Under the pieces are notes generated by a model that had not been told where the DNA came from, did not search any database, and saw only the letters and a program-made list of their open reading frames with translations. Position numbers and translations under genes: made by a program. Positions 1-64,000 of a stretch of DNA of 64,000 nt are shown one piece after another. The stretch's first letter is position 1. The number at the start of each line of letters is the position of its first letter. This DNA comes from an uncultured Pelagibacteraceae bacterium (GTDB taxonomy: Bacteria; Pseudomonadota; Alphaproteobacteria; Pelagibacterales; Pelagibacteraceae), in contig CABXYN010000002.1 of the NCBI GenBank assembly GCA_902516395.1, forward strand, positions 1-64,000. The letters run 5' to 3'.

Positions 1-2
1 GT

Positions 3-911
3 TTTTCTTGGAGAGACCAAACTAAAATTGAAACACATTTACACTCTCAATCAGCAGATATTGCAATGGGTGTTGATTCAGCTGGAAATAAAGATGAGGG
101 TGCGGGAGATCAAGGAATTATGTTTGGTTATGCTTGTAATGAAACAGATGTTTTAATGCCGGCTCCAATTCATTATTCTCATAAAATTTTAAGACTGATG
201 GCTGAGGATAGAAAATCAGGAAAGTTGAATGGAATAGAGCCAGACTCAAAAAGTCAAATTACTATTGAATATAAAGATGGTATGCCTTCAGCTGTAACAT
301 CAGTAGTTATTTCTACACAACATTCAAAAGAAGTCAGCTTAGCTCAAGTTAAAGAACTTTGTATGCCCTATATAGAGCGATCTATCCCTAAAAATTTATT
401 GGGAAGTCTTGATGAAAAAGAGATTTACATCAACCCAACTGGAAACTTTGTAATTGGTGGTCCAGATGGAGATAGCGGTTTAACTGGAAGAAAAATTATT
501 GTTGATACATACGGTGGAGCAGCACCACACGGTGGAGGTGCGTTTTCTGGCAAAGATCCTACAAAAGTCGATAGATCAGCAGCTTATGCATCAAGATATT
601 TAGCTAAAAATGTCGTAGCTTCAAAATTTGCTGATAAATGTTTAATTCAATTAGCCTACGCTATTGGAGTTTCTAAACCACTATCAATTTATGTAGATTT
701 GTTTGATAATGACGAAGAAAAAAATATGCATGTTGAAAAACTTATTAAAGAAAACTTTGATTTAAGCCCGAGAGGAATTAGAGAAATGTTAGGTTTAAAT
801 AAACCTATTTATGAAAAAACTTCAGCCTATGGACACTTTGGAAGAATTCCAGAGGATGATGGATCATTTTCATGGGAAAAAACAGATAAATCTGGAGTTT
901 TTAGTAAGTAA
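3..911 (+). CDS. metK: S-adenosylmethionine synthetase, 5'-truncated by window edge
   Basis: Frame is open from nt 3 ([44 protein letters not shown]); MetK motifs [12 protein letters not shown] and [19 protein letters not shown]. Confidence 0.97.
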
Positions 912-967
912 ATATTGTTGTAAATCAACAAAAAATAACTATATTTCAAACTCATTGTTGAAATTTC

Positions 968-995
968 AAAAATGGGCCTAGGCCCATTTTTTTTT
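968..995 (+). terminator. Intrinsic terminator/attenuator between metK and nusA
   Basis: Perfect palindrome AAAAATGGGCCTAGGCCCATTTTT followed by more T; ends 11 nt before the nusA ATG. Confidence 0.85.
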
Positions 996-1006
996 GGCTA
1001 AAAATT

Positions 1007-2560
1007 ATGTTGAATAGAAGAGCTGATAAATTAGAATTATTAAGAATTGCTGAGGCCGTAGCATTAGAAAAATCTATTGATAAAGAACTGATTATAAGTT
1101 CTATGGAAACAGGTATTGCCAAAGCGGCTAAATCAAAATTTGGATCCGATAATGAAATTAAGGTAGAAATAGATAGAGATAATGGAAATATAGGGATATT
1201 TAGAAAATTATTGATTACAGAAAAACCTGAAAACTCAAACATTGAAATTACTTTGGCAGATGCAGTAAAGTTAAATGAAATCAACAAAGACAAAAAAATA
1301 GGGGACGAGGTTTTACAACCATTGCCATCATTTGATTTTGGAAGAATTGCAGCTCAAACAGCCAAACAGGTTATAAGCTTTAATGTAAGAGAGGCAGAAA
1401 GAGAGAGGCAATATAATGATTTTATTGATAAAAAGGACACTATATTAAGTGGAATAGTTAAAAGACTAGAATTTGGAAATGTAATAGTTGATCTTGGAAG
1501 AACTGAAGCAATAATTCAAAAAAATGAAATGATACCTAGAGAGAATATTAAGGCCGGAGATAGAATTAAAGCCTATTGTTTAGACGTCAGAAGAGAGCCG
1601 AGAGGACAACAAATTTTTTTATCAAGAGCTAATGCAAAATTTATGGATAAACTTTTTGTTCAAGAAGTCCCAGAAATATACGATGGATTAATCGAAATTA
1701 AATCTTCTTCTAGAGATCCTGGTAGCAGAGCAAAAATTTGTGTTAAAGCCATTGACACGTCATTGGATCCTGTAGGCGCATGTGTTGGAATGAGAGGTAG
1801 TAGAGTTCAAGCAGTAGTGAATGAATTGCAAGGGGAAAAAATAGATATCGTAAATTGGTCTGAAGACCCAGCTATTGTAGTAGCAAATGCATTATCACCT
1901 GCTGAGGTCCAGAGAGTTAACGTTGATAATGAAGCAAAAAAACTTGATGTTATATTAACAGAGGAAAACTTAAGCAAGGCTATTGGTAGAAGGGGTCAAA
2001 ATGTCAGATTAGCTACAAAATTGTTAAATTATGAAATTAACATAATGACAGAACAAGAGGACTCTGAAAAAAGACAACTAGAATTTAAAGAGAAAACAGA
2101 CAACATTGTTAAAAACCTAGAACTAGATGAGACGCTTGGACAACTTTTAGTAGCTGAAGGTTTCTCTTCGATTGATGATATTAAAGATGTTTCCCCAGAT
2201 GTTCTAACAAAAATTGAGGGTATTGAGGAGGAAACAGCAAAAGAGCTAATTGAACGAGCTAAAGAATTTTATGAAAAAGATCAAGAAGAAATTTCAAAAA
2301 GAATAAAAGATTTAGGATTAGACAGCGATTTAATTAATCATGAGGGTCTCACAGCAGGTATGTTAGTTACCTTGGGTGAACAGAAGATTTTAACCTTAAC
2401 AGATTTAGCTGATCTAGCATCTGATGAGTTGACTGGTACTTACGATGTGGTTAAAGGTGAAAGAGTAAAAATCAAAGGTTATTTAGAAGATTTTGCTTTA
2501 TCAAAGTTAGAGGCAGACAATTTAATTATGTCAGCTAGAGATAAAGTTTATAAAGATTGA
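1007..2560 (+). CDS. nusA: Transcription termination/antitermination protein NusA
   Basis: NusA N-terminus (LELLRIAEAVALEKSIDKE), S1 and KH domains (GACVGMRGSRVQAVVNELQGEKIDIV, AIGRRGQNVRLA). Confidence 0.96.
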   Translation: MLNRRADKLELLRIAEAVALEKSIDKELIISSMETGIAKAAKSKFGSDNEIKVEIDRDNGNIGIFRKLLITEKPENSNIEITLADAVKLNEINKDKKIGDEVLQPLPSFDFGRIAAQTAKQVISFNVREAERERQYNDFIDKKDTILSGIVKRLEFGNVIVDLGRTEAIIQKNEMIPRENIKAGDRIKAYCLDVRREPRGQQIFLSRANAKFMDKLFVQEVPEIYDGLIEIKSSSRDPGSRAKICVKAIDTSLDPVGACVGMRGSRVQAVVNELQGEKIDIVNWSEDPAIVVANALSPAEVQRVNVDNEAKKLDVILTEENLSKAIGRRGQNVRLATKLLNYEINIMTEQEDSEKRQLEFKEKTDNIVKNLELDETLGQLLVAEGFSSIDDIKDVSPDVLTKIEGIEEETAKELIERAKEFYEKDQEEISKRIKDLGLDSDLINHEGLTAGMLVTLGEQKILTLTDLADLASDELTGTYDVVKGERVKIKGYLEDFALSKLEADNLIMSARDKVYKD

Positions 2561-2570
2561 AAGATGGAAA

Positions 2571-4787
2571 ATGGAAAAAAAAAAATTAAAGTTATCGATA
2601 ACAGGAAGTTCTCAGAAGACTTTTAGCAGTATAGAGCAGGCTAAATCAAAATCAAAAAATACTGTTGTAATTGAGAAAAAAAGTTCAAAATTTCAGGGCA
2701 AATCTCAATTTTCTAGACCAAGTAGTAATAGTTTTGTGCCAAATAAAAATATTTCCTCAAATTCCAATAATCTTAACAGAGCTCCATCACCTCCAACTTC
2801 AGATTTTGAAAAAAGAAAATTAGCAGAGCAAAGAGCTACAAGAAGGTTAAAAGGAGAAGCGGCACCAAAAGAAAATAAATCAAATAAAACTGCTGGAAAA
2901 AGAAGAGAATTAAAATTGACAATTTCTAGAGCTTTAAGTGATGACCATACAGAGATTAAATCAAGAAGCCTAGCCTCTTTAAAAAGAGCAAAACAAAAAG
3001 AAAATAGAAGTTTAAATCAAGAAGAAAACAAAGATAGTTTTACTCAAGTAAAAAGAGTGGTGAATCTACCAGAGGTAATAACAATCAAAGAGCTAGCAAA
3101 CAGAATGGCTGAACAATCCAGCAGTATTATTAAACATCTACTTAGCATGGGCGTAACAGTAACAATAAATAATACAATAGATGCTGATACAGCAGAATAT
3201 TTAGTTAAAGAATTTGGACACAGTCCTATAAGAGAGACAAAGGCTGAAGAAATAATTGAAAAAATTAAAGAGGTAAAGTCAGAAAATTTACAAAATCGAC
3301 CTCCAATAGTAACAGTTATGGGACACGTTGATCATGGTAAAACCTCCGTTTTAGACGTGTTAAGAAAAGCCAATGTAGTTTCAGGAGAATTTGGAGGTAT
3401 AACTCAACATATTGGAGCTTATCAGATTAATCACCAAAATAATAAAATTACATTTATTGATACTCCAGGACACGCAGCTTTTACTGAGATGCGAGCTAGA
3501 GGCTCTAAACTTACAGATATTGTAATTTTAGTTGTTGCAGCGGATGATGGTGTTAAACCACAAACTATTGAGTCCATAAAGCATGCAAAAGCGGCAAAAG
3601 TTCCAATAGTTGTTGCTATAAATAAATGTGATCTACCCGAGGCAGATCCACAAAAAATAAAAAATCAACTTTTGGAATATGAATTAATTGCTGAAGACTT
3701 GTCTGGCGATACTTTAATGGTGGAAATCTCAACAAAAACTAAAAATAATTTGGATAAGTTAGTTGAGTCTGTTTTATTACAAGCAGAATTACTAGATTTA
3801 AAAACAGATTTTGAAACAAATGCCAAAGGTATAGTTTTAGAATCAAAAATAGATATTGGGAGAGGCCCAGTTGCAAATATTGTTGTGACTGCAGGTACTC
3901 TTAGAAAGGGAGATTACTTTGTTAGTGGATTAAAATGGGGAAAAGTAAGAGCAATAATAAATGACCATGGCAAAAATATTGATATTGCTGAACCAGCTAC
4001 ACCAATTGAGATAATTGGTATTAACGGCGCAGCAAAATCTGGAGATGATTTTATTGTATTATCAAATGAAAAAGAGGCCAAATCTCTTTGTGAAGCAAGA
4101 GTTGCGGAGTCAAAAGATGACAAAATACCCCTTAATTTTGTCACGCAGGACTCTGCTTTTCAGAACTCAGTATCAGAGGAGTTAAATATAATTATTAAAT
4201 CTGACGTTCATGGTTCATCTGAGGCAATCAAAACTGCCATAGATCAAATAAAACATGATGAAGTAAAACCAAAAATACTTCTATCAGATATAGGAATGGT
4301 TACCGAAACAGATGTAACTTTGGCGAAAGCATCAAATGCTGTAATAATTGCTTTCAATGTTAAACCAAGCAAAGAGGCAAAGAAAAGAGCTGAGCAAGAA
4401 AAAATTTCAATTTCTTCTTATAACATAATCTATGAAGTATTAGATTTTATAAAAGGAAAGATGGCAGGATTATTAACTCCAGATGTAAAAGAAACAATAA
4501 TTGGAAGTGCAGAAATTCTTGAAATTTTCAAGGTTTCAAAAGTTGGTAAAGTAGCCGGATCAAAAGTAGTAGAGGGAGAAATAACCCAGAACTCTAGTGC
4601 AAGAGTTATTAGAGACGGAGCTATAATATTTAATGGAAAAATTGGATCTATATTTAGGGAAAAAGATCAAACTAAACAGGTAACGGCAGGTTTAGAATGT
4701 GGAATAACTCTAAAAGACTTTGCTGATTATCAAAAAAAAGACATTATAGAAGTTTATAATGCAACAATTATTGAAAGATCAATTTAA
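2571..4787 (+). CDS. infB: Translation initiation factor IF-2
   Basis: GTPase motifs VTVMGHVDHGKTS, DTPGHAAFTEMRARG, NKCD. Confidence 0.98.
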   Translation: MEKKKLKLSITGSSQKTFSSIEQAKSKSKNTVVIEKKSSKFQGKSQFSRPSSNSFVPNKNISSNSNNLNRAPSPPTSDFEKRKLAEQRATRRLKGEAAPKENKSNKTAGKRRELKLTISRALSDDHTEIKSRSLASLKRAKQKENRSLNQEENKDSFTQVKRVVNLPEVITIKELANRMAEQSSSIIKHLLSMGVTVTINNTIDADTAEYLVKEFGHSPIRETKAEEIIEKIKEVKSENLQNRPPIVTVMGHVDHGKTSVLDVLRKANVVSGEFGGITQHIGAYQINHQNNKITFIDTPGHAAFTEMRARGSKLTDIVILVVAADDGVKPQTIESIKHAKAAKVPIVVAINKCDLPEADPQKIKNQLLEYELIAEDLSGDTLMVEISTKTKNNLDKLVESVLLQAELLDLKTDFETNAKGIVLESKIDIGRGPVANIVVTAGTLRKGDYFVSGLKWGKVRAIINDHGKNIDIAEPATPIEIIGINGAAKSGDDFIVLSNEKEAKSLCEARVAESKDDKIPLNFVTQDSAFQNSVSEELNIIIKSDVHGSSEAIKTAIDQIKHDEVKPKILLSDIGMVTETDVTLAKASNAVIIAFNVKPSKEAKKRAEQEKISISSYNIIYEVLDFIKGKMAGLLTPDVKETIIGSAEILEIFKVSKVGKVAGSKVVEGEITQNSSARVIRDGAIIFNGKIGSIFREKDQTKQVTAGLECGITLKDFADYQKKDIIEVYNATIIERSI

Positions 4788-5153
4788 ATGAAACACTTAG
4801 GAAAACCAATTACACAAAGACAACTAAGAGTTGGAGAAATGATAAAGCAGGCTTTGGGAACACTTTTTATAAGAGATGAGGCAAAAATACCTAATTTATC
4901 TACAAAAGAAATTACTGTCACCGAGGTTAGAATGTCACCAGATCTAAAAACAGCTAAAATATTTGTAATGCCACTGGGAGGAAAAAATACTGAGGAAATT
5001 ATTGAAAAATTAAAAATATCATCATTTATGATTAGAAAAGTTTTATCAAAAAAAATTATAATGAAGTTTTTACCAAAACTTTTCTTTGTGAGGGACGATT
5101 CTTTTGATTACGCAGAAAAAATAGAAAATTTAATTAAACAAACAAATAAATAA
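4788..5153 (+). CDS. rbfA: Ribosome-binding factor A
   Basis: RbfA-like sequence (ITVTEVRMSPDLKTAKIFVMPLG) directly after infB. Confidence 0.92.
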   Translation: MKHLGKPITQRQLRVGEMIKQALGTLFIRDEAKIPNLSTKEITVTEVRMSPDLKTAKIFVMPLGGKNTEEIIEKLKISSFMIRKVLSKKIIMKFLPKLFFVRDDSFDYAEKIENLIKQTNK

Positions 5154-5161
5154 AGGAAAAA

Positions 5162-5410
5162 ATGAAAGAAAAAGTAAAAGAGCTTCAAATCCATGATAAG
5201 GATACTGGATCTTCCGAAGTTCAAATTGCTCAATTGACTGGAAAAATTGAGAGCCTATCTAAACACATAAAACAATTCAAAAAAGACAAACATTCTTCTG
5301 TTGGTCTTTTAAGGGCAGTAAACAGAAGAAAAAAATTATTAGACTATTTAAAGAAAAATAATATGGAGTCTTATAAATCAGTTTTAACAAAATTAAATTT
5401 AAGGAAGTAA
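5162..5410 (+). CDS. rpsO: 30S ribosomal protein S15
   Basis: DTGSSEVQIAQLTGKIESLSKHIKQFKKDKHSSVGLLRAVNRRKKLLDYLK. Confidence 0.97.
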   Translation: MKEKVKELQIHDKDTGSSEVQIAQLTGKIESLSKHIKQFKKDKHSSVGLLRAVNRRKKLLDYLKKNNMESYKSVLTKLNLRK

Positions 5411-7483
5411 ATGTTTAAAGTAGTAAAAAAAGAAATAGAAGTTAGTGGAAAAAAATTAAGTTTAGAGACCGGGAAAATAGCAAGACAAGCAGATGGAGCA
5501 ATTATAGCTCAATGTGGTGAAACAGTTATCTTAGCAACAGTTGTTGGTGCAAAGAAAGTAAATCCTGATATGGATTATTTTCCATTATCTGTTAATTACC
5601 AAGAAAAATATTATGCTGGTGGAAAAATCCCTGGTGGCTATTTTAAAAGAGAAGCAAGACCAACTGAGAGTGAAACATTAATATCAAGATTAATTGATAG
5701 ACCAATTAGACCTTTGTTTCCTGATGCATTTAAAAATGAAGTACAATTGTTACCAACAGTAATTTCATATGATGCTGAAAATCAACCAGATATTTTAGCA
5801 ATTAACGCTTCATCAGCAGCTCTAGCTATCTCGGGGATGCCATTTATGGGCCCTGTTGGAGCTTCTAGAGTTGGCTTTATTGAAGGAAAGTACGTCCTTA
5901 ATCCATCTAAAAAAGAATTAGAAAAATCTAAGTTAGATCTTGTTGTAGCTGGAACTAAAGATGCAGTATTAATGGTCGAATCTGAAGCAAATGGATTGAC
6001 GGAACAAGAAATGCTAGATGCTGTGAAGTTTGGACACGAAGGATTTGTCCCGGTAATAGAAATGATCGAGGAACTAGCAAAAGAGTGTAGAAAACCCGAA
6101 TGGACAGTTGAGAAAAAGGATCTTTCAGAGGTAAAAAAGAAATTAGAAGATAAATTTACTGAAGATTTAAAGAAAGCATTCTCTACCATAGATAAACAAG
6201 ATAGATCAAATCAAATTTCAGAAATTACTGAGAAGGCTAAAAAATTATATGAAGAAAATGAGGATTACTCAGATCTAGATGTAAACTCACAGCTTAAAAA
6301 TTTAGAAAAATCAATAGTAAGAACTGATATTCTTAAAAACAAAAACCGTATTGATGGAAGAGGACTTTCAGATGTTAGGCCTATTATGTGTGAAGTTGGA
6401 GTTTTACCAAGAGCACATGGTTCAGCATTATTCACTAGAGGAGAAACTCAAGCAATTGTGGTTACCACTCTAGGTACATCTGATGATGAACAACGTTTAG
6501 AAAGCTTAGATGGACAACATAGAGAAAGATTTATGCTTCATTACAACTTTCCTCCTTTTTCAGTTGGTGAAACTGGAAGAATTGGAACTGGCAGAAGAGA
6601 AGTTGGTCACGGAAAATTAGCATGGAGAGCAATTAATTCGTCATTACCTTCAAAAGAATCGTTCCCATATACTTTTAGAATTGTATCGGAGATAACAGAA
6701 TCTAATGGCTCTTCTTCAATGGCGTCTGTTTGTGGAGCATCTCTTGCACTTATGGATGCAGGTGTTCCTATAAAAGAGCCAGTTGCAGGTATTGCTATGG
6801 GTTTAATTAAAGAAGGTGACGATTTTAGTGTTCTATCTGATATTTTAGGTGACGAAGATCATTTAGGTGATATGGACTTTAAAGTTGCTGGAACTAAAGA
6901 TGGTATTACATCATTACAAATGGATATCAAAATTACTGGTATCACATTTGAAATAATGGAACAGGCCTTAAATCAAGCTAAAGATGGAAGAATTCATATT
7001 CTTGGTGAAATGAATAAAGCTTTAAGTAAGTCTAGAGATGATGTTGGAAAACACACTCCAAAAATGGAACAAGTTACTGTTGATAAAAAAGATATCGCAG
7101 CTGTGATTGGAAAAGGTGGGGCAACAATCAGAGAGATTGTTGAAAAATCAGGTGCTAAAGTTGATGTCAATGATGAGGGTGTAGTAACAGTTGCTGCTCC
7201 TGATGAAGAGTCTCGAAATATTGCTATGCAAATGATTAAAGATATAACTGCTAAGGCTGAATTAAATAAAATTTATAACGGAAAAGTTATGAAAATTATG
7301 GAATTTGGTGCATTTGTTAACTTCTTAGGTAAACAGGATGGACTTGTTCACATTTCTGAGCTTGCAGATAAAAGAGTTGCTAAAGTAACGGATGTTGTCA
7401 AAGAAGGTGACGAAGTAAAAGTAAAAGTTATAGGATTTGATAGAGGAAAAGTTAAATTATCTATAAAGCAGGCTGCTATATAG
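5411..7483 (+). CDS. pnp: Polyribonucleotide nucleotidyltransferase
   Basis: Two RNase PH domains, KH ([15 protein letters not shown]) and C-terminal S1 domain. Confidence 0.98.
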
Positions 7484-7487
7484 ATAA

Positions 7488-7868
7488 ATGGCCAACCCAT
7501 TTATTTTAATTGCTAGAATACGTGTTAAAGAGGGTAAGGTTGAAGAGTATCTCAAGATAGCAAAAGAAGCTGATGATGCTGTTAACGCATCAGAGCCAGA
7601 TATGCTTATTCATACTTTTGATCAAGATCCAACTGATCCTTTAGAATTTACTTGGAGTGAAGTCTACCGAAATAGTGAAGCTATGCTGCATCATTTAAAT
7701 AATGCCCCAGTCCAAGCTTATGTTGAAAAGCACAACAAAATTGCAGATAGATTCGAAATAGAGGTCTATGGAAATATTACGGAAGAGACTGTCAAGGCAA
7801 TTAAAGATACAAATATCCCTTTCAAGCATTTTAAAACTACTAATGTTGGTTATACTAGAAAAATATAA
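7488..7868 (+). CDS. Antibiotic biosynthesis monooxygenase (ABM/YgiN)-like protein
   Basis: ABM-like N-terminus (FILIARIRVKEGKVEEYLKIAKEA) and ~100-aa core. Confidence 0.75.
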   Translation: MANPFILIARIRVKEGKVEEYLKIAKEADDAVNASEPDMLIHTFDQDPTDPLEFTWSEVYRNSEAMLHHLNNAPVQAYVEKHNKIADRFEIEVYGNITEETVKAIKDTNIPFKHFKTTNVGYTRKI

Positions 7869-7871
7869 TTA

Positions 7872-8399
7872 CTAACTCTCTGGGATGAAAAGCAAGCAAA
7901 GACCGTTGCTACAATATCTTTTTCCACCATCAGGTCCGTCATTGAATACATGACCATGGTGAGCACCACAATTTGCGCAACTATATTCAGTCCTTTTCAT
8001 GCCAAAAGAATAATCAGTTTTTGTTACAAATACTCCAGGTAATGCCTCTGTAAAAGATGGCCAACCAGTTCCACTGTCAAATTTTTTAACAGACTCAAAT
8101 AATTTTACGCCACAATTTGCACAATGATATGAGCCTTTTCTCTTTTCATAGTTTAATTCACTAGTTCCAGCACGTTCAGTACCTTCTTCAAACATTATTA
8201 TTTTTTGTTCATTTGTAAGATCAGGATTAATTATATTGTATTCACTCTCATCTTTTTTTAATTTTTTTTTAAAACCCACAATGTTATTTGCTAATGATGT
8301 TAAAGGATAAAATAAAAAACCTAATATAGAAGCTCCAGCAATTTTCAAAAACTTTCTTTTCACAATAATTATTTGTCTGTTATTTATTTTTTTTTCCAA
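7872..8399 (-). CDS. msrB: Peptide methionine sulfoxide reductase MsrB, exported
   Basis: SelR motifs GTGWPSF, CANCGAHHGHVFNDGP, RYCSNG. ORF-track start is TTG; an internal GTG at 8360 gives MKRKFLKIAGASILGFLFYPLTSLA, a better signal-peptide start. Confidence 0.92.
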   Translation of the reverse strand: MEKKINNRQIIIVKRKFLKIAGASILGFLFYPLTSLANNIVGFKKKLKKDESEYNIINPDLTNEQKIIMFEEGTERAGTSELNYEKRKGSYHCANCGVKLFESVKKFDSGTGWPSFTEALPGVFVTKTDYSFGMKRTEYSCANCGAHHGHVFNDGPDGGKRYCSNGLCLLFIPES

Positions 8400-8529
8400 G
8401 TTTATTTATTAAAAATAAAGCCAAAGCAGTCAATAGGGCAAAAACTTCAAGTGCATGTCCAGAACCTTCAAGAATTAATTGAACAAAAATAAATATTATA
8501 CAAACTACAAACCAAACTAAAATCAGCAT
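8380..8529 (-). CDS. Small membrane peptide (49 aa), unassigned
   Basis: ATG...TAA read from sequence: MLILVWFVVCIIFIFVQLILEGSGHALEVFALLTALALFLINKLGKKNK. Two hydrophobic segments, 12 nt downstream of fabI, same strand. Below the ORF-track size cutoff. Confidence 0.5.
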   Translation of the reverse strand: MLILVWFVVCIIFIFVQLILEGSGHALEVFALLTALALFLINKLGKKNK

Positions 8530-8541
8530 AATAACAAACTA

Positions 8542-9327
8542 TTAAGATATATTTTTAGGATCTGGCATACCTACTTTATTATAACCAGCATCAACATAGT
8601 GAATTTCACCTGTAACACCACCTGCCATATCACTCAGAAGATATAATGCTGAGTTCCCAACATCGATATTATCTACATTTCTCTTTAAAAATGAGTGGTC
8701 AGCATTCCATTTATATAAAAATTTAGCATCCCCAATAGCCGATGCTGCCAAAGTCTTAATCGGACCTGCACTTATTGCGTTAACTCTTATACCTTTAGCA
8801 CCTAAATCTCTCGCTAAGTATTTAACACTAGACTCTAATGCTGCCTTACAAACTCCCATAACATTGTAATTAGGGATTGCTTTATTCGCCTCATAGCTCA
8901 GTGTAATCAAGCTTCCACCTTCTTTCATAACTTTTGAAGCTTCTTTTGCAACTTCAGTAAATGAAAAGCATGAAATCAGCATACTTCTTAGAAAATTTTC
9001 TCTTGTTGTATTTAGATATTCCCCTGAAAGTTCAGATTTATCAGAAAAAGCAATTGCGTGAACAACAAAATCAATTTCTCCCCATTGGGATTTAACATCC
9101 TCAAATAATTTTATTACATCCTCTTTTTTTTCAACATCACAGCTAAAAGTAACATTAGAATTTAGTTTTTCTGCAAGAGGAACTACTCTTTTTTTAAGAG
9201 CATCGCCTAAATAGGTAAAAGCTAATTCAGCACCTGCCTCTGCTAATTTCTGGGAAATACCCCATGCAATAGATCTTTCATTAGCAACACCCATTATCAG
9301 TCCTTTTTTACCCTTCATTAAAGACAT
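8542..9327 (-). CDS. fabI: Enoyl-[acyl-carrier-protein] reductase (NADH)
   Basis: SDR fold with KKGLIMGVANERSIAWGI and YNVMGVCKAALES. Confidence 0.96.
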   Translation of the reverse strand: MSLMKGKKGLIMGVANERSIAWGISQKLAEAGAELAFTYLGDALKKRVVPLAEKLNSNVTFSCDVEKKEDVIKLFEDVKSQWGEIDFVVHAIAFSDKSELSGEYLNTTRENFLRSMLISCFSFTEVAKEASKVMKEGGSLITLSYEANKAIPNYNVMGVCKAALESSVKYLARDLGAKGIRVNAISAGPIKTLAASAIGDAKFLYKWNADHSFLKRNVDNIDVGNSALYLLSDMAGGVTGEIHYVDAGYNKVGMPDPKNIS

Positions 9328-9330
9328 AAG

Positions 9331-10542
9331 TTAGACTTTCTCAAATACTAGAGTTGCATTTGTTCCACCAAAACCAAAACTATTAGACATGACAGTATTT
9401 AATGTTGCTTCTGTTTCTGTTTTAGCGACTATTGGAAATTTTTTAGCATCTTCATCCATTTCACTTATGTTAGCTGACCCTGTAATGAAATTATTTTTCA
9501 TCATAATTAAACAATATATTGCTTCATGCACTGATGCAGCTCCTAACGGATGACCTGATAAAGATTTAGTTGAGCTAATCTTTGGAATTTCATTTCCAAA
9601 AGCTTCTTTAACAGCATTCAATTCAGTAATATCTCCGACTGGTGTAGAGGTTCCATGAGTGTTTATATAATCAATTTTATTCTTAGAAGTTGCCATAGCC
9701 ATTTGCATACATCTCACCGCTCCTTCGCCTGAAGGTGCTACCATATCATAACCATCCGAAGTTGCTCCATAACCAGTTAATTCTGCGTATATTTTAGCCC
9801 CTCTAGCTTTAGCATGCTCATATTCCTCAAGAACTAAAACTCCAGCGCCTCCAGCAATTACAAAACCATCTCTAGTTTTGTCATAAGCTCTTGATGCTTT
9901 CTCAGGTGTATCATTATATTTTGAAGATAATGCAGTCATTGCATCAAACATAGCTGTCATTGCCCAGTGTATTTCTTCACTACCACCTGCAAAAACTACA
10001 TCTTGTTTCCCCATTTGGATAAGTTCCATAGAGTTTCCTATACAGTGTCCACTTGTTGCACAGGCTGAACTCATTGTGTAGTTTGTTCCCTTAATTTTAA
10101 ATGGAACAGCAAGTGTTGCTGAGGCGGTACTTGCCATTGTTCTTGGAACTATAAATGGTCCCATTAGTTTTGGTGTCTTAGCTCTAGTTTTATCTGCAGC
10201 CAAAATAACATTTTCAATAGATGGTCCACCTGAACCCATAACAATTCCTGTTTTAAAATTACTTACTTCACTTTCTTCCAACCCAGAATCTTCAATTGCT
10301 TCTTTCATGGCAATATAATTGTAAGCTGATCCCGATCCCATAAATCTAATTGTTTTTCTATCTATGTGATCTTCCAGTTTTATATTAGGTTTTCCATGAA
10401 TATGACTTTTTAGATTATGTTCTTTGTATTCTTCAGAAAAAGAAATTCCTGATTTTGTGTTTAATAAAGATTGATGAACTTCTTCTTGATTATTACCAAG
10501 ACATGAAACAATTCCCAAACCTGTAATTACTACTCTTCGCAT
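9331..10542 (-). CDS. fabB: 3-oxoacyl-ACP synthase I
   Basis: KAS motifs [34 protein letters not shown]; adjacent to fabA. Confidence 0.95.
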
Positions 10543-11042
10543 TATTTAAATAATCCTACTTTTAAACTGTCTGCAGAGTATATTTTCTTATCATCTGCAA
10601 GAAGAATACCATTTGCTAGTCCAACAGTTGTTTCTCCTTTAATTAATATTCTTTTCATATCAATAATATATGTCGCCATTTTGACGTTTTTTAAAACTTC
10701 CCCTGTAAACTTTACTGTGCTCACTCCTAAAGCTCTTCCTCTTCCAGGATTTCCAAGCCAACCCAAGTAAAATCCTACCAGTTGCCACATTGCATCCAAA
10801 CCCAAACATCCTGGCATTACTGGATCTTCTTTAAAGTGACAATCAAAAAACCACAGATCATCTTTTATATCAAGTTCAGCCTTCATCAACCCTTTGTCAA
10901 AAGCTCCATTTTTTTCACTAATTTCAGTAATTCTATCAAACATTAGCATTGGTGGAGAAGGCAATTTTGCATTTCCAGGGCCAAAAAGTTCACCATTTGC
11001 ACAGCTTATTAATTCATCATAATTAAAGGAACTTTTTTTCAT
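10542..11042 (-). CDS. fabA: 3-hydroxydecanoyl-ACP dehydratase/isomerase
   Basis: [12 protein letters not shown] and [29 protein letters not shown]. Confidence 0.96.
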
Positions 11043-11093
11043 AATTTTTTTAATCTTATTACTTGATTTACAAACATTATAATATAGATATTC

Positions 11094-11110
11094 TTTAGAA
11101 TAATTATAAT
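11094..11110. promoter_or_regulatory. Candidate Irr box upstream of irr
   Basis: TTTAGAATAATTATAAT, resembling the Irr-box/ICE consensus TTTAGAAYNRTTCTAAA as I recall it; lies just after a perfect TATAAT (11078-11083) and before the irr ATG at 11116. Confidence 0.55.
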
Positions 11111-11115
11111 TAGTA

Positions 11116-11544
11116 ATGGCTTACGCTGAGCAATATATAGACAAATTAAGAAAATCAGGTCTAAGACCAACAAAACAAAGAATTAAAATTTGTGAAGTGT
11201 TGTTTGATACTGAAAAGACTTTTCACTTTACAATAAAAGAACTGGTTAAAATCATTGAAAATCAAGCAAATATTAAGGTTTCTTTAGCAACTGTTTACAA
11301 TACTGTTCACGCATTTATAAAGAAGGGTTATTTAAAAGAAATCCCACTTAATGCTTCACAAAGTTATTACGATACAAATGTAACTCATCATCACCATTTC
11401 TTTGACGAGGAAGAAAATAAATTGATTGATATTCATCAAGATGACGTTGATGAAATAAATATAAAAAGAACTATCCCCGGAAAAAAAATAAGATCGGTAG
11501 AAGTTATCGCTAAAATTGTGAGTGATAATCAATCTCAAATATAA
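11116..11544 (+). CDS. irr: Fur-family iron-responsive regulator Irr
   Basis: Fur-family winged helix ([38 protein letters not shown]) with [17 protein letters not shown] and no C-terminal CxxC zinc sites; divergent from fabA as in other alphaproteobacteria. Confidence 0.87.
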
Positions 11545-11573
11545 TTCAATAATATCAATAGTTTAAATAATAT

Positions 11574-11590
11574 ATTATATTTATTCTAAA
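11574..11590. promoter_or_regulatory. Candidate Irr box, upstream of rubrerythrin -35
   Basis: ATTATATTTATTCTAAA: exact ATTCTAAA half-site plus a degenerate second half. Confidence 0.45.
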
Positions 11591-11593
11591 CTG

Positions 11594-11623
11594 TTGACAT
11601 ATTATAATTCCCATATATATAAG
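11594..11623 (+). promoter_or_regulatory. Sigma70-type promoter of the rubrerythrin operon
   Basis: TTGACA (11594-11599), 18 nt spacer, TATAAG (11618-11623). Confidence 0.7.
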
Positions 11624-11627
11624 CCTC

Positions 11628-11644
11628 TTTAGAATCATTATTAA
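11628..11644. promoter_or_regulatory. Candidate Irr box at the predicted rubrerythrin transcription start
   Basis: TTTAGAATCATTATTAA: exact TTTAGAAT half-site, reverse complement of the 11583-11590 half-site. Confidence 0.55.
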
Positions 11645-11658
11645 TAGTAGGAGTAAAT

Positions 11659-12075
11659 ATGTCATTAAAAGGTAGTAAAACAGAGGAAAATTTAAAAGAA
11701 GCATTTTCTGGTGAAAGTCAAGCAAACAGAAGATATCTTTATTTTGCTCAAAAAGCCGATGTTGAAGGTTTTAACGATGTAGCAGCTGTATTTAGATCAA
11801 CTGCAGAAGGTGAAACTGGACATGCTCATGGTCACTTAGAATATTTAGAAGAAGTTGGTGACCCAGCAACTGGTAAGCCAATTGGTGAAACAAAAGCTAA
11901 TCTAGAATCTGCAATTCAAGGTGAAACGCATGAGTACACAGATATGTACCCTGGAATGGCTAAAACGGCTAGAGATGAAGGTTTTGATGAAATAGCTGAC
12001 TGGTTTGAGACTTTAGCAAAAGCTGAAAAATCACACGCAGGTAAATTTCAAAAGACTTTAGAAAGCATCGCTTAA
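11659..12075 (+). CDS. Rubrerythrin
   Basis: Ferritin-like motifs [53 protein letters not shown]. Confidence 0.93.
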
Positions 12076-12081
12076 ATAAAA

Positions 12082-12110
12082 TTTGTGGACGACCCCCTCT
12101 CGTCCACAAA
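12082..12110 (+). terminator. Hairpin downstream of rubrerythrin
   Basis: TTTGTGGACGA / TCGTCCACAAA, 11-bp stem, no U-tract on the + strand. Confidence 0.5.
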
Positions 12111-12131
12111 AAACACATCTATAAAAAATCT

Positions 12132-13457
12132 ATGAGTAAAGAAGGCGGCACACAAGCACCTACAAGACACCCATTAAAATTTAGGGATCCAGATTTTATA
12201 AATCCTGAGAAAATTGATCAGGAGATGAGAAGAGTATTTGATATCTGCCATGGGTGTAGAAGATGTTTTAATTTGTGTGACAGTTTTCCAAAATTATTTG
12301 ATTACATCGACGAAACTGAAGGAGGCGAGGTATCAGATCTTTCAAGTGACAAATTTAAACCTGTTGTAGATTCTTGCACTTTATGTGACATGTGTTTTAT
12401 GACTAAGTGTCCTTATGTACCGCCACATGAATTTGATTTAGATTTTCCTCATTTAATGTTGAGATATAGAACAGCCCAAAGAAAAAATGGTGATATTTCG
12501 AAAACTGCCAACCAATTAACCCAAATTGATAGAAATTCTAAAATAGGAATATTTTTTAGCTTTTTTATTAATTGGATTACAAATGTTAAAAATAAATTTG
12601 CTAGAAAAGTTCTAGAATTTTTTACTGGAATAGACAAAAGAGTTATTTTACCAAAATATAATAAAGAAACATTTGCAAATTATTTTCAAAAATTTAAAAA
12701 AAATATTTTACCAAAACACAAAGAGAGAAAAGTTGTAATTTACTCCACATGTTTTGTTAATTTTAATAAGAAAAAAACTGGAGAAGCAGCTTTAAAAGTA
12801 CTTCATCATAACAATGTAGAAGTAGAGCACTCTTATGCAGGTTGTTGTGGTATGCCTTATCTGGAACAAGCGGATCTAGATCAAGTTACAAAGCAAGCAG
12901 AGTTAGTCTCCAGAGAATTAATCAAATATGTCGAAAAAGATTATAAAGTAGTAACCTTAACGGCAAGTTGTGGGCTTATGTTAAAGTTTGAATGGCCTTT
13001 GTTAATGCCAAATGATGGAATAATTAAAAAACTTTCACAAAATACACTCGATATTGATGAATATGTAATGGATATTGCCAACAAAGAAGGGTTGGTTGAT
13101 GGTTTGAAAGAAATTGATGGAGGAGTAACAGTACATAATGCTTGTCATGCTAGAGCACAAAATATGGGCAATAAGGCAAGAGATATGCTTAAATTAATTC
13201 CAAATATTAAATTAGATGTTGTTGAAAGATGTGCAGGTCATGGAGGAACCTTTGGTATTATGAAAGAAACTCATGATATTGCAAATAAGGTGGGCAAAAC
13301 TACCGCAAGTACTTTTAAAAGAAAAAATAATAAATATATGGCTTCTGACTGTCCATTGGCTGGTAAACATATTAAGCAGTTAGCTGATGATACAAACATC
13401 GTAAGTGATGAAGCTGTGCATCCAATTGAGATAGTCTCAAAAAGTTATGGATTATAG
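12132..13457 (+). CDS. (Fe-S)-binding oxidoreductase, GlpC/HdrD-like (CCG domains)
   Basis: CHGCRRCFNLCDSFP and CTLCDMCFMTKCPYVPP clusters; CCG-type motifs AGCCGMPY and variant RCAGHGGTFG. Confidence 0.85.
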   Translation: MSKEGGTQAPTRHPLKFRDPDFINPEKIDQEMRRVFDICHGCRRCFNLCDSFPKLFDYIDETEGGEVSDLSSDKFKPVVDSCTLCDMCFMTKCPYVPPHEFDLDFPHLMLRYRTAQRKNGDISKTANQLTQIDRNSKIGIFFSFFINWITNVKNKFARKVLEFFTGIDKRVILPKYNKETFANYFQKFKKNILPKHKERKVVIYSTCFVNFNKKKTGEAALKVLHHNNVEVEHSYAGCCGMPYLEQADLDQVTKQAELVSRELIKYVEKDYKVVTLTASCGLMLKFEWPLLMPNDGIIKKLSQNTLDIDEYVMDIANKEGLVDGLKEIDGGVTVHNACHARAQNMGNKARDMLKLIPNIKLDVVERCAGHGGTFGIMKETHDIANKVGKTTASTFKRKNNKYMASDCPLAGKHIKQLADDTNIVSDEAVHPIEIVSKSYGL

Positions 13458-14052
13458 AATGTCAAAAGAACAAAAAATTATTACAAAAGAGGATCTACTT
13501 CCTTTAGATGCATACACAAAGGTTAGAAGACAAATGAGAAAAGAATTAGTTGAGTTTAAAAAGAATAGAAGAATACTTTTAGGGCCTTATGCAACATTTT
13601 ATTTTGAATGTTATGAAACAATGATAGCTCAGGTACAAGAAATGCTTTATATTGAAAAGGGTGGAGATGAACAAGTTGCAGATGAACTTGCTGCGTACAA
13701 TCCTTTAATCCCTAATGGAAAAGAATTAGTTGCCACTTTAATGTTTGAGATAGACAATCCTATAATTAGAGCTGAATTTCTTGGAAAGTTGGGTGGAGTG
13801 GAAAATAATATATTTATTAAAGTTGGAGATGAAAAAATTTATGCAGTCCCAGAAATGGATGTTGATAGAACCTCAGATGATGGAAAAGCATCTTCAGTTC
13901 AGTTTATACATTTTAAATTTTCTGATGATCAAGTAAATAAGTTTAAAGACCAAAGTAATTTAATTGAAGTAGGTATTGATCATAAGGAGTATTCACATAC
14001 GACTAAATTTTCTGAGGAAAATATCAAAGCTCTTTCTGCAGACTTTAATTAA
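13447..14052 (+). CDS. DUF3501 family protein
   Basis: KITKEDLLPLDAYTKVRRQMRKELVEFKKNRRILLGPYATFYFECYETMIAQVQEML resembles DUF3501 as recalled; overlaps the 3' end of the Fe-S gene. Confidence 0.78.
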   Translation: MDYRMSKEQKIITKEDLLPLDAYTKVRRQMRKELVEFKKNRRILLGPYATFYFECYETMIAQVQEMLYIEKGGDEQVADELAAYNPLIPNGKELVATLMFEIDNPIIRAEFLGKLGGVENNIFIKVGDEKIYAVPEMDVDRTSDDGKASSVQFIHFKFSDDQVNKFKDQSNLIEVGIDHKEYSHTTKFSEENIKALSADFN

Positions 14053-14500
14053 CGATACCCCACATATTATCATCTCTAATAATCCAACCTGAATAATCGC
14101 CTGTCCTAATATTACACCATTTTTCTTCGCATTTAATAACTTTTAAAAGACGACCCTCATCCAATTTAGCTAATGGTTTTGAGTATTTTGTTGGGTTTTT
14201 AAATAGAATTTTTTCAGATTTGGTGATTATTGAGCGAGAATTCCTCAATTGTGAAATATGGATCCAACCACTATTTTTTTTATGGTCGATAACTCTTCTG
14301 AAATTTTCTTTTTTATCGATTACTTTCAGGGGTAACTCAATCTTTCTGTATACATATTTAATTGGATAATCAAAGCTTGGACCGTATCTAACATTTACTT
14401 TTTTATTTTTTAACATAAGAAAATAATTATTTTCTTGAGCAATCGATGAAAATGGTAAAAGAAAAATAAATGAAAGTATTAAATATTTTTGCATATACAT
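14045..14500 (-). CDS. SH3-domain protein with signal peptide
   Basis: Signal-like N-terminus MYMQKYLILSFIFLLPFSSIAQ; bacterial SH3 repeats (KVNVRYGPSFDYPIKYVY, WCNIRTGDYSGWI). Confidence 0.8.
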   Translation of the reverse strand: MYMQKYLILSFIFLLPFSSIAQENNYFLMLKNKKVNVRYGPSFDYPIKYVYRKIELPLKVIDKKENFRRVIDHKKNSGWIHISQLRNSRSIITKSEKILFKNPTKYSKPLAKLDEGRLLKVIKCEEKWCNIRTGDYSGWIIRDDNMWGIVN

Positions 14501-15228
14501 CCTTTTCTTTTTCTAAATAATACTTTCCTAAATTTAAGATTTAATAAATCTATTATTAAAATATGAGAATTTAAATTTTTACCAACATTTAAAATTGTCT
14601 TCAAAACCTCATTAGCTTCTAGGCTGCCTGTAATAACTGCTGTTGACCCCAATATACCATCTGTTTCACAATCCAAAACTCCTTCTGCTGGTTCCCCTTG
14701 ATAGAAACATTTCAAACAGGGACTTTTCTTTAAATTAAAATCAAATGTAAATATATGTCCTTCAAATTTACTTATAGCTCCAATAATAAGTTTTTTTTTA
14801 TATTTTAACGAAAATTTATTTAAAAGAAATTTTGCTTTAAAATTATCTGTACCGTCAACAATAACATCATACTGTTTAAGAATTTTTGCTAAATTTTTAT
14901 CTTCTGCTTTAACTCTATATGTTTTTACTTTTACCTTTTTATTAATTTTATTAATTTTTTTTTTTAAAATATTAACTTTATATTTTCCAACATTATCAGA
15001 AGTGAACATAACTTGTCGATGTAGATTTGATATACTCACTTTATCATGGTCCATCATGCCAATTTCACCAATACCTGCTCGACAAAGTAAATCAATAACA
15101 GGTGTCCCTAAGCCACCACACCCAACAACCAAAACTTTTGCATTTTGAAATTTCTTTTGACCTAAAACTCCAACTTTCTTTAAAATAATCTGTCTTGAAT
15201 ATCGCTCTAGGTCCTTGTTACTAAACAT
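14479..15228 (-). CDS. moeB: ThiF/MoeB/HesA-family adenylyltransferase
   Basis: RYSRQIILKKVGVLGQKKF, VVGCGGLGTPVIDLLCRAGIGEIGMMDHDKVSISNLHRQVMF; CLKC/CIC zinc ligands. Confidence 0.88.
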   Translation of the reverse strand: MFSNKDLERYSRQIILKKVGVLGQKKFQNAKVLVVGCGGLGTPVIDLLCRAGIGEIGMMDHDKVSISNLHRQVMFTSDNVGKYKVNILKKKINKINKKVKVKTYRVKAEDKNLAKILKQYDVIVDGTDNFKAKFLLNKFSLKYKKKLIIGAISKFEGHIFTFDFNLKKSPCLKCFYQGEPAEGVLDCETDGILGSTAVITGSLEANEVLKTILNVGKNLNSHILIIDLLNLKFRKVLFRKRKGCICKNI

Positions 15229-15231
15229 TTA

Positions 15232-15669
15232 CTATTTACCAGTAGATCCAAATCCTCCAGACCCTCTGATTGTCTCTGGTAATTCATTTGTTTCTTCAAT
15301 TTCTACTTTTAAAATAGGCATTAAAACCATTTGAGCAACTCTATCTTCATCATTGACAGTAAATTCGTCTTTACCATGGTTAAATAAAATAATTTTTAGC
15401 TCTCCTCTATAATCACTATCAATTGTACCTGGTGTATTTAGTACGCTAATACTTGATTTTGCGGCAAGACCAGATCTTGGTCTAATTTGAACTTCTGTAT
15501 CTTCAGGAATTGCAATTGCAATACCTGTTGGTATCAACATCGACTCATTTGATTTGATTGTTATAGGTTTATCTATACATGCCATCAGATCCATACCCGA
15601 AGATCCACTAGTTTTATAACTTGGAAGTTTTGCTTTTTGGTTAAGTCTCTTAAATAAAACCTTCACCAT
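15232..15669 (-). CDS. dut: dUTP diphosphatase
   Basis: SSGMDLMAC, RPRSGLA, GTIDSDYRGEL, RGSGGFGSTGK. Confidence 0.97.
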   Translation of the reverse strand: MVKVLFKRLNQKAKLPSYKTSGSSGMDLMACIDKPITIKSNESMLIPTGIAIAIPEDTEVQIRPRSGLAAKSSISVLNTPGTIDSDYRGELKIILFNHGKDEFTVNDEDRVAQMVLMPILKVEIEETNELPETIRGSGGFGSTGK

Positions 15670-15672
15670 TAC

Positions 15673-16863
15673 TTAATTAAGCTCAGAGATAACTCTATCT
15701 ACTATCTCAGATGCTATTAAAGATTTGTTTTTCTTTAATAACTTTTCACTTTTTTTATTTTTATAAAATATAGAAACTTCATTATCATCTGAGTCAAAAC
15801 CTATTGTTTTATCAGAAATATCATTTGCAATAATCCAATCACAGTTTTTTTGGTCTAATTTTCTCTTTGAATTTATCTCAAGATTTTGTGATTCTGCTGC
15901 AAATCCAATTGCAATTTTTGGTCTAAGAGAATTATGATTTGATATGTTTGATAAAATGTCAATATTTTTTTCTAACTTAAGATCCAAATGTTCACTTTTC
16001 TTAATTTTTTCACTTTTAATCTCTTTAACTTTAAAATCAGCTACTGCTGCATTAAAAATAGCAACATCAGTAGGTAGATTGCTGAGAGTTTCCCTAAACA
16101 TTTCTTCTGCAGTTTTAACTGAAATAAATTTAACGCCCTCAACTGGGTCTAAATTTGTTTCTCCAGAAATAAGTGTTGTTTCAAAACCATTATCTCTTAA
16201 TGATTTGGCTATTTCATAACCTTGTTTTCCACTTGATTTATTAGTTATAAATCTTACTGGATCTATAAACTCTTGAGTAGGTCCAGCTGTAACTAATGCC
16301 TTATATTTTTTATTTTTTTCAATATTCTTAAAATAATTTTCTATAGTATCTAATATATATGAAGGTTCTGACATTTTGCCTTTTCCATACTCTCCACAAG
16401 CCATATCCCCAATTTCTGGGCCAATTATCCTATAACCATAACTTTTTAATTTTGACAAATTATCTTTAGTTGATTTGTGTTCCCACATTCTTACATTCAT
16501 AGCTGGGACCAAAAACACTTGTTTATCAGATGCTAAAACGACAGTGCTAGCTAGGTCGTCAGTTAAACCATAACTTAATTTTGAGATTGTATTTGCTGTT
16601 GCAGGCACAATTAAAATTAAATCTGCCCATCTAGAAAGTGAAATATGATCCATTTCAGCCTCATTTTCTGCACTGAATATATCTTCATATACTTTTTCTT
16701 GCGAAAGTGATGAAATAGATAGAGGTGTTATAAAGTTTTTACCACTTTTTGTAAGTATTGTTTTAATACTTACATCTCTTTTTTTTAAACCTCTTATTAC
16801 TTCTAAGCTTTTGTAAGCAGATATTCCGCCACATATAATTAGAAGTATTTTTTTATTTTTCAT
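15673..16863 (-). CDS. coaBC: Bifunctional phosphopantothenoylcysteine decarboxylase/phosphopantothenate-cysteine ligase
   Basis: KKILLIICGGISAYKSLEVIRGL, PAMNVRMW, TAGPTQEFIDPVRFITNKSSGKQGYEIA. Confidence 0.96.
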   Translation of the reverse strand: MKNKKILLIICGGISAYKSLEVIRGLKKRDVSIKTILTKSGKNFITPLSISSLSQEKVYEDIFSAENEAEMDHISLSRWADLILIVPATANTISKLSYGLTDDLASTVVLASDKQVFLVPAMNVRMWEHKSTKDNLSKLKSYGYRIIGPEIGDMACGEYGKGKMSEPSYILDTIENYFKNIEKNKKYKALVTAGPTQEFIDPVRFITNKSSGKQGYEIAKSLRDNGFETTLISGETNLDPVEGVKFISVKTAEEMFRETLSNLPTDVAIFNAAVADFKVKEIKSEKIKKSEHLDLKLEKNIDILSNISNHNSLRPKIAIGFAAESQNLEINSKRKLDQKNCDWIIANDISDKTIGFDSDDNEVSIFYKNKKSEKLLKKNKSLIASEIVDRVISELN

Positions 16864-16871
16864 GAGGAGAA

Positions 16872-18452
16872 TTAAAATACCAATAGGGTTAAAATTACAA
16901 GAGATAATAAGCCAATAATAGATTGGTTTCTAAATGACTTCATTTCTTCTTTTTTAGTATTTAATTCATTATAAGAATTCGAATTTTGTGGTATTTGACC
17001 ACTTGCAAGGTAATTAAGGGCCTGGTTTGCTTTATCCATTACTTCAGGTAAATTTGGAAGACGTTTTAATACTTCAACAGAGTCTTTTAATGTTTCATTA
17101 ATTGAATTTATAGGATCTTTTGTTTCTTTTAGCCATTTTTCTAGAACAGGTTTGGATGTTTCCCATATGTTTGTTTCAGGGTTTAATCTTCTTGCAACTC
17201 CTTCAACTACTACCATTGTTTTTTGTAACATAAGTAACTGAGGTTGCGTTTGCATATTAAATTTTTCGGTAACGTCAAATAGTTGTTTTAAAAGCTTACC
17301 TCCTGAAATATTTTTTATAGAGTGACCAAAAATAGGTTCACCAATTGATCTTAATGCTTGAGCAAGATCATTGACAGGCACATTATTAGGGACTAGTCCT
17401 GCTGCAAGATGTACCTCTGCAACTTTTTTATAATCTCTTTGTATAAAACCAAATAAAATTTCGGCTAAAAATCTTTTACTGACATTATCTAGCCTTCCCA
17501 TGATACCAAAATCTATAGGAACAATTTGACCACTTTCATTTACAAAAATATTTCCTTGATGCATATCTGCGTGAAAAAAGCCATCTCTTACTGCATGCCT
17601 TAAGAAATGTTGAATAATATCAGTAGCAATTTTTTTTGTATCAATAGATCTTTTCTCTAGCTCTTCCGTCTCTCTAATTGATACACCGTCAATCCAATCA
17701 AGCGTCATTATATTTTCACTTGTATAATCCCAATAGATTTTAGGAACTTCAAAACCCGCATCATTTTTGGTATTTTCTGCATATTCGTTAGCTGCAGCGG
17801 CTTCAAATCTTAAATCCATCTCAAGACTGGTAATTTCTTTCAATAAAAAAACTACTTCAACTAGTTTTAATCGTTTAGTTTTCTTGATTAATGACTCAAT
17901 GATATAGGCAAAAAGCATCAAAGCATCCACTTCTTCGTTAAAAATTTTTTTTATATCTGGTCTTAATATTTTTATTGCTACATTTTTAATAACTCCATTA
18001 TCGTTAATTTGAGCTTTATGTACTTGGGCAATTGAAGCAGCCGCAACTGGCTCACTTATATTAATTATTGAATTATATAGTTCATCACCTAAATCTTTTT
18101 TAATCATTTCTTTAGCTTTGGATTGTGAAAAAGGTGGAAGTTTATCTTGTAAATTTTCTAGTTCCCTAGACAATTTATCTCCTATTATATCAGGCCTAGT
18201 GGCTAAAAATTGGCCGAGTTTAATAAATGTTGTACCCATAGATGCTAATGAATTAGATAATTTTTCGCCTTCACTTAAATTATCAAATGACTCATCTTTT
18301 TTAGTAAAGGAAACGGAAAGTAATTTAAAAATTACACTTATTAATAAAGGTGGTTTATTAAATTTTGATAAAATACTTAAAACATCAGATTTAGCGAGTT
18401 TTCTACCGAGTTTAAATAATGTAATTAATCTTTTGAACATTATATTTTCCAA
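16872..18452 (-). CDS. ubiB: UbiB/ABC1/AarF-family ubiquinone biosynthesis kinase-like protein
   Basis: KLGQFLATRPDIIG, PVAAASIAQVHKAQ, GFFHADMHQGNIFV. Confidence 0.95.
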   Translation of the reverse strand: MENIMFKRLITLFKLGRKLAKSDVLSILSKFNKPPLLISVIFKLLSVSFTKKDESFDNLSEGEKLSNSLASMGTTFIKLGQFLATRPDIIGDKLSRELENLQDKLPPFSQSKAKEMIKKDLGDELYNSIINISEPVAAASIAQVHKAQINDNGVIKNVAIKILRPDIKKIFNEEVDALMLFAYIIESLIKKTKRLKLVEVVFLLKEITSLEMDLRFEAAAANEYAENTKNDAGFEVPKIYWDYTSENIMTLDWIDGVSIRETEELEKRSIDTKKIATDIIQHFLRHAVRDGFFHADMHQGNIFVNESGQIVPIDFGIMGRLDNVSKRFLAEILFGFIQRDYKKVAEVHLAAGLVPNNVPVNDLAQALRSIGEPIFGHSIKNISGGKLLKQLFDVTEKFNMQTQPQLLMLQKTMVVVEGVARRLNPETNIWETSKPVLEKWLKETKDPINSINETLKDSVEVLKRLPNLPEVMDKANQALNYLASGQIPQNSNSYNELNTKKEEMKSFRNQSIIGLLSLVILTLLVF

Positions 18453-19144
18453 CCAGAATGAATAGCTACTATCCCGCCAGATAAATTTCTATATGAACAA
18501 TTTTTAAAATTATTTCCTTTCATTAAATCTATCAATTCTTCCTGATTAACAAATTCTTCTATACTTTTAGTCAAATATTCATAAGGGTCTTTATCTCCAA
18601 CAACTGCTTTTCCTATGTGAGGAATTAATTTCGAGTAATTTTTGTATAAAAAATCTAAATTAGAATTTTGAATTTTTGAAAATTCTAAACACATATATCT
18701 TCCACCTGGTTTAAGAACTCTGTAGGCTTCTGATAAAGATTTATCTAAATTTTTTGTATTTCGTAAACCAAAACTAATTGTATAAAAATCAAAAGTGTCA
18801 TTTTTGAATGGTAATTTTTCTGCCTCTGCAACAACCCATTTTATATTTTTATACTTACATAGTCTTTTTTTACCTTTTTCAATCATTTTCTCGTTCGAGT
18901 CTGAAGAGGTAATTTCTCCATTCTTATTTGTATAATCCAAAAATAATTTTCCTAAATCACCAGTGCCACAAGCAACATCTAAATATTTTTTGTCTTTGGT
19001 TGGCTTCATCCAATTCATAAGGTTTTTTTTCCAAAGTCTGTGAATTCCAAATGACATAAAATCATTCATCAAATCATATTTATCGTAGACTTTATTAAAT
19101 ACTCCCTCGACGAGTCCTGCTTTATTTTGAAGATTTTGTTGCAT
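18440..19144 (-). CDS. ubiE: Demethylmenaquinone/ubiquinone methyltransferase
   Basis: VFNKVYDKYDLMNDFMSFGIHRLWK, YLDVACGTGDLG, LKPGGRYMCLEFSK. Confidence 0.96.
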   Translation of the reverse strand: MQQNLQNKAGLVEGVFNKVYDKYDLMNDFMSFGIHRLWKKNLMNWMKPTKDKKYLDVACGTGDLGKLFLDYTNKNGEITSSDSNEKMIEKGKKRLCKYKNIKWVVAEAEKLPFKNDTFDFYTISFGLRNTKNLDKSLSEAYRVLKPGGRYMCLEFSKIQNSNLDFLYKNYSKLIPHIGKAVVGDKDPYEYLTKSIEEFVNQEELIDLMKGNNFKNCSYRNLSGGIVAIHSGWKI

Positions 19145-19177
19145 ATAAATTATATTAAAAACCTAATATAGTATGAA

Positions 19178-20044
19178 ATGCCTGAATTACCAGAAGTAGA
19201 AATTGTCAAACAATCTTTGAATAAGAGTATTACAGGAAAGATTATTAGAGACATATTAATAAAAAATAGAAATTTAAGGTTTAAGATCCCAAAAAATTTT
19301 GAAAAAAATATAATAAAAAAAAAAATTATTAAAGTAGATAGGTTTTCAAAACATTTAATACTCAAATTTGAGGATAGTTCTAATTTAATGATACACCTTG
19401 GAATGTCGGGAACTATTCATTTAATTAGTAAATCTAGTAAAAAAAATTCCATAACAAACACTAGTTTTTATCATTCTCCTTTGTTACCAAAAAAGCATAA
19501 CCATGTAGAAATCAAAATTGATAACTTTAAACTAATTTATAATGATCCAAGAAGATTTGGATATTTTTCCTATTTTAAAAATGACGAACAAATAAATAAT
19601 AATTTTAAAAAATATGGACCAGAACCTTTTGATCCTCTATTTGATAAGAAATATATTTTCAATTATTTTAAAAATAAAAAAAAGGATATTAAGAATTTTT
19701 TAATTGATCAAAATTTTGTTTCAGGAATTGGTAACATTTATGCAAGTGAAATATTGTTTTTATGTAAGATTTTACCATCTAGGGGGGTAAACTCACTTAG
19801 TTTAAGTGAGTGTCAAAAAATCTCTCATTTTTCAAAAGTAGTTTTAAGAAAAGCAATTGAAAAAGGAGGATCAAGTATCAGAGACTTTATTAATATAAGT
19901 GGAGACCAAGGTTCTTTTCAAAAAAATTTTAATGTTTATCAAAGAGAAAATAAAAAATGTTTAAAATATAATTGCAAAGGAACAATACATAAAAAATTTA
20001 TTTCAAATAGGTCTAGTTTTTTTTGTAATTTATGTCAAAAATAA
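19178..20044 (+). CDS. mutM: Formamidopyrimidine-DNA glycosylase
   Basis: N-terminal MPELPEVEIVKQSL; zinc finger CLKYNCKGTIHKKFISNRSSFFCNLCQK. Confidence 0.97.
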   Translation: MPELPEVEIVKQSLNKSITGKIIRDILIKNRNLRFKIPKNFEKNIIKKKIIKVDRFSKHLILKFEDSSNLMIHLGMSGTIHLISKSSKKNSITNTSFYHSPLLPKKHNHVEIKIDNFKLIYNDPRRFGYFSYFKNDEQINNNFKKYGPEPFDPLFDKKYIFNYFKNKKKDIKNFLIDQNFVSGIGNIYASEILFLCKILPSRGVNSLSLSECQKISHFSKVVLRKAIEKGGSSIRDFINISGDQGSFQKNFNVYQRENKKCLKYNCKGTIHKKFISNRSSFFCNLCQK

Positions 20045-20056
20045 GCAATTATTGTA

Positions 20057-20085
20057 TTGACCCAATCATTATCTGAAGATATACA
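20057..20085 (+). promoter_or_regulatory. Sigma70-type promoter of rpsT
   Basis: TTGACC (20057-20062), 17 nt spacer, TATACA (20080-20085), close to the rpsT ATG at 20095. Confidence 0.65.
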
Positions 20086-20094
20086 CTCACGCTT

Positions 20095-20355
20095 ATGGCG
20101 AACACAAAATCAGCAATTAAGCGTACAAGAAAAATTAAAAGGCAAACAGCTGTTAACAGATCTAGAAAGAGTCGTTATAGAACTGCATTGAAAAAAATGA
20201 ACACTATAATTGAAAAAAAAGATAAAAAAGAAGCTTTAGCATTTCTTCCAAAGCTAAATTCTGAATTAATGTCAATTGCAAAAACAGGAATCATTAAAAG
20301 ACAAAACGCCTCAAGAAATGTATCGAGAATTACAAAAAAAATTAATTCTTTGTAA
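20095..20355 (+). CDS. rpsT: 30S ribosomal protein S20
   Basis: MANTKSAIKRTRKIKRQTAVNRSRKSRYRTALKKM. Confidence 0.97.
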   Translation: MANTKSAIKRTRKIKRQTAVNRSRKSRYRTALKKMNTIIEKKDKKEALAFLPKLNSELMSIAKTGIIKRQNASRNVSRITKKINSL

Positions 20356-20623
20356 CAACCTCCAATAAGTAAAAATTTTTTCGTATACAACTTAAGCGTA
20401 CAATTTATTAATAATTTACTACATCTGAAAGTTTAATTTCAAAAATCACTAGATATAGATTTAGTAAAATTTTAAATTTAAAATTTCGTACCCGACTAGG
20501 TTGCAAATATTATTTTATAAAAATTCAATCAGAAATTTATTCAATCATAAATTTTATTTATTTTTGTTTTTACAAATAAACTTATTGCATTAAATATTTA
20601 TAAGTCTTAAGTGGAAATTCCTC

Positions 20624-22039
20624 ATGAAGAATAATTTACAAAACAATAAAGCACTCGAAAAGAAAATTGATTGGCATAATATCAAAAAAGAATTACGAGA
20701 AAAGTTTGGAAATGATATTTTTGAGAGTTGGATAAAAAAAATTGAATTAGTTGAAGAATTTCACAATTACATATTATTTTCAGTTTCAACAAGATTTATA
20801 AGAGATTGGATAGTGTCAAGATATCTAGACCAAATACTGCAGACAATTAAAGAATACAAAAAAGACTTAGTAAGGATTGAATTCTCAATAAAAAACAATA
20901 AAGAAAATGAAATTGGTGAGACAAATTTATCATCTCAAAATTCTATTGAAACGAATAATGATAAAGTATCGTTTATAAAAGACTCTTATCTTCAATATAA
21001 TAGAATAGATCCAAATAAAAACTTCGAAAATTTTATAACTGGAGGAAGTAACAAATTAGCATTTGAAGCATCAAAAAAAGTTTCCAATGATATAGCTCAC
21101 TACAATCCTTTATATTTATATGGTGGTGTAGGAATGGGTAAAACACACTTACTAAACGCTATTGGTCTAGAATTGAAAGAAAAGAATAAAGTTATGTTTA
21201 TATCAGCAGAAAGATTTATGTACCAATTTGTAAAGTCCATAAAATCAAATGAAATGGTAAAGTTTAAAGAGTACTTTAGAAATACTGATATTTTATTAAT
21301 TGATGATATTCAGTTCATGAATGGCAAAGAAGCAATGCAAGAAGAATTCTTTCATACCTTTAACGCATTATTAGATAAAAATTCGCAAATAATAATTTCA
21401 GCAGATAGACCACCTAACAAACTAACTAGGATTCAGGAGAGAATAAAATCTAGATTTTCAGGAGGTTTAGTTGTGGATATTCAAAACCCTGATTACGAGC
21501 TTAGATATAAAATTTTAAAATCTAAAACTGAAGAATTAAAATTATCTTATTCAAATCAAGTAGTTATTTCTGAGGAAATTCAAAAGTTTTTAAGCATAGA
21601 AATTAAAACCAGTATTAGAGAATTAGTTGGCGCACTAAATAGGATTGTGTCTTTTACTAGGATTTATAATAAAGTTCCAAGCTTATCGGAAGTTAAAATT
21701 GTTTTAAAAGATTTACTTAACCTCACTGAAAATAAGGTAGATATTGATACAATCCAAACAATAGTCTGTAAATTTTATAAAATTAGCAAAAATGAAATGC
21801 TTTCTCCAAGAAGATCAAGATATCTTGTTAGACCTAGGCAGACTGCAATTTATCTCGCTAAAATGTTAACATCCAAATCTTTACCTGAAATAGGTAGATC
21901 CTTTTCCAATAGAGATCATACAACCGTAATACATTCCGTTAAAACCATAGAGAGATTAAGGAAAGAGGATAGCGAATTAAATATCAATATTGATAGTTTA
22001 AAAAATAAGATTTTGTATAATAAAGAAAATGAAGTTTAG
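20624..22039 (+). CDS. dnaA: Chromosomal replication initiator DnaA
   Basis: AAA+ motifs YGGVGMGKTHLLNAIG, LLIDDIQFMNGK; domain IV RPRQTAIYLAKML, NRDHTTVIHSVK. Confidence 0.98.
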   Translation: MKNNLQNNKALEKKIDWHNIKKELREKFGNDIFESWIKKIELVEEFHNYILFSVSTRFIRDWIVSRYLDQILQTIKEYKKDLVRIEFSIKNNKENEIGETNLSSQNSIETNNDKVSFIKDSYLQYNRIDPNKNFENFITGGSNKLAFEASKKVSNDIAHYNPLYLYGGVGMGKTHLLNAIGLELKEKNKVMFISAERFMYQFVKSIKSNEMVKFKEYFRNTDILLIDDIQFMNGKEAMQEEFFHTFNALLDKNSQIIISADRPPNKLTRIQERIKSRFSGGLVVDIQNPDYELRYKILKSKTEELKLSYSNQVVISEEIQKFLSIEIKTSIRELVGALNRIVSFTRIYNKVPSLSEVKIVLKDLLNLTENKVDIDTIQTIVCKFYKISKNEMLSPRRSRYLVRPRQTAIYLAKMLTSKSLPEIGRSFSNRDHTTVIHSVKTIERLRKEDSELNINIDSLKNKILYNKENEV

Positions 22040-23141
22040 CTTAAATCAACAAGATCTTCAAAAATCTTTAAATTATTGTCAAGGTGTAATTGAAAAAAGA
22101 AGTACATTACCAATACTTTCAAATGTATTATTGGACGTAAGTAATGGAAAACTAACAATTACAGCTACCGATCTTGATTTGATTTTTATTCATCAAATTC
22201 CAAACGTCGAAATTATTGAGGAGGGTAAAACTACTTCATCTTCATCAATAATGTATGATATCGTTAGAAAGTTTTCATCTGGGAGTAAAATTAACTTTTC
22301 TAATCCTAGTGAAAATAAATTGCACTTAGAGTCTGATAAATCCATTTTCAATTTAAATTGTATAAGTGCTTCAGAATTTCCATTAACAGATGAAAATTTT
22401 AATGAAAATGAGTTTTCGATTAAATCAAAAGAGCTACTAAAACTTTTAAATAAATGTAAATTTTCAGTATCTAACGATGAAACAAGGCATTATTTAAGTG
22501 GAATTTTTTTACATCAGACAGAAGTTGAAGATAAAAATTTCTTAACAGCTGCAGCTACTGACAGTCATAGAATGTCTATTTCTAAGATTAGATTACAAAA
22601 TAAAGTTCAATTTGATCAGATAATTTTACCAAAAAAGACTATTTTTCAACTTTGTTCATTACTAGAGGACTATGAGGGCGAAGTTAAAATATCAAATATA
22701 AAATCAAAAATTAAATTTCAAATTAACAATAGTATATTGATATCCAAGCTTATTGATGGAAAATTTCCAAATTACGTACAGGTAATACCAAAAGAAAACC
22801 AAAAAAAATTAGAAGTAGATTTAAAATCATTTTTGAATTCAGTAGATAGAGTTGCTTCAGTTTCTTTAGATAAAAAAGATGGTGTAAAATTTAATCTATC
22901 AAAAGATAATCTTGATCTTTCAGTTAACAATACAAATAGTGGTGATGGTAAAGAAAGTTTAAGTGTTAAGTTTGATCATGAGCTTGATATAAGCTTTAAT
23001 TCTAGATATTTAATTGATGTTGCTTCTCAACTGGATGGAGATCATATAGAGATTTATCTAAAGGATACAGGCTCGCCAGCGTTAATAAGAGATCCAGCTG
23101 ATTATGATAGTATTTATGTTGTAATGCCCATGAAGGGTTAA
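22029..23141 (+). CDS. dnaN: DNA polymerase III beta sliding clamp
   Basis: KRSTLPILSNVLL, ATDSHRMS, C-terminal YVVMPMKG; overlaps the dnaA end. Confidence 0.97.
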   Translation: MKFSLNQQDLQKSLNYCQGVIEKRSTLPILSNVLLDVSNGKLTITATDLDLIFIHQIPNVEIIEEGKTTSSSSIMYDIVRKFSSGSKINFSNPSENKLHLESDKSIFNLNCISASEFPLTDENFNENEFSIKSKELLKLLNKCKFSVSNDETRHYLSGIFLHQTEVEDKNFLTAAATDSHRMSISKIRLQNKVQFDQIILPKKTIFQLCSLLEDYEGEVKISNIKSKIKFQINNSILISKLIDGKFPNYVQVIPKENQKKLEVDLKSFLNSVDRVASVSLDKKDGVKFNLSKDNLDLSVNNTNSGDGKESLSVKFDHELDISFNSRYLIDVASQLDGDHIEIYLKDTGSPALIRDPADYDSIYVVMPMKG

Positions 23142-23848
23142 TTCATAGAATTCAATTCATTATAGATTCTATCTTCTATGTAACTTGTAAATTCTGCTGA
23201 TCTCATTCCGGGTTTTATACCTGGAAGAATTGATATCGTTATTGTTTTATTAGTGATCAGGCTACCATTTTTTGGCCAAACATTTCCAGAATTTATGGCC
23301 ACAGGTTGGCAATTTATTTTTAATTCATCATAAATTCTTCCAACCCCTTTTTTGAAAGGGACCTTTTCACCTGGTAAAACTCTTGTTCCTTGTGGAAATA
23401 TAACTAAAGGTCTTTCAGAAATTTTTGCAGAATTCTTTATTTTATCAATTAGACCTAAATTATCCTTACTAATTTTATTTCTATTAATTGAAACTGACCC
23501 TATCTTTTTTAAATACCAACCAAAAATAGGTATTTTGATTAACTCATGCTTTAAAATAAATATTGGTGAATTGAAAATTGTTTGTAAATAAAAAGTCTCA
23601 AACATCGATTGATGAGAGCAAGCAATAAAAAATTTTTCGTTTTTAATTATATTATCTTTCCCTTTCACAATAATTTTTGTTTGTAAAAAAATTTGAAGGC
23701 ATAGTGCAGCCCATTTTCCCATCATTTTTCCACCAAACAAAACTATTTTAGTAGGCATTATAAGCGATGGAAGGAATACTATTGAAATTATAGATATACC
23801 TAGAAAGAAAAAAAATAAAAATAGCAGTTTTCTTATCATCTTTGTCAA
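23138..23848 (-). CDS. plsC: 1-acyl-sn-glycerol-3-phosphate acyltransferase
   Basis: PlsC-like SHQSMFETF (NHxxxxD variant) and FPQGTRVLPGE. Confidence 0.88.
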   Translation of the reverse strand: MTKMIRKLLFLFFFFLGISIISIVFLPSLIMPTKIVLFGGKMMGKWAALCLQIFLQTKIIVKGKDNIIKNEKFFIACSHQSMFETFYLQTIFNSPIFILKHELIKIPIFGWYLKKIGSVSINRNKISKDNLGLIDKIKNSAKISERPLVIFPQGTRVLPGEKVPFKKGVGRIYDELKINCQPVAINSGNVWPKNGSLITNKTITISILPGIKPGMRSAEFTSYIEDRIYNELNSMN

Positions 23849-23851
23849 AAA

Positions 23852-25066
23852 CTAAATTATATCTTTTAGTTTTTGTCTTTTTTTAATTATATTTATTTTT
23901 GACCCTTTAATTAATATTTCAGCAGGTTTAGGTCTAATATTATAATTTGAAGATAATGATGAACCATATGCTCCTACATCACAAATAATAATATAATCTT
24001 TCTCATTTAATTTTTGAAATTTATTTGTCGTCAAGAATTTATCTGTAGTTTCACAAATCGGGCCAACAAAATCATAGCTTTTTTTAATAATTTTATTAGT
24101 TCTTTTTAATGGAATAATTTTATGCTTTGCACCATACAATGCAGGTCTCATAAAATCATTCATTGCGGCATCTACAATGATAAAATCTTTTTTAGGATTT
24201 TCTTTTATATAGATAATTTTAGAAATTAATATAGCTGTATCGCCTATAATAGATCTACCAGGTTCAAATATAATTTTTGTTTTATGTTTTTTCAAAAATT
24301 TTTTTATTATTTGATTATATTTTTTATAATTAAATTTTTTATTGTCCTTGTTATAATCAATACCCATTCCACCACCAAGATCTATGTATTCAAAATTAAA
24401 GTCTATTTTTCTTATTAATTTATCTAATACGTTAATCATTTTTTGGTAGGGCCTATGATCTAGAATTTGACTTCCAATATGAACACTTAAACATTTTAAA
24501 TTTAAAAATTTTGAACCTTTAATATATTTTAAAACCTCAATTAATGTTTTTTCATTAATACCAAATTTATTTTCTTTTTTACCAGTCGAAATTTGTTTAA
24601 GCGTTTTTGCATCTGTATTTGGATTTAATCTAATTCCTATATCTACTTTTTTATTTTTCGATTTTACTATATTTTCAATTTCTAATATTTCGCTTTTCGA
24701 CTCAGTATTAATCAACAAAATATTTTTATCTATTGCATATGTTAATTCTGACCTGGTTTTACCTACTCCAGAAAAAACAATTTTTTTTGGTTTAATTCCA
24801 GCTTTAAGAGCAATCATTAATTCACCTTTAGAGACAACATCGGCTCCCAATCCTTTTCGTTTTATTAATTTAAGTATTTCTAAATTACTGTTTGACTTTG
24901 TTGAAAAACATATAATTGGAGAAAATGATCTAAAACTATTTTTAAGGTTATTTATATTGTCATTTATTTTTTTCTCAGAGTAGCAAAAAATTGGTGTTTC
25001 AAATTTGTTAATTACCTTTGTGAGTTTAGATTTTTCAACTGTAAAAATATTATTGACATATTTCAT
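23852..25066 (-). CDS. lysA: Diaminopimelate decarboxylase
   Basis: PLP Lys in CFSTKSNSN, SVHIGSQ, DLGGGMGIDY, CETTDKF. Confidence 0.95.
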   Translation of the reverse strand: MKYVNNIFTVEKSKLTKVINKFETPIFCYSEKKINDNINNLKNSFRSFSPIICFSTKSNSNLEILKLIKRKGLGADVVSKGELMIALKAGIKPKKIVFSGVGKTRSELTYAIDKNILLINTESKSEILEIENIVKSKNKKVDIGIRLNPNTDAKTLKQISTGKKENKFGINEKTLIEVLKYIKGSKFLNLKCLSVHIGSQILDHRPYQKMINVLDKLIRKIDFNFEYIDLGGGMGIDYNKDNKKFNYKKYNQIIKKFLKKHKTKIIFEPGRSIIGDTAILISKIIYIKENPKKDFIIVDAAMNDFMRPALYGAKHKIIPLKRTNKIIKKSYDFVGPICETTDKFLTTNKFQKLNEKDYIIICDVGAYGSSLSSNYNIRPKPAEILIKGSKINIIKKRQKLKDII

Positions 25067-25079
25067 CTTTTTTTGGCCT

Positions 25080-25214
25080 TTAAAACACGTTATTTATATT
25101 ATTATAACTCATAACATTGTTATTTAATGAAGCCTCATATTTCGGTTCATTTTTTCTTCCACACGAAGTTAATAAAATTATGCACATAGTAATTAGAATT
25201 ACTTTTTTAATCAT
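25080..25214 (-). CDS. Small lipoprotein, LptM/YifL-like
   Basis: 44-aa ORF MIKKVILITMCIILLTSCGRKNEPKYEASLNNNVMSYNNINNVF with lipobox LLTSC|G, between argH and lysA on the same strand; below the ORF-track cutoff. Confidence 0.75.
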   Translation of the reverse strand: MIKKVILITMCIILLTSCGRKNEPKYEASLNNNVMSYNNINNVF

Positions 25215-25216
25215 AG

Positions 25217-26605
25217 TTATCTCTTTTTGTAACTTATTATCATCTTCTTAATGTTGTCGAAAGAAGTTCCTCCATAAGAAACTTTCGAATTAACAGATTT
25301 TTTTAATTCAAATACTTTTAGAACATCAGATGTTAAACCTTTTTCAATTTTATTTATCTCTTGTATTGTAAGTTCTGACAATTTTTTTTTATTTTTTTCA
25401 GCAAGATTTATAATTTTAGCTGTTTGTAAATAGGCCTTTCTAAATGGATAATTTAATTCTCTGACCATATAATCTGCTAAATCAGTCGCTGTAATGAAGC
25501 CACTTTCAGCAAGTTCAATCATTCTTTTTTTATCAGGCGAAAAATTTTTAAGAACATCGTTTAATATAATCAAAGAATTTTTTAATTGATCAAAAGACTT
25601 AAAAACAATTTCTTTATCATCTTGCAAATCTTTAAAATAAGATAGAGGCAAACCTTTCAATGTTGTAAGCATAGAAAAAAGATTTCCAAACATAAAGCCT
25701 GTTTTGCCTCTTAAATATTCTAGAGGATCAGGATTTTTTTTCTGAGGCATAATAGATGACCCTGTTACAATCTTATCGTTTAAATTTATAAGTTTAAAAG
25801 CATCTGAATTCCAGATTATAAATTCCTCTGCAATTCTAGAAATATGAACAGCACATGCAGAACAAGAATAAAGAAAATCAATAACAAAATCTCTATCAGA
25901 GACTGTGTCAATTGAGTTTTTAGTTGGTCTTTGAAAACCTAATTTTTTTGAAGTATAAAATCTGTCAATTTTAAAAGAAGTACCTGTTAATGCAGCTACA
26001 CCAAGAGGATTTTCATTAAGACCTTCTAAATTATTTTTAAATCTGTTTTTATCTCTGTTAAACATTTCTAAGTAGGCCATTAAGTAATGAGCAAAAGAAA
26101 CTGGTTGAGCATTTTTTAGGTGAGTGAAACCAGGCATAATTGTCTCAACATTTTTTTCTGCTTTTTTTAAAATATTTTTAATTGTTACGTCAATATTTTT
26201 TACAATTTCTTTGTTAGCTTTTCTTAACCAAATTTTAAAATCTGTGACTACTTGGTCATTTCTTGATCTTGCAGTATGAATATATCCAGCATCTTCTCCA
26301 ATTAACTCGAAGAGTCTGTTTTCTATATTCATATGAATATCCTCAAGTTTATCATCAAAAATAAATTTCTTTTTTATAATTTCGTTTTTAATTCTATTCA
26401 AACCCCATACTATTTTATTTTTAATTTTAAAATTTATAATTTTTTGTCTAAACAGCATCTCAACATGTACAATTGAAGCTTCAATATCTTCTCTGAATAA
26501 TCTTTTATCGATTTCTATTGATCCACCAACCTTTTTAAAAAGGTTTGTTTTTTCCTTTTTAATTCTAGTATTCCAAATTGGCTGATTGTTTTTATTTTTA
26601 CCCAT
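25217..26605 (-). CDS. argH: Argininosuccinate lyase
   Basis: HTARSRNDQVVTDFKIWLR, TGSSIMPQKKNPDPLE signature. Confidence 0.97.
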   Translation of the reverse strand: MGKNKNNQPIWNTRIKKEKTNLFKKVGGSIEIDKRLFREDIEASIVHVEMLFRQKIINFKIKNKIVWGLNRIKNEIIKKKFIFDDKLEDIHMNIENRLFELIGEDAGYIHTARSRNDQVVTDFKIWLRKANKEIVKNIDVTIKNILKKAEKNVETIMPGFTHLKNAQPVSFAHYLMAYLEMFNRDKNRFKNNLEGLNENPLGVAALTGTSFKIDRFYTSKKLGFQRPTKNSIDTVSDRDFVIDFLYSCSACAVHISRIAEEFIIWNSDAFKLINLNDKIVTGSSIMPQKKNPDPLEYLRGKTGFMFGNLFSMLTTLKGLPLSYFKDLQDDKEIVFKSFDQLKNSLIILNDVLKNFSPDKKRMIELAESGFITATDLADYMVRELNYPFRKAYLQTAKIINLAEKNKKKLSELTIQEINKIEKGLTSDVLKVFELKKSVNSKVSYGGTSFDNIKKMIISYKKR

Positions 26606-26628
26606 GATATTTAATTGTCCTAAATTTT

Positions 26629-27159
26629 ATGAAAATCATTTTTTTTAATTATCTTATAATAATAATTTACTTAATATCATCAAGCGTCTCATATTCAATA
26701 GAGCGTCCAGAAATTAAGAATCTTATAGTGCATAAAGACAAGAAAAAAATTGAAAATATAGAATTTATTAAATTTGATGGCCAAAAAGTAAGTTTAAATA
26801 ATTATAAATCAAATCCCTTGATAATAAATTTCTGGGCTACTTGGTGTGCTCCTTGCAAAAAAGAAATGCCGTCTTTGGATAAACTTAAAACCTTAAAAGA
26901 ATTCAAAAATATAAATATAATTCCAATAAATATTGGTGGCGAAAGTTATAAAAAATCTAAACAGTTTTTTGATGAAATCAAAATTAAGAATTTAGATATA
27001 TTTACAGGATCTGGACCAGAATTTTCGCAGCTTTTTAAACTACGAGGATTACCCACAACAATTCTAATAGACAGAAATGGTTTTGAGGTTGGAAGAATTG
27101 TTGGTTACATTGACTTTAATGATCAATCTTTACTTGATTGGTTACCAAAAAATTTATGA
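26629..27159 (+). CDS. TlpA/ResA-like thiol-disulfide oxidoreductase
   Basis: FWATWCAPCKKEMPSLDKL; N-terminal signal segment. Confidence 0.9.
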   Translation: MKIIFFNYLIIIIYLISSSVSYSIERPEIKNLIVHKDKKKIENIEFIKFDGQKVSLNNYKSNPLIINFWATWCAPCKKEMPSLDKLKTLKEFKNINIIPINIGGESYKKSKQFFDEIKIKNLDIFTGSGPEFSQLFKLRGLPTTILIDRNGFEVGRIVGYIDFNDQSLLDWLPKNL

Positions 27160-27812
27160 AATTTTCATTAAATACAACAATAATAAAACCAGAGAATAAC
27201 GAGGAAGTTAAAAGTGCTATAATTTTACTTCATGGATATGGAGGTGACGGTAAAGATATAAGCATGTTAACTTTAAACTGGAAAAGATTTTTAAAAAATA
27301 CAGTTTTTTTATGTCCTGATGCACATGAAGTATGCAGTATAAATCCTTCAGGGTTTCAATGGTTTGATTTAAATAATGAAGATCCAGACTATACTCTTAA
27401 AGAGTCAAAAAAAGCAGAAAATATTCTAAACAGTTATATTTTAGAAGTAAGTAATTATTTTAATTTAGAATATTCACAAATTTGTGTTTCTGGTTTCAGC
27501 CAAGGGTGCATGATGTCATTAAATGTTGGTCTAACATCAGAAAAAGAATTTAGTTGTATTGTTGGGTTTTCTGGAAGAATTATAAATATGAAAGACCTTT
27601 CTCCAAGAATTAAAAATAAAACTAATATTTTAATGATACATGGTGAAAACGATCCAATCGTCCCTCCAAACAATTTACTTGAAGCTAAAGATTTTTTTAT
27701 CAGAAAAAAAATTAAAATTGAAACTTTAATGATTAAAAACTGTGATCATCATATACCAATGGAAGCATCAAGTGCGGCATTAAACTTTATTAAAAAAAAA
27801 TTTATTGGTTAA
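27156..27812 (+). CDS. Phospholipase/carboxylesterase (alpha/beta hydrolase)
   Basis: ILLHGYGGDGKDI, VSGFSQGCMMSLN, HGENDPIVP. ATGA overlap with the upstream stop argues for a start at 27156, not 27138. Confidence 0.88.
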   Translation: MKFSLNTTIIKPENNEEVKSAIILLHGYGGDGKDISMLTLNWKRFLKNTVFLCPDAHEVCSINPSGFQWFDLNNEDPDYTLKESKKAENILNSYILEVSNYFNLEYSQICVSGFSQGCMMSLNVGLTSEKEFSCIVGFSGRIINMKDLSPRIKNKTNILMIHGENDPIVPPNNLLEAKDFFIRKKIKIETLMIKNCDHHIPMEASSAALNFIKKKFIG

Positions 27813-27858
27813 TAAATATTTAACATGAAATTAGATGTGTTGATAAAAAATATATTTA

Positions 27859-28443
27859 ATGTATGTTTTAAGTATGATTGAACTGTCTGATCAAAATATT
27901 TCATTAGAGAAATGCCCTGCATTAGTTCTAAATGCAGATTATAGGCCTTTAAGTTATTATCCACTTTCATTGTGGAGTTGGCAGGATTCAATTAAATCTG
28001 TATTCTTAGATAGGGTTTCAATTGTTAGTTATTATGATAGACAAATTAGGAGTCCTTCATTTAGTATGAAACTTCCAAGTGTAATAGCTCTTAAATCATA
28101 TATAAGACCTCAATCAAATCCAAACTTTACTAGGTTTAACGTATTTTTAAGAGATAAGTTTAGCTGCCAATATTGTGGTAGCAAAAATGAACTAACATTT
28201 GATCACTTACTACCTAGATCTAAAGGTGGAAAGACTAATTGGGATAATGTTGTAACAGCTTGTTCGTCCTGCAATGTTAAAAAGGGGGGAAGACTTATAA
28301 AGAATTCAGGTATGACATTAAACCAATGGCCCTTCCAACCTACCACAGAAGACCTTCATAAAAATGGAAAGAATTTTCCACCTAACTTTTTACATAAAAG
28401 TTGGATGGACTATTTATATTGGGATGTTGAACTTGAACCGTAA
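27859..28443 (+). CDS. HNH endonuclease family protein
   Basis: CQYCGSKNELTFDHLLPRSKGGKTNWDNVVTACSSCN. Confidence 0.92.
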   Translation: MYVLSMIELSDQNISLEKCPALVLNADYRPLSYYPLSLWSWQDSIKSVFLDRVSIVSYYDRQIRSPSFSMKLPSVIALKSYIRPQSNPNFTRFNVFLRDKFSCQYCGSKNELTFDHLLPRSKGGKTNWDNVVTACSSCNVKKGGRLIKNSGMTLNQWPFQPTTEDLHKNGKNFPPNFLHKSWMDYLYWDVELEP

Positions 28444-28977
28444 CTAAATTTTTTCAGAAATTTTTATAGCAACCTTAGAACCAGTTTTAATTATCTTATC
28501 CATAATTGAATAAAGACCTTTTTTTGTAGCTCCTTCCTCGTAGGCTATATCTTTATGATCCAATTCATCTTGCCTAAACTTTGTTATTTTTTCTTTTAAA
28601 TCCCTTTCATCCACCTCTATTTGATCAATTTGATTTTTATAATGCTCATCAATTACTTCTTCAACAGAAGCTGTGCATAACATAGCAGCCTTTTTTCCAA
28701 GTATTGTTGAACCAAACCCAAGACCCAATCCAAGCAAATCCCATAATGGTAATAATTTAGTTGGTTTTATATTTCTTTTTTCTATTTCATCTTCAAAAAA
28801 ATTTGAGTGTTCCTCCTCATGCTTTTTCATTTCACTGATTTTTTCTTTTAAATCATCATTTTTTATAATGGTATTTAAAGCAAGCAATTGACCTTCATAA
28901 ATTTTAATTGCACCTCTTTCTCCAGCATGATCTACTCTTATAAATTCTTCTAGTTTTTTTTTATTAGTTTTTTTCAT
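28444..28977 (-). CDS. coq7: Demethoxyubiquinone hydroxylase (COQ7 family)
   Basis: VDHAGERGAIKIYEGQLLAL, EEHSNFFEDEIEKRNIKPTKLLPLWDLLGLGLGFGSTILGKKAAMLCT. Confidence 0.95.
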   Translation of the reverse strand: MKKTNKKKLEEFIRVDHAGERGAIKIYEGQLLALNTIIKNDDLKEKISEMKKHEEEHSNFFEDEIEKRNIKPTKLLPLWDLLGLGLGFGSTILGKKAAMLCTASVEEVIDEHYKNQIDQIEVDERDLKEKITKFRQDELDHKDIAYEEGATKKGLYSIMDKIIKTGSKVAIKISEKI

Positions 28978-29443
28978 AAGTCAGTGTTCTAATAGAAAAA
29001 ATAACAATTAAAATTGATAAAATTGTATTAATTGCCGCTAGTGAAACCCCAAGAATTTTAAAAGTAGCGTCTTTACAGTCAACTGGCATACTTTTATTAA
29101 GAGTCTCAAGTAACTTTGACTTATTTGATATATCTGGAGAGTTATTAGTACAACTTGAAATTTCTTCAATTAAGTTGTTTTCAATTCCAAAATGATAGCC
29201 AGAAATTATAGCACTTATAGTAAATATCATGATTATAATTATCAAAATTTTATCATTTGCAGAATAATTGTATCCGATAAAGCTTGCAAATATTGCAGCT
29301 AAATATGGTAGTCTTTGATAAATACATAACTTACATGGTTCGTATTGGAGTATATATTCAATATACAAAGCAGAAATTATTGAAATGAATGAGATAAATA
29401 AAATAATTAAATAAAATTTCTTTCTATTTGGAAATAGGATCAT
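28964..29443 (-). CDS. dsbB: Disulfide bond formation protein DsbB
   Basis: Four-TM protein with EPCKLCIYQRLPY. Confidence 0.9.
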   Translation of the reverse strand: MILFPNRKKFYLIILFISFISIISALYIEYILQYEPCKLCIYQRLPYLAAIFASFIGYNYSANDKILIIIIMIFTISAIISGYHFGIENNLIEEISSCTNNSPDISNKSKLLETLNKSMPVDCKDATFKILGVSLAAINTILSILIVIFSIRTLTYEKN

Positions 29444-29445
29444 AT

Positions 29446-30105
29446 TTAATTAATAAAATTGTTTAAAAATTTATATATAAAATAAGCAAAAATAATTAAA
29501 ATAACAGATAGAAAAAAAGAAAATTTTAAAAGTTTTTTTTCAATAATTTTTTTCATTGTAGTTCCAAAATTTCCAACTAAAAATGCTATTAAAAAAAAAC
29601 GCGAACCTCTTGTTACAAGAGAAATGACAATAAAATACAAAATATTAAAGTTTATAAAACCACTGGTGATTGTAAGTAACTTAAAAGGTACTGGTGAAAA
29701 GCCAGCAATTGCTAGGAGCGTTATCCAGGCTATAACACCACCTTCTGAAGACACTTTATCTTTTAAAAATGAGGTATCATCTACACCATAAATCTCAAAA
29801 ATCTTAAGTCCAATTTCATTAAAGAAGACGTATCCTATAAAATACCCTAGGCAAGCTCCCAAAACAGATCCTATAGTTGCAATTAATGCAATTCTAATCC
29901 ATTCATGTTTTCGAGCTATTGTCATAGGGATTATTAAAACATCTGGTGGTATTGGGAATACAAAACTTTCAATAAAAGATATAAATCCCAAAATAGATTT
30001 AGATTTTTTATGTCCTGCAAGTTTAATAGTTTTATTGTACAGTTCTTTAAACATATTTTCTTTTAATATAATAAATGATTTAATACTATTAGTTAAAATA
30101 TGCAA
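29446..30105 (-). CDS. YqaA/SNARE-associated (DedA-like) membrane protein
   Basis: ESFVFPIPPDVLIIPMTIARKHEW, GYFIGYVFFNEIG; multi-TM. Confidence 0.85.
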   Translation of the reverse strand: MHILTNSIKSFIILKENMFKELYNKTIKLAGHKKSKSILGFISFIESFVFPIPPDVLIIPMTIARKHEWIRIALIATIGSVLGACLGYFIGYVFFNEIGLKIFEIYGVDDTSFLKDKVSSEGGVIAWITLLAIAGFSPVPFKLLTITSGFINFNILYFIVISLVTRGSRFFLIAFLVGNFGTTMKKIIEKKLLKFSFFLSVILIIFAYFIYKFLNNFIN

Positions 30106-30111
30106 AGCTTT

Positions 30112-30198
30112 GGGCGAATGGCGGAACTGGTAGACGCGTTGGACTCAAAATCCAATAGTAGCAATACTGTGAGAGTTCGATTCTCTCTTTGCCCACCA
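30112..30198 (+). tRNA. tRNA-Leu (CAA), encoded CCA
   Basis: Acceptor GGGCGAA/TTTGCCC, anticodon arm TTGGA-CTCAAAA-TCCAA, long variable arm, TTCGATTC loop, CCA end. Confidence 0.95.
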
Positions 30199-30206
30199 AA
30201 AAAATT

Positions 30207-31907
30207 ATGAGTACAGAAAATATAAATAATTTAGTCGATTTATTCTTTATTAATTATAAAAAACAGAAAAAAGAAAATATTCTTTTGACGTCTTTAAAAG
30301 ATAAAAATAATTATTTTACATGGGAAAAAACATTCCATTCAATTAAAAAACTTTCATCAGAAGTCAAAAAATATATAAATAAAGGTGATAGATGTTTGTT
30401 AATATCAGAAAATAGACCTGAGTGGTTTATAACCGATCTTTCAATAATGCTATCTGAAGCCATTACTGTTCCTGCTTATACAACTTATGCTGAAAAAGAT
30501 TATGAATATATAATTGATAATTGTAATCCAAAATTAATCTTTGTTTCTAATCAAGAACAATTTAATAAAGTAAAAGAAATTATAAAAAAAAAGAGTTTTG
30601 TTGTAAAAATATTTTCATTTGAAGAATTAGATACAGCTGCTGATACTTATATTAATGTAAATAAATTATTTTCTAATTTAGATTTCCAAGATTTAAATGT
30701 TCCAGAGTTATCGATTAAAAGAAATAATCCAGCTTGTATTATTTATACTTCAGGAACACAGGGTAACCCGAAAGGTGTAATCTTAAGTCATGGTGGTATT
30801 TTAAATAATTGTGATGGTGCACTCGATATATTAAAACCATTGTTAACAAATCAGACAAGATTTTTAACTTGGTTGCCTCTTTCACATTCTTATGAACATA
30901 CAGTTCAATTTGTTCAAATAAGCGTTGGAGCAAAAATATTCTATGCAGAAAGTATTGAAAAATTGATTAAAAATATGAATGATTGCAAACCTCAACTAAT
31001 GACTGCAGTGCCTAGATTTTACCAAAATTTATTTCAGAAAATTAATGCAAGTTTTAATAAAGCAACAGGTTTAAAGAAAAGTTTAGTATTAAAAATGTTA
31101 CAACTAGGAACCAAAAAGATAAACAAACAATCATTAACAACTTTAGAAAAATTAATTGATAGTATTTTAGAAAAAATTGTAAGAAAAAAAATCAAAAGTC
31201 AATTTGGAGGCGAGTTAAAAACTTTCGTTTCAGGTGGAGGAGCACTTGATAAAGAAGTTGGTATTTTTTTAAATGCTATAGGTCTTCCTACTCTTCAAGG
31301 ATATGGTCTTACAGAGACATCTCCTGTTGTAAGTTGTAATCCGATTAACGATATTAGAGTAGAAACAGTTGGACCACCATTTAAAGGTAATCAGGTAAAA
31401 ATAGCCTCAGATGGAGAGATTTTAGTTAAAGGTGAAAATGTAATGTTGGGTTATTGGAATAATGAAGAAGAAACTAAGAAAGTTTTAAAAGATGGCTGGT
31501 TACATACAGGGGATATTGGAATTTTTGAGAGTGGTTATTTAAAAATAACTGACAGAAAAAAAGATATTTTGATTACACCAGGTGGAGATAATATTTCTCC
31601 TGTTAAAATTGAAAATGAGTTGTCAAATTCTAAATTCATTGATCAGTCAATTGTTTATGGAGATAATAAACCTTATTTGGTTGCTTTATTAGTTTTATCT
31701 GAAGACTATTTGCATACAAAACAAAATGAAATAGATAAAGAAATTGAAAATATAAATAAAAATCTTTCTAAAATAGAAAATATAAAAAAGTTTTTTATAA
31801 TTAACGAAAAGTTTTCAATTGAAAATGGAATGTTAACTCCAACTTTAAAACTAAAAAGATATAAAATCATTAAGAAGTATAAAAACGAATTCGAAAAACT
31901 TTATTAA
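30207..31907 (+). CDS. Long-chain fatty acyl-CoA synthetase (AMP-binding)
   Basis: IYTSGTQGNPKGVILSH, GYGLTETSPVVSCNP, DGWLHTGDIG. The track start at 30189 lies inside the tRNA; ATG at 30207 preferred. Confidence 0.9.
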   Translation: MSTENINNLVDLFFINYKKQKKENILLTSLKDKNNYFTWEKTFHSIKKLSSEVKKYINKGDRCLLISENRPEWFITDLSIMLSEAITVPAYTTYAEKDYEYIIDNCNPKLIFVSNQEQFNKVKEIIKKKSFVVKIFSFEELDTAADTYINVNKLFSNLDFQDLNVPELSIKRNNPACIIYTSGTQGNPKGVILSHGGILNNCDGALDILKPLLTNQTRFLTWLPLSHSYEHTVQFVQISVGAKIFYAESIEKLIKNMNDCKPQLMTAVPRFYQNLFQKINASFNKATGLKKSLVLKMLQLGTKKINKQSLTTLEKLIDSILEKIVRKKIKSQFGGELKTFVSGGGALDKEVGIFLNAIGLPTLQGYGLTETSPVVSCNPINDIRVETVGPPFKGNQVKIASDGEILVKGENVMLGYWNNEEETKKVLKDGWLHTGDIGIFESGYLKITDRKKDILITPGGDNISPVKIENELSNSKFIDQSIVYGDNKPYLVALLVLSEDYLHTKQNEIDKEIENINKNLSKIENIKKFFIINEKFSIENGMLTPTLKLKRYKIIKKYKNEFEKLY

Positions 31908-32015
31908 ATTTTTTTCAAAAACACATTATTAATAGCGATTTATTTAACATTTTTTTAATAAATAAAAAAAATAAATAAAAATAATATTTTTTAATTTTTT
32001 TCAAAAATTATATGT

Positions 32016-32044
32016 TTGACATAACTATTCAAAAAAAATAAAAA
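32016..32044 (+). promoter_or_regulatory. Putative sigma70 promoter of the Lys-rich mini-gene
   Basis: TTGACA (32016-32021), 17 nt spacer, TAAAAA (32039-32044). Confidence 0.5.
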
Positions 32045-32053
32045 TTAGTAATT

Positions 32054-32074
32054 AACGAATCATAAAGATTCGTT
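32054..32074 (+). other. 5'UTR hairpin of the Lys-rich mini-gene
   Basis: AACGAATC-ATAAA-GATTCGTT, perfect 8-bp stem, close to the predicted transcript 5' end. Confidence 0.6.
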
Positions 32075-32096
32075 TATAAAAAAAAGGGAGCTAAAG

Positions 32097-32180
32097 ATGG
32101 CTAAAAGAAAAAAGAAAGCTGCTAAAAAGAAAACTAAGAAAAAAGCTAAGAAAAAAGCTAAGAAGAAAAAAAGAAGATAG
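32097..32180 (+). CDS. 27-aa Lys/Arg-rich peptide MAKRKKKAAKKKTKKKAKKKAKKKKRR
   Basis: ATG-to-TAG reading with RBS AAGGGAG, upstream promoter and downstream terminator; absent from the ORF track (<60 aa). Confidence 0.72.
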   Translation: MAKRKKKAAKKKTKKKAKKKAKKKKRR

Positions 32181-32202
32181 TTTAGTATTCTTTTTAACTG
32201 AT

Positions 32203-32242
32203 AACGCTTCTCATGGCGCTTGCGTGGGAAGCGTTTTTTTTT
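32203..32242 (+). terminator. Intrinsic terminator of the Lys-rich mini-gene
   Basis: AACGCTTC...GAAGCGTT long stem then T-run; the T-run overlaps the convergent carD stop codon. Confidence 0.88.
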
Positions 32243-33065
32243 ACTCTGTTAATTCTTGATTTATTGGTTCTTCAGTTAATGGTTTTTCCTCAACCTTTTG
32301 CGCTTGTTTCTCGAGATTTCTCTTTAAAGCTTTATCAAGTTTTTTTTGAGCATCTTCTAAACTTGATCCCATCACAATCTGAAATTCAGTTAATAGTCTC
32401 TCGTAAGCTTTTTCAAATAATTGTCTTTCACTGTAAGATTGGTCAATCATTATATCGTCACCTTTGTTAAGATCTCTTACTACCTCAGCTAAATCATATA
32501 TTTTACCTGATGAAATTTTAGCCTCATACTCTTGGGCTCTTCTACTCCACATTGATCTTTTAATTTTTGGCTTACTTTTTAAAATACTTACACATTTATT
32601 TATCTGATTTATTGTTGCCAATGGTCTTAAGTGAGATTGTTTGTTTACTGGAACCATCCCATTTGCCTTATCTTTCTCAAATTTAAGAATGTAGGTTTCA
32701 ACATCAATTCCACCTATATTAATTTTCTTAGTTTCTGTTATTTGACCAACTCCATGTTTTGGATAAACCACATAATCTTTAACTTTAAACAATCTTTTTT
32801 CAGTCTCTTGCTTTTTTACTTTTTTAATTTCAGGTTTTTGCTCGTTATTTTTAGGAATTCTTAATGGATCAGTTTTAACGTCACCTTTAATTTTTTTTTT
32901 TACTTTTATAATGCTTTTTTTATTTAATTCTTTTGCTATTTTCTTAACTTTAATTAATTTTGTAGCTTTCTTTGGCTTAATAATTTTTTTTATAGTTTTA
33001 GCTTTTTTCTTTACAACATTTTTCGGTTTTTTTTTATTCAAGATTTTCTTTAAAATATTTTTCAT
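32241..33065 (-). CDS. carD: CarD/CdnL-family transcription factor with Lys-rich N-terminal extension
   Basis: [27 protein letters not shown] core, [27 protein letters not shown]; first ~90 residues dominated by Lys. Confidence 0.88.
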
Positions 33066-33363
33066 ATTTATCTGTTACATCTTTAAATTGTTCATGATCC
33101 GCTGGAGGATCTTTTTTTTCACTAATGTTTGGCCATATATCAGCATATTTTTTATTAACTTCTAACCATTTACCATTGTTATCTCCATCATCAGATATTA
33201 TAGCATCCACTGGACATTCTGGCTCGCAAACGCCACAATCTATACACTCATCAGGTTTAATTACAAGCATATTTTTCCCCTCGTAAAAACAATCCACAGG
33301 ACATACTTCAACACAATCCATCAATTTACATTTGATGCATTTGTCATTTACTAAATATGTCAT
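33034..33363 (-). CDS. fdxA: 7Fe ferredoxin (FdxA type)
   Basis: [45 protein letters not shown]. Confidence 0.95.
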
Positions 33364-33785
33364 ATTTTTTTTTGTCGAACTTTCTCTTTAATATCACCAA
33401 CAACTTTTGGATCTAAATAAAGTAATCCAGATAATCTTCTCATTAGGTTCGTTTCGTACATATCGGCATCTTCATCTGAGTATATAATATCCCACAATGC
33501 CTCAATAATGATTTCTTTGTCCTCATTATTAATATTTTTAATTTCTCTTGTAAAATCTAGAATTTGATTTGAGTCTTTTTCCTTTTCCTCAGCATCTTGT
33601 ATTACTTTATCAATATTTTCAGTTTCAGCTCCCATTTCAATAATTGCATCTTTAATAATTTTTTTTTCTTTATCTGTATAATTCTCATCAATTCTTGCTG
33701 AATGAATTAATAAACAAGCTACTGCTGTTATGGATGGATGATTTTTTTCTTTTTCTGTTTCTTCTTTTTTAAAAATATTAAACAT
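33360..33785 (-). CDS. TerB-like (tellurite resistance-type) protein
   Basis: [30 protein letters not shown]... helical TerB-like pattern with [21 protein letters not shown]. Confidence 0.75.
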
Positions 33786-36298
33786 TATTTTAAGTTAAGT
33801 TGTGAAAGAACATTAAATGGATTATCATTAATATTCCTCTTTGTATCTTTTTTATTTATTTTTTTAGATGGAATATATTTGAAGTGAAGATTTTTATCTT
33901 TCTCATAAGTTTTGTAATTCATTTTTTTTATTAATTTCACAAAATTTTCTTTATTACAACCTAACAAATTCAGCATTTCTGGAATTAACCTGATCTCTTT
34001 AATTTTATCTTCTGATTTAGTGTTAAAAATCATTAAAAATAACCTTTCTAAAATATCTATTCTAACATACAAATTTTCAAATTTTTCAAAACCACATAAA
34101 AGCATTAGATTTTTATTTAATATTTTCTTTTCTTCTAAAAAGTTCAATCCAAAGGTTGGTGGTGAGAAATCAAAATTTTTCTCATTAAAGTTTTTCCATA
34201 ATAGAATTCTTAATGATACAGAGCTTGGTTTAAATAGTTTAAATAAAAAAATATGATACCTTCCAAATTTTACACCTAAGTTTCTTAATTTTTTTCTTTC
34301 ATCTTGGTTAAGTTTGTTTAAATAATTAAATACTTCATCTCTTTTAACAACTCCATTATTTTCATAAAGATGATATGCTAAAGCTCTTAATTCTGGATTA
34401 TTATCTTTAACATTTTTTAAATCTATTAGACTTTTTAACTCTGTTTCAATTTTATCATTTATCCAGTTCTGTAAATAATCATTAAGTCTTGATTTTTCAC
34501 TATTCTCAATCATTTCATCAACAGTTAGCTGAATTTGCGGATTTAAATAGTCTGAACCTGGAATTAATTTTGCTATTTGGTTGCTGTTCCAATAAATTTT
34601 AAAATCATTTTTTAGTTCAATTAAGCCAGTATCAATAATTTGTGTTATTCTTTTTATAATTTCGGGAACAACATTTTGTCTTGCAGCTTTTTTTAAAGAT
34701 TTTACATCAGCATCTAATGTATCAACCCTTAGATCTAATTCTAATCTTAGACCTTTTAAACGGCCAATATACTGTTCATTAATCATTACTTCTTCGTCAT
34801 TAACAATCTCAGTTTCAAACAATATATCTTGTTTTAAACCTCTTGCTAAAACACTTGCTCTTTTATCAATAAAAGTTTTTGTTAATTCTTCGTGAAGTCT
34901 ATCTGAAAGTTTATCCTCAAGATTTTTAGCTCTTTCTATCCAATAGTCCTGATTTTCAACCCAATTAGATTTATTTGATACATAAGCCCATGTTCTAACG
35001 TTAGCAATTCTGTTTGATAAAGAGTCTACATTTCCATCTAATTTATCTAATAGAGATAGCTGTTCTTTCATATAATGGTTTGGAACATTTTTATTTCTAT
35101 TTGTTAAAAAATTGAAAATCTTACTTACAACATCATAATGATGACCATAAGTTTTCTTTACAAAATCAGGTATTTGACAACATTCCCAAAGTAGTTGTAA
35201 AATTTCACCATTATCCTCAATTTTTACATTTGAAGCCTCTTTTAGAAAATATTTTAATACTTTTTCATCTTGGCATTCATTTATTCTTCTCAGCCAGTCT
35301 TTATGAGGTCTCTCTTCTAAAGATTTTAACAATGATGCTTTATTACTAAAATTTAATTTCGAATTTCTCCAAAATATAGTTTGAATATCTGGGAAGTTAT
35401 GGGCTTCTAATGACTCAACTTCTTCAGCTCGAATTTCTTTACATTCACCTGTTGTACCAAATATACCGTCGTTTAAATATCTTCCTGCTCTTCCTGCAAT
35501 TTGTCCAATTTCTGAAATATTTAAATTTCTTAGTTTTTTTCCATCGAATTTTTTTAAATTTGAAAAATAAACATTATCTAGATCCATATTTATTCCCATT
35601 CCAATTGCATCAGTTGCAACTAGATAATCAACATCTCCAGATTGATATAAGCTTACCTGTGAGTTTCTTGTTTTTGGACTAAGTGAGCCCATAACGATAG
35701 CAGCCCCACCTTTTTGTCGTCTTATCAATTCTGCAATCGCGTATACCTCTTCAGTAGAAAAAGCAATTACAGCACTTTTTCTCTCTATTCTTGAAATTTT
35801 TTTGTGACCGCCAAAAGATAATTTAGAGAGTCTTTCTCTATTTTTAAATTCAATATCATCATCAAGATTTTGGATGATTTTTTTAATGGAGTTTGAACCC
35901 ATTAACATGGTAAGCTTTTCTCCTCTCATATTTAATAATCTATCTGTAAAAATATGACCTCTCTCGTGGTCATTACACATTTGTATTTCATCTATGCCAA
36001 CAAATTCTAGATTTTTATCCAATGGCATAGACTCAACTGTGCAAAGAAAATATTTTGCATTTATTGGAATTATTTTTTCTTCGCCCGTGATTAAAGCAAC
36101 TTTTGATGGATCAACTTTTTTTATAATTTTGTCATAAACTTCTCTTGCCAAAAGCCTTAAAGGGAAACCAATCATGCCCGAATCAAAAGAAAGCATTGTC
36201 TCAATTGCTAAAAATGTCTTTCCAGTATTTGTGGGTCCAAGAACTGCTGTGATTTTATTTTTTGTCATTTCTAGCTTTGGTGTGATTTTTTTTACCAA
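33785..36298 (-). CDS. Suv3-like DEAD/DEAH RNA helicase
   Basis: AVLGPTNTGKTFLAIETML, LLAREVYD, VGIDEIQMCND, DAIGMGINMDLDNVYFS, GQIAGRAGR. Confidence 0.92.
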   Translation of the reverse strand: MVKKITPKLEMTKNKITAVLGPTNTGKTFLAIETMLSFDSGMIGFPLRLLAREVYDKIIKKVDPSKVALITGEEKIIPINAKYFLCTVESMPLDKNLEFVGIDEIQMCNDHERGHIFTDRLLNMRGEKLTMLMGSNSIKKIIQNLDDDIEFKNRERLSKLSFGGHKKISRIERKSAVIAFSTEEVYAIAELIRRQKGGAAIVMGSLSPKTRNSQVSLYQSGDVDYLVATDAIGMGINMDLDNVYFSNLKKFDGKKLRNLNISEIGQIAGRAGRYLNDGIFGTTGECKEIRAEEVESLEAHNFPDIQTIFWRNSKLNFSNKASLLKSLEERPHKDWLRRINECQDEKVLKYFLKEASNVKIEDNGEILQLLWECCQIPDFVKKTYGHHYDVVSKIFNFLTNRNKNVPNHYMKEQLSLLDKLDGNVDSLSNRIANVRTWAYVSNKSNWVENQDYWIERAKNLEDKLSDRLHEELTKTFIDKRASVLARGLKQDILFETEIVNDEEVMINEQYIGRLKGLRLELDLRVDTLDADVKSLKKAARQNVVPEIIKRITQIIDTGLIELKNDFKIYWNSNQIAKLIPGSDYLNPQIQLTVDEMIENSEKSRLNDYLQNWINDKIETELKSLIDLKNVKDNNPELRALAYHLYENNGVVKRDEVFNYLNKLNQDERKKLRNLGVKFGRYHIFLFKLFKPSSVSLRILLWKNFNEKNFDFSPPTFGLNFLEEKKILNKNLMLLCGFEKFENLYVRIDILERLFLMIFNTKSEDKIKEIRLIPEMLNLLGCNKENFVKLIKKMNYKTYEKDKNLHFKYIPSKKINKKDTKRNINDNPFNVLSQLNLK

Positions 36299-36430
36299 TA
36301 CTATATGTTGTTACCTCTAAAGAACAAAAATAGGCTAAAACTAGTCCGAATCATTGAGGAAAAAGTTCTCATTTTTATTATTTAATGTTTTAAGGTTATC
36401 ATAATTTTAAAAGATTAAATATATTTTTTT

Positions 36431-38389
36431 ATGCCTCAGAAACTATGGGAAGCTAATTCTAAGACTAAATCAAAATCTAATTTATTTGATTTTGAAAAAT
36501 TTTTAGCAAATAAATTTAATTATAAACCTGAAAAAAATTATAAAAAATTGTTAAATTGGACAATCAAAAACCCAAAGCTTTTTTGGACCTCAATCTGGGA
36601 ATTTTCAAATATTAAAGGTATTAAAAATAATAAATTTTATTTTCCCAAAGAAATCATTAAAAGTAAATTTTTAGTAAAGTCTAAATTGAGTTACGCAGAA
36701 AATTTATTATCAAAAAATGACTGTACAAAAGCTGTTACATTTATTAGCGAAAATGGATATCGAGAAGAAAAATCTTGGAAAGAATTAAATAATAATAGTT
36801 TAAAATTAATTAATTTTTTTAAAGAAAATAAAATAAAAGAAAAAGATAGAATTGCTGCATATACAGCAAATCAAATTGAAACAGTAGAAAGTTTTTTAGC
36901 AGCTAGTGCAATAGGAGCCATATGGTCATCATGTTCCCCAGACTTTGGTTCACAAGGAGTAATAGAAAGATTTTCTCAGATTAAACCGAAGGTATTAATC
37001 ATAACTGACAGATATTATTATAACGGCAAAAAGATTAATATCCTCAAGAGATTACCTACTATTGTTAAAAAAATTAAATCTATTAAGTGTGTACTAATTA
37101 TTAATTATCCAGGTAAAAAAAGTTTAAAGCAAAAAAAAATGAAGGGAATTAAGATTTTTTATTACAAAAAGCTAAAGGATATAAAGGATAGAGAATATCC
37201 ATTTAAAATGTTTGATTTTGATAAAGAGCTAGCGATTTTATATTCAAGTGGAACAACAGGAAAACCAAAATGTATATGTCATAGAGCTGGTGGTGTTTTG
37301 TTACAACATTTAAAAGAGCATAAACTTCACTGTAATGTTAAGCCAGGAGATAACGTTTTTTATTTTACTACCTGTGGATGGATGATGTGGAATTGGTTAA
37401 TGACTTTTTTAGCATCAAAAGCTTCTATTGTTTTATTTGATGGCTTTCCAATGCATAAAAGAAGTGATTTATTGTTTAAAATTGCTGAGAAAGAAAAAAT
37501 CTCTTTGTTTGGTATAAGCGCTAAGTATATTGATCAATTAAAAAAGCTTAACGTAAATATTAAAAAAAAATTTAAACTAAAGTATCTTAAAACTATTTGT
37601 TCTACTGGATCACCGTTATCCTCTGAAGGGTTTGATTATGTTTATAAAAATATTAATAAAAATGTTCATTTAGCATCTATTGCAGGTGGAACAGACTTAG
37701 TATCGTGCTTTGTATTAGGAAATATATATTCTCCAGTTTATAGGGGACAGATTCAAAATAATGGATTAGGAATGAATACAGATGTTTTTTCTGAAAGAGG
37801 AAAGTCTTTAATAAATCAAAAAGGAGAATTAGTCTGTAAATCGCCCTTTCCTTCAATGCCAAAATTATTTTGGAATGATAAGAATAATGAAAAATATAAG
37901 AGTGCATATTTCAAAAAATATAAAAATGTTTGGCATCATGGAGATTTTGCTGAAAGAAAATCTAATGGAGGTTATGTAATTTATGGAAGATCAGATGCTA
38001 CACTAAATCCTGGTGGAGCAAGGTTAGGTACTGCTGAGATATATTCTGTAGTCGATAAATTTAAAGAAGTTAAAGAATCAATAGTTATAGGTCAGAAATG
38101 GGATAATGATGTAAGAATTATATTATTTGTTGTTCTTAAGAAACCTAAGTCATTAAATGAAAATTTATCTTTAAAAATAAAAAAAGCTATACGTTTTGAT
38201 GCATCCCCACGTCACGTACCTAAAAAAATAATTGAGGTCTCAGACATACCAAGAACAAAAAATGGAAAAATAGTAGAGATCGCTGTCAGAAATACTGTTG
38301 AGGGAAATAAAATAAAAAATATTCAAGCTCTTATAAATCCTAATATTTTAAATGAATTTAAAAATTTGGATGAACTTAAGACACCATAA
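36431..38389 (+). CDS. Acetoacetyl-CoA synthetase
   Basis: AcsA-like: ILYSSGTTGKPKCICHRAGG, TTCGWMMWNWL, GRSDATLNPGGARLGTAEIY, PRTKNGKIVEIAV. Confidence 0.88.
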   Translation: MPQKLWEANSKTKSKSNLFDFEKFLANKFNYKPEKNYKKLLNWTIKNPKLFWTSIWEFSNIKGIKNNKFYFPKEIIKSKFLVKSKLSYAENLLSKNDCTKAVTFISENGYREEKSWKELNNNSLKLINFFKENKIKEKDRIAAYTANQIETVESFLAASAIGAIWSSCSPDFGSQGVIERFSQIKPKVLIITDRYYYNGKKINILKRLPTIVKKIKSIKCVLIINYPGKKSLKQKKMKGIKIFYYKKLKDIKDREYPFKMFDFDKELAILYSSGTTGKPKCICHRAGGVLLQHLKEHKLHCNVKPGDNVFYFTTCGWMMWNWLMTFLASKASIVLFDGFPMHKRSDLLFKIAEKEKISLFGISAKYIDQLKKLNVNIKKKFKLKYLKTICSTGSPLSSEGFDYVYKNINKNVHLASIAGGTDLVSCFVLGNIYSPVYRGQIQNNGLGMNTDVFSERGKSLINQKGELVCKSPFPSMPKLFWNDKNNEKYKSAYFKKYKNVWHHGDFAERKSNGGYVIYGRSDATLNPGGARLGTAEIYSVVDKFKEVKESIVIGQKWDNDVRIILFVVLKKPKSLNENLSLKIKKAIRFDASPRHVPKKIIEVSDIPRTKNGKIVEIAVRNTVEGNKIKNIQALINPNILNEFKNLDELKTP

Positions 38390-38465
38390 ATACTCCTAAA
38401 TTTATATAGACAATAATAATTGATTGATATTAAATAGTAATAATAATTAATAGATTGGAGTAAAA

Positions 38466-39473
38466 ATGATTAAAAACTTATTCAAAAGTTCTCTAATGAT
38501 ATTACTTCTGACACTTGGTTTGTCAGGTAAATCATTTGCCCAAGAACTAAAATTTTTTACAATTGGTACAGGAGGAACGGCTTACACTTATTATCCAGTT
38601 GGTGGAATGATTGCAAATGCAATTTCTAAACCGCCAGGATCAAGAGAATGTGGTAAAGGTGGAAGTTGTGGAGTTCCTAACTTAATTGCATCTGCTGTTT
38701 CATCAAGAGGATCAGTAGATAATGTAAATGCTATTATTTCAGGCCTTAGAAATTCAGGGTTTGCACAGTCTGATGTTGCTTATTGGGCCTACACTGGTAC
38801 TGGAACTATGGAAGGAAAAGAACCAGCAAAAGATCTAAGAACTATCGCAGCACTTTTCCAAGAACATATTCATTTAGTTGCGCTTAAAAAAAGCAATATT
38901 AATTCTGTTAAAGACCTAAAAGGTAAAAGAGTTTCACTCGATGAACCTGGGTCTGGTACTTATGTTGATGCTAAATTAATTCTAGAGTCAAATGGTTTAA
39001 GTACTAGTGATGTGAAAGCTGAAGCTTTAAAAGGTAAAGCTGCTACAGATGCACTAAGAAATGGTAAAGTTGATGCAATTTTTGTTGTAGCAGGTTTTCC
39101 AACAGGAGCTATTGTTGAGTTAGCATCTGCAGTTGATGTAAAATTAGTTCCTATAGATGGTGCAGGAGCTAAAGCATTAACTTCAAAATATGGATTTTTC
39201 TCACAGAGCCCAATTCCTTCAGGAACTTACGAAGGAGTTGACGAGGTAAATACAGTAGCAGTAGGTGCTCAATGGTTTACTTCTGCAAAAGAAGATAACG
39301 AACTAATCTATCAAATCACTAAAGCTTTATGGAATAAAGAGACTAGAAAGCTGATGGATGTTGGTCATGCTAAAGGCAAAACTATAACACCTGAATCAGC
39401 TCTTTCTGGAGTAGGAGTGCCATTACATCCTGGTGCAGAAAAGTTCTATAAAGAAGCAGGACTTATAAATTAA
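38466..39473 (+). CDS. TRAP transporter solute-binding subunit, TAXI family
   Basis: Signal peptide; FFTIGTGGTAYTYYPVGGMIAN, KDLKGKRVSLDEPGSGTYVDA. Confidence 0.92.
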   Translation: MIKNLFKSSLMILLLTLGLSGKSFAQELKFFTIGTGGTAYTYYPVGGMIANAISKPPGSRECGKGGSCGVPNLIASAVSSRGSVDNVNAIISGLRNSGFAQSDVAYWAYTGTGTMEGKEPAKDLRTIAALFQEHIHLVALKKSNINSVKDLKGKRVSLDEPGSGTYVDAKLILESNGLSTSDVKAEALKGKAATDALRNGKVDAIFVVAGFPTGAIVELASAVDVKLVPIDGAGAKALTSKYGFFSQSPIPSGTYEGVDEVNTVAVGAQWFTSAKEDNELIYQITKALWNKETRKLMDVGHAKGKTITPESALSGVGVPLHPGAEKFYKEAGLIN

Positions 39474-39499
39474 ATTTATAAGGTTTCAAAAATACACTG

Positions 39500-39525
39500 T
39501 GCCCTAGATCTTTGGATCTAGGGCA
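39500..39525 (+). other. Intergenic RNA hairpin between TAXI SBP and permease
   Basis: TGCCCTAGATC-TTTG-GATCTAGGGCA, perfect 11-bp stem, no U-tract, 5 nt before the permease ATG. Confidence 0.75.
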
Positions 39526-39530
39526 TTATT

Positions 39531-41516
39531 ATGTCTCAATTTAATATTTCTCCTAAAGAAGTTTCAAAACTTGAAGAAAAGTTTGAAATAAAAAGTAATG
39601 AAAGAAAATTAAAAAATTTTCTGAAATTATTGACATTTATTGCATTAGTTACAATGTCAATTTACCATTTTTATGCTTCAGGATTTGGAACAATTAGAGA
39701 TATACTTCATAGAGGTATTCACATTTCTTTTGTAGTTGGTCTAGTGTTCTTATTTTATAATTGGAAAAGTTTTCCTGATGAGAAATCAAAAGGAAAAGTT
39801 CCAATAATAGATATTATTTTTTCAATTCTAGTTGTAATAACTGCACTTTATCTACCTTTATTGCCTCCTGAAATATTAGCTAGCAGAGTAGGAAATCCAT
39901 CAAGTACTGAAGTTATTATGGGATCAATACTTATAATTTTGACCCTTGAAGCTGCAAGAAGATCTATTGGATACACACTGCCGTTGATATGCGTGATATT
40001 TATGATTTTTGCACTTTATGGTCCTATTTTCCCTGGAGCTTTAAAACATGGAGGAAGTAGCTGGGCTGGTTTTGTAAATCATATTTATATAACCAATCAA
40101 GGAATTTATGGAATCGCTGTTGGGGTTATGGCTCAATATGTTTTTTTATTTATTTTATTTGGCGTACTTGCAACACGAATTGGACTAGGACAATTATTTA
40201 TTGATTTAGCAATGGTTATAGCTGGAAGATATTCTGGCGGTCCAGCAAAAGTTGCAATATTTTCTTCGGCGTTTTTGGGAACCATATCTGGTTCCTCAAT
40301 TGCAAATACAGTAACAACTGGATCTTTAACAATACCTGCAATGAAAAAAGTTGGATATCCTCCACATTTTTCAGGTGCTGTGGAAGCCACAGCGTCCACT
40401 GGTGGACAAATAACCCCACCTATTTTAGGAGCTGCTGCCTTTATTATGGTAGAATATTTAGAATTACCTTTAAGAGATATTTTAGCAGCTGCATTAATTC
40501 CAGCACTACTTCACTATTTTGGAATTTTTGTAATGGTTCATTTAGAAGCAAAAAAATTAGGACTTAGAGGATTAAACGAAAGTGAGGTTCCCAAATTTAT
40601 AAAAATTATACAAGACAATTGGCTTGCAATAGTTCCATTGTTTATCTTGGTATATTTAATTTTAATTGGTCGTACACCAGATTATGCTGCAGTAAATGGA
40701 ATAATTGCATGCATCGTTATTGGATTTATTAGAAAAAAAAATAGACTTACTTCTAACGACTTATTTGAGTGTCTTGCAAGAGGTGCAAAGAATACTTTAG
40801 CAGTTGGGGCCGCTGCAACATCAATTGGAATTATAGTTGGTGTAGTTACATTAACAGGTGTTGGTTTTAGATTAGGTTATGTAGTAATCCAAACAGCTGG
40901 TGATATTGGAGGTTTCTTCTTAAACTTTTTACCTTTTAATTATTTTTCTTTAGCCGATCTAACATTATTTTTCTCACTAATATTAATTGCAATATCATGC
41001 ATATTTATGGGTACAGGAGTACCCACTACTGCAACATATATAATATTAGTTGCTGTTGCTGCGCCTGCTCTTACTCAATTACAAATTGAGCCCATAGTTT
41101 CTCACTTTTTTGTATTTTACTATGGTGTATTAGCTGACATAACACCGCCTGTTGCCCTTGCAGCTTACGCTGCCGCTGGAATCGCAGGATCAAATCCATT
41201 TACTACAGGTAATACAGCATTTAGATTAGGAATTGCAAAAGCCCTTGTGCCTTTTGTATTTGTTTATTCACCATCTCTATTACTGGTTGCCCAAGGATTT
41301 AATTTTTATGATTTTTTTGTAACTTTAATATCTGCAATGATTGGAATTGGTTTGATCGGAATTGGATTTACAGGCTATCTATTTAAAAGAGTTTCTACGT
41401 TTCAAAGATGGTATTTGGGAACTATTTCATTATTATTTATTGCACCTGGTTTAAGTTCATCAATTATTGGCTTAGTTTTAGTATTGCCAATATTTATTCT
41501 TCAATTAAGAAAATAA
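39531..41516 (+). CDS. TRAP transporter fused permease (4TM/12TM, TAXI-associated)
   Basis: Long multi-TM DctM-like: SSAFLGTISGSSIANTVTTGSLTIPAMKKVGYPPHFSGAVEATASTGGQITPPILGAAAF. Confidence 0.93.
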   Translation: MSQFNISPKEVSKLEEKFEIKSNERKLKNFLKLLTFIALVTMSIYHFYASGFGTIRDILHRGIHISFVVGLVFLFYNWKSFPDEKSKGKVPIIDIIFSILVVITALYLPLLPPEILASRVGNPSSTEVIMGSILIILTLEAARRSIGYTLPLICVIFMIFALYGPIFPGALKHGGSSWAGFVNHIYITNQGIYGIAVGVMAQYVFLFILFGVLATRIGLGQLFIDLAMVIAGRYSGGPAKVAIFSSAFLGTISGSSIANTVTTGSLTIPAMKKVGYPPHFSGAVEATASTGGQITPPILGAAAFIMVEYLELPLRDILAAALIPALLHYFGIFVMVHLEAKKLGLRGLNESEVPKFIKIIQDNWLAIVPLFILVYLILIGRTPDYAAVNGIIACIVIGFIRKKNRLTSNDLFECLARGAKNTLAVGAAATSIGIIVGVVTLTGVGFRLGYVVIQTAGDIGGFFLNFLPFNYFSLADLTLFFSLILIAISCIFMGTGVPTTATYIILVAVAAPALTQLQIEPIVSHFFVFYYGVLADITPPVALAAYAAAGIAGSNPFTTGNTAFRLGIAKALVPFVFVYSPSLLLVAQGFNFYDFFVTLISAMIGIGLIGIGFTGYLFKRVSTFQRWYLGTISLLFIAPGLSSSIIGLVLVLPIFILQLRK

Positions 41517-41519
41517 AAC

Positions 41520-41990
41520 TTATCCACCTAGTCCAGCATTTGGAAGAGGTCTTCTTAAAATTTTCCAAATCCCTACCGCACTTGCAATTAATTTATTTTT
41601 ACACTTAAGTTTGCAATTTATAAATACCATTGACTTTGTAACTTTTTGAATTTCTACTGTTCCCAACAATTCATCTCCTAGGTTTGAGGGAGCTATAAAT
41701 TTTATATCTAATGAAATAGTTACACATGGTTTATTTTCACTTGCTCTGTGTGAAGCTGTACCTGCACCGGCATCAATAATTGTACAAATATAACCACCAT
41801 GAGTTATCCCAGCTTTATTTAAATGTGTTTTTTTAATCTTGGTTTTAAACTCAAATTTTTTCTTATTAATAGATCTAAATAATAAACCACCATTATGTTT
41901 CATGTAGCTTGGCTTATTACTTAATTGCTCAAATTTTTTTTTCATTAAAGGATTATTGTCATAATTAGTATAAATAATAAAACTAAACAA
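41520..41990 (-). CDS. PaaI-like hotdog thioesterase
   Basis: LNKAGITHGGYICTIIDAGAGTASHRA; hotdog fold pattern. Confidence 0.82.
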   Translation of the reverse strand: MFSFIIYTNYDNNPLMKKKFEQLSNKPSYMKHNGGLLFRSINKKKFEFKTKIKKTHLNKAGITHGGYICTIIDAGAGTASHRASENKPCVTISLDIKFIAPSNLGDELLGTVEIQKVTKSMVFINCKLKCKNKLIASAVGIWKILRRPLPNAGLGG

Positions 41991-42042
41991 AAGAAATAAA
42001 TTACAGATTTTTCAAGTGATATTTTCATTTATCCTTTCATTT

Positions 42043-42119
42043 TGGTGCGCCTGCTAGGAGTTGAACCCAGAACCTCCTGGTCCGTAGCCAAGCGCTCTAT
42101 CCAATTGAGCTACAGGCGC
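42043..42119 (-). tRNA. tRNA-Arg (ACG), encoded CCA
   Basis: Reverse strand GCGCCTGTAGCTCAATTGGATAGAGCGCTTGGCTACGGACCAGGAGGTTCTGGGTTCAACTCCTAGCAGGCGCACCA; anticodon loop CTACGGA. Confidence 0.96.
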
Positions 42120-42196
42120 AATTTGTACAGTTTTTATACATAATTAATAATGTAAATTATTTTTTTAGCAAATATTGATATATATATATTACAAAA

Positions 42197-45100
42197 ATGA
42201 ATCTAGATTTATTAGTTCCTGATATAGGAGACTTTGAAAACGTTGAAATAATTGAAGTACTTGTAAAAAAAGGTGACAAAATCAACAAAAATGACCCTGT
42301 TGTCACTTTAGAAAGTGATAAATCAAGTGTTGAGGTACCATCCAATTATGAAGGCACAATTGAAAATATAAATGTAAAAATTGGTGATAAAGTTTCAAAA
42401 GGTGACTTGATACTAACTCTATCTTCAGAAAATAAAGATGAAAGCGAGAAAATTAGCAAAACTTTAGATGAAAAAATTCCACCTTCAACCGAGAAATTAA
42501 TAGAGGAAGCAGAAACTGCTACAAAACCTGATATAAAAGTTGAAACAAAAGTTATAGAGCCAACGCAAATCAAGCAAACAAGATTAGTTAATGAAGTTAA
42601 AATGGTCAGTAGTAACGATGATATTGATCCAATTGAAACTAAAGAGTGGTTAGATTCATTAAGTGCAGTTCTGCAAAATGATGGCTCTGAAAGAGCTCAT
42701 TTTTTAATTAAACAATTAATTGATCAATCTTATAAAGCTGGATCAAAAATTCCTCATACCCAAACTACGCCTTACATAAATACTATACCTCCTGAAGAGG
42801 AAAAAAGATCACCTGGAGATCAAAACATAGAACGTAAGTTAAGATCTTTAATTAGATGGAATGCTGCTGCGATGGTAGTAAGAGCAAATAAAAAACATCC
42901 TGAACTTGGCGGTCACATAGGAACATTTGCATCAGCTGCAACCTTGTACGATGTTGGGATGAATCATTTTTGGCGAGCAAAGAATAATAAATTCGGAGGT
43001 GATCTAGTATATTTTCAGGGTCATAGTGCACCAGGAATGTATGCAAGAGCTTTTCTTGAAGGAAGATTAAATGAAAAACAGTTAGATAGATTTAGACAAG
43101 AAGTACAAACTGGTGGACTTTCATCTTATCCTCATCCTTGGCTAATGCCAAACTTTTGGCAGTTTCCAACAGTTTCAATGGGTATTGGTCCAATGTTAGC
43201 AATATATCAAGCAAGATTTATGAAATACCTAATCAATAGAGGATTAATTAAAGATGAGGGAAGAAAAGTTTGGGCTTTTCTTGGAGATGGAGAAATGGAT
43301 GAGCCCGAGTCACTTGGGGCAATTGGTTTAGCAGCGCGTGAAAATTTAGATAATTTAATATTTGTTGTAAACTGTAACTTACAAAGATTAGACGGTCCAG
43401 TAAGAGGAAATGGAAAAATTATTCAAGAATTAGAAGGTATTTTTCGAGGTGGTGGCTGGAACGTTTTAAAAGTTATTTGGGGATCTTATTGGGACCCACT
43501 TTTAGCAAATGATAAGACGGGACATTTAGTAAAAATTATGAATGAGACCGTAGATGGTGAATATCAAGCATTTAAAGCAAGAAATGGGCTTTATGTAAGA
43601 GAAAAGTTTTTTGGCAAATATCCTGAAACATCAGAATTAGTCTCATCAATTTCAGATACTGATATTTGGCGGCTTAATAGAGGAGGCCACGATCCTCATA
43701 AAGTTTATGCTGCATATGATAAAGCGGTCAATCACAAAGGAAGCCCCACAGTCATAATAGCCAAAACTATAAAAGGTTATGGTATGGGTAAAAGTGGTGA
43801 AAGTGTAAACACTACTCACCAACAAAAGAAATTGGATGTTGATGATTTAATGTATTACAGGGATAGGTTTGATGTTCCTTTAACAGATTCTCAAGTTAAA
43901 AATATTGAATATTTCAAACCAGACGAAAACTCTGAAGAAATTAAATACTTAAAAAAAAGAAGATTAGAACTTGGTGGATTTATACCAGAGAGAACGTCAT
44001 ATTCAAAACCGATTAAAGCCCCAGTGAAAGATATTTTTGATTTTATGAAAAAGTCTACTGGCGAAAAAGAAATGTCTACAACAATGGCATTAGTAAGAAT
44101 GTTAACTAATCTTTTGAGAGATAAAAATGTTGCACCAAAATTGGTTCCGATTATTCCCGATGAAGCTAGAACATTTGGAATGGAGGGTTTCTTTCAAAAA
44201 ATAGGTATTTATGCTCATGAAGGTCAAAAATATGAGCCAGAGGACTCAGCACAACTTTCATCTTATAGAGAAGAGAAAAGTGGTCAGGTATTAGAAGAAG
44301 GAATTACTGAAGCTGGTTCAATGTCTTCTTGGATAGCAGCTGGAACAGCATATACAAATCATGATATTGAAATGATACCAATTTATCTTTTCTATTCTAT
44401 GTTTGGCTTTCAAAGAATTGGGGATTTTGCTTGGGCTGCAGGAGATAGTCAAGCGAGAGGCTTTTTAATTGGTGCGACTGCAGGAAGAACAACACTTGCA
44501 GGAGAAGGTCTTCAACACCAAGATGGTCATAGTCATTTGTTAGCATCAACAATTCCAAACTGCATTTCTTATGATCCGACATTCCATTATGAATTAGCTG
44601 TGATTTTTAGAGAAGGTTTAAGAAGGATGCATGAAAAAAATGAAAATATTTTTTATTATATTACAACAATGAACGAAAATTACTCTCACCCTGCAATGCC
44701 AGATGATTGTGAGGATGGAATTCTCAAGGGAATGTATAAAATTAAAGAAACATCAGGTTCTAAAGAAGCAAAAATTCAATTATTAGGCTCTGGAACAATA
44801 CTAAGAGAAATGATGGCAGCATCAGAAATTCTTAAAAAAGAATATCAGGTCGATAGTGAAGTTTGGAGTGTTACTAGTTTTAATGAGTTAAGAAAAAATG
44901 GAATGGAAGTTGAAAGATTTAACCTTCTAAATCCTACAGAAACAAATAAAAAATCATATGTAGAAGAATGTTTAGGAAAACAACAAGGTCCTATCCTTAC
45001 AGCCACTGACTATATGAGAATAAATGCTGATCAAATAAGACCTTTTACAAAAAAGAGCTTTTATTCATTAGGTACAGATGGATATGGAAGAAGTGATACA

Positions 45101-45262
45101 AGAAAAAACTTAAGAAATTTTTTTGAAGTTGATAAAGAACATATTGTTGCTTATAGCCTTAGCGTCTTAGCCAATGAACAGCTTGTTGCATCAAAGTATG
45201 CTGAGGATGCATTCAAAAAGTATAAAATTGATAAAAACAAACCCATGCCAACAAAAATGTAA
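42197..45262 (+). CDS. aceE: Pyruvate dehydrogenase E1 (homodimeric AceE type) with N-terminal lipoyl domain
   Basis: N-terminus MNLDLLVPDIGDFENVEIIEVLVKKGDKI...TLESDKSSVEVPS is a lipoyl domain (Lys42); remainder is AceE (FQGHSAPGMYARAFLEGRL, FLGDGEMDEPES, QHQDGHSHL). Confidence 0.95.
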   Translation: MNLDLLVPDIGDFENVEIIEVLVKKGDKINKNDPVVTLESDKSSVEVPSNYEGTIENINVKIGDKVSKGDLILTLSSENKDESEKISKTLDEKIPPSTEKLIEEAETATKPDIKVETKVIEPTQIKQTRLVNEVKMVSSNDDIDPIETKEWLDSLSAVLQNDGSERAHFLIKQLIDQSYKAGSKIPHTQTTPYINTIPPEEEKRSPGDQNIERKLRSLIRWNAAAMVVRANKKHPELGGHIGTFASAATLYDVGMNHFWRAKNNKFGGDLVYFQGHSAPGMYARAFLEGRLNEKQLDRFRQEVQTGGLSSYPHPWLMPNFWQFPTVSMGIGPMLAIYQARFMKYLINRGLIKDEGRKVWAFLGDGEMDEPESLGAIGLAARENLDNLIFVVNCNLQRLDGPVRGNGKIIQELEGIFRGGGWNVLKVIWGSYWDPLLANDKTGHLVKIMNETVDGEYQAFKARNGLYVREKFFGKYPETSELVSSISDTDIWRLNRGGHDPHKVYAAYDKAVNHKGSPTVIIAKTIKGYGMGKSGESVNTTHQQKKLDVDDLMYYRDRFDVPLTDSQVKNIEYFKPDENSEEIKYLKKRRLELGGFIPERTSYSKPIKAPVKDIFDFMKKSTGEKEMSTTMALVRMLTNLLRDKNVAPKLVPIIPDEARTFGMEGFFQKIGIYAHEGQKYEPEDSAQLSSYREEKSGQVLEEGITEAGSMSSWIAAGTAYTNHDIEMIPIYLFYSMFGFQRIGDFAWAAGDSQARGFLIGATAGRTTLAGEGLQHQDGHSHLLASTIPNCISYDPTFHYELAVIFREGLRRMHEKNENIFYYITTMNENYSHPAMPDDCEDGILKGMYKIKETSGSKEAKIQLLGSGTILREMMAASEILKKEYQVDSEVWSVTSFNELRKNGMEVERFNLLNPTETNKKSYVEECLGKQQGPILTATDYMRINADQIRPFTKKSFYSLGTDGYGRSDTRKNLRNFFEVDKEHIVAYSLSVLANEQLVASKYAEDAFKKYKIDKNKPMPTKM

Positions 45263-46189
45263 ATGTCTGATCAATCAAATAAAATATCTGCAAGTCCAAA
45301 AGTTAGAAAATTTGCAAGAGAACTTGGAGTAGATATAAATAATGTCAAGGGAACAGAGAGATCAGGTAGGGTTGTTGAAAAAGATTTAAAAGACTTTGTC
45401 TCATCTAGAATCAATCATCCTCAGAATAATAGTCAAAAACAAGAAGAAAAAATTATTAAAAATGAATATCAACACTCAGATTTTGGGGAAGTTGAAATTA
45501 AAGATATTCCTAGAGTAAAAAAAATAGCAGCTCCACATCTTGTAAATTCGTGGACAAACATTCCACATGTGACTAACCATGATGAGGCTGATATTACAGA
45601 AATGGAAGAATTTAGAAGCTCAATAAAAGATAATTATACAGGAGAAAGAATAAAAATTACTCCTCTTGCATTTATTATAAAAGCATTGGTACTTTCACTT
45701 AAAAAATTTCCATCATTTAATTCATCAATTGATGATATTGAAAATGGAAAGATTACTTTTAAAAAGTATTTTCATGTTGGTATCGCAGTTGATACTCAAC
45801 ATGGACTTATGGTTCCTAAAATTAGAGATGCTAATCAAAAAGATATCAATCTGTTAAGTGAGGAATTAAAAAAAGTAAGTAATGATTGTAGAAATTTAAA
45901 AATTGATAAAAAAGAGTTCTTTGGAGGATCAATGACTATCACAAGCTTAGGTGGCATAGGTGGTTCGTTTTTTACACCAATAATTAACTTTCCAGAAGTT
46001 GCTATACTTGGCGTTGGTAGAAGTTATAAAAAACAGGTATTTATTGATGGTAAATTTGTTCCGAGAACCATGCTTCCACTATCTCTCTCATATGATCACA
46101 GAATTATAGATGGTGCTGAGGCAGCGAAGTTTAATAACGAATTAAAAGATAATCTTGGGTCTAATTTTGCATATAACTTGAGTAAATGA
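45263..46189 (+). CDS. aceF: Dihydrolipoamide acetyltransferase E2 lacking a lipoyl domain
   Basis: Starts with peripheral-subunit-binding domain (ASPKVRKFARELGVDINNVKGTERSGRVVEKDL) then CAT core ending in LPLSLSYDHRIIDGAEAAKF; no lipoyl domain. Confidence 0.93.
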   Translation: MSDQSNKISASPKVRKFARELGVDINNVKGTERSGRVVEKDLKDFVSSRINHPQNNSQKQEEKIIKNEYQHSDFGEVEIKDIPRVKKIAAPHLVNSWTNIPHVTNHDEADITEMEEFRSSIKDNYTGERIKITPLAFIIKALVLSLKKFPSFNSSIDDIENGKITFKKYFHVGIAVDTQHGLMVPKIRDANQKDINLLSEELKKVSNDCRNLKIDKKEFFGGSMTITSLGGIGGSFFTPIINFPEVAILGVGRSYKKQVFIDGKFVPRTMLPLSLSYDHRIIDGAEAAKFNNELKDNLGSNFAYNLSK

Positions 46190-47286
46190 TTACTAAAATT
46201 GAAATACTATCAGATGATGTGCACGTCCACTTTAGTGGAGAAAATTCTGAAATTTTTCCTAATATTTGGCTAAGAGATCATGCAAAAGATGAGCAAAATT
46301 GGGATAAAAGGTCTAGCCAAAGGAAAACATATACAGCAGCATTAGATATAAATTTAAAAGTTAAAAAGGCAGAAATAATTGAAAATGGAAAATATTTGTG
46401 TCTCTCATGGCCTGATTTAGAAAAACCAGTTAAATATTCATCTGAGTTTCTAAATAATAATAAATTAAAAAAGAAAAAAGAAGTAAAATCCAATTTAAAA
46501 ATCTGGAAAGCTAATGAAATAAGAGAAGAAATTTTTTTAGATTATAATTCAATTTTATCAAATGAAGGATTTAGAAATTTTTTGAAAAATATTCATGACT
46601 ATGGATTTTCAGTAATTAAAAACTGTGAACCCAATTTAAAGTCTGTTGAAACAATTGCAAATAGAATTGGTTACGTAAGAAACTCTATATTTGGAGGACT
46701 ATGGAGTTTTGAGTCAGATGAAAATAAAGCTGATAGCGCATACACTCAAGATGAACTAAGACCTCATACAGATTCAACATATAGTAATGACGCTCCTGGA
46801 TTACAATTATTACTATGTTGTGAATATACTGCTAGAGGTGGTGAATCGATTATGGTTGATGGATTAAAAATAGCAGAGACAATAAAAAAAGAAAACCAGC
46901 CGATGTATGAATTAATGACAAAAATAAATGTTAAGGGAAATTATATCGGTGATGGTGTTTATCTTGAGGCTGAAAGACCAATATTTAAGTTAAATGAAAA
47001 TAATGAAATAGTTCAAGTTAGTTTTAATAATTATGATCGAGCACCATTTAGATTTGAAAAAGATTTAACATTAAAGTTTTATGAAGCGATAAAAAAATTT
47101 GATCTTATTGCTAACAATAAAGATTTTCAGTGGCGACATATCCTTAAACCTGGAGAACTTCTAATATTTAATAATTGGCGAATACTTCATGGTAGAGGAT
47201 CGTTTAATGGAGTTAGAAAAATGTCTGGATGTTATATTAACAAAGAGGATTTTGACAGCTCTTGTAAGTTAAACGGAATAAATTAA
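46186..47286 (+). CDS. TauD/gamma-butyrobetaine-hydroxylase-like 2-oxoglutarate dioxygenase
   Basis: ELRPHTDSTYSNDAPGLQLLLC, distal His/Arg WRHILKPGELLIFNNWRILHGRGSF; N-terminal WLRDHAKD. Confidence 0.87.
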   Translation: MITKIEILSDDVHVHFSGENSEIFPNIWLRDHAKDEQNWDKRSSQRKTYTAALDINLKVKKAEIIENGKYLCLSWPDLEKPVKYSSEFLNNNKLKKKKEVKSNLKIWKANEIREEIFLDYNSILSNEGFRNFLKNIHDYGFSVIKNCEPNLKSVETIANRIGYVRNSIFGGLWSFESDENKADSAYTQDELRPHTDSTYSNDAPGLQLLLCCEYTARGGESIMVDGLKIAETIKKENQPMYELMTKINVKGNYIGDGVYLEAERPIFKLNENNEIVQVSFNNYDRAPFRFEKDLTLKFYEAIKKFDLIANNKDFQWRHILKPGELLIFNNWRILHGRGSFNGVRKMSGCYINKEDFDSSCKLNGIN

Positions 47287-47312
47287 TTAATAAAATTATC
47301 TAATTAAATATA

Positions 47313-48197
47313 ATGACAAAATCCCTTTCAATGGTCTGCGCACTAGTCACAACTTTTATTTGGGGAACAGCTTTCATCGCTCAAGACACTGGTATGGATA
47401 ATATCGGCCCGTTAACTTTTAATTCAGCAAGATTTATTGTTGGCTTTTTTACAATATTACCACTTGCCTTATTATTTGAGAGGAAGAAAATTAAACTAGA
47501 AATACTTTCAAAATCAAAACTTTTTATAAAATATTTAGTTTTCATGGGAGTATCCCTATTTTTGGGAACTTTTTTACAACAAACTGCTCTTCAATATACA
47601 AATATTGCAAATGCAGCTTTTTTTACAGTATTTTACGTACCGATAGTTCCAATATTGTTATTTTTCATCTACTCCAAAAAAGTTCATTGGAGTATATGGC
47701 CAGCAATTGGTCTTTGTATTCTTGGTGTATACCTTCTAAGTGATTTTTCTAACTCAGAAATTATGTTAGGTGATGGTCTAGTTATATTGTGCTCAGTATT
47801 TTGGGCTTTGCATATAATTTTTGCAGGTAAGTTCATGGAAGAATTTGATATTCCAATGTTTTATGCTGCACTTCAAGCATTATTTGTTGCAACACTTTCA
47901 TTAATCTTTTCTTTTATTTTTGAAGAAATAAATATTTCAAAAATATTAATGGAAAGTAGTTCTATTCTTTACGCAGGAGCATTATCAGGCGGTATAGCCT
48001 TTACATTACAAATGTATGCTCAAAAAAACATAGAAGAGGCACCAGCAGCAATTATTTATTCTCTCGAGGGAGTATTTGCAGCTTTAGCAGGATGGATTAT
48101 TCTCAATCAATTTTTAAGTACTAATAACATGATTGGATGTTTATTAATATTGATTGCAGTAATTTCTTCTCAAATTTCACCTAGTTCTAAAAATTAG
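47313..48197 (+). CDS. EamA/DMT-family transporter
   Basis: Approximately ten-TM; FIWGTAFIAQDTGMDNIGPLTFNSARF, ALSGGIAFTLQMYAQK. Confidence 0.88.
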   Translation: MTKSLSMVCALVTTFIWGTAFIAQDTGMDNIGPLTFNSARFIVGFFTILPLALLFERKKIKLEILSKSKLFIKYLVFMGVSLFLGTFLQQTALQYTNIANAAFFTVFYVPIVPILLFFIYSKKVHWSIWPAIGLCILGVYLLSDFSNSEIMLGDGLVILCSVFWALHIIFAGKFMEEFDIPMFYAALQALFVATLSLIFSFIFEEINISKILMESSSILYAGALSGGIAFTLQMYAQKNIEEAPAAIIYSLEGVFAALAGWIILNQFLSTNNMIGCLLILIAVISSQISPSSKN

Positions 48198-48961
48198 CTA
48201 TAAGCAATTACAAAAAGAATTAAAGCAAGAAAAGTTCTGTAATAAACAAAAATATTTAAATTAAAATTTTTTACATAAATTAAAAAATATTTGATTGTTA
48301 AATAAGAAACTATAAATGAAAATATTATTGAATATAAAAATAATATGTTCAAATCTATATTTGCATTCATCACATCTTTTAAACTAAGTATACTTGCTCC
48401 CGCTAATGCGGGTATTGATAAATAAAAAGATATTTTTGAAGAATCTACTCTATCGAAATTTAAAAACCTTGAAGCTGTAATTATTATACCTGATCTGCTT
48501 ACACCAGGTATAACAGCTAAAATTTGAAAAATACCAATGATTAAAATATTTTTTAAACTTAAACTGGTATCTATTTTATTTTTAATACTAAATCGGTCTG
48601 CAATAAATAATAAAATACCAAATATTAAAGTCGTCCATGCTATAACTTTTAAACTTCTTAAATTTTCAATCAGTCCTGAAGTATAAATAAAATAACCAAC
48701 AACAACTAATGGAAAAGAACCTAAAATTATAAGTAATAATAAAGACTTATTTCTTAAAATATTTACTAAATCCTTTCTAAAATAAAAAATAATTGCCAAA
48801 AGGGAACCTAAGTGAAGACTGATATCAAGTTGAAGCGAACTAATACTAAAGTTCGATATTTTTGATATTATTATAAGGTGGGCAGAGGAACTTACCGGTA
48901 TAAATTCCGAAAAACCTTGTACAAACGCTAAAATTGATGCTTCTATATATTTTGAAATCAT
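48194..48961 (-). CDS. uppP: Undecaprenyl-diphosphatase
   Basis: EASILAFVQGFSEFIPVSSSAHLII, IPGVSRSGIIITASRFL. Confidence 0.95.
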   Translation of the reverse strand: MISKYIEASILAFVQGFSEFIPVSSSAHLIIISKISNFSISSLQLDISLHLGSLLAIIFYFRKDLVNILRNKSLLLLIILGSFPLVVVGYFIYTSGLIENLRSLKVIAWTTLIFGILLFIADRFSIKNKIDTSLSLKNILIIGIFQILAVIPGVSRSGIIITASRFLNFDRVDSSKISFYLSIPALAGASILSLKDVMNANIDLNILFLYSIIFSFIVSYLTIKYFLIYVKNFNLNIFVYYRTFLALILFVIAYS

Positions 48962-49139
48962 TAAGGACTTTTAATAGATAGTTAAAAGATTACCTAAATA
49001 AGGCAATCTTTTAAATGCATATCAACTATGCATAAAATAGAAAATGTAGTAAAATCATCATTTTTTGAAAATATATGTCAGTATATATTACCTAGTAATC
49101 CTTTAAGGATTTATGCTTGTGGTGTATAAGCCGATTCAA

Positions 49140-50573
49140 ATGACAAATAAAATGCTTAAGTTTGTAGATATAGGTCAACAAAATCCACCTAAAAGAGATA
49201 AATCCAAAAGAAAAGAGGATTTTGGTGAGATTTATCAGGAGTTTATTCACGAAAAAGCTAAAGAACAATCGAGCAGGTGTTCACAGTGTGGAGTTCCTTT
49301 TTGTCAAGTTCACTGTCCATTAAGCAACAATATACCTGATTGGTTAAAATTAACTGCAGAGGGAAGATATGAAGAGGCTTATCATCTATCCCAAAGCACC
49401 AATAATATGCCGGAAGTTTGTGGAAGAATATGCCCACAAGATAGGTTATGTGAAGGAAACTGTGTAATTGAGCAGTCGGGACATGGAACAGTAACAATTG
49501 GTTCAGTTGAAAAATATTTAACCGATAAAGCTTGGGAAAATGGCTGGGTAAAACCGATAAATGTAAAAATTGAAAATGAACAAAGTATTGGAATTATTGG
49601 AGCAGGTCCCGCAGGGCTAGCTTGTGGTGAAGAATTACGTAAAAAAGGATACCAAATAACAATATATGATCGATACGACAGAGCAGGTGGATTGCTAATA
49701 TATGGAATACCAAATTTTAAATTAGAAAAGCATGTAGTCGAGAGAAGAATTAAACTTTTAAAAGATGGTGGAATAAAATTTGTTCATAATTTTGAGGTTG
49801 GTAAAGACTCTACATTGAAAGAATTACAATCAAAACATGATGCCTTATTAATTTCAACAGGTGTTTACAAAACAAGAGAGGTTAACTTACCTGGAAATGA
49901 TCTAAGTAATATTTTTCCTGCAATGGAATTCTTAACAGCTTCAAACAAAAAAGGTTTAGGCGATAAAGTCGAAATGTTTGATAACGGAACATTAAATGCC
50001 GAAGGTAAAGATGTAGTAGTAATTGGTGGCGGAGACACGGCAATGGACTGTGTAAGAACATCAGTAAGACAAAAAGCCAAATCTGTAAAATGCCTTTACA
50101 GAAGAGATAGAGAAAATATGCCTGGATCAGCGAGAGAAGTAGGAAATGCTGAGGAGGAAGGTGTAGAATTTATTTGGTTAAGTAATCCAAAAGAGTTTAG
50201 AGGTACTAATAAAGTAAATAGTATTATTGTAGATAAAATGAAATTAACAGATCCAGATGAAAGTGGTAGAAGAAGACCTGTTGCAGAAGAAAACTCAGAA
50301 TTTGAAATTAATGCTGATTTGGTAATTAAATCCTTAGGTTTTGATCCAGAAGATTTACCAGTTCTATTTCAGGAACCTAGATTACAAGTTTCACAGTGGG
50401 GAACAATAAAAGCTGACTTTGATACCTTGGAGACTAGTATACCAGGTATATTTGCAGCTGGAGACATAGTAAGAGGAGCCTCATTAGTTGTATGGGCTAT
50501 TAAAGACGGTAGAGATGCTGCGACTTCAATCGAAAACTATCTTCAATCAAAACAAAAAATGAAGGTTGCATAA
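49140..50573 (+). CDS. gltD: Glutamate synthase small subunit
   Basis: CSQCGVPFCQVHCPLSNNIPDWLKL, GAGPAGLACGEELRKKGY, VVIGGGDTAMDCVRTSVRQ. Start at 49140 or 49152 more plausible than 49113. Confidence 0.95.
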   Translation: MTNKMLKFVDIGQQNPPKRDKSKRKEDFGEIYQEFIHEKAKEQSSRCSQCGVPFCQVHCPLSNNIPDWLKLTAEGRYEEAYHLSQSTNNMPEVCGRICPQDRLCEGNCVIEQSGHGTVTIGSVEKYLTDKAWENGWVKPINVKIENEQSIGIIGAGPAGLACGEELRKKGYQITIYDRYDRAGGLLIYGIPNFKLEKHVVERRIKLLKDGGIKFVHNFEVGKDSTLKELQSKHDALLISTGVYKTREVNLPGNDLSNIFPAMEFLTASNKKGLGDKVEMFDNGTLNAEGKDVVVIGGGDTAMDCVRTSVRQKAKSVKCLYRRDRENMPGSAREVGNAEEEGVEFIWLSNPKEFRGTNKVNSIIVDKMKLTDPDESGRRRPVAEENSEFEINADLVIKSLGFDPEDLPVLFQEPRLQVSQWGTIKADFDTLETSIPGIFAAGDIVRGASLVVWAIKDGRDAATSIENYLQSKQKMKVA

Positions 50574-53500
50574 TGGATATTCAAAACAAAAATCGTAAAA
50601 TTTTAAAAAAAAATCATGTTTATCATGAAACTATGGAACATGATGCATGTGGAGTAGGTCTTGTTGCATCAACTGAGGGTCTAAAATCAAGAAAAGTAGT
50701 CGAATACGGTATTGAGGCTCTAAAAGCTGTATGGCATAGAGGCGCAATTGATGCAGACGGTAAAACTGGAGACGGAGCAGGTATTCATATTGAAATACCA
50801 AATGATTTCTTTGCAGAAAAAATTGAAATAACGGGTCACGAGCACGATAACTCAGATTTATGTGTGGGAATGATTTTCTTGCCAAGAAATGATTTCGGGG
50901 GACAGGAGCAATGCAGATCAATTGTAGAAAGTGAATTAACAAAAAAGAATTTTAATATTTACGGATGGAGACAAGTACCTGTGGATCCTTCTGTTTTAGG
51001 AGAAAAGGCAGAACAAACTAGACCTGAGATTACACAAGTTCTTTTTACTCATAATGATAAGTCAATTCATGGTAAAGATTTAGAAAGAGTTCTTTATGAA
51101 ACTCGAAGAAAAATTGAAAAAGAAGCTTTAAGAAATCAATTAAACAATTTTTATATTTGTTCATTCAGCTCGAAATCAATAATTTATAAAGGAATGTTTT
51201 TAGCGGAGTCTTTATCTGATTTTTATCCAGATTTAAAAGATGAGCGTTTCATTTCACGTTATGCAATTTTCCATCAAAGATTTTCTACTAACACCGCTCC
51301 AAGTTGGGATTTAGCCCAACCTTTTAGATCAATTGCTCACAATGGGGAGATAAATACTTTAAAAGGAAATATTAATTGGATGAGGATTCACGAAGAGGAA
51401 ATGTTTAGTCCTTTATTTGATGATATGGAAAATTTAAAACCAGTTATCCCTGCTGGTAATTCTGATTCTGCATCATTAGATAATGTGTTTGAATTATTAA
51501 ATATTTCTGGACATTCAGCACCTTTAGCAAAACTTATGCTAATACCAGACGCTTGGTCAAAAAAAAGCAAAGTTCTTCCAAAAGACCATCAACAACTTTT
51601 TAACTTTTTAAACAGTACAATGGAACCTTGGGATGGACCTGCTGCTATAGCTGCAACTGACAATGAGTGGGTTATTGTAGGTAGTGACAGAAATGGACTT
51701 AGACCTCTTAGATATACAATTACAAGAGATAAACTTCTATTTGCAGGATCTGAGACAGGAATGATTGACCTAAATGAGAAGAAAATTGTTTCAAAAGGAA
51801 GACTAGGACCAGGAGAAATTTTGGGTGTGAGAATTGAAAAAGGAAAAGTTTATACAAATAATCAAATAAAGAATTATTTGTCTAAAGAATACAAACATTT
51901 CAATAATCAAATAATTGAATTAGATAAATCATTAACTATAGAAAATGAAAAAAGTGAGTTTTCAGGCTCTGATTTAAAAAAGATACAACATTGTTTTGGT
52001 TATAGCCTTGAAGACTTGGAGTTAATTTTGCATCCAATGGCAGAGGATGCTAAAGAAGCAACCGGGTCAATGGGAGATGACACTCCACTTGCAGTTTTAT
52101 CTGATAAATACAGGCCTCTTTATCATTATTTTAGACAGAATTTTAGTCAGGTGACCAATCCCCCGATCGACTCTCTTAGGGAAAATAAAGTAATGAGTTT
52201 GAAAACTAGGTTTGGAAATTTAGGAAATATTCTAGATTTTTCTAATCTTACAGAGGAAAATATTTATGTTTTAGATAGTCCAATTTTATCAAACACTCAG
52301 TTTGAAAAATTTATAAAGTATTTTGGAGATAACTATAAAATTTTAGATTGTACATTCAACACTGAGCAAAGTTTAGAAAAAGCTATAGAATTATTAAAAA
52401 ATAACGCTGAAAAAGCAGTTAGAGAGGGTAATACTCAACTTATTTTATCTGATAAAAATATATCTGAAACAGAATTACCAATGCCAATGCTTTTATGTAT
52501 TGGTGCAATAAATACTCATTTAATAAAATTAGGCTTGAGAGGCTATGCATCAATTAATGTACAAACAGGGGATGCCTTAGACACCCATTCATTTGCAACA
52601 TTAATAGGTGTTGGAGCTACTACGGTTAATCCTTACCTAGCATTTGATAGTTTGCATCAAAGATATTCAAAAAAACTATTTGGCAATTTCTCATTTGATG
52701 AGTGTGTAACCAGATATATTAAATCAGTAAATCTTGGACTATTAAAAATAATGTCAAAGATGGGTATATCAGTTTTAAGTTCATATAGAGGTGGGTGTAA
52801 TTTTGAAACAGTTGGATTGAGTAGAACAATTGTAAAAGATTATTTTCCAGGAGTATTATCTAAAATTTCTGGAATAGGATTGACTGGTATTGAAAAAAAA
52901 ATAAGATCTATACATAAAGATGCGTTTGATATTCACTCAAACATTTTACCAATTGGTGGAATTTACAGGTATAGAAAAAATGGTGAAACACATCAATATC
53001 AAGGAAAATTAATTCATCTTTTACAAGCAGCTGTAGGCTCAAATTCATATGAAACTTATAAAAAATATACTAAGGGTATTTATGGTTTAAAACCAATTAG
53101 TTTAAGAGATTTAATTGATTTTAAAAATCAGGAGGCAATTGATATTGACCAAGTGGAGCCAATTACTGAGATAATGAAAAGATTTGGAAGTGGAAGTATG
53201 TCTCATGGAGCCTTGTCAAAAGAGGCACACGAAACACTTGCTATGGGAATGAACAGAATTAAAGGAGCTTCATGTAGTGGAGAAGGCGGAGAAGATGAAG
53301 AGAGATTTAAAGTATTAGAAAGTGGAGATAGCGCAAATTCTAGAGTAAAACAAATTGCTTCTGCAAGATTTGGAGTAACAATTAACTATTTAAATAATTG
53401 TAATGAGATTGAAATTAAAATTGCTCAAGGAGCAAAACCTGGAGAAGGTGGTCAATTACCAGGATTTAAAGTAACAGAGGAAATTGCAAGATTAAGACAT

Positions 53501-55069
53501 TCTACTCCTGGCGTAACCTTAATATCACCACCACCACATCACGATATTTACTCAATTGAAGACTTAGCTCAACTTATTTACGACTTAAAGCAGATTAATC
53601 CAAAGGCAAGAGTTGGTGTAAAATTAGTTGCCTCTTCAGGTATAGGAACTATTGCAGCAGGTGTTGCTAAAGCTAAAGCAGACATAATATTAATTTCAGG
53701 TCACAATGGCGGAACAGGTGCTACCCCACAAACAAGTGTTAAATATGTTGGAATTCCATGGGAAATGGGACTAACAGAAGCAAACCAAGTATTAACTTTA
53801 AATAAATTAAGACACCTTGTTACATTGAGAACTGACGGAGGGATTAAAACTGGACGAGACGTTGTAATTGCAGCAATGATGGGAGCTGAAGAATTTGGTG
53901 TAGCAACAACTGCATTAGTTGCAATGGGTTGTATAATGGTAAGACAATGTCATTCCAATACGTGTCCAGTTGGAGTTTGTACACAAGATGATGAATTAAG
54001 AAAAAAATTTACTGGTACTCCAGATAAAATAGTAAATCTATTCTCTTTCATAGCTCAAGAGGTTAGAGAAATTTTATCAAGTTTAGGATTTAAAACTTTA
54101 AATGAAGTAATTGGTCGAACAGATTTACTGAGACAAGTTAGTAAAGGATCACCAAATCTAGATGACTTAGATTTAAATCCTTTATTTGTTCAAGCTGATC
54201 CAGGCACAAACAAAAGATATTGTGAAACTCCTATAATAAATGAAGTTTCAGATACTTTGGACCAAAAAATTTGGCCTGAGATAGAAAGTTTAATAAGTAG
54301 AAAACTGCCATTAGAAAATGTTTATGCAATCGAAAATACAGATAGAGCAGTTGGAACAAGAATTTCATATAATCTTTATAAAAAATTTGGAAATAATAAT
54401 TTAGAGGAAAACACATTTACTATAAATTTCAAAGGATCTGCTGGCCAATCTTTTGGTGCATTTGGAGTGAGAGGACTAAAATTGATATTAAAAGGTGATG
54501 CTAATGATTATGTTGCAAAGGGTCTTTCAGGAGCATCTATTGTGATTAAACTTCAAGATGAAAGTAATTTAATTTCAAATGAAAATACTATTATAGGAAA
54601 TACGGTCCTATATGGAGCAACATCAGGGTATCTTTTTGCAGCTGGACAGGCAGGTGAAAGATTTGCTGTTAGAAACTCGGGTGCTACTGCAGTCATAGAA
54701 GGATGTGATTCAAATGGTTGTGAGTACATGACAGGTGGGTCAATAGTAATATTGGGAGAGGTAGGCGATAACTTTGGAGCTGGTATGACTGGTGGTATGG
54801 CATTTATATATGATCCAAAAAGCCAGTTTGCAAAAAAAGCTAATCCTGAAACAATAGTTTGGCAAACGCCTGAGACAGAATACTGGAAAAACAATTTAAA
54901 AGATTTAGTTTTAAAACACAATGAGGAAACTAATTCCAATTTATCAGCACAGATTATTGAAAATTTTGAAGATGAAATTAAAAATTTCTTACAAGTTTGT
55001 CCTAAAGAAATGTTAAATAAATTAGAAAACCCCATTACTAATAAAAGTTTAGTTGGAAAAGCTAGTTAA
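50573..55069 (+). CDS. gltB: Glutamate synthase large subunit
   Basis: N-terminal amidotransferase DACGVGLVAS, FMN domain SGHNGGTGATPQTSVKYVGIPWEMGL, CHSNTCPVGVCTQ. Confidence 0.97.
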   Translation: MDIQNKNRKILKKNHVYHETMEHDACGVGLVASTEGLKSRKVVEYGIEALKAVWHRGAIDADGKTGDGAGIHIEIPNDFFAEKIEITGHEHDNSDLCVGMIFLPRNDFGGQEQCRSIVESELTKKNFNIYGWRQVPVDPSVLGEKAEQTRPEITQVLFTHNDKSIHGKDLERVLYETRRKIEKEALRNQLNNFYICSFSSKSIIYKGMFLAESLSDFYPDLKDERFISRYAIFHQRFSTNTAPSWDLAQPFRSIAHNGEINTLKGNINWMRIHEEEMFSPLFDDMENLKPVIPAGNSDSASLDNVFELLNISGHSAPLAKLMLIPDAWSKKSKVLPKDHQQLFNFLNSTMEPWDGPAAIAATDNEWVIVGSDRNGLRPLRYTITRDKLLFAGSETGMIDLNEKKIVSKGRLGPGEILGVRIEKGKVYTNNQIKNYLSKEYKHFNNQIIELDKSLTIENEKSEFSGSDLKKIQHCFGYSLEDLELILHPMAEDAKEATGSMGDDTPLAVLSDKYRPLYHYFRQNFSQVTNPPIDSLRENKVMSLKTRFGNLGNILDFSNLTEENIYVLDSPILSNTQFEKFIKYFGDNYKILDCTFNTEQSLEKAIELLKNNAEKAVREGNTQLILSDKNISETELPMPMLLCIGAINTHLIKLGLRGYASINVQTGDALDTHSFATLIGVGATTVNPYLAFDSLHQRYSKKLFGNFSFDECVTRYIKSVNLGLLKIMSKMGISVLSSYRGGCNFETVGLSRTIVKDYFPGVLSKISGIGLTGIEKKIRSIHKDAFDIHSNILPIGGIYRYRKNGETHQYQGKLIHLLQAAVGSNSYETYKKYTKGIYGLKPISLRDLIDFKNQEAIDIDQVEPITEIMKRFGSGSMSHGALSKEAHETLAMGMNRIKGASCSGEGGEDEERFKVLESGDSANSRVKQIASARFGVTINYLNNCNEIEIKIAQGAKPGEGGQLPGFKVTEEIARLRHSTPGVTLISPPPHHDIYSIEDLAQLIYDLKQINPKARVGVKLVASSGIGTIAAGVAKAKADIILISGHNGGTGATPQTSVKYVGIPWEMGLTEANQVLTLNKLRHLVTLRTDGGIKTGRDVVIAAMMGAEEFGVATTALVAMGCIMVRQCHSNTCPVGVCTQDDELRKKFTGTPDKIVNLFSFIAQEVREILSSLGFKTLNEVIGRTDLLRQVSKGSPNLDDLDLNPLFVQADPGTNKRYCETPIINEVSDTLDQKIWPEIESLISRKLPLENVYAIENTDRAVGTRISYNLYKKFGNNNLEENTFTINFKGSAGQSFGAFGVRGLKLILKGDANDYVAKGLSGASIVIKLQDESNLISNENTIIGNTVLYGATSGYLFAAGQAGERFAVRNSGATAVIEGCDSNGCEYMTGGSIVILGEVGDNFGAGMTGGMAFIYDPKSQFAKKANPETIVWQTPETEYWKNNLKDLVLKHNEETNSNLSAQIIENFEDEIKNFLQVCPKEMLNKLENPITNKSLVGKAS

Positions 55070-55823
55070 CTTTTTTGATTATAGATTTTAACTCTTTACA
55101 AATTATATCTAAATTTTTTTTTGAAGAAAGGCTATGATCTCCGTTTTTTATTACAAGTAGTTTTTTTTCTGCATTAGGAAAAATTTTTAAAACTTTTCTT
55201 GAATATTTTACTGGAACCACCTCATCCTTCTGCCCATGAACCATAGTTACAGGATTTGTATTATATAATTTTCTGTTAAGAACTTTATTGCTGGTTTTTT
55301 TACCGTCTAAAATTAGCTGTTTTGTTATTAAATACTCATAATCACCATTTTTAATTTTTGAGATACCTTTTTTTAAAATTTCACTTTTTGTTTTTTTTGG
55401 AAATTTTTTCCACATAATTCTTGTAAGAAATTCAGGAGCAGATCCAATTCCTAAAAAACCTTTGATTTGCAAACTAAAATATCTATGCATTAATAAAGAA
55501 ATCCAGCCACCCATGCTAGATCCAATTAGTATAAAGTCATTCTTTTTAACTATTTTACTTATTGTAATTCTTGCATCATTGGACCATTTAGTGATGTTAC
55601 CTCTTGTAAATTCTCCTGATGATCTTCCATGACCAAAGTATTCTAGAGCTAAAAATCCAAGTTTATTTTGAATGGCATATTTTAAAAATTTCTTTGGTTT
55701 ATCGCCATCAATATCGGATGCAAAACCAGGCAAAAAAACTACGTAAAGATTTTTTTTATAATTATTTGCTATATATCTTAGTTTTTTATATTTAGAAATT
55801 CTTAGAAATTTATATTTTTTCAT
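55062..55823 (-). CDS. Alpha/beta hydrolase
   Basis: VFLPGFASDIDGDKPKKF, LIGSSMGGWISLLMH, HGQKDEVVPV, NGDHSLS. Confidence 0.85.
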   Translation of the reverse strand: MKKYKFLRISKYKKLRYIANNYKKNLYVVFLPGFASDIDGDKPKKFLKYAIQNKLGFLALEYFGHGRSSGEFTRGNITKWSNDARITISKIVKKNDFILIGSSMGGWISLLMHRYFSLQIKGFLGIGSAPEFLTRIMWKKFPKKTKSEILKKGISKIKNGDYEYLITKQLILDGKKTSNKVLNRKLYNTNPVTMVHGQKDEVVPVKYSRKVLKIFPNAEKKLLVIKNGDHSLSSKKNLDIICKELKSIIKKVN

Positions 55824-55865
55824 ATAAAGTAATTATATTGACCAAGTATAAAATATTATTACCAC

Positions 55866-57020
55866 ATGCAGCCTAAATTAAAAGTCCTACAAGTAATTCC
55901 TAAACTAGGTTACGGTGGCGCCGAAACTGGTTGTTATGATATTGCCCATTATTTACCAGAGAATAATGTTGGGTCATATTTAATAACAAGTGGTGGTGAA
56001 TTATTGAAATTTATTGATAAAAAAAAAGTTAAAGTAATAAGACTCCCAGTTCAATCTAAAAATCCAATACTTATTCTTCTAAACTCTATAATTATTTCAG
56101 TTATTATTTTAATTAATCGGATAAACATAGTCCATGTGAGAAGTAGAGCTCCAGCTTGGTCATGTTTAATAGCAACTAAGATTACTAGAAGAAAATTTGT
56201 TACTACTTTCCATGGAACATACAATTTCAATAGTAATATAAAAAAATTTTATAATTCAGTTATGGTCAGATCAGATTTAATTATTGCAGGATCAAATTTT
56301 ATATTTTCACATATTAAAGAAAACTATTCAGAGTATTTATCTGATAAAAAAAAATTACTTTCAATTTTTCGTGGTATTAATACAGATTATTATGATGCTT
56401 CTACGACTCTAGAAGCTGATGAAGATAATCTGTTTAAATCCTGGGAATTGATTGTTGGTAAAAAAATAATTTTATTACCTGGAAGGCTTACTGCTTGGAA
56501 GGGCCAAGAAATGTTTTTAGAAGCTTTAAACAAAGTAAACATTCAATTAGGTAACGATGCATTCATAGCAATTATTCTTGGCAATGATCAGGGGCGAGAC
56601 CTTTACAAAAAAAAACTCATTAGACTTGTTGAGCAATATAGACTTACAAATCAAATTAGATTTATCGACCACTGTAAAAATATGCCATTGGCCTATAAAA
56701 TTTCAGACATAGTCATTTCCGCATCAATAGAACCAGAGGCATTTGGTAGAGTATCAGTTGAAGCACAATCCATGCAAAAAATGATTATAGCGAGTAATTT
56801 AGGTGGGTCTAATGAAACTGTAATAGATGGAAAAACTGGAATTTTATTTGAAGCTGGAAACTCTGACGAATTATCTGAAAAAATAATTAAAGTAATGAAT
56901 ATGGACCCTAATGAAATCAGTAAAATGGGTAATAATGGAAGAGAAAATGCAGTAAAAAAATTTAATGTTGAAAAAATGTGTTTTTCTACTTATTCAGAAT
57001 ACAAAAAACTATTTAATTAA
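55866..57020 (+). CDS. Glycosyltransferase family 4-like (group 1)
   Basis: QVIPKLGYGGAETGCYDIAHYL, LPGRLTAWKGQEMFLEAL, EPEAFGRVSVEAQSM. Confidence 0.9.
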   Translation: MQPKLKVLQVIPKLGYGGAETGCYDIAHYLPENNVGSYLITSGGELLKFIDKKKVKVIRLPVQSKNPILILLNSIIISVIILINRINIVHVRSRAPAWSCLIATKITRRKFVTTFHGTYNFNSNIKKFYNSVMVRSDLIIAGSNFIFSHIKENYSEYLSDKKKLLSIFRGINTDYYDASTTLEADEDNLFKSWELIVGKKIILLPGRLTAWKGQEMFLEALNKVNIQLGNDAFIAIILGNDQGRDLYKKKLIRLVEQYRLTNQIRFIDHCKNMPLAYKISDIVISASIEPEAFGRVSVEAQSMQKMIIASNLGGSNETVIDGKTGILFEAGNSDELSEKIIKVMNMDPNEISKMGNNGRENAVKKFNVEKMCFSTYSEYKKLFN

Positions 57021-58936
57021 TGCCAGATATTACATTACCAGATGGAAAAAAAATTAATTTTGAAAAAAGTATTTCAGGATTTGAAGTTGCAGAAAAAATT
57101 AGCAAATCTTTATCAAAACAAGCCTTGCTAATAAGCGTTGATGGAGAATTAAAAGATTTAAATCATAATATTTCTAAGGATTCTTCAATTAAGATATTTA
57201 CTTCAAAAGATAAAGAAGGCTTAGAGACCATAAGACATGATACTGCTCATATACTCGCTATGGCAGTTCAAGAATTATTTCCAGGGACGCAAGTTACAAT
57301 AGGGCCAGTTATTGAAGATGGTTTTTATTACGATTTTGCAAGAAAAGAACCTTTTACAACAGAAGATTTAGAAAAAATTGAAAATAAAATGAAAGAAATA
57401 GTAGATAGAGATGAAAAAACTTACAGAGAGGTTTGGAAAAGAAGTGATGCAATTGAACATTTTAAAAAAAAGGGAGAAATGTATAAAGCTGAGATAATTG
57501 AAAGTATTCCGGAGGGTGAGGATGTTTCTTTATATTTTCATGGAGATTGGCATGATTTGTGCAGAGGCCCTCATTTAAGTTCAACTGGTAAAATTGGAAA
57601 ATATTTTAAATTAACAAAAGTCTCAGGTGCTTACTGGAGAGGTGACTCTAATAATGAAATGTTGCAAAGAGTTTATGGGACTAGTTGGTCTACTCAAAAA
57701 GAATTAGATGACTATTTAAATAGAATAGAAGAAGCGGAAAAAAGAGATCATAGAAAAATTGGAAAAGAAATGGATTTATTTCATTTTAGAGAAGAAAGTC
57801 CTGGATCTGTATTTTGGCATCAAAAAGGATGGAGCTTATTCCAAAAACTTATTTCGTACATGAGAATGAAGCAAGAAACTGCAGGATATCAAGAAATAAA
57901 TACACCAGAAATATTGGATCGCTCACTATGGGAGAAATCTGGTCACTGGGAAAAATTCGGTGCTAATATGTATACATCTACTACACCAGATGAAAAAGTT
58001 TTTGCAATAAAACCGATGAATTGTCCAGGTTGTGTTCAAGTTTTTAATCAAGGCTTAAAAAGCTATCGAGATTTACCACTTAAAATGTCAGAATTTGGAA
58101 AGGTTCATAGGTATGAGCCTTCCGGGGCACTGCACGGATTATTGCGTGTTAGAGCCTTTACTCAAGATGATGCACATATTTTTTGTACTGAGGAACAAAT
58201 TACGGAAGAATGTTTAACTGTAACTAATTTAATTTTGGAAATTTATAAAGATTTAGGATTTGAAGACGTAATTTTAAAATATTCTGATCGACCAGAATTA
58301 AGAGTTGGTGATGATCAAGTTTGGGATAAATCAGAGGCTGCTTTGCTAGAAGCAATTAAAGCAACAAAATTAGAATATTCTATTAATAAGGGTGAAGGCG
58401 CTTTTTATGGTCCAAAAATTGAATTTGTTTTAAGAGATGCTATCGGAAGAGATTGGCAATGTGGAACTTTGCAAGTAGATTTAAACCTACCCGGCAGATT
58501 AGGCGCCTCATTTGTTGATAGTGGTGGAGATAAAAAAGTTCCTGTTATGTTGCATAGAGCATTATTTGGATCGTTAGAAAGATTCATTGGAATTTTAATT
58601 GAAAATTATTCTGGAAAATTACCTTTTTGGCTTTGCCCTATACAAACTATAGTTATACCTATCTCAAGTGATTTTGATGATTATGCAAAAGAAGTTAATA
58701 ATCAGTTAAAAAAAGTAGGATTAAGTTCTGAAGTAGATTTAAAAAATCACAATTTAAATTACAAAATTAGGGAACATTCATTAACTAAAGTACCAATGCT
58801 CCTAATATGTGGAAAAAAAGAAGTTGACAGCAACACAGTAACTATTAGAAGATTGGATTCTAAAAAACAAGAAACTATGGATTTAAAAGAATTCTTAAGA
58901 AAATACTCTGCTCTCAATAAAGCACCTTCAATCTAA
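57020..58936 (+). CDS. thrS: Threonyl-tRNA synthetase
   Basis: TGS domain, HDTAHILAMAVQELFP, KPMNCPGCVQVF, RVRAFTQDDAHIFC. Confidence 0.98.
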   Translation: MPDITLPDGKKINFEKSISGFEVAEKISKSLSKQALLISVDGELKDLNHNISKDSSIKIFTSKDKEGLETIRHDTAHILAMAVQELFPGTQVTIGPVIEDGFYYDFARKEPFTTEDLEKIENKMKEIVDRDEKTYREVWKRSDAIEHFKKKGEMYKAEIIESIPEGEDVSLYFHGDWHDLCRGPHLSSTGKIGKYFKLTKVSGAYWRGDSNNEMLQRVYGTSWSTQKELDDYLNRIEEAEKRDHRKIGKEMDLFHFREESPGSVFWHQKGWSLFQKLISYMRMKQETAGYQEINTPEILDRSLWEKSGHWEKFGANMYTSTTPDEKVFAIKPMNCPGCVQVFNQGLKSYRDLPLKMSEFGKVHRYEPSGALHGLLRVRAFTQDDAHIFCTEEQITEECLTVTNLILEIYKDLGFEDVILKYSDRPELRVGDDQVWDKSEAALLEAIKATKLEYSINKGEGAFYGPKIEFVLRDAIGRDWQCGTLQVDLNLPGRLGASFVDSGGDKKVPVMLHRALFGSLERFIGILIENYSGKLPFWLCPIQTIVIPISSDFDDYAKEVNNQLKKVGLSSEVDLKNHNLNYKIREHSLTKVPMLLICGKKEVDSNTVTIRRLDSKKQETMDLKEFLRKYSALNKAPSI

Positions 58937-59482
58937 GTGGCAGATTTTAAACAAAACTATTTCCAGAGAAGAACAAAAGCTAGAGGCCCTAGAATAAATC
59001 AAAGAATAACTTCTCAGGACGTCCAGGTTATTGCAAGTGATGGTGATAACTTAGGAATTCTAAATTTACAAGATGCAATTAGTAGAGCTAAAGATCAAGG
59101 TTTGGATTTAATTGAAATAGCACCTAACGCAAAACCTCCAGTATGTAAAATAATGGATATGGGAAAATATAAATATGATGCCCAAAAAAAAGCTAATAAA
59201 GCAAAGAAAAAACAGAAAAAGATTGAACTGAAAGAAATTAAATTACGACCAGTTACTGAAGTTCACGATTATTCATTTAAAATAAAAAATGCTCAAAAAT
59301 TTATTGCAAAAGGTGATAAGGTAAAATTTACAATTAGATTTAAAGGGAGAGAGCTTCAGCATTCTAGTTTAGGCCACGAGCTTATGGATAAGATAAAAAT
59401 AGATATGGAAGCTATTGGACGCGTAGAACTTCAGCCGAAGTTTGATGGCAAGCAAATGATCATGGTTATTCAGCCTTTATAA
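58937..59482 (+). CDS. infC: Translation initiation factor IF-3
   Basis: RINQRITSQDVQVIASDGDNLGILNLQDAI, KFTIRFKGRELQH; GTG start abutting thrS stop. Confidence 0.96.
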   Translation: MADFKQNYFQRRTKARGPRINQRITSQDVQVIASDGDNLGILNLQDAISRAKDQGLDLIEIAPNAKPPVCKIMDMGKYKYDAQKKANKAKKKQKKIELKEIKLRPVTEVHDYSFKIKNAQKFIAKGDKVKFTIRFKGRELQHSSLGHELMDKIKIDMEAIGRVELQPKFDGKQMIMVIQPL

Positions 59483-59538
59483 GCTATATTTGTAGTTGTA
59501 AATTAATAACAATATTTGTATAAACCCTCAAAAAAATT

Positions 59539-59745
59539 ATGCCTAAATTAAAAACAAAAAGTTCAGCAAAAAAAAGATTTAAAGTTTCTGCAAGAGGAAA
59601 AGTTATAACTGCTCAAGCGGGTAAAAGACACGGTATGATAAAAAGAACTAATTCACAGATTAGAAAGCAAAGAGGAACTACGGTGCTATCTAAGCAAGAC
59701 AGCAAGATTGTAAAATCTTACATGCCGTATAACTTGAGAGGATAA
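59539..59745 (+). CDS. rpmI: 50S ribosomal protein L35
   Basis: [22 protein letters not shown]. Confidence 0.97.
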
Positions 59746-59746
59746 A

Positions 59747-60103
59747 ATGGCTAGAGTAAAAAGAGGTGTAACTAGTAGAGCAAAACATAAGAAAGTTTTA
59801 AAAGCTGTTAAAGGTCAATGGGGCAGAAGAAAAAATACTATAAGAGCTGCAAGACAGGCTATGGAAAAGGCTATGCAGTATGCTTATAGAGACAGAAGAA
59901 ATAAAAAAAGAGATTTTAAATCACTTTGGATTACAAGAATAAACGCTGGTGTAAGAGCTGAGGGCATGACTTATTCTAAGTTTGTTAATGGTTTAAGCAA
60001 ATCAGGCATAAAAATTGACAGAAAAATTCTTGCTGAAATTGCTTATGATAATCCTGAAGCTTTTAAAACTATAGTTAAAAAAGCTCAAGCAGCGTTGAAT
60101 TAA
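59747..60103 (+). CDS. rplT: 50S ribosomal protein L20
   Basis: [39 protein letters not shown]. Confidence 0.97.
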
Positions 60104-60146
60104 TATTCATTGTTGTTTTTCTAGAGTTAACAAATATTCTACAAAT

Positions 60147-61214
60147 ATGTCCGATTTAAAAAAAATTAAAGACGAGTATTTGAATAAACTAGACAGTGAT
60201 TTACATATTGAAAGTGTAAATCAAATAAAAACAGAATTATTTGGTAAAAATGGAAAGATTTCTAATTCTTTTAAAACATTAGGGTCTTTGCCAAACGATG
60301 AAAGAAAAAAGTTTGCATCAGACTTAAATTCAATAAAAGACGAACTACAAGATAAAATAAATTCTAAACTTAAAGAAATTGAAACAAAAGAGATTAACTC
60401 TAAACTTGAAAATGAAAAAGTAGATGTAACATTACCCGAGAGAGAATTTAGTCGAGGAAAAATCCATCCTGTTTCACAAGTAATTGATGAGATATCATCA
60501 ATATTTTCAGAAATTGGATTTAGCGTTGAAGAAGGACCAGATATAGAGAATGAGCATTACAATTTTACTGCATTAAATACTCCTGACAATCATCCAGCTA
60601 GAGATATGCATGACACTTTTTATTTAGATAACAATAAAGAATTATTATTAAGAACGCACACTTCTCCAGTACAGGTTAGAACAATGTTAAATGGAAAGCC
60701 TCCATTCAAGATTATAGCACCAGGCAGAACATATAGATCTGATAGTGATCAAACTCATTCTCCTATGTTTCATCAAGTCGAAGGCCTTCATATTGATAAA
60801 GATATAAATATGGGCCATCTAAAAGGATGTTTAAACTATTTTATAAAATCATTTTTTGAAGTGGACAAAATCAAAATGAGATTTAGACCAAGCCACTTTC
60901 CTTTTACTGAGCCATCTGCAGAAGTGGATATTGGTTATGAAATAAAGAATGGAAAAATAGTTATTGGCGAGGGAGATAAGTGGTTAGAAATTCTAGGTTG
61001 TGGCATGGTACATCCAAATGTGCTTAAAAATGTAAAAGTAAATCCAGATAAATACCAAGGTTATGCTTTTGGTATTGGAATAGATAGACTTGGAATGCTT
61101 AAGTATGGAATCAATGATTTAAGAGCTTTTTTTGAGACTGACTATAGGTGGCTTAACCATTTTGGCTTTGATCCATTAGATGTTCCATCAAATTATAGAG
61201 GTCTTAGCAGATGA
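60147..61214 (+). CDS. pheS: Phenylalanyl-tRNA synthetase alpha
   Basis: [34 protein letters not shown]. Confidence 0.97.
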
Positions 61215-63619
61215 AATTTACTATAGGTTGGTTAAAGGAGCACCTCGACACCCAAAAAAAAGATAATGAGTTAATTGAAAAACTAACAAATATTGGTCTG
61301 GAAGTTGAGAGTTTTGAAAATCTAAGTTCTAGTTTAGACAGTTTTAAAGTAGCAAAAATTATTAATGCTGAACAGCATCCGAATGCAGATAGACTTAGAA
61401 TATGTGATGTTGATATTGGGTTGGATAATACTGTTAAGGTAGTATGTGGAGCACCAAATGCAAAAAAAGATCTTTTAACTATTTATGCAGGTCCTGGATC
61501 AATAATTCCAAAAAATAACATGAAGCTTTCAGTTAGCAAGATTAGAGGGGTTACTTCTTATGGAATGCTGTGTTCAGAATCTGAACTAAATTTATCAAAT
61601 GAAAGCGAAGGAATAACAGAACTATCAACTAGTAAATACTCTGATAAAATTGGTAAAAACTTTTTTAATAGTAATACTGAAAAAGTTGTAGATTTATCAA
61701 TTACACCTAATCGTCCTGATTGCTTGGGGGTAAGAGGTATAGCTAGAGATCTTGCTGCTGCTGGAGTTGGTAAATTAAAAAAAATTTCACTTAAAAATAT
61801 TAAAAATAATGGGTCACAAAAAATTAAAGTTTCAATCACAAAAGATAAAAATCAAGGTTGTACGGTATTTGGTAGTTGTTTAATTGAGGGTGTTACTAAT
61901 GAAGAAAGTCCTAAATGGCTTAAAGAAAAAATTATTTCACTTGGTCAAAAACCAATTTCAGCAATTGTTGATATTACAAATTATGTAATGTTAGACTTAA
62001 ATAGACCACTTCATGCATATGATGCAGATAAAATTGACAAAGAAATTATAGTAAGAAATTCAAAAAAGGGTGAAACTTTCGAAGCTCTTGATAACAAAGA
62101 GTATAAATTAGGTGATGATATGTGTGTTATTTCTGATAAATCGGGAGTTTTAGGCTTGGGAGGAATCATTGGAGGAACACGTTCTGGAACCGAAATTAAT
62201 ACTAAAAATATTTTATTAGAATCTGCTTATTTTATTCCTAGATCAATTAGAAAAACTTCAAAATTATTAAATATTGATACTGATGCAAAATTCAGATTTG
62301 AAAGAGGAATTGATACTCAATCAATCGAATTAGGTTTGTCAAAAGCTGCTCAATTGATATCTGAGATTTGTGGTGGTAAAATTAGTAATTTTGATATTCA
62401 AAAAACAGATAAGCATGAAAAGAATAAAATTAAATTTAACGTCTTCTTATTTGAAAAAATAACTGGTTTTAAAGTAAATGATAATGAAATAATTAAAATT
62501 TTAACTGATCTAGGATTTGAAGTTACTAAGGAAAAATTTGAATTAGAATTAAAAATACCCACTTGGAGACCTGATATAACTCAATCAATTGATATAGTCG
62601 AAGAAATAGTAAGAATTATAGGGTATGAGAACATTGAAACCTTACAACCTGAAAAAACTAAAATAAAAGATACTTTAAACGTACAACAAAAACTCTTTCA
62701 CTTTCTTCAACGTTCTGTGGCATCTAAAGGTTATTTTGAGACTGTAACATGGTCATTCACAGATTCAAAAATAAACAAACTTTTTAAAGAAAATTTAAAA
62801 GAAATAAAAATAGTAAATCCAATAAGTTCAGACTTAGATGTTTTGCGAAATTCGATATTCACAAATTTGACTTTTTATTTAAAGAAAAATTTAGATAGAG
62901 GATTTAAAGATATTTCGCTGTTTGAAATTGGACCAATTTTTAAGGACAATAAGCCTGGTGAACAATTGACAGTAATTGGTGCAATTAAATCAGGAAAAAT
63001 ATCAAGATTAAACTGGAACGAAAAAGACAGGGTAGTTGATGTTTTTGACGTGAAGAGAGATGTAATTCAGACACTAGTCGAGGCTGGATACGACAGACAA
63101 AGTTTTTTTGTAAAAGATGAATCCCCTTCATATTATCATCCAGGTAAATCTGGTTCTATTTATCTTGATAAGGATGAAATAGAGCCTGTTGCTTTTTTTG
63201 GTGAAATCCATCCAAATATTTTAAAAAAACTTGATATTAAAACTGAAGGTCTAGTTGGTTTTGAAATTTATATGGATTATCTAAAGGAGAATAAAATTAA
63301 GCTTAAAGATCTAAAAACAAATTTTGAATACTCAGATTATCAAAAATCGGAAAGAGACTTTGCATTTGTTGTAGATAAAAATTTTAAGGCACAGGATTTG
63401 ATTGAAATTATATCATCAATTGATAAAAATTTAATACGATCTATTAAAATTTTTGATATTTATGAGGGTGAAAATATTCCTCAAGACAAAAAGTCGATAG
63501 CTCTAAATGTAACAATTCAATCATCTGAAAAGACTTTAGAAGAGAGTGATCTTGAAAAAATTAATAAATTAATTATTTCGACTGTAGAGACTAAGTCCGG
63601 CGCAAAAATTAGGTCCTAA
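61211..63619 (+). CDS. pheT: Phenylalanyl-tRNA synthetase beta
   Basis: tRNA-binding domain, [49 protein letters not shown]. Confidence 0.97.
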
Positions 63620-64000
63620 ATGTCCACTGAAATTGATAATATTAGAAATTTTGCAATCATTGCCCATATAGACCATGGCAAATCAACTATAGCAGATAGA
63701 ATTATACATAAATGTGGTGGTTTAACAGATAGAGAAATGAAAGCTCAAGTACTTGACTCAATGGATATTGAAAGAGAGAGAGGTATAACTATTAAAGCTC
63801 AAACGGTAAAATTAAATTATAAATCTAAAGATGGCAAAATTTATATTCTAAATATCATAGATACCCCAGGTCATGTTGATTTTAGCTATGAAGTAAGTAG
63901 ATCTTTGTATGCTTGCGAAGGTTCGATATTAATTGTGGACAGTACTCAAGGGGTTGAAGCTCAAACATTAGCAAACGTTTATCAAGCTCTTGATATAAAC
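63620..64000 (+). CDS. lepA: Elongation factor 4 LepA, 3'-truncated by window edge
   Basis: Translated from ATG 63620: [65 protein letters not shown]...[16 protein letters not shown]. Confidence 0.96.

Follow-up and report, generated by a model that had tools for sequence, protein, structure and literature searches.

A lipoyl domain fused to the homodimeric pyruvate dehydrogenase E1 of SAR11 bacteria and the probable displacement of the swinging arm from E2

Results and Discussion

Analysis of a 64,000-nucleotide stretch of DNA from a SAR11 (Pelagibacteraceae) genome, hereafter the window, together with related genomes, indicates that the pyruvate dehydrogenase (PDH) complex of SAR11 very probably carries a lipoyl swinging arm as part of E1, the reading that best explains the evidence as a whole. 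This evidence, drawn from sequence, comprises the domain make-up of the two subunits, the apparent absence of another PDH arm in near-complete relatives, conservation of the lipoyl lysine, purifying selection and multiple losses of the corresponding E2 domain. We also consider it likely that the arm resides on a homodimeric E1 and, in several independent lineages, only there, with E2 serving as scaffold and acetyltransferase. In textbook 2-oxoacid dehydrogenase complexes the arm belongs to E2, whose core fixes symmetry, arm number and substrate channelling; the SAR11 enzyme that converts pyruvate to acetyl-CoA would break this rule across a family.

A lipoyl domain on E1 and none on the adjacent E2

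In the window, a lipoyl domain and linker precede a complete AceE, and the E1 stop and E2 start are directly adjacent (45262/45263). The features of this gene pair, with the evidence for each, are:

42197..45262, + strand: aceE, homodimeric pyruvate dehydrogenase E1 with N-terminal lipoyl domain, 1021 aa (Pfam, NCBIfam aceE equivalog, alignment to PDB 1l8a)
42212..42421, + strand: lipoyl domain, E1 residues 6-75 (Biotin_lipoyl 2e-19, AlphaFold2 model, dN/dS)
42320..42322, + strand: Lys42, predicted lipoylation site in the ESDKSSVE turn (lysine conservation, position in model)
42422..42616, + strand: charged linker of 65 residues rich in Glu, Lys, Ser and Thr, E1 residues 76-140 (dN/dS, pLDDT)
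42617..45250, + strand: complete AceE core, E1 residues 141-1018 (alignment to 1l8a)
45263..46189, + strand: aceF, dihydrolipoamide acetyltransferase E2 without lipoyl domain, 308 aa (Pfam, alignment, AlphaFold2 model)
45287..45388, + strand: peripheral subunit-binding domain (PSBD; E3_binding), E2 residues 9-42 (Pfam E3_binding 6e-12)
45494..46156, + strand: acetyltransferase catalytic domain with DHR..(D/N)G motif, E2 residues 78-298 (Pfam 2-oxoacid_dh 1e-74, alignment to 7b9k)

The first-pass annotation of this DNA had described AceE as a lipoyl domain plus linker plus full AceE, with the Lys42 codon at 42320-42322, and the domain and structural comparisons agree. A Pfam scan, which it had proposed as a check, matched Biotin_lipoyl to AceE residues 6-75 (E 2e-19; 69 bits, cut-off 22), followed downstream by Transketolase_N, PDH_E1_M (E 5e-104) and Transketolase_C_1. 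The protein passed the NCBIfam aceE equivalog TIGR00759 over residues 139-1019 (1435 bits, cut-off 859.9), and residues 6-883 of E. coli AceE (PDB 1l8a) aligned to its residues 141-1018 with 1143 bits. The active-site histidines of 1l8a are kept, in GGH, QGH and DGHSH and in the His407 loop, which reads NTTHQ for NIAHQ. The window E1 thus departs from the usual AceE architecture, which has no lipoyl domain, by its Biotin_lipoyl match at residues 6-75, and the ESDKSSVE turn contains the DK-turn lysine of lipoylated-type Biotin_lipoyl domains. In the AlphaFold2 model, the N-terminus of E1 folds into a small domain rich in beta structure, and Lys42 falls between strands 34-39 and 44-48. The best PDB matches of this domain include lipoyl domains, namely that of Neisseria P64K (1gjx), which is the closest solved fold, and that of E. 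coli E2 (1qjo). Residues 80-91 of the modelled fragment, in the linker, have a pLDDT below 50. The AceE core includes an N-terminal segment equivalent to the part of E. coli E1p that binds the PSBD, and linker and arm enter the SAR11 E1 directly ahead of this docking segment.

The adjacent AceF had been described as lacking a lipoyl domain, and so it does in the Pfam scan of all 308 residues, which gave only E3_binding (residues 9-42) and 2-oxoacid_dh (residues 78-298). E. coli E2p (7b9k) aligns with it from the PSBD onward, and its AlphaFold2 model matches the E. coli and Azotobacter E2 cores. Of the features that define PDH E2 (TIGR01348 and PRK11854), AceF has the catalytic domain with its DHR..DG motif and the PSBD, and lacks the one to three N-terminal lipoyl domains (PMC8421416); it scores under both family cut-offs (330 bits with a cut-off of 552, and 310 with one of 722).

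The search for another arm

The window genome (1.07 Mb, 47 contigs, 77% complete) encodes three lipoyl-fold proteins, AceE, SucB and AccB, and two E2-type acyltransferases, SucB and the armless AceF. Four relatives from this clade that share the gene pair and are 92-97% complete (G004, G122, G177 and G091) served as stand-ins. Besides AceE, their lipoyl-fold proteins comprised only two others, whose sizes fit SucB and AccB, apart from one extra, very weak partial match in G091. A second complete AceF, which the first-pass annotation had named as grounds for abandoning an E1-borne arm, was sought in the window genome and the four relatives, and neither a second PDH E2 nor a second PDH arm was found in these five. 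More broadly, of 398 genomes searched across the order, 305 matched, with one AceF-type match apiece.

No E1-alpha/beta PDH was found among the Transket_pyr matches in the window genome, which in the length and setting of their frames are consistent with SucA, transketolase and DXS. E3 is present in window-clade relatives as a single clear copy after sucB, of 471-474 aa and without a lipoyl domain; in the window genome the E3 gene is interrupted by a contig end. LipB and LipA are both encoded in the window genome, and the failure to find LipB in two relatives and LipA in a third probably reflects assembly gaps.

The fusion is conserved across the SAR11 family

An AceE-type match was present in 311 of the 398 genomes of the order, and AceE was found in one family (f1) and not in sampled members of its sister family (f2). 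All 103 SAR11 AceE ORFs with a readable, unbroken 5' end, some of them redundant between collections, carry a lipoyl domain in one or two copies. The exceptions were four ORFs whose start coincides with a contig edge and a fifth whose linker is frameshifted, its lipoyl domain being intact in the adjacent frame. The lipoyl-AceE fusion is therefore conserved across the SAR11 family.

In the loci and genomes sampled outside SAR11, the fusion was not found. None of 47 related loci outside SAR11 has a lipoyl domain on E1. A sample of 299 genomes from the phylum included 110 outside genomes that have AceE; the fusion was detected in none of these, and all alignments begin at query residue 113 or later. 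That search concealed weak separate matches, so eight unusually long outside AceE frames were read directly, and these too had no lipoyl domain.

Duplication onto E1 and repeated loss from E2

The AceF proteins encoded beside AceE in SAR11 have zero, one or two lipoyl domains, and most still have one. The combinations seen on E1/E2 are 1/0, 1/1, 1/2, 2/1 and 2/2, which form a natural set for testing arm location. A second E2 lipoyl domain has lost its lysine in four loci. By parsimony, the distribution of armed and armless E2 requires 5 changes on the E1-core tree and 7 on the E1+E2 tree, and the AU test rejected a tree constrained to unite the armless E2 proteins in one clade (p-AU 5e-9, with a difference of 763 log units). 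We conclude that the E2 lipoyl domain was lost independently several times, about five to seven; loss is the simpler direction for the E2 arm, regain by copying from E1 being formally possible. No loss of the E1 lipoyl domain was seen in the SAR11 E1s examined, and this pattern of repeated loss from E2 and none on E1 suggests that an E1-borne arm suffices.

The E1 lipoyl domain resembles those of AceF. The window domain has a median identity of 62% to SAR11 AceF domains, compared with 49% to outside AceF and 33% to SucB, and the E1 and E2 domains of one locus are typically 62% identical. In the lipoyl-domain tree, E1 and E2 domains of the main SAR11 genus group together against outside E2 (99/97); this tree has 82 columns only, such that its deeper forks are unreliable and it does not fix the direction or number of duplications. 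Sequence comparison thus points to a duplicate of the neighbouring aceF domain as the most likely source of the E1 domain, placed on aceE before the SAR11 family diversified. The data indicate a history in which the domain was duplicated onto E1 at the root of the family and was later lost from E2 in some lineages, where the E2 copy had become dispensable; the window lineage is one such case.

The first-pass annotation had spoken of a transfer of the lipoyl domain from E2 to E1. The part of this that describes the window holds, with an arm on E1 and none on E2; a single transfer does not, given that E1 is fused throughout the family and that a lipoyl domain persists on most SAR11 E2. The annotation was made unaware of the family-wide SAR11 pattern. 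The E1 linker has a median of 65 residues where E2 is armless compared with 54 otherwise. A tie between longer linkers and armless E2 was not supported: the trend agrees in about three of five independent pairs, which is not significant.

Selection on the E1 arm and alternative readings

The lysine is kept in all 111 SAR11 E1 lipoyl domains. Among 26 window-clade sequences, the lipoyl domain has a dN/dS of 0.022 and the AceE core one of 0.025, compared with 0.15 in the linker. In this clade, where E2 has no arm, the E1 lipoyl domain is thus under purifying selection as strong as that on the catalytic core. This constraint bears on a reading in which SucB lipoyl domains serve E1 and the armless AceF within a hybrid PDH/OGDH complex and the E1 lipoyl domain is secondary. 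Apart from AceE, SucB is indeed the one subunit of lipoylated type that was found among the 2-oxoacid dehydrogenase components of the genome, E3 is shared, and arm sharing in trans has been reported for corynebacterial OdhA with E2p arms (PMC8146983). Nevertheless, a secondary role fits poorly with a domain that is constrained like the catalytic core and invariant at its lysine, and the domain is of AceF rather than SucB type, so that we regard such a hybrid as unlikely.

Less likely still is an additional short, armless E1 product that starts internally at Met136 (codon 42602-42604), the lipoyl part then belonging to a minor or regulatory isoform. In the window clade this Met lies almost exactly where ordinary AceE begins, but it is found there in the window clade alone; 41 of 45 SAR11 rows have no Met within the 25 residues that lead up to the core, and an armless E1 in these therefore cannot start there at ATG. 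An internal start was accordingly rejected as not conserved across SAR11 rows. In addition, no Shine-Dalgarno sequence is evident at the window site, and the need for an E1 arm would remain, as E2 has none. It is hardly credible, finally, that the arrangement is an assembly artefact or that a lipoyl-bearing AceF lies in the unassembled part of the genome. The fragmentation and incompleteness of the assembly speak for this reading, but it is already contradicted: the same E1-E2 arrangement recurs in both single-cell and metagenome assemblies, at another 27 window-clade loci (some being the same genome in two collections, and two having an incomplete or broken E1) and is therefore not an assembly error, the near-complete relatives have no lipoyl-bearing E2 other than SucB, and each matching genome has a single AceF-type match.

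A proposed mechanism for an E1-borne arm

For the preferred reading, an arm carried by E1, we infer from the sequences that Lys42 is lipoylated, that E1 docks on the PSBD and that catalysis proceeds with the E1-borne arm. In the mechanism that we propose, Lys42 would be lipoylated by LipB and LipA, and E1 would dock on the E2 PSBD through its usual N-terminal segment, which comes right after the new linker. The tethered lipoyl domain would be reductively acetylated in an E1 active site and would swing on its ~65-residue linker to the E2 catalytic core, where the acetyl group would be passed to CoA; it would finally be reoxidised by E3, namely the shared Lpd whose gene follows sucB, docked at other PSBDs. 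In this scheme E2 would act only as scaffold, docking site and acetyltransferase. In E. coli, NMR shows that the N-terminal region of E1p binds the E2 PSBD (PMC6270654), and the PSBD binds either E1p or E3, with the arms on E2 (PMC8421416). If the proposal is correct, arm number in SAR11 follows the count of bound E1 chains rather than the E2 core, and active-site coupling changes.

Comparison with known systems

The PDH of Zymomonas mobilis and other alphaproteobacteria is similar to that of the window in that an E1 polypeptide, there E1-beta, has an N-terminal lipoyl domain. In contrast to the window, with its homodimeric AceE and armless E2, the Zymomonas-type E1 is a heterotetrameric alpha2-beta2 enzyme of a different E1 family, and its E2 retains its own lipoyl domain. 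In Mycoplasma hyopneumoniae, whose PDH E1 is of the alpha/beta type, the arm is off E2 as in the window, but its carrier is E3 (PdhD) rather than E1. Neisseria meningitidis P64K and the Alcaligenes eutrophus E3 likewise place a lipoyl domain on a component other than E2; the carrier is again E3, and E2 in these organisms also keeps lipoyl domains. The discussion in PMC7873978 names organisms whose arm is not on E2: Alcaligenes, Neisseria and Mycoplasma, where the carrier is E3, and Zymomonas, where it is E1 (E1-beta by the title of Ute et al. 1999 cited there). The same paper gives lipoylation of M. hyopneumoniae PdhD at K42, shown by western blot and mass spectrometry. Lipoyl domains on E1-beta were thus known before, as the first-pass annotation had said, and on E3 as well.

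E. coli AceE and AceF are the homologues of the window pair, with a homodimeric E1 (878 residues aligned) and with the PSBD and catalytic domain of E2. The E. coli E1, however, has 886 residues and begins at the AceE core, whereas the window E1 has an arm and linker before it, and E. coli E2 has three lipoyl domains (PMC8421416). The corynebacterial OdhA/E2p hybrid resembles the proposed window system in that an acyltransferase is served by the lipoyl domain of another polypeptide (PMC8146983), and differs in that the arm stays on E2p and the 2-oxoglutarate E1 carries the acyltransferase.

SAR11 has been described as the most abundant group of heterotrophic bacterioplankton in the oceans, and aceEF has been reported in it in a paper that never mentions lipoyl (PMC10030771). 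We found no report of an arm on a homodimeric AceE, or of its combination with an armless E2, in a literature search that left most subscription papers and all preprints outside its range; the new part appears to be the homodimeric AceE as arm carrier together with an armless E2.

Two further NCBIfam models bear on how such genes are annotated. The model NF008854 (E1 component subunit beta) matches window E1 residues 3-122 only, that is, the lipoyl part and linker (E 5e-5, 22 bits against a cut-off of 454), and the E1-beta (transketolase pyr) subunit that defines it was not found in the genome. The E2 model NF008815 (308 positions) is matched by the window AceF from end to end, under its cut-off. 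Automatic annotation can miss the change in arm location because the E1 scores as an ordinary aceE and AceF falls below the family cut-off.

Lipoyl domain number and state in SAR11 relatives

Tandem pairs of N-terminal lipoyl domains were found on AceE at six of the compared loci (L155, L160, L161 and L163-L165), giving ORFs of about 1111-1133 aa. At L155, L158, L159 and L166, which represent relatives from other SAR11 genera, the lipoyl lysine of the second lipoyl domain of AceF was replaced by Asp/Glu (EDDES, EDEEN), leaving a predicted dead arm that has been retained as a domain. At locus L137 (genome G216), the reading frame was interrupted within the linker that leads from the lipoyl domain to the start of the AceE core, with the lipoyl domain itself intact in the adjacent frame, reflecting either an assembly error or a genuine split gene.

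Apparent absence of PDH and a second AceE-like paralogue

Some SAR11 lineages seem to lack PDH, since neither AceE nor AceF was matched in the sampled members of the sister family f2 or in G079 (97% complete) and G110 (95%), two genomes of the same genus whose only two lipoyl-fold proteins were sized as SucB and AccB. Some SAR11 encode a second AceE-like paralogue (L167, L172-L174 and L187-L189) of about 890 aa and about 53% identity, with no lipoyl domain and no adjoining E2, an N-terminal fragment of which was scored slightly better by the AKGDH_not_PDH model. This paralogue fits the several aceE copies reported for SAR11 subclade IIIa (PMC10030771).

Surroundings of aceEF and lipoyl domains on other proteins

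Two features flank aceEF in the window:
42043-42119, minus strand, tRNA-Arg (anticodon acg), directly upstream of aceE
46186-47286, dioxygenase-like ORF, start overlapping the aceF stop

The latter ORF seems to be a relative of gamma-butyrobetaine hydroxylase, and its overlap with aceF suggests a single operon with aceEF. In an outside alphaproteobacterium (L180, genome G482), the ORF 3' of aceF (6242-7000) begins with a lipoyl domain and is possibly an E3 of the P64K type, the lipoyl-bearing E3 of Neisseria meningitidis. Finally, in the complete SAR11 genome G012 (L185, G012:C1:1031000-1033500), a lipoyl domain was fused to a protein of apparent sugar acetyltransferase type, adjoining E1-alpha/beta-like genes.
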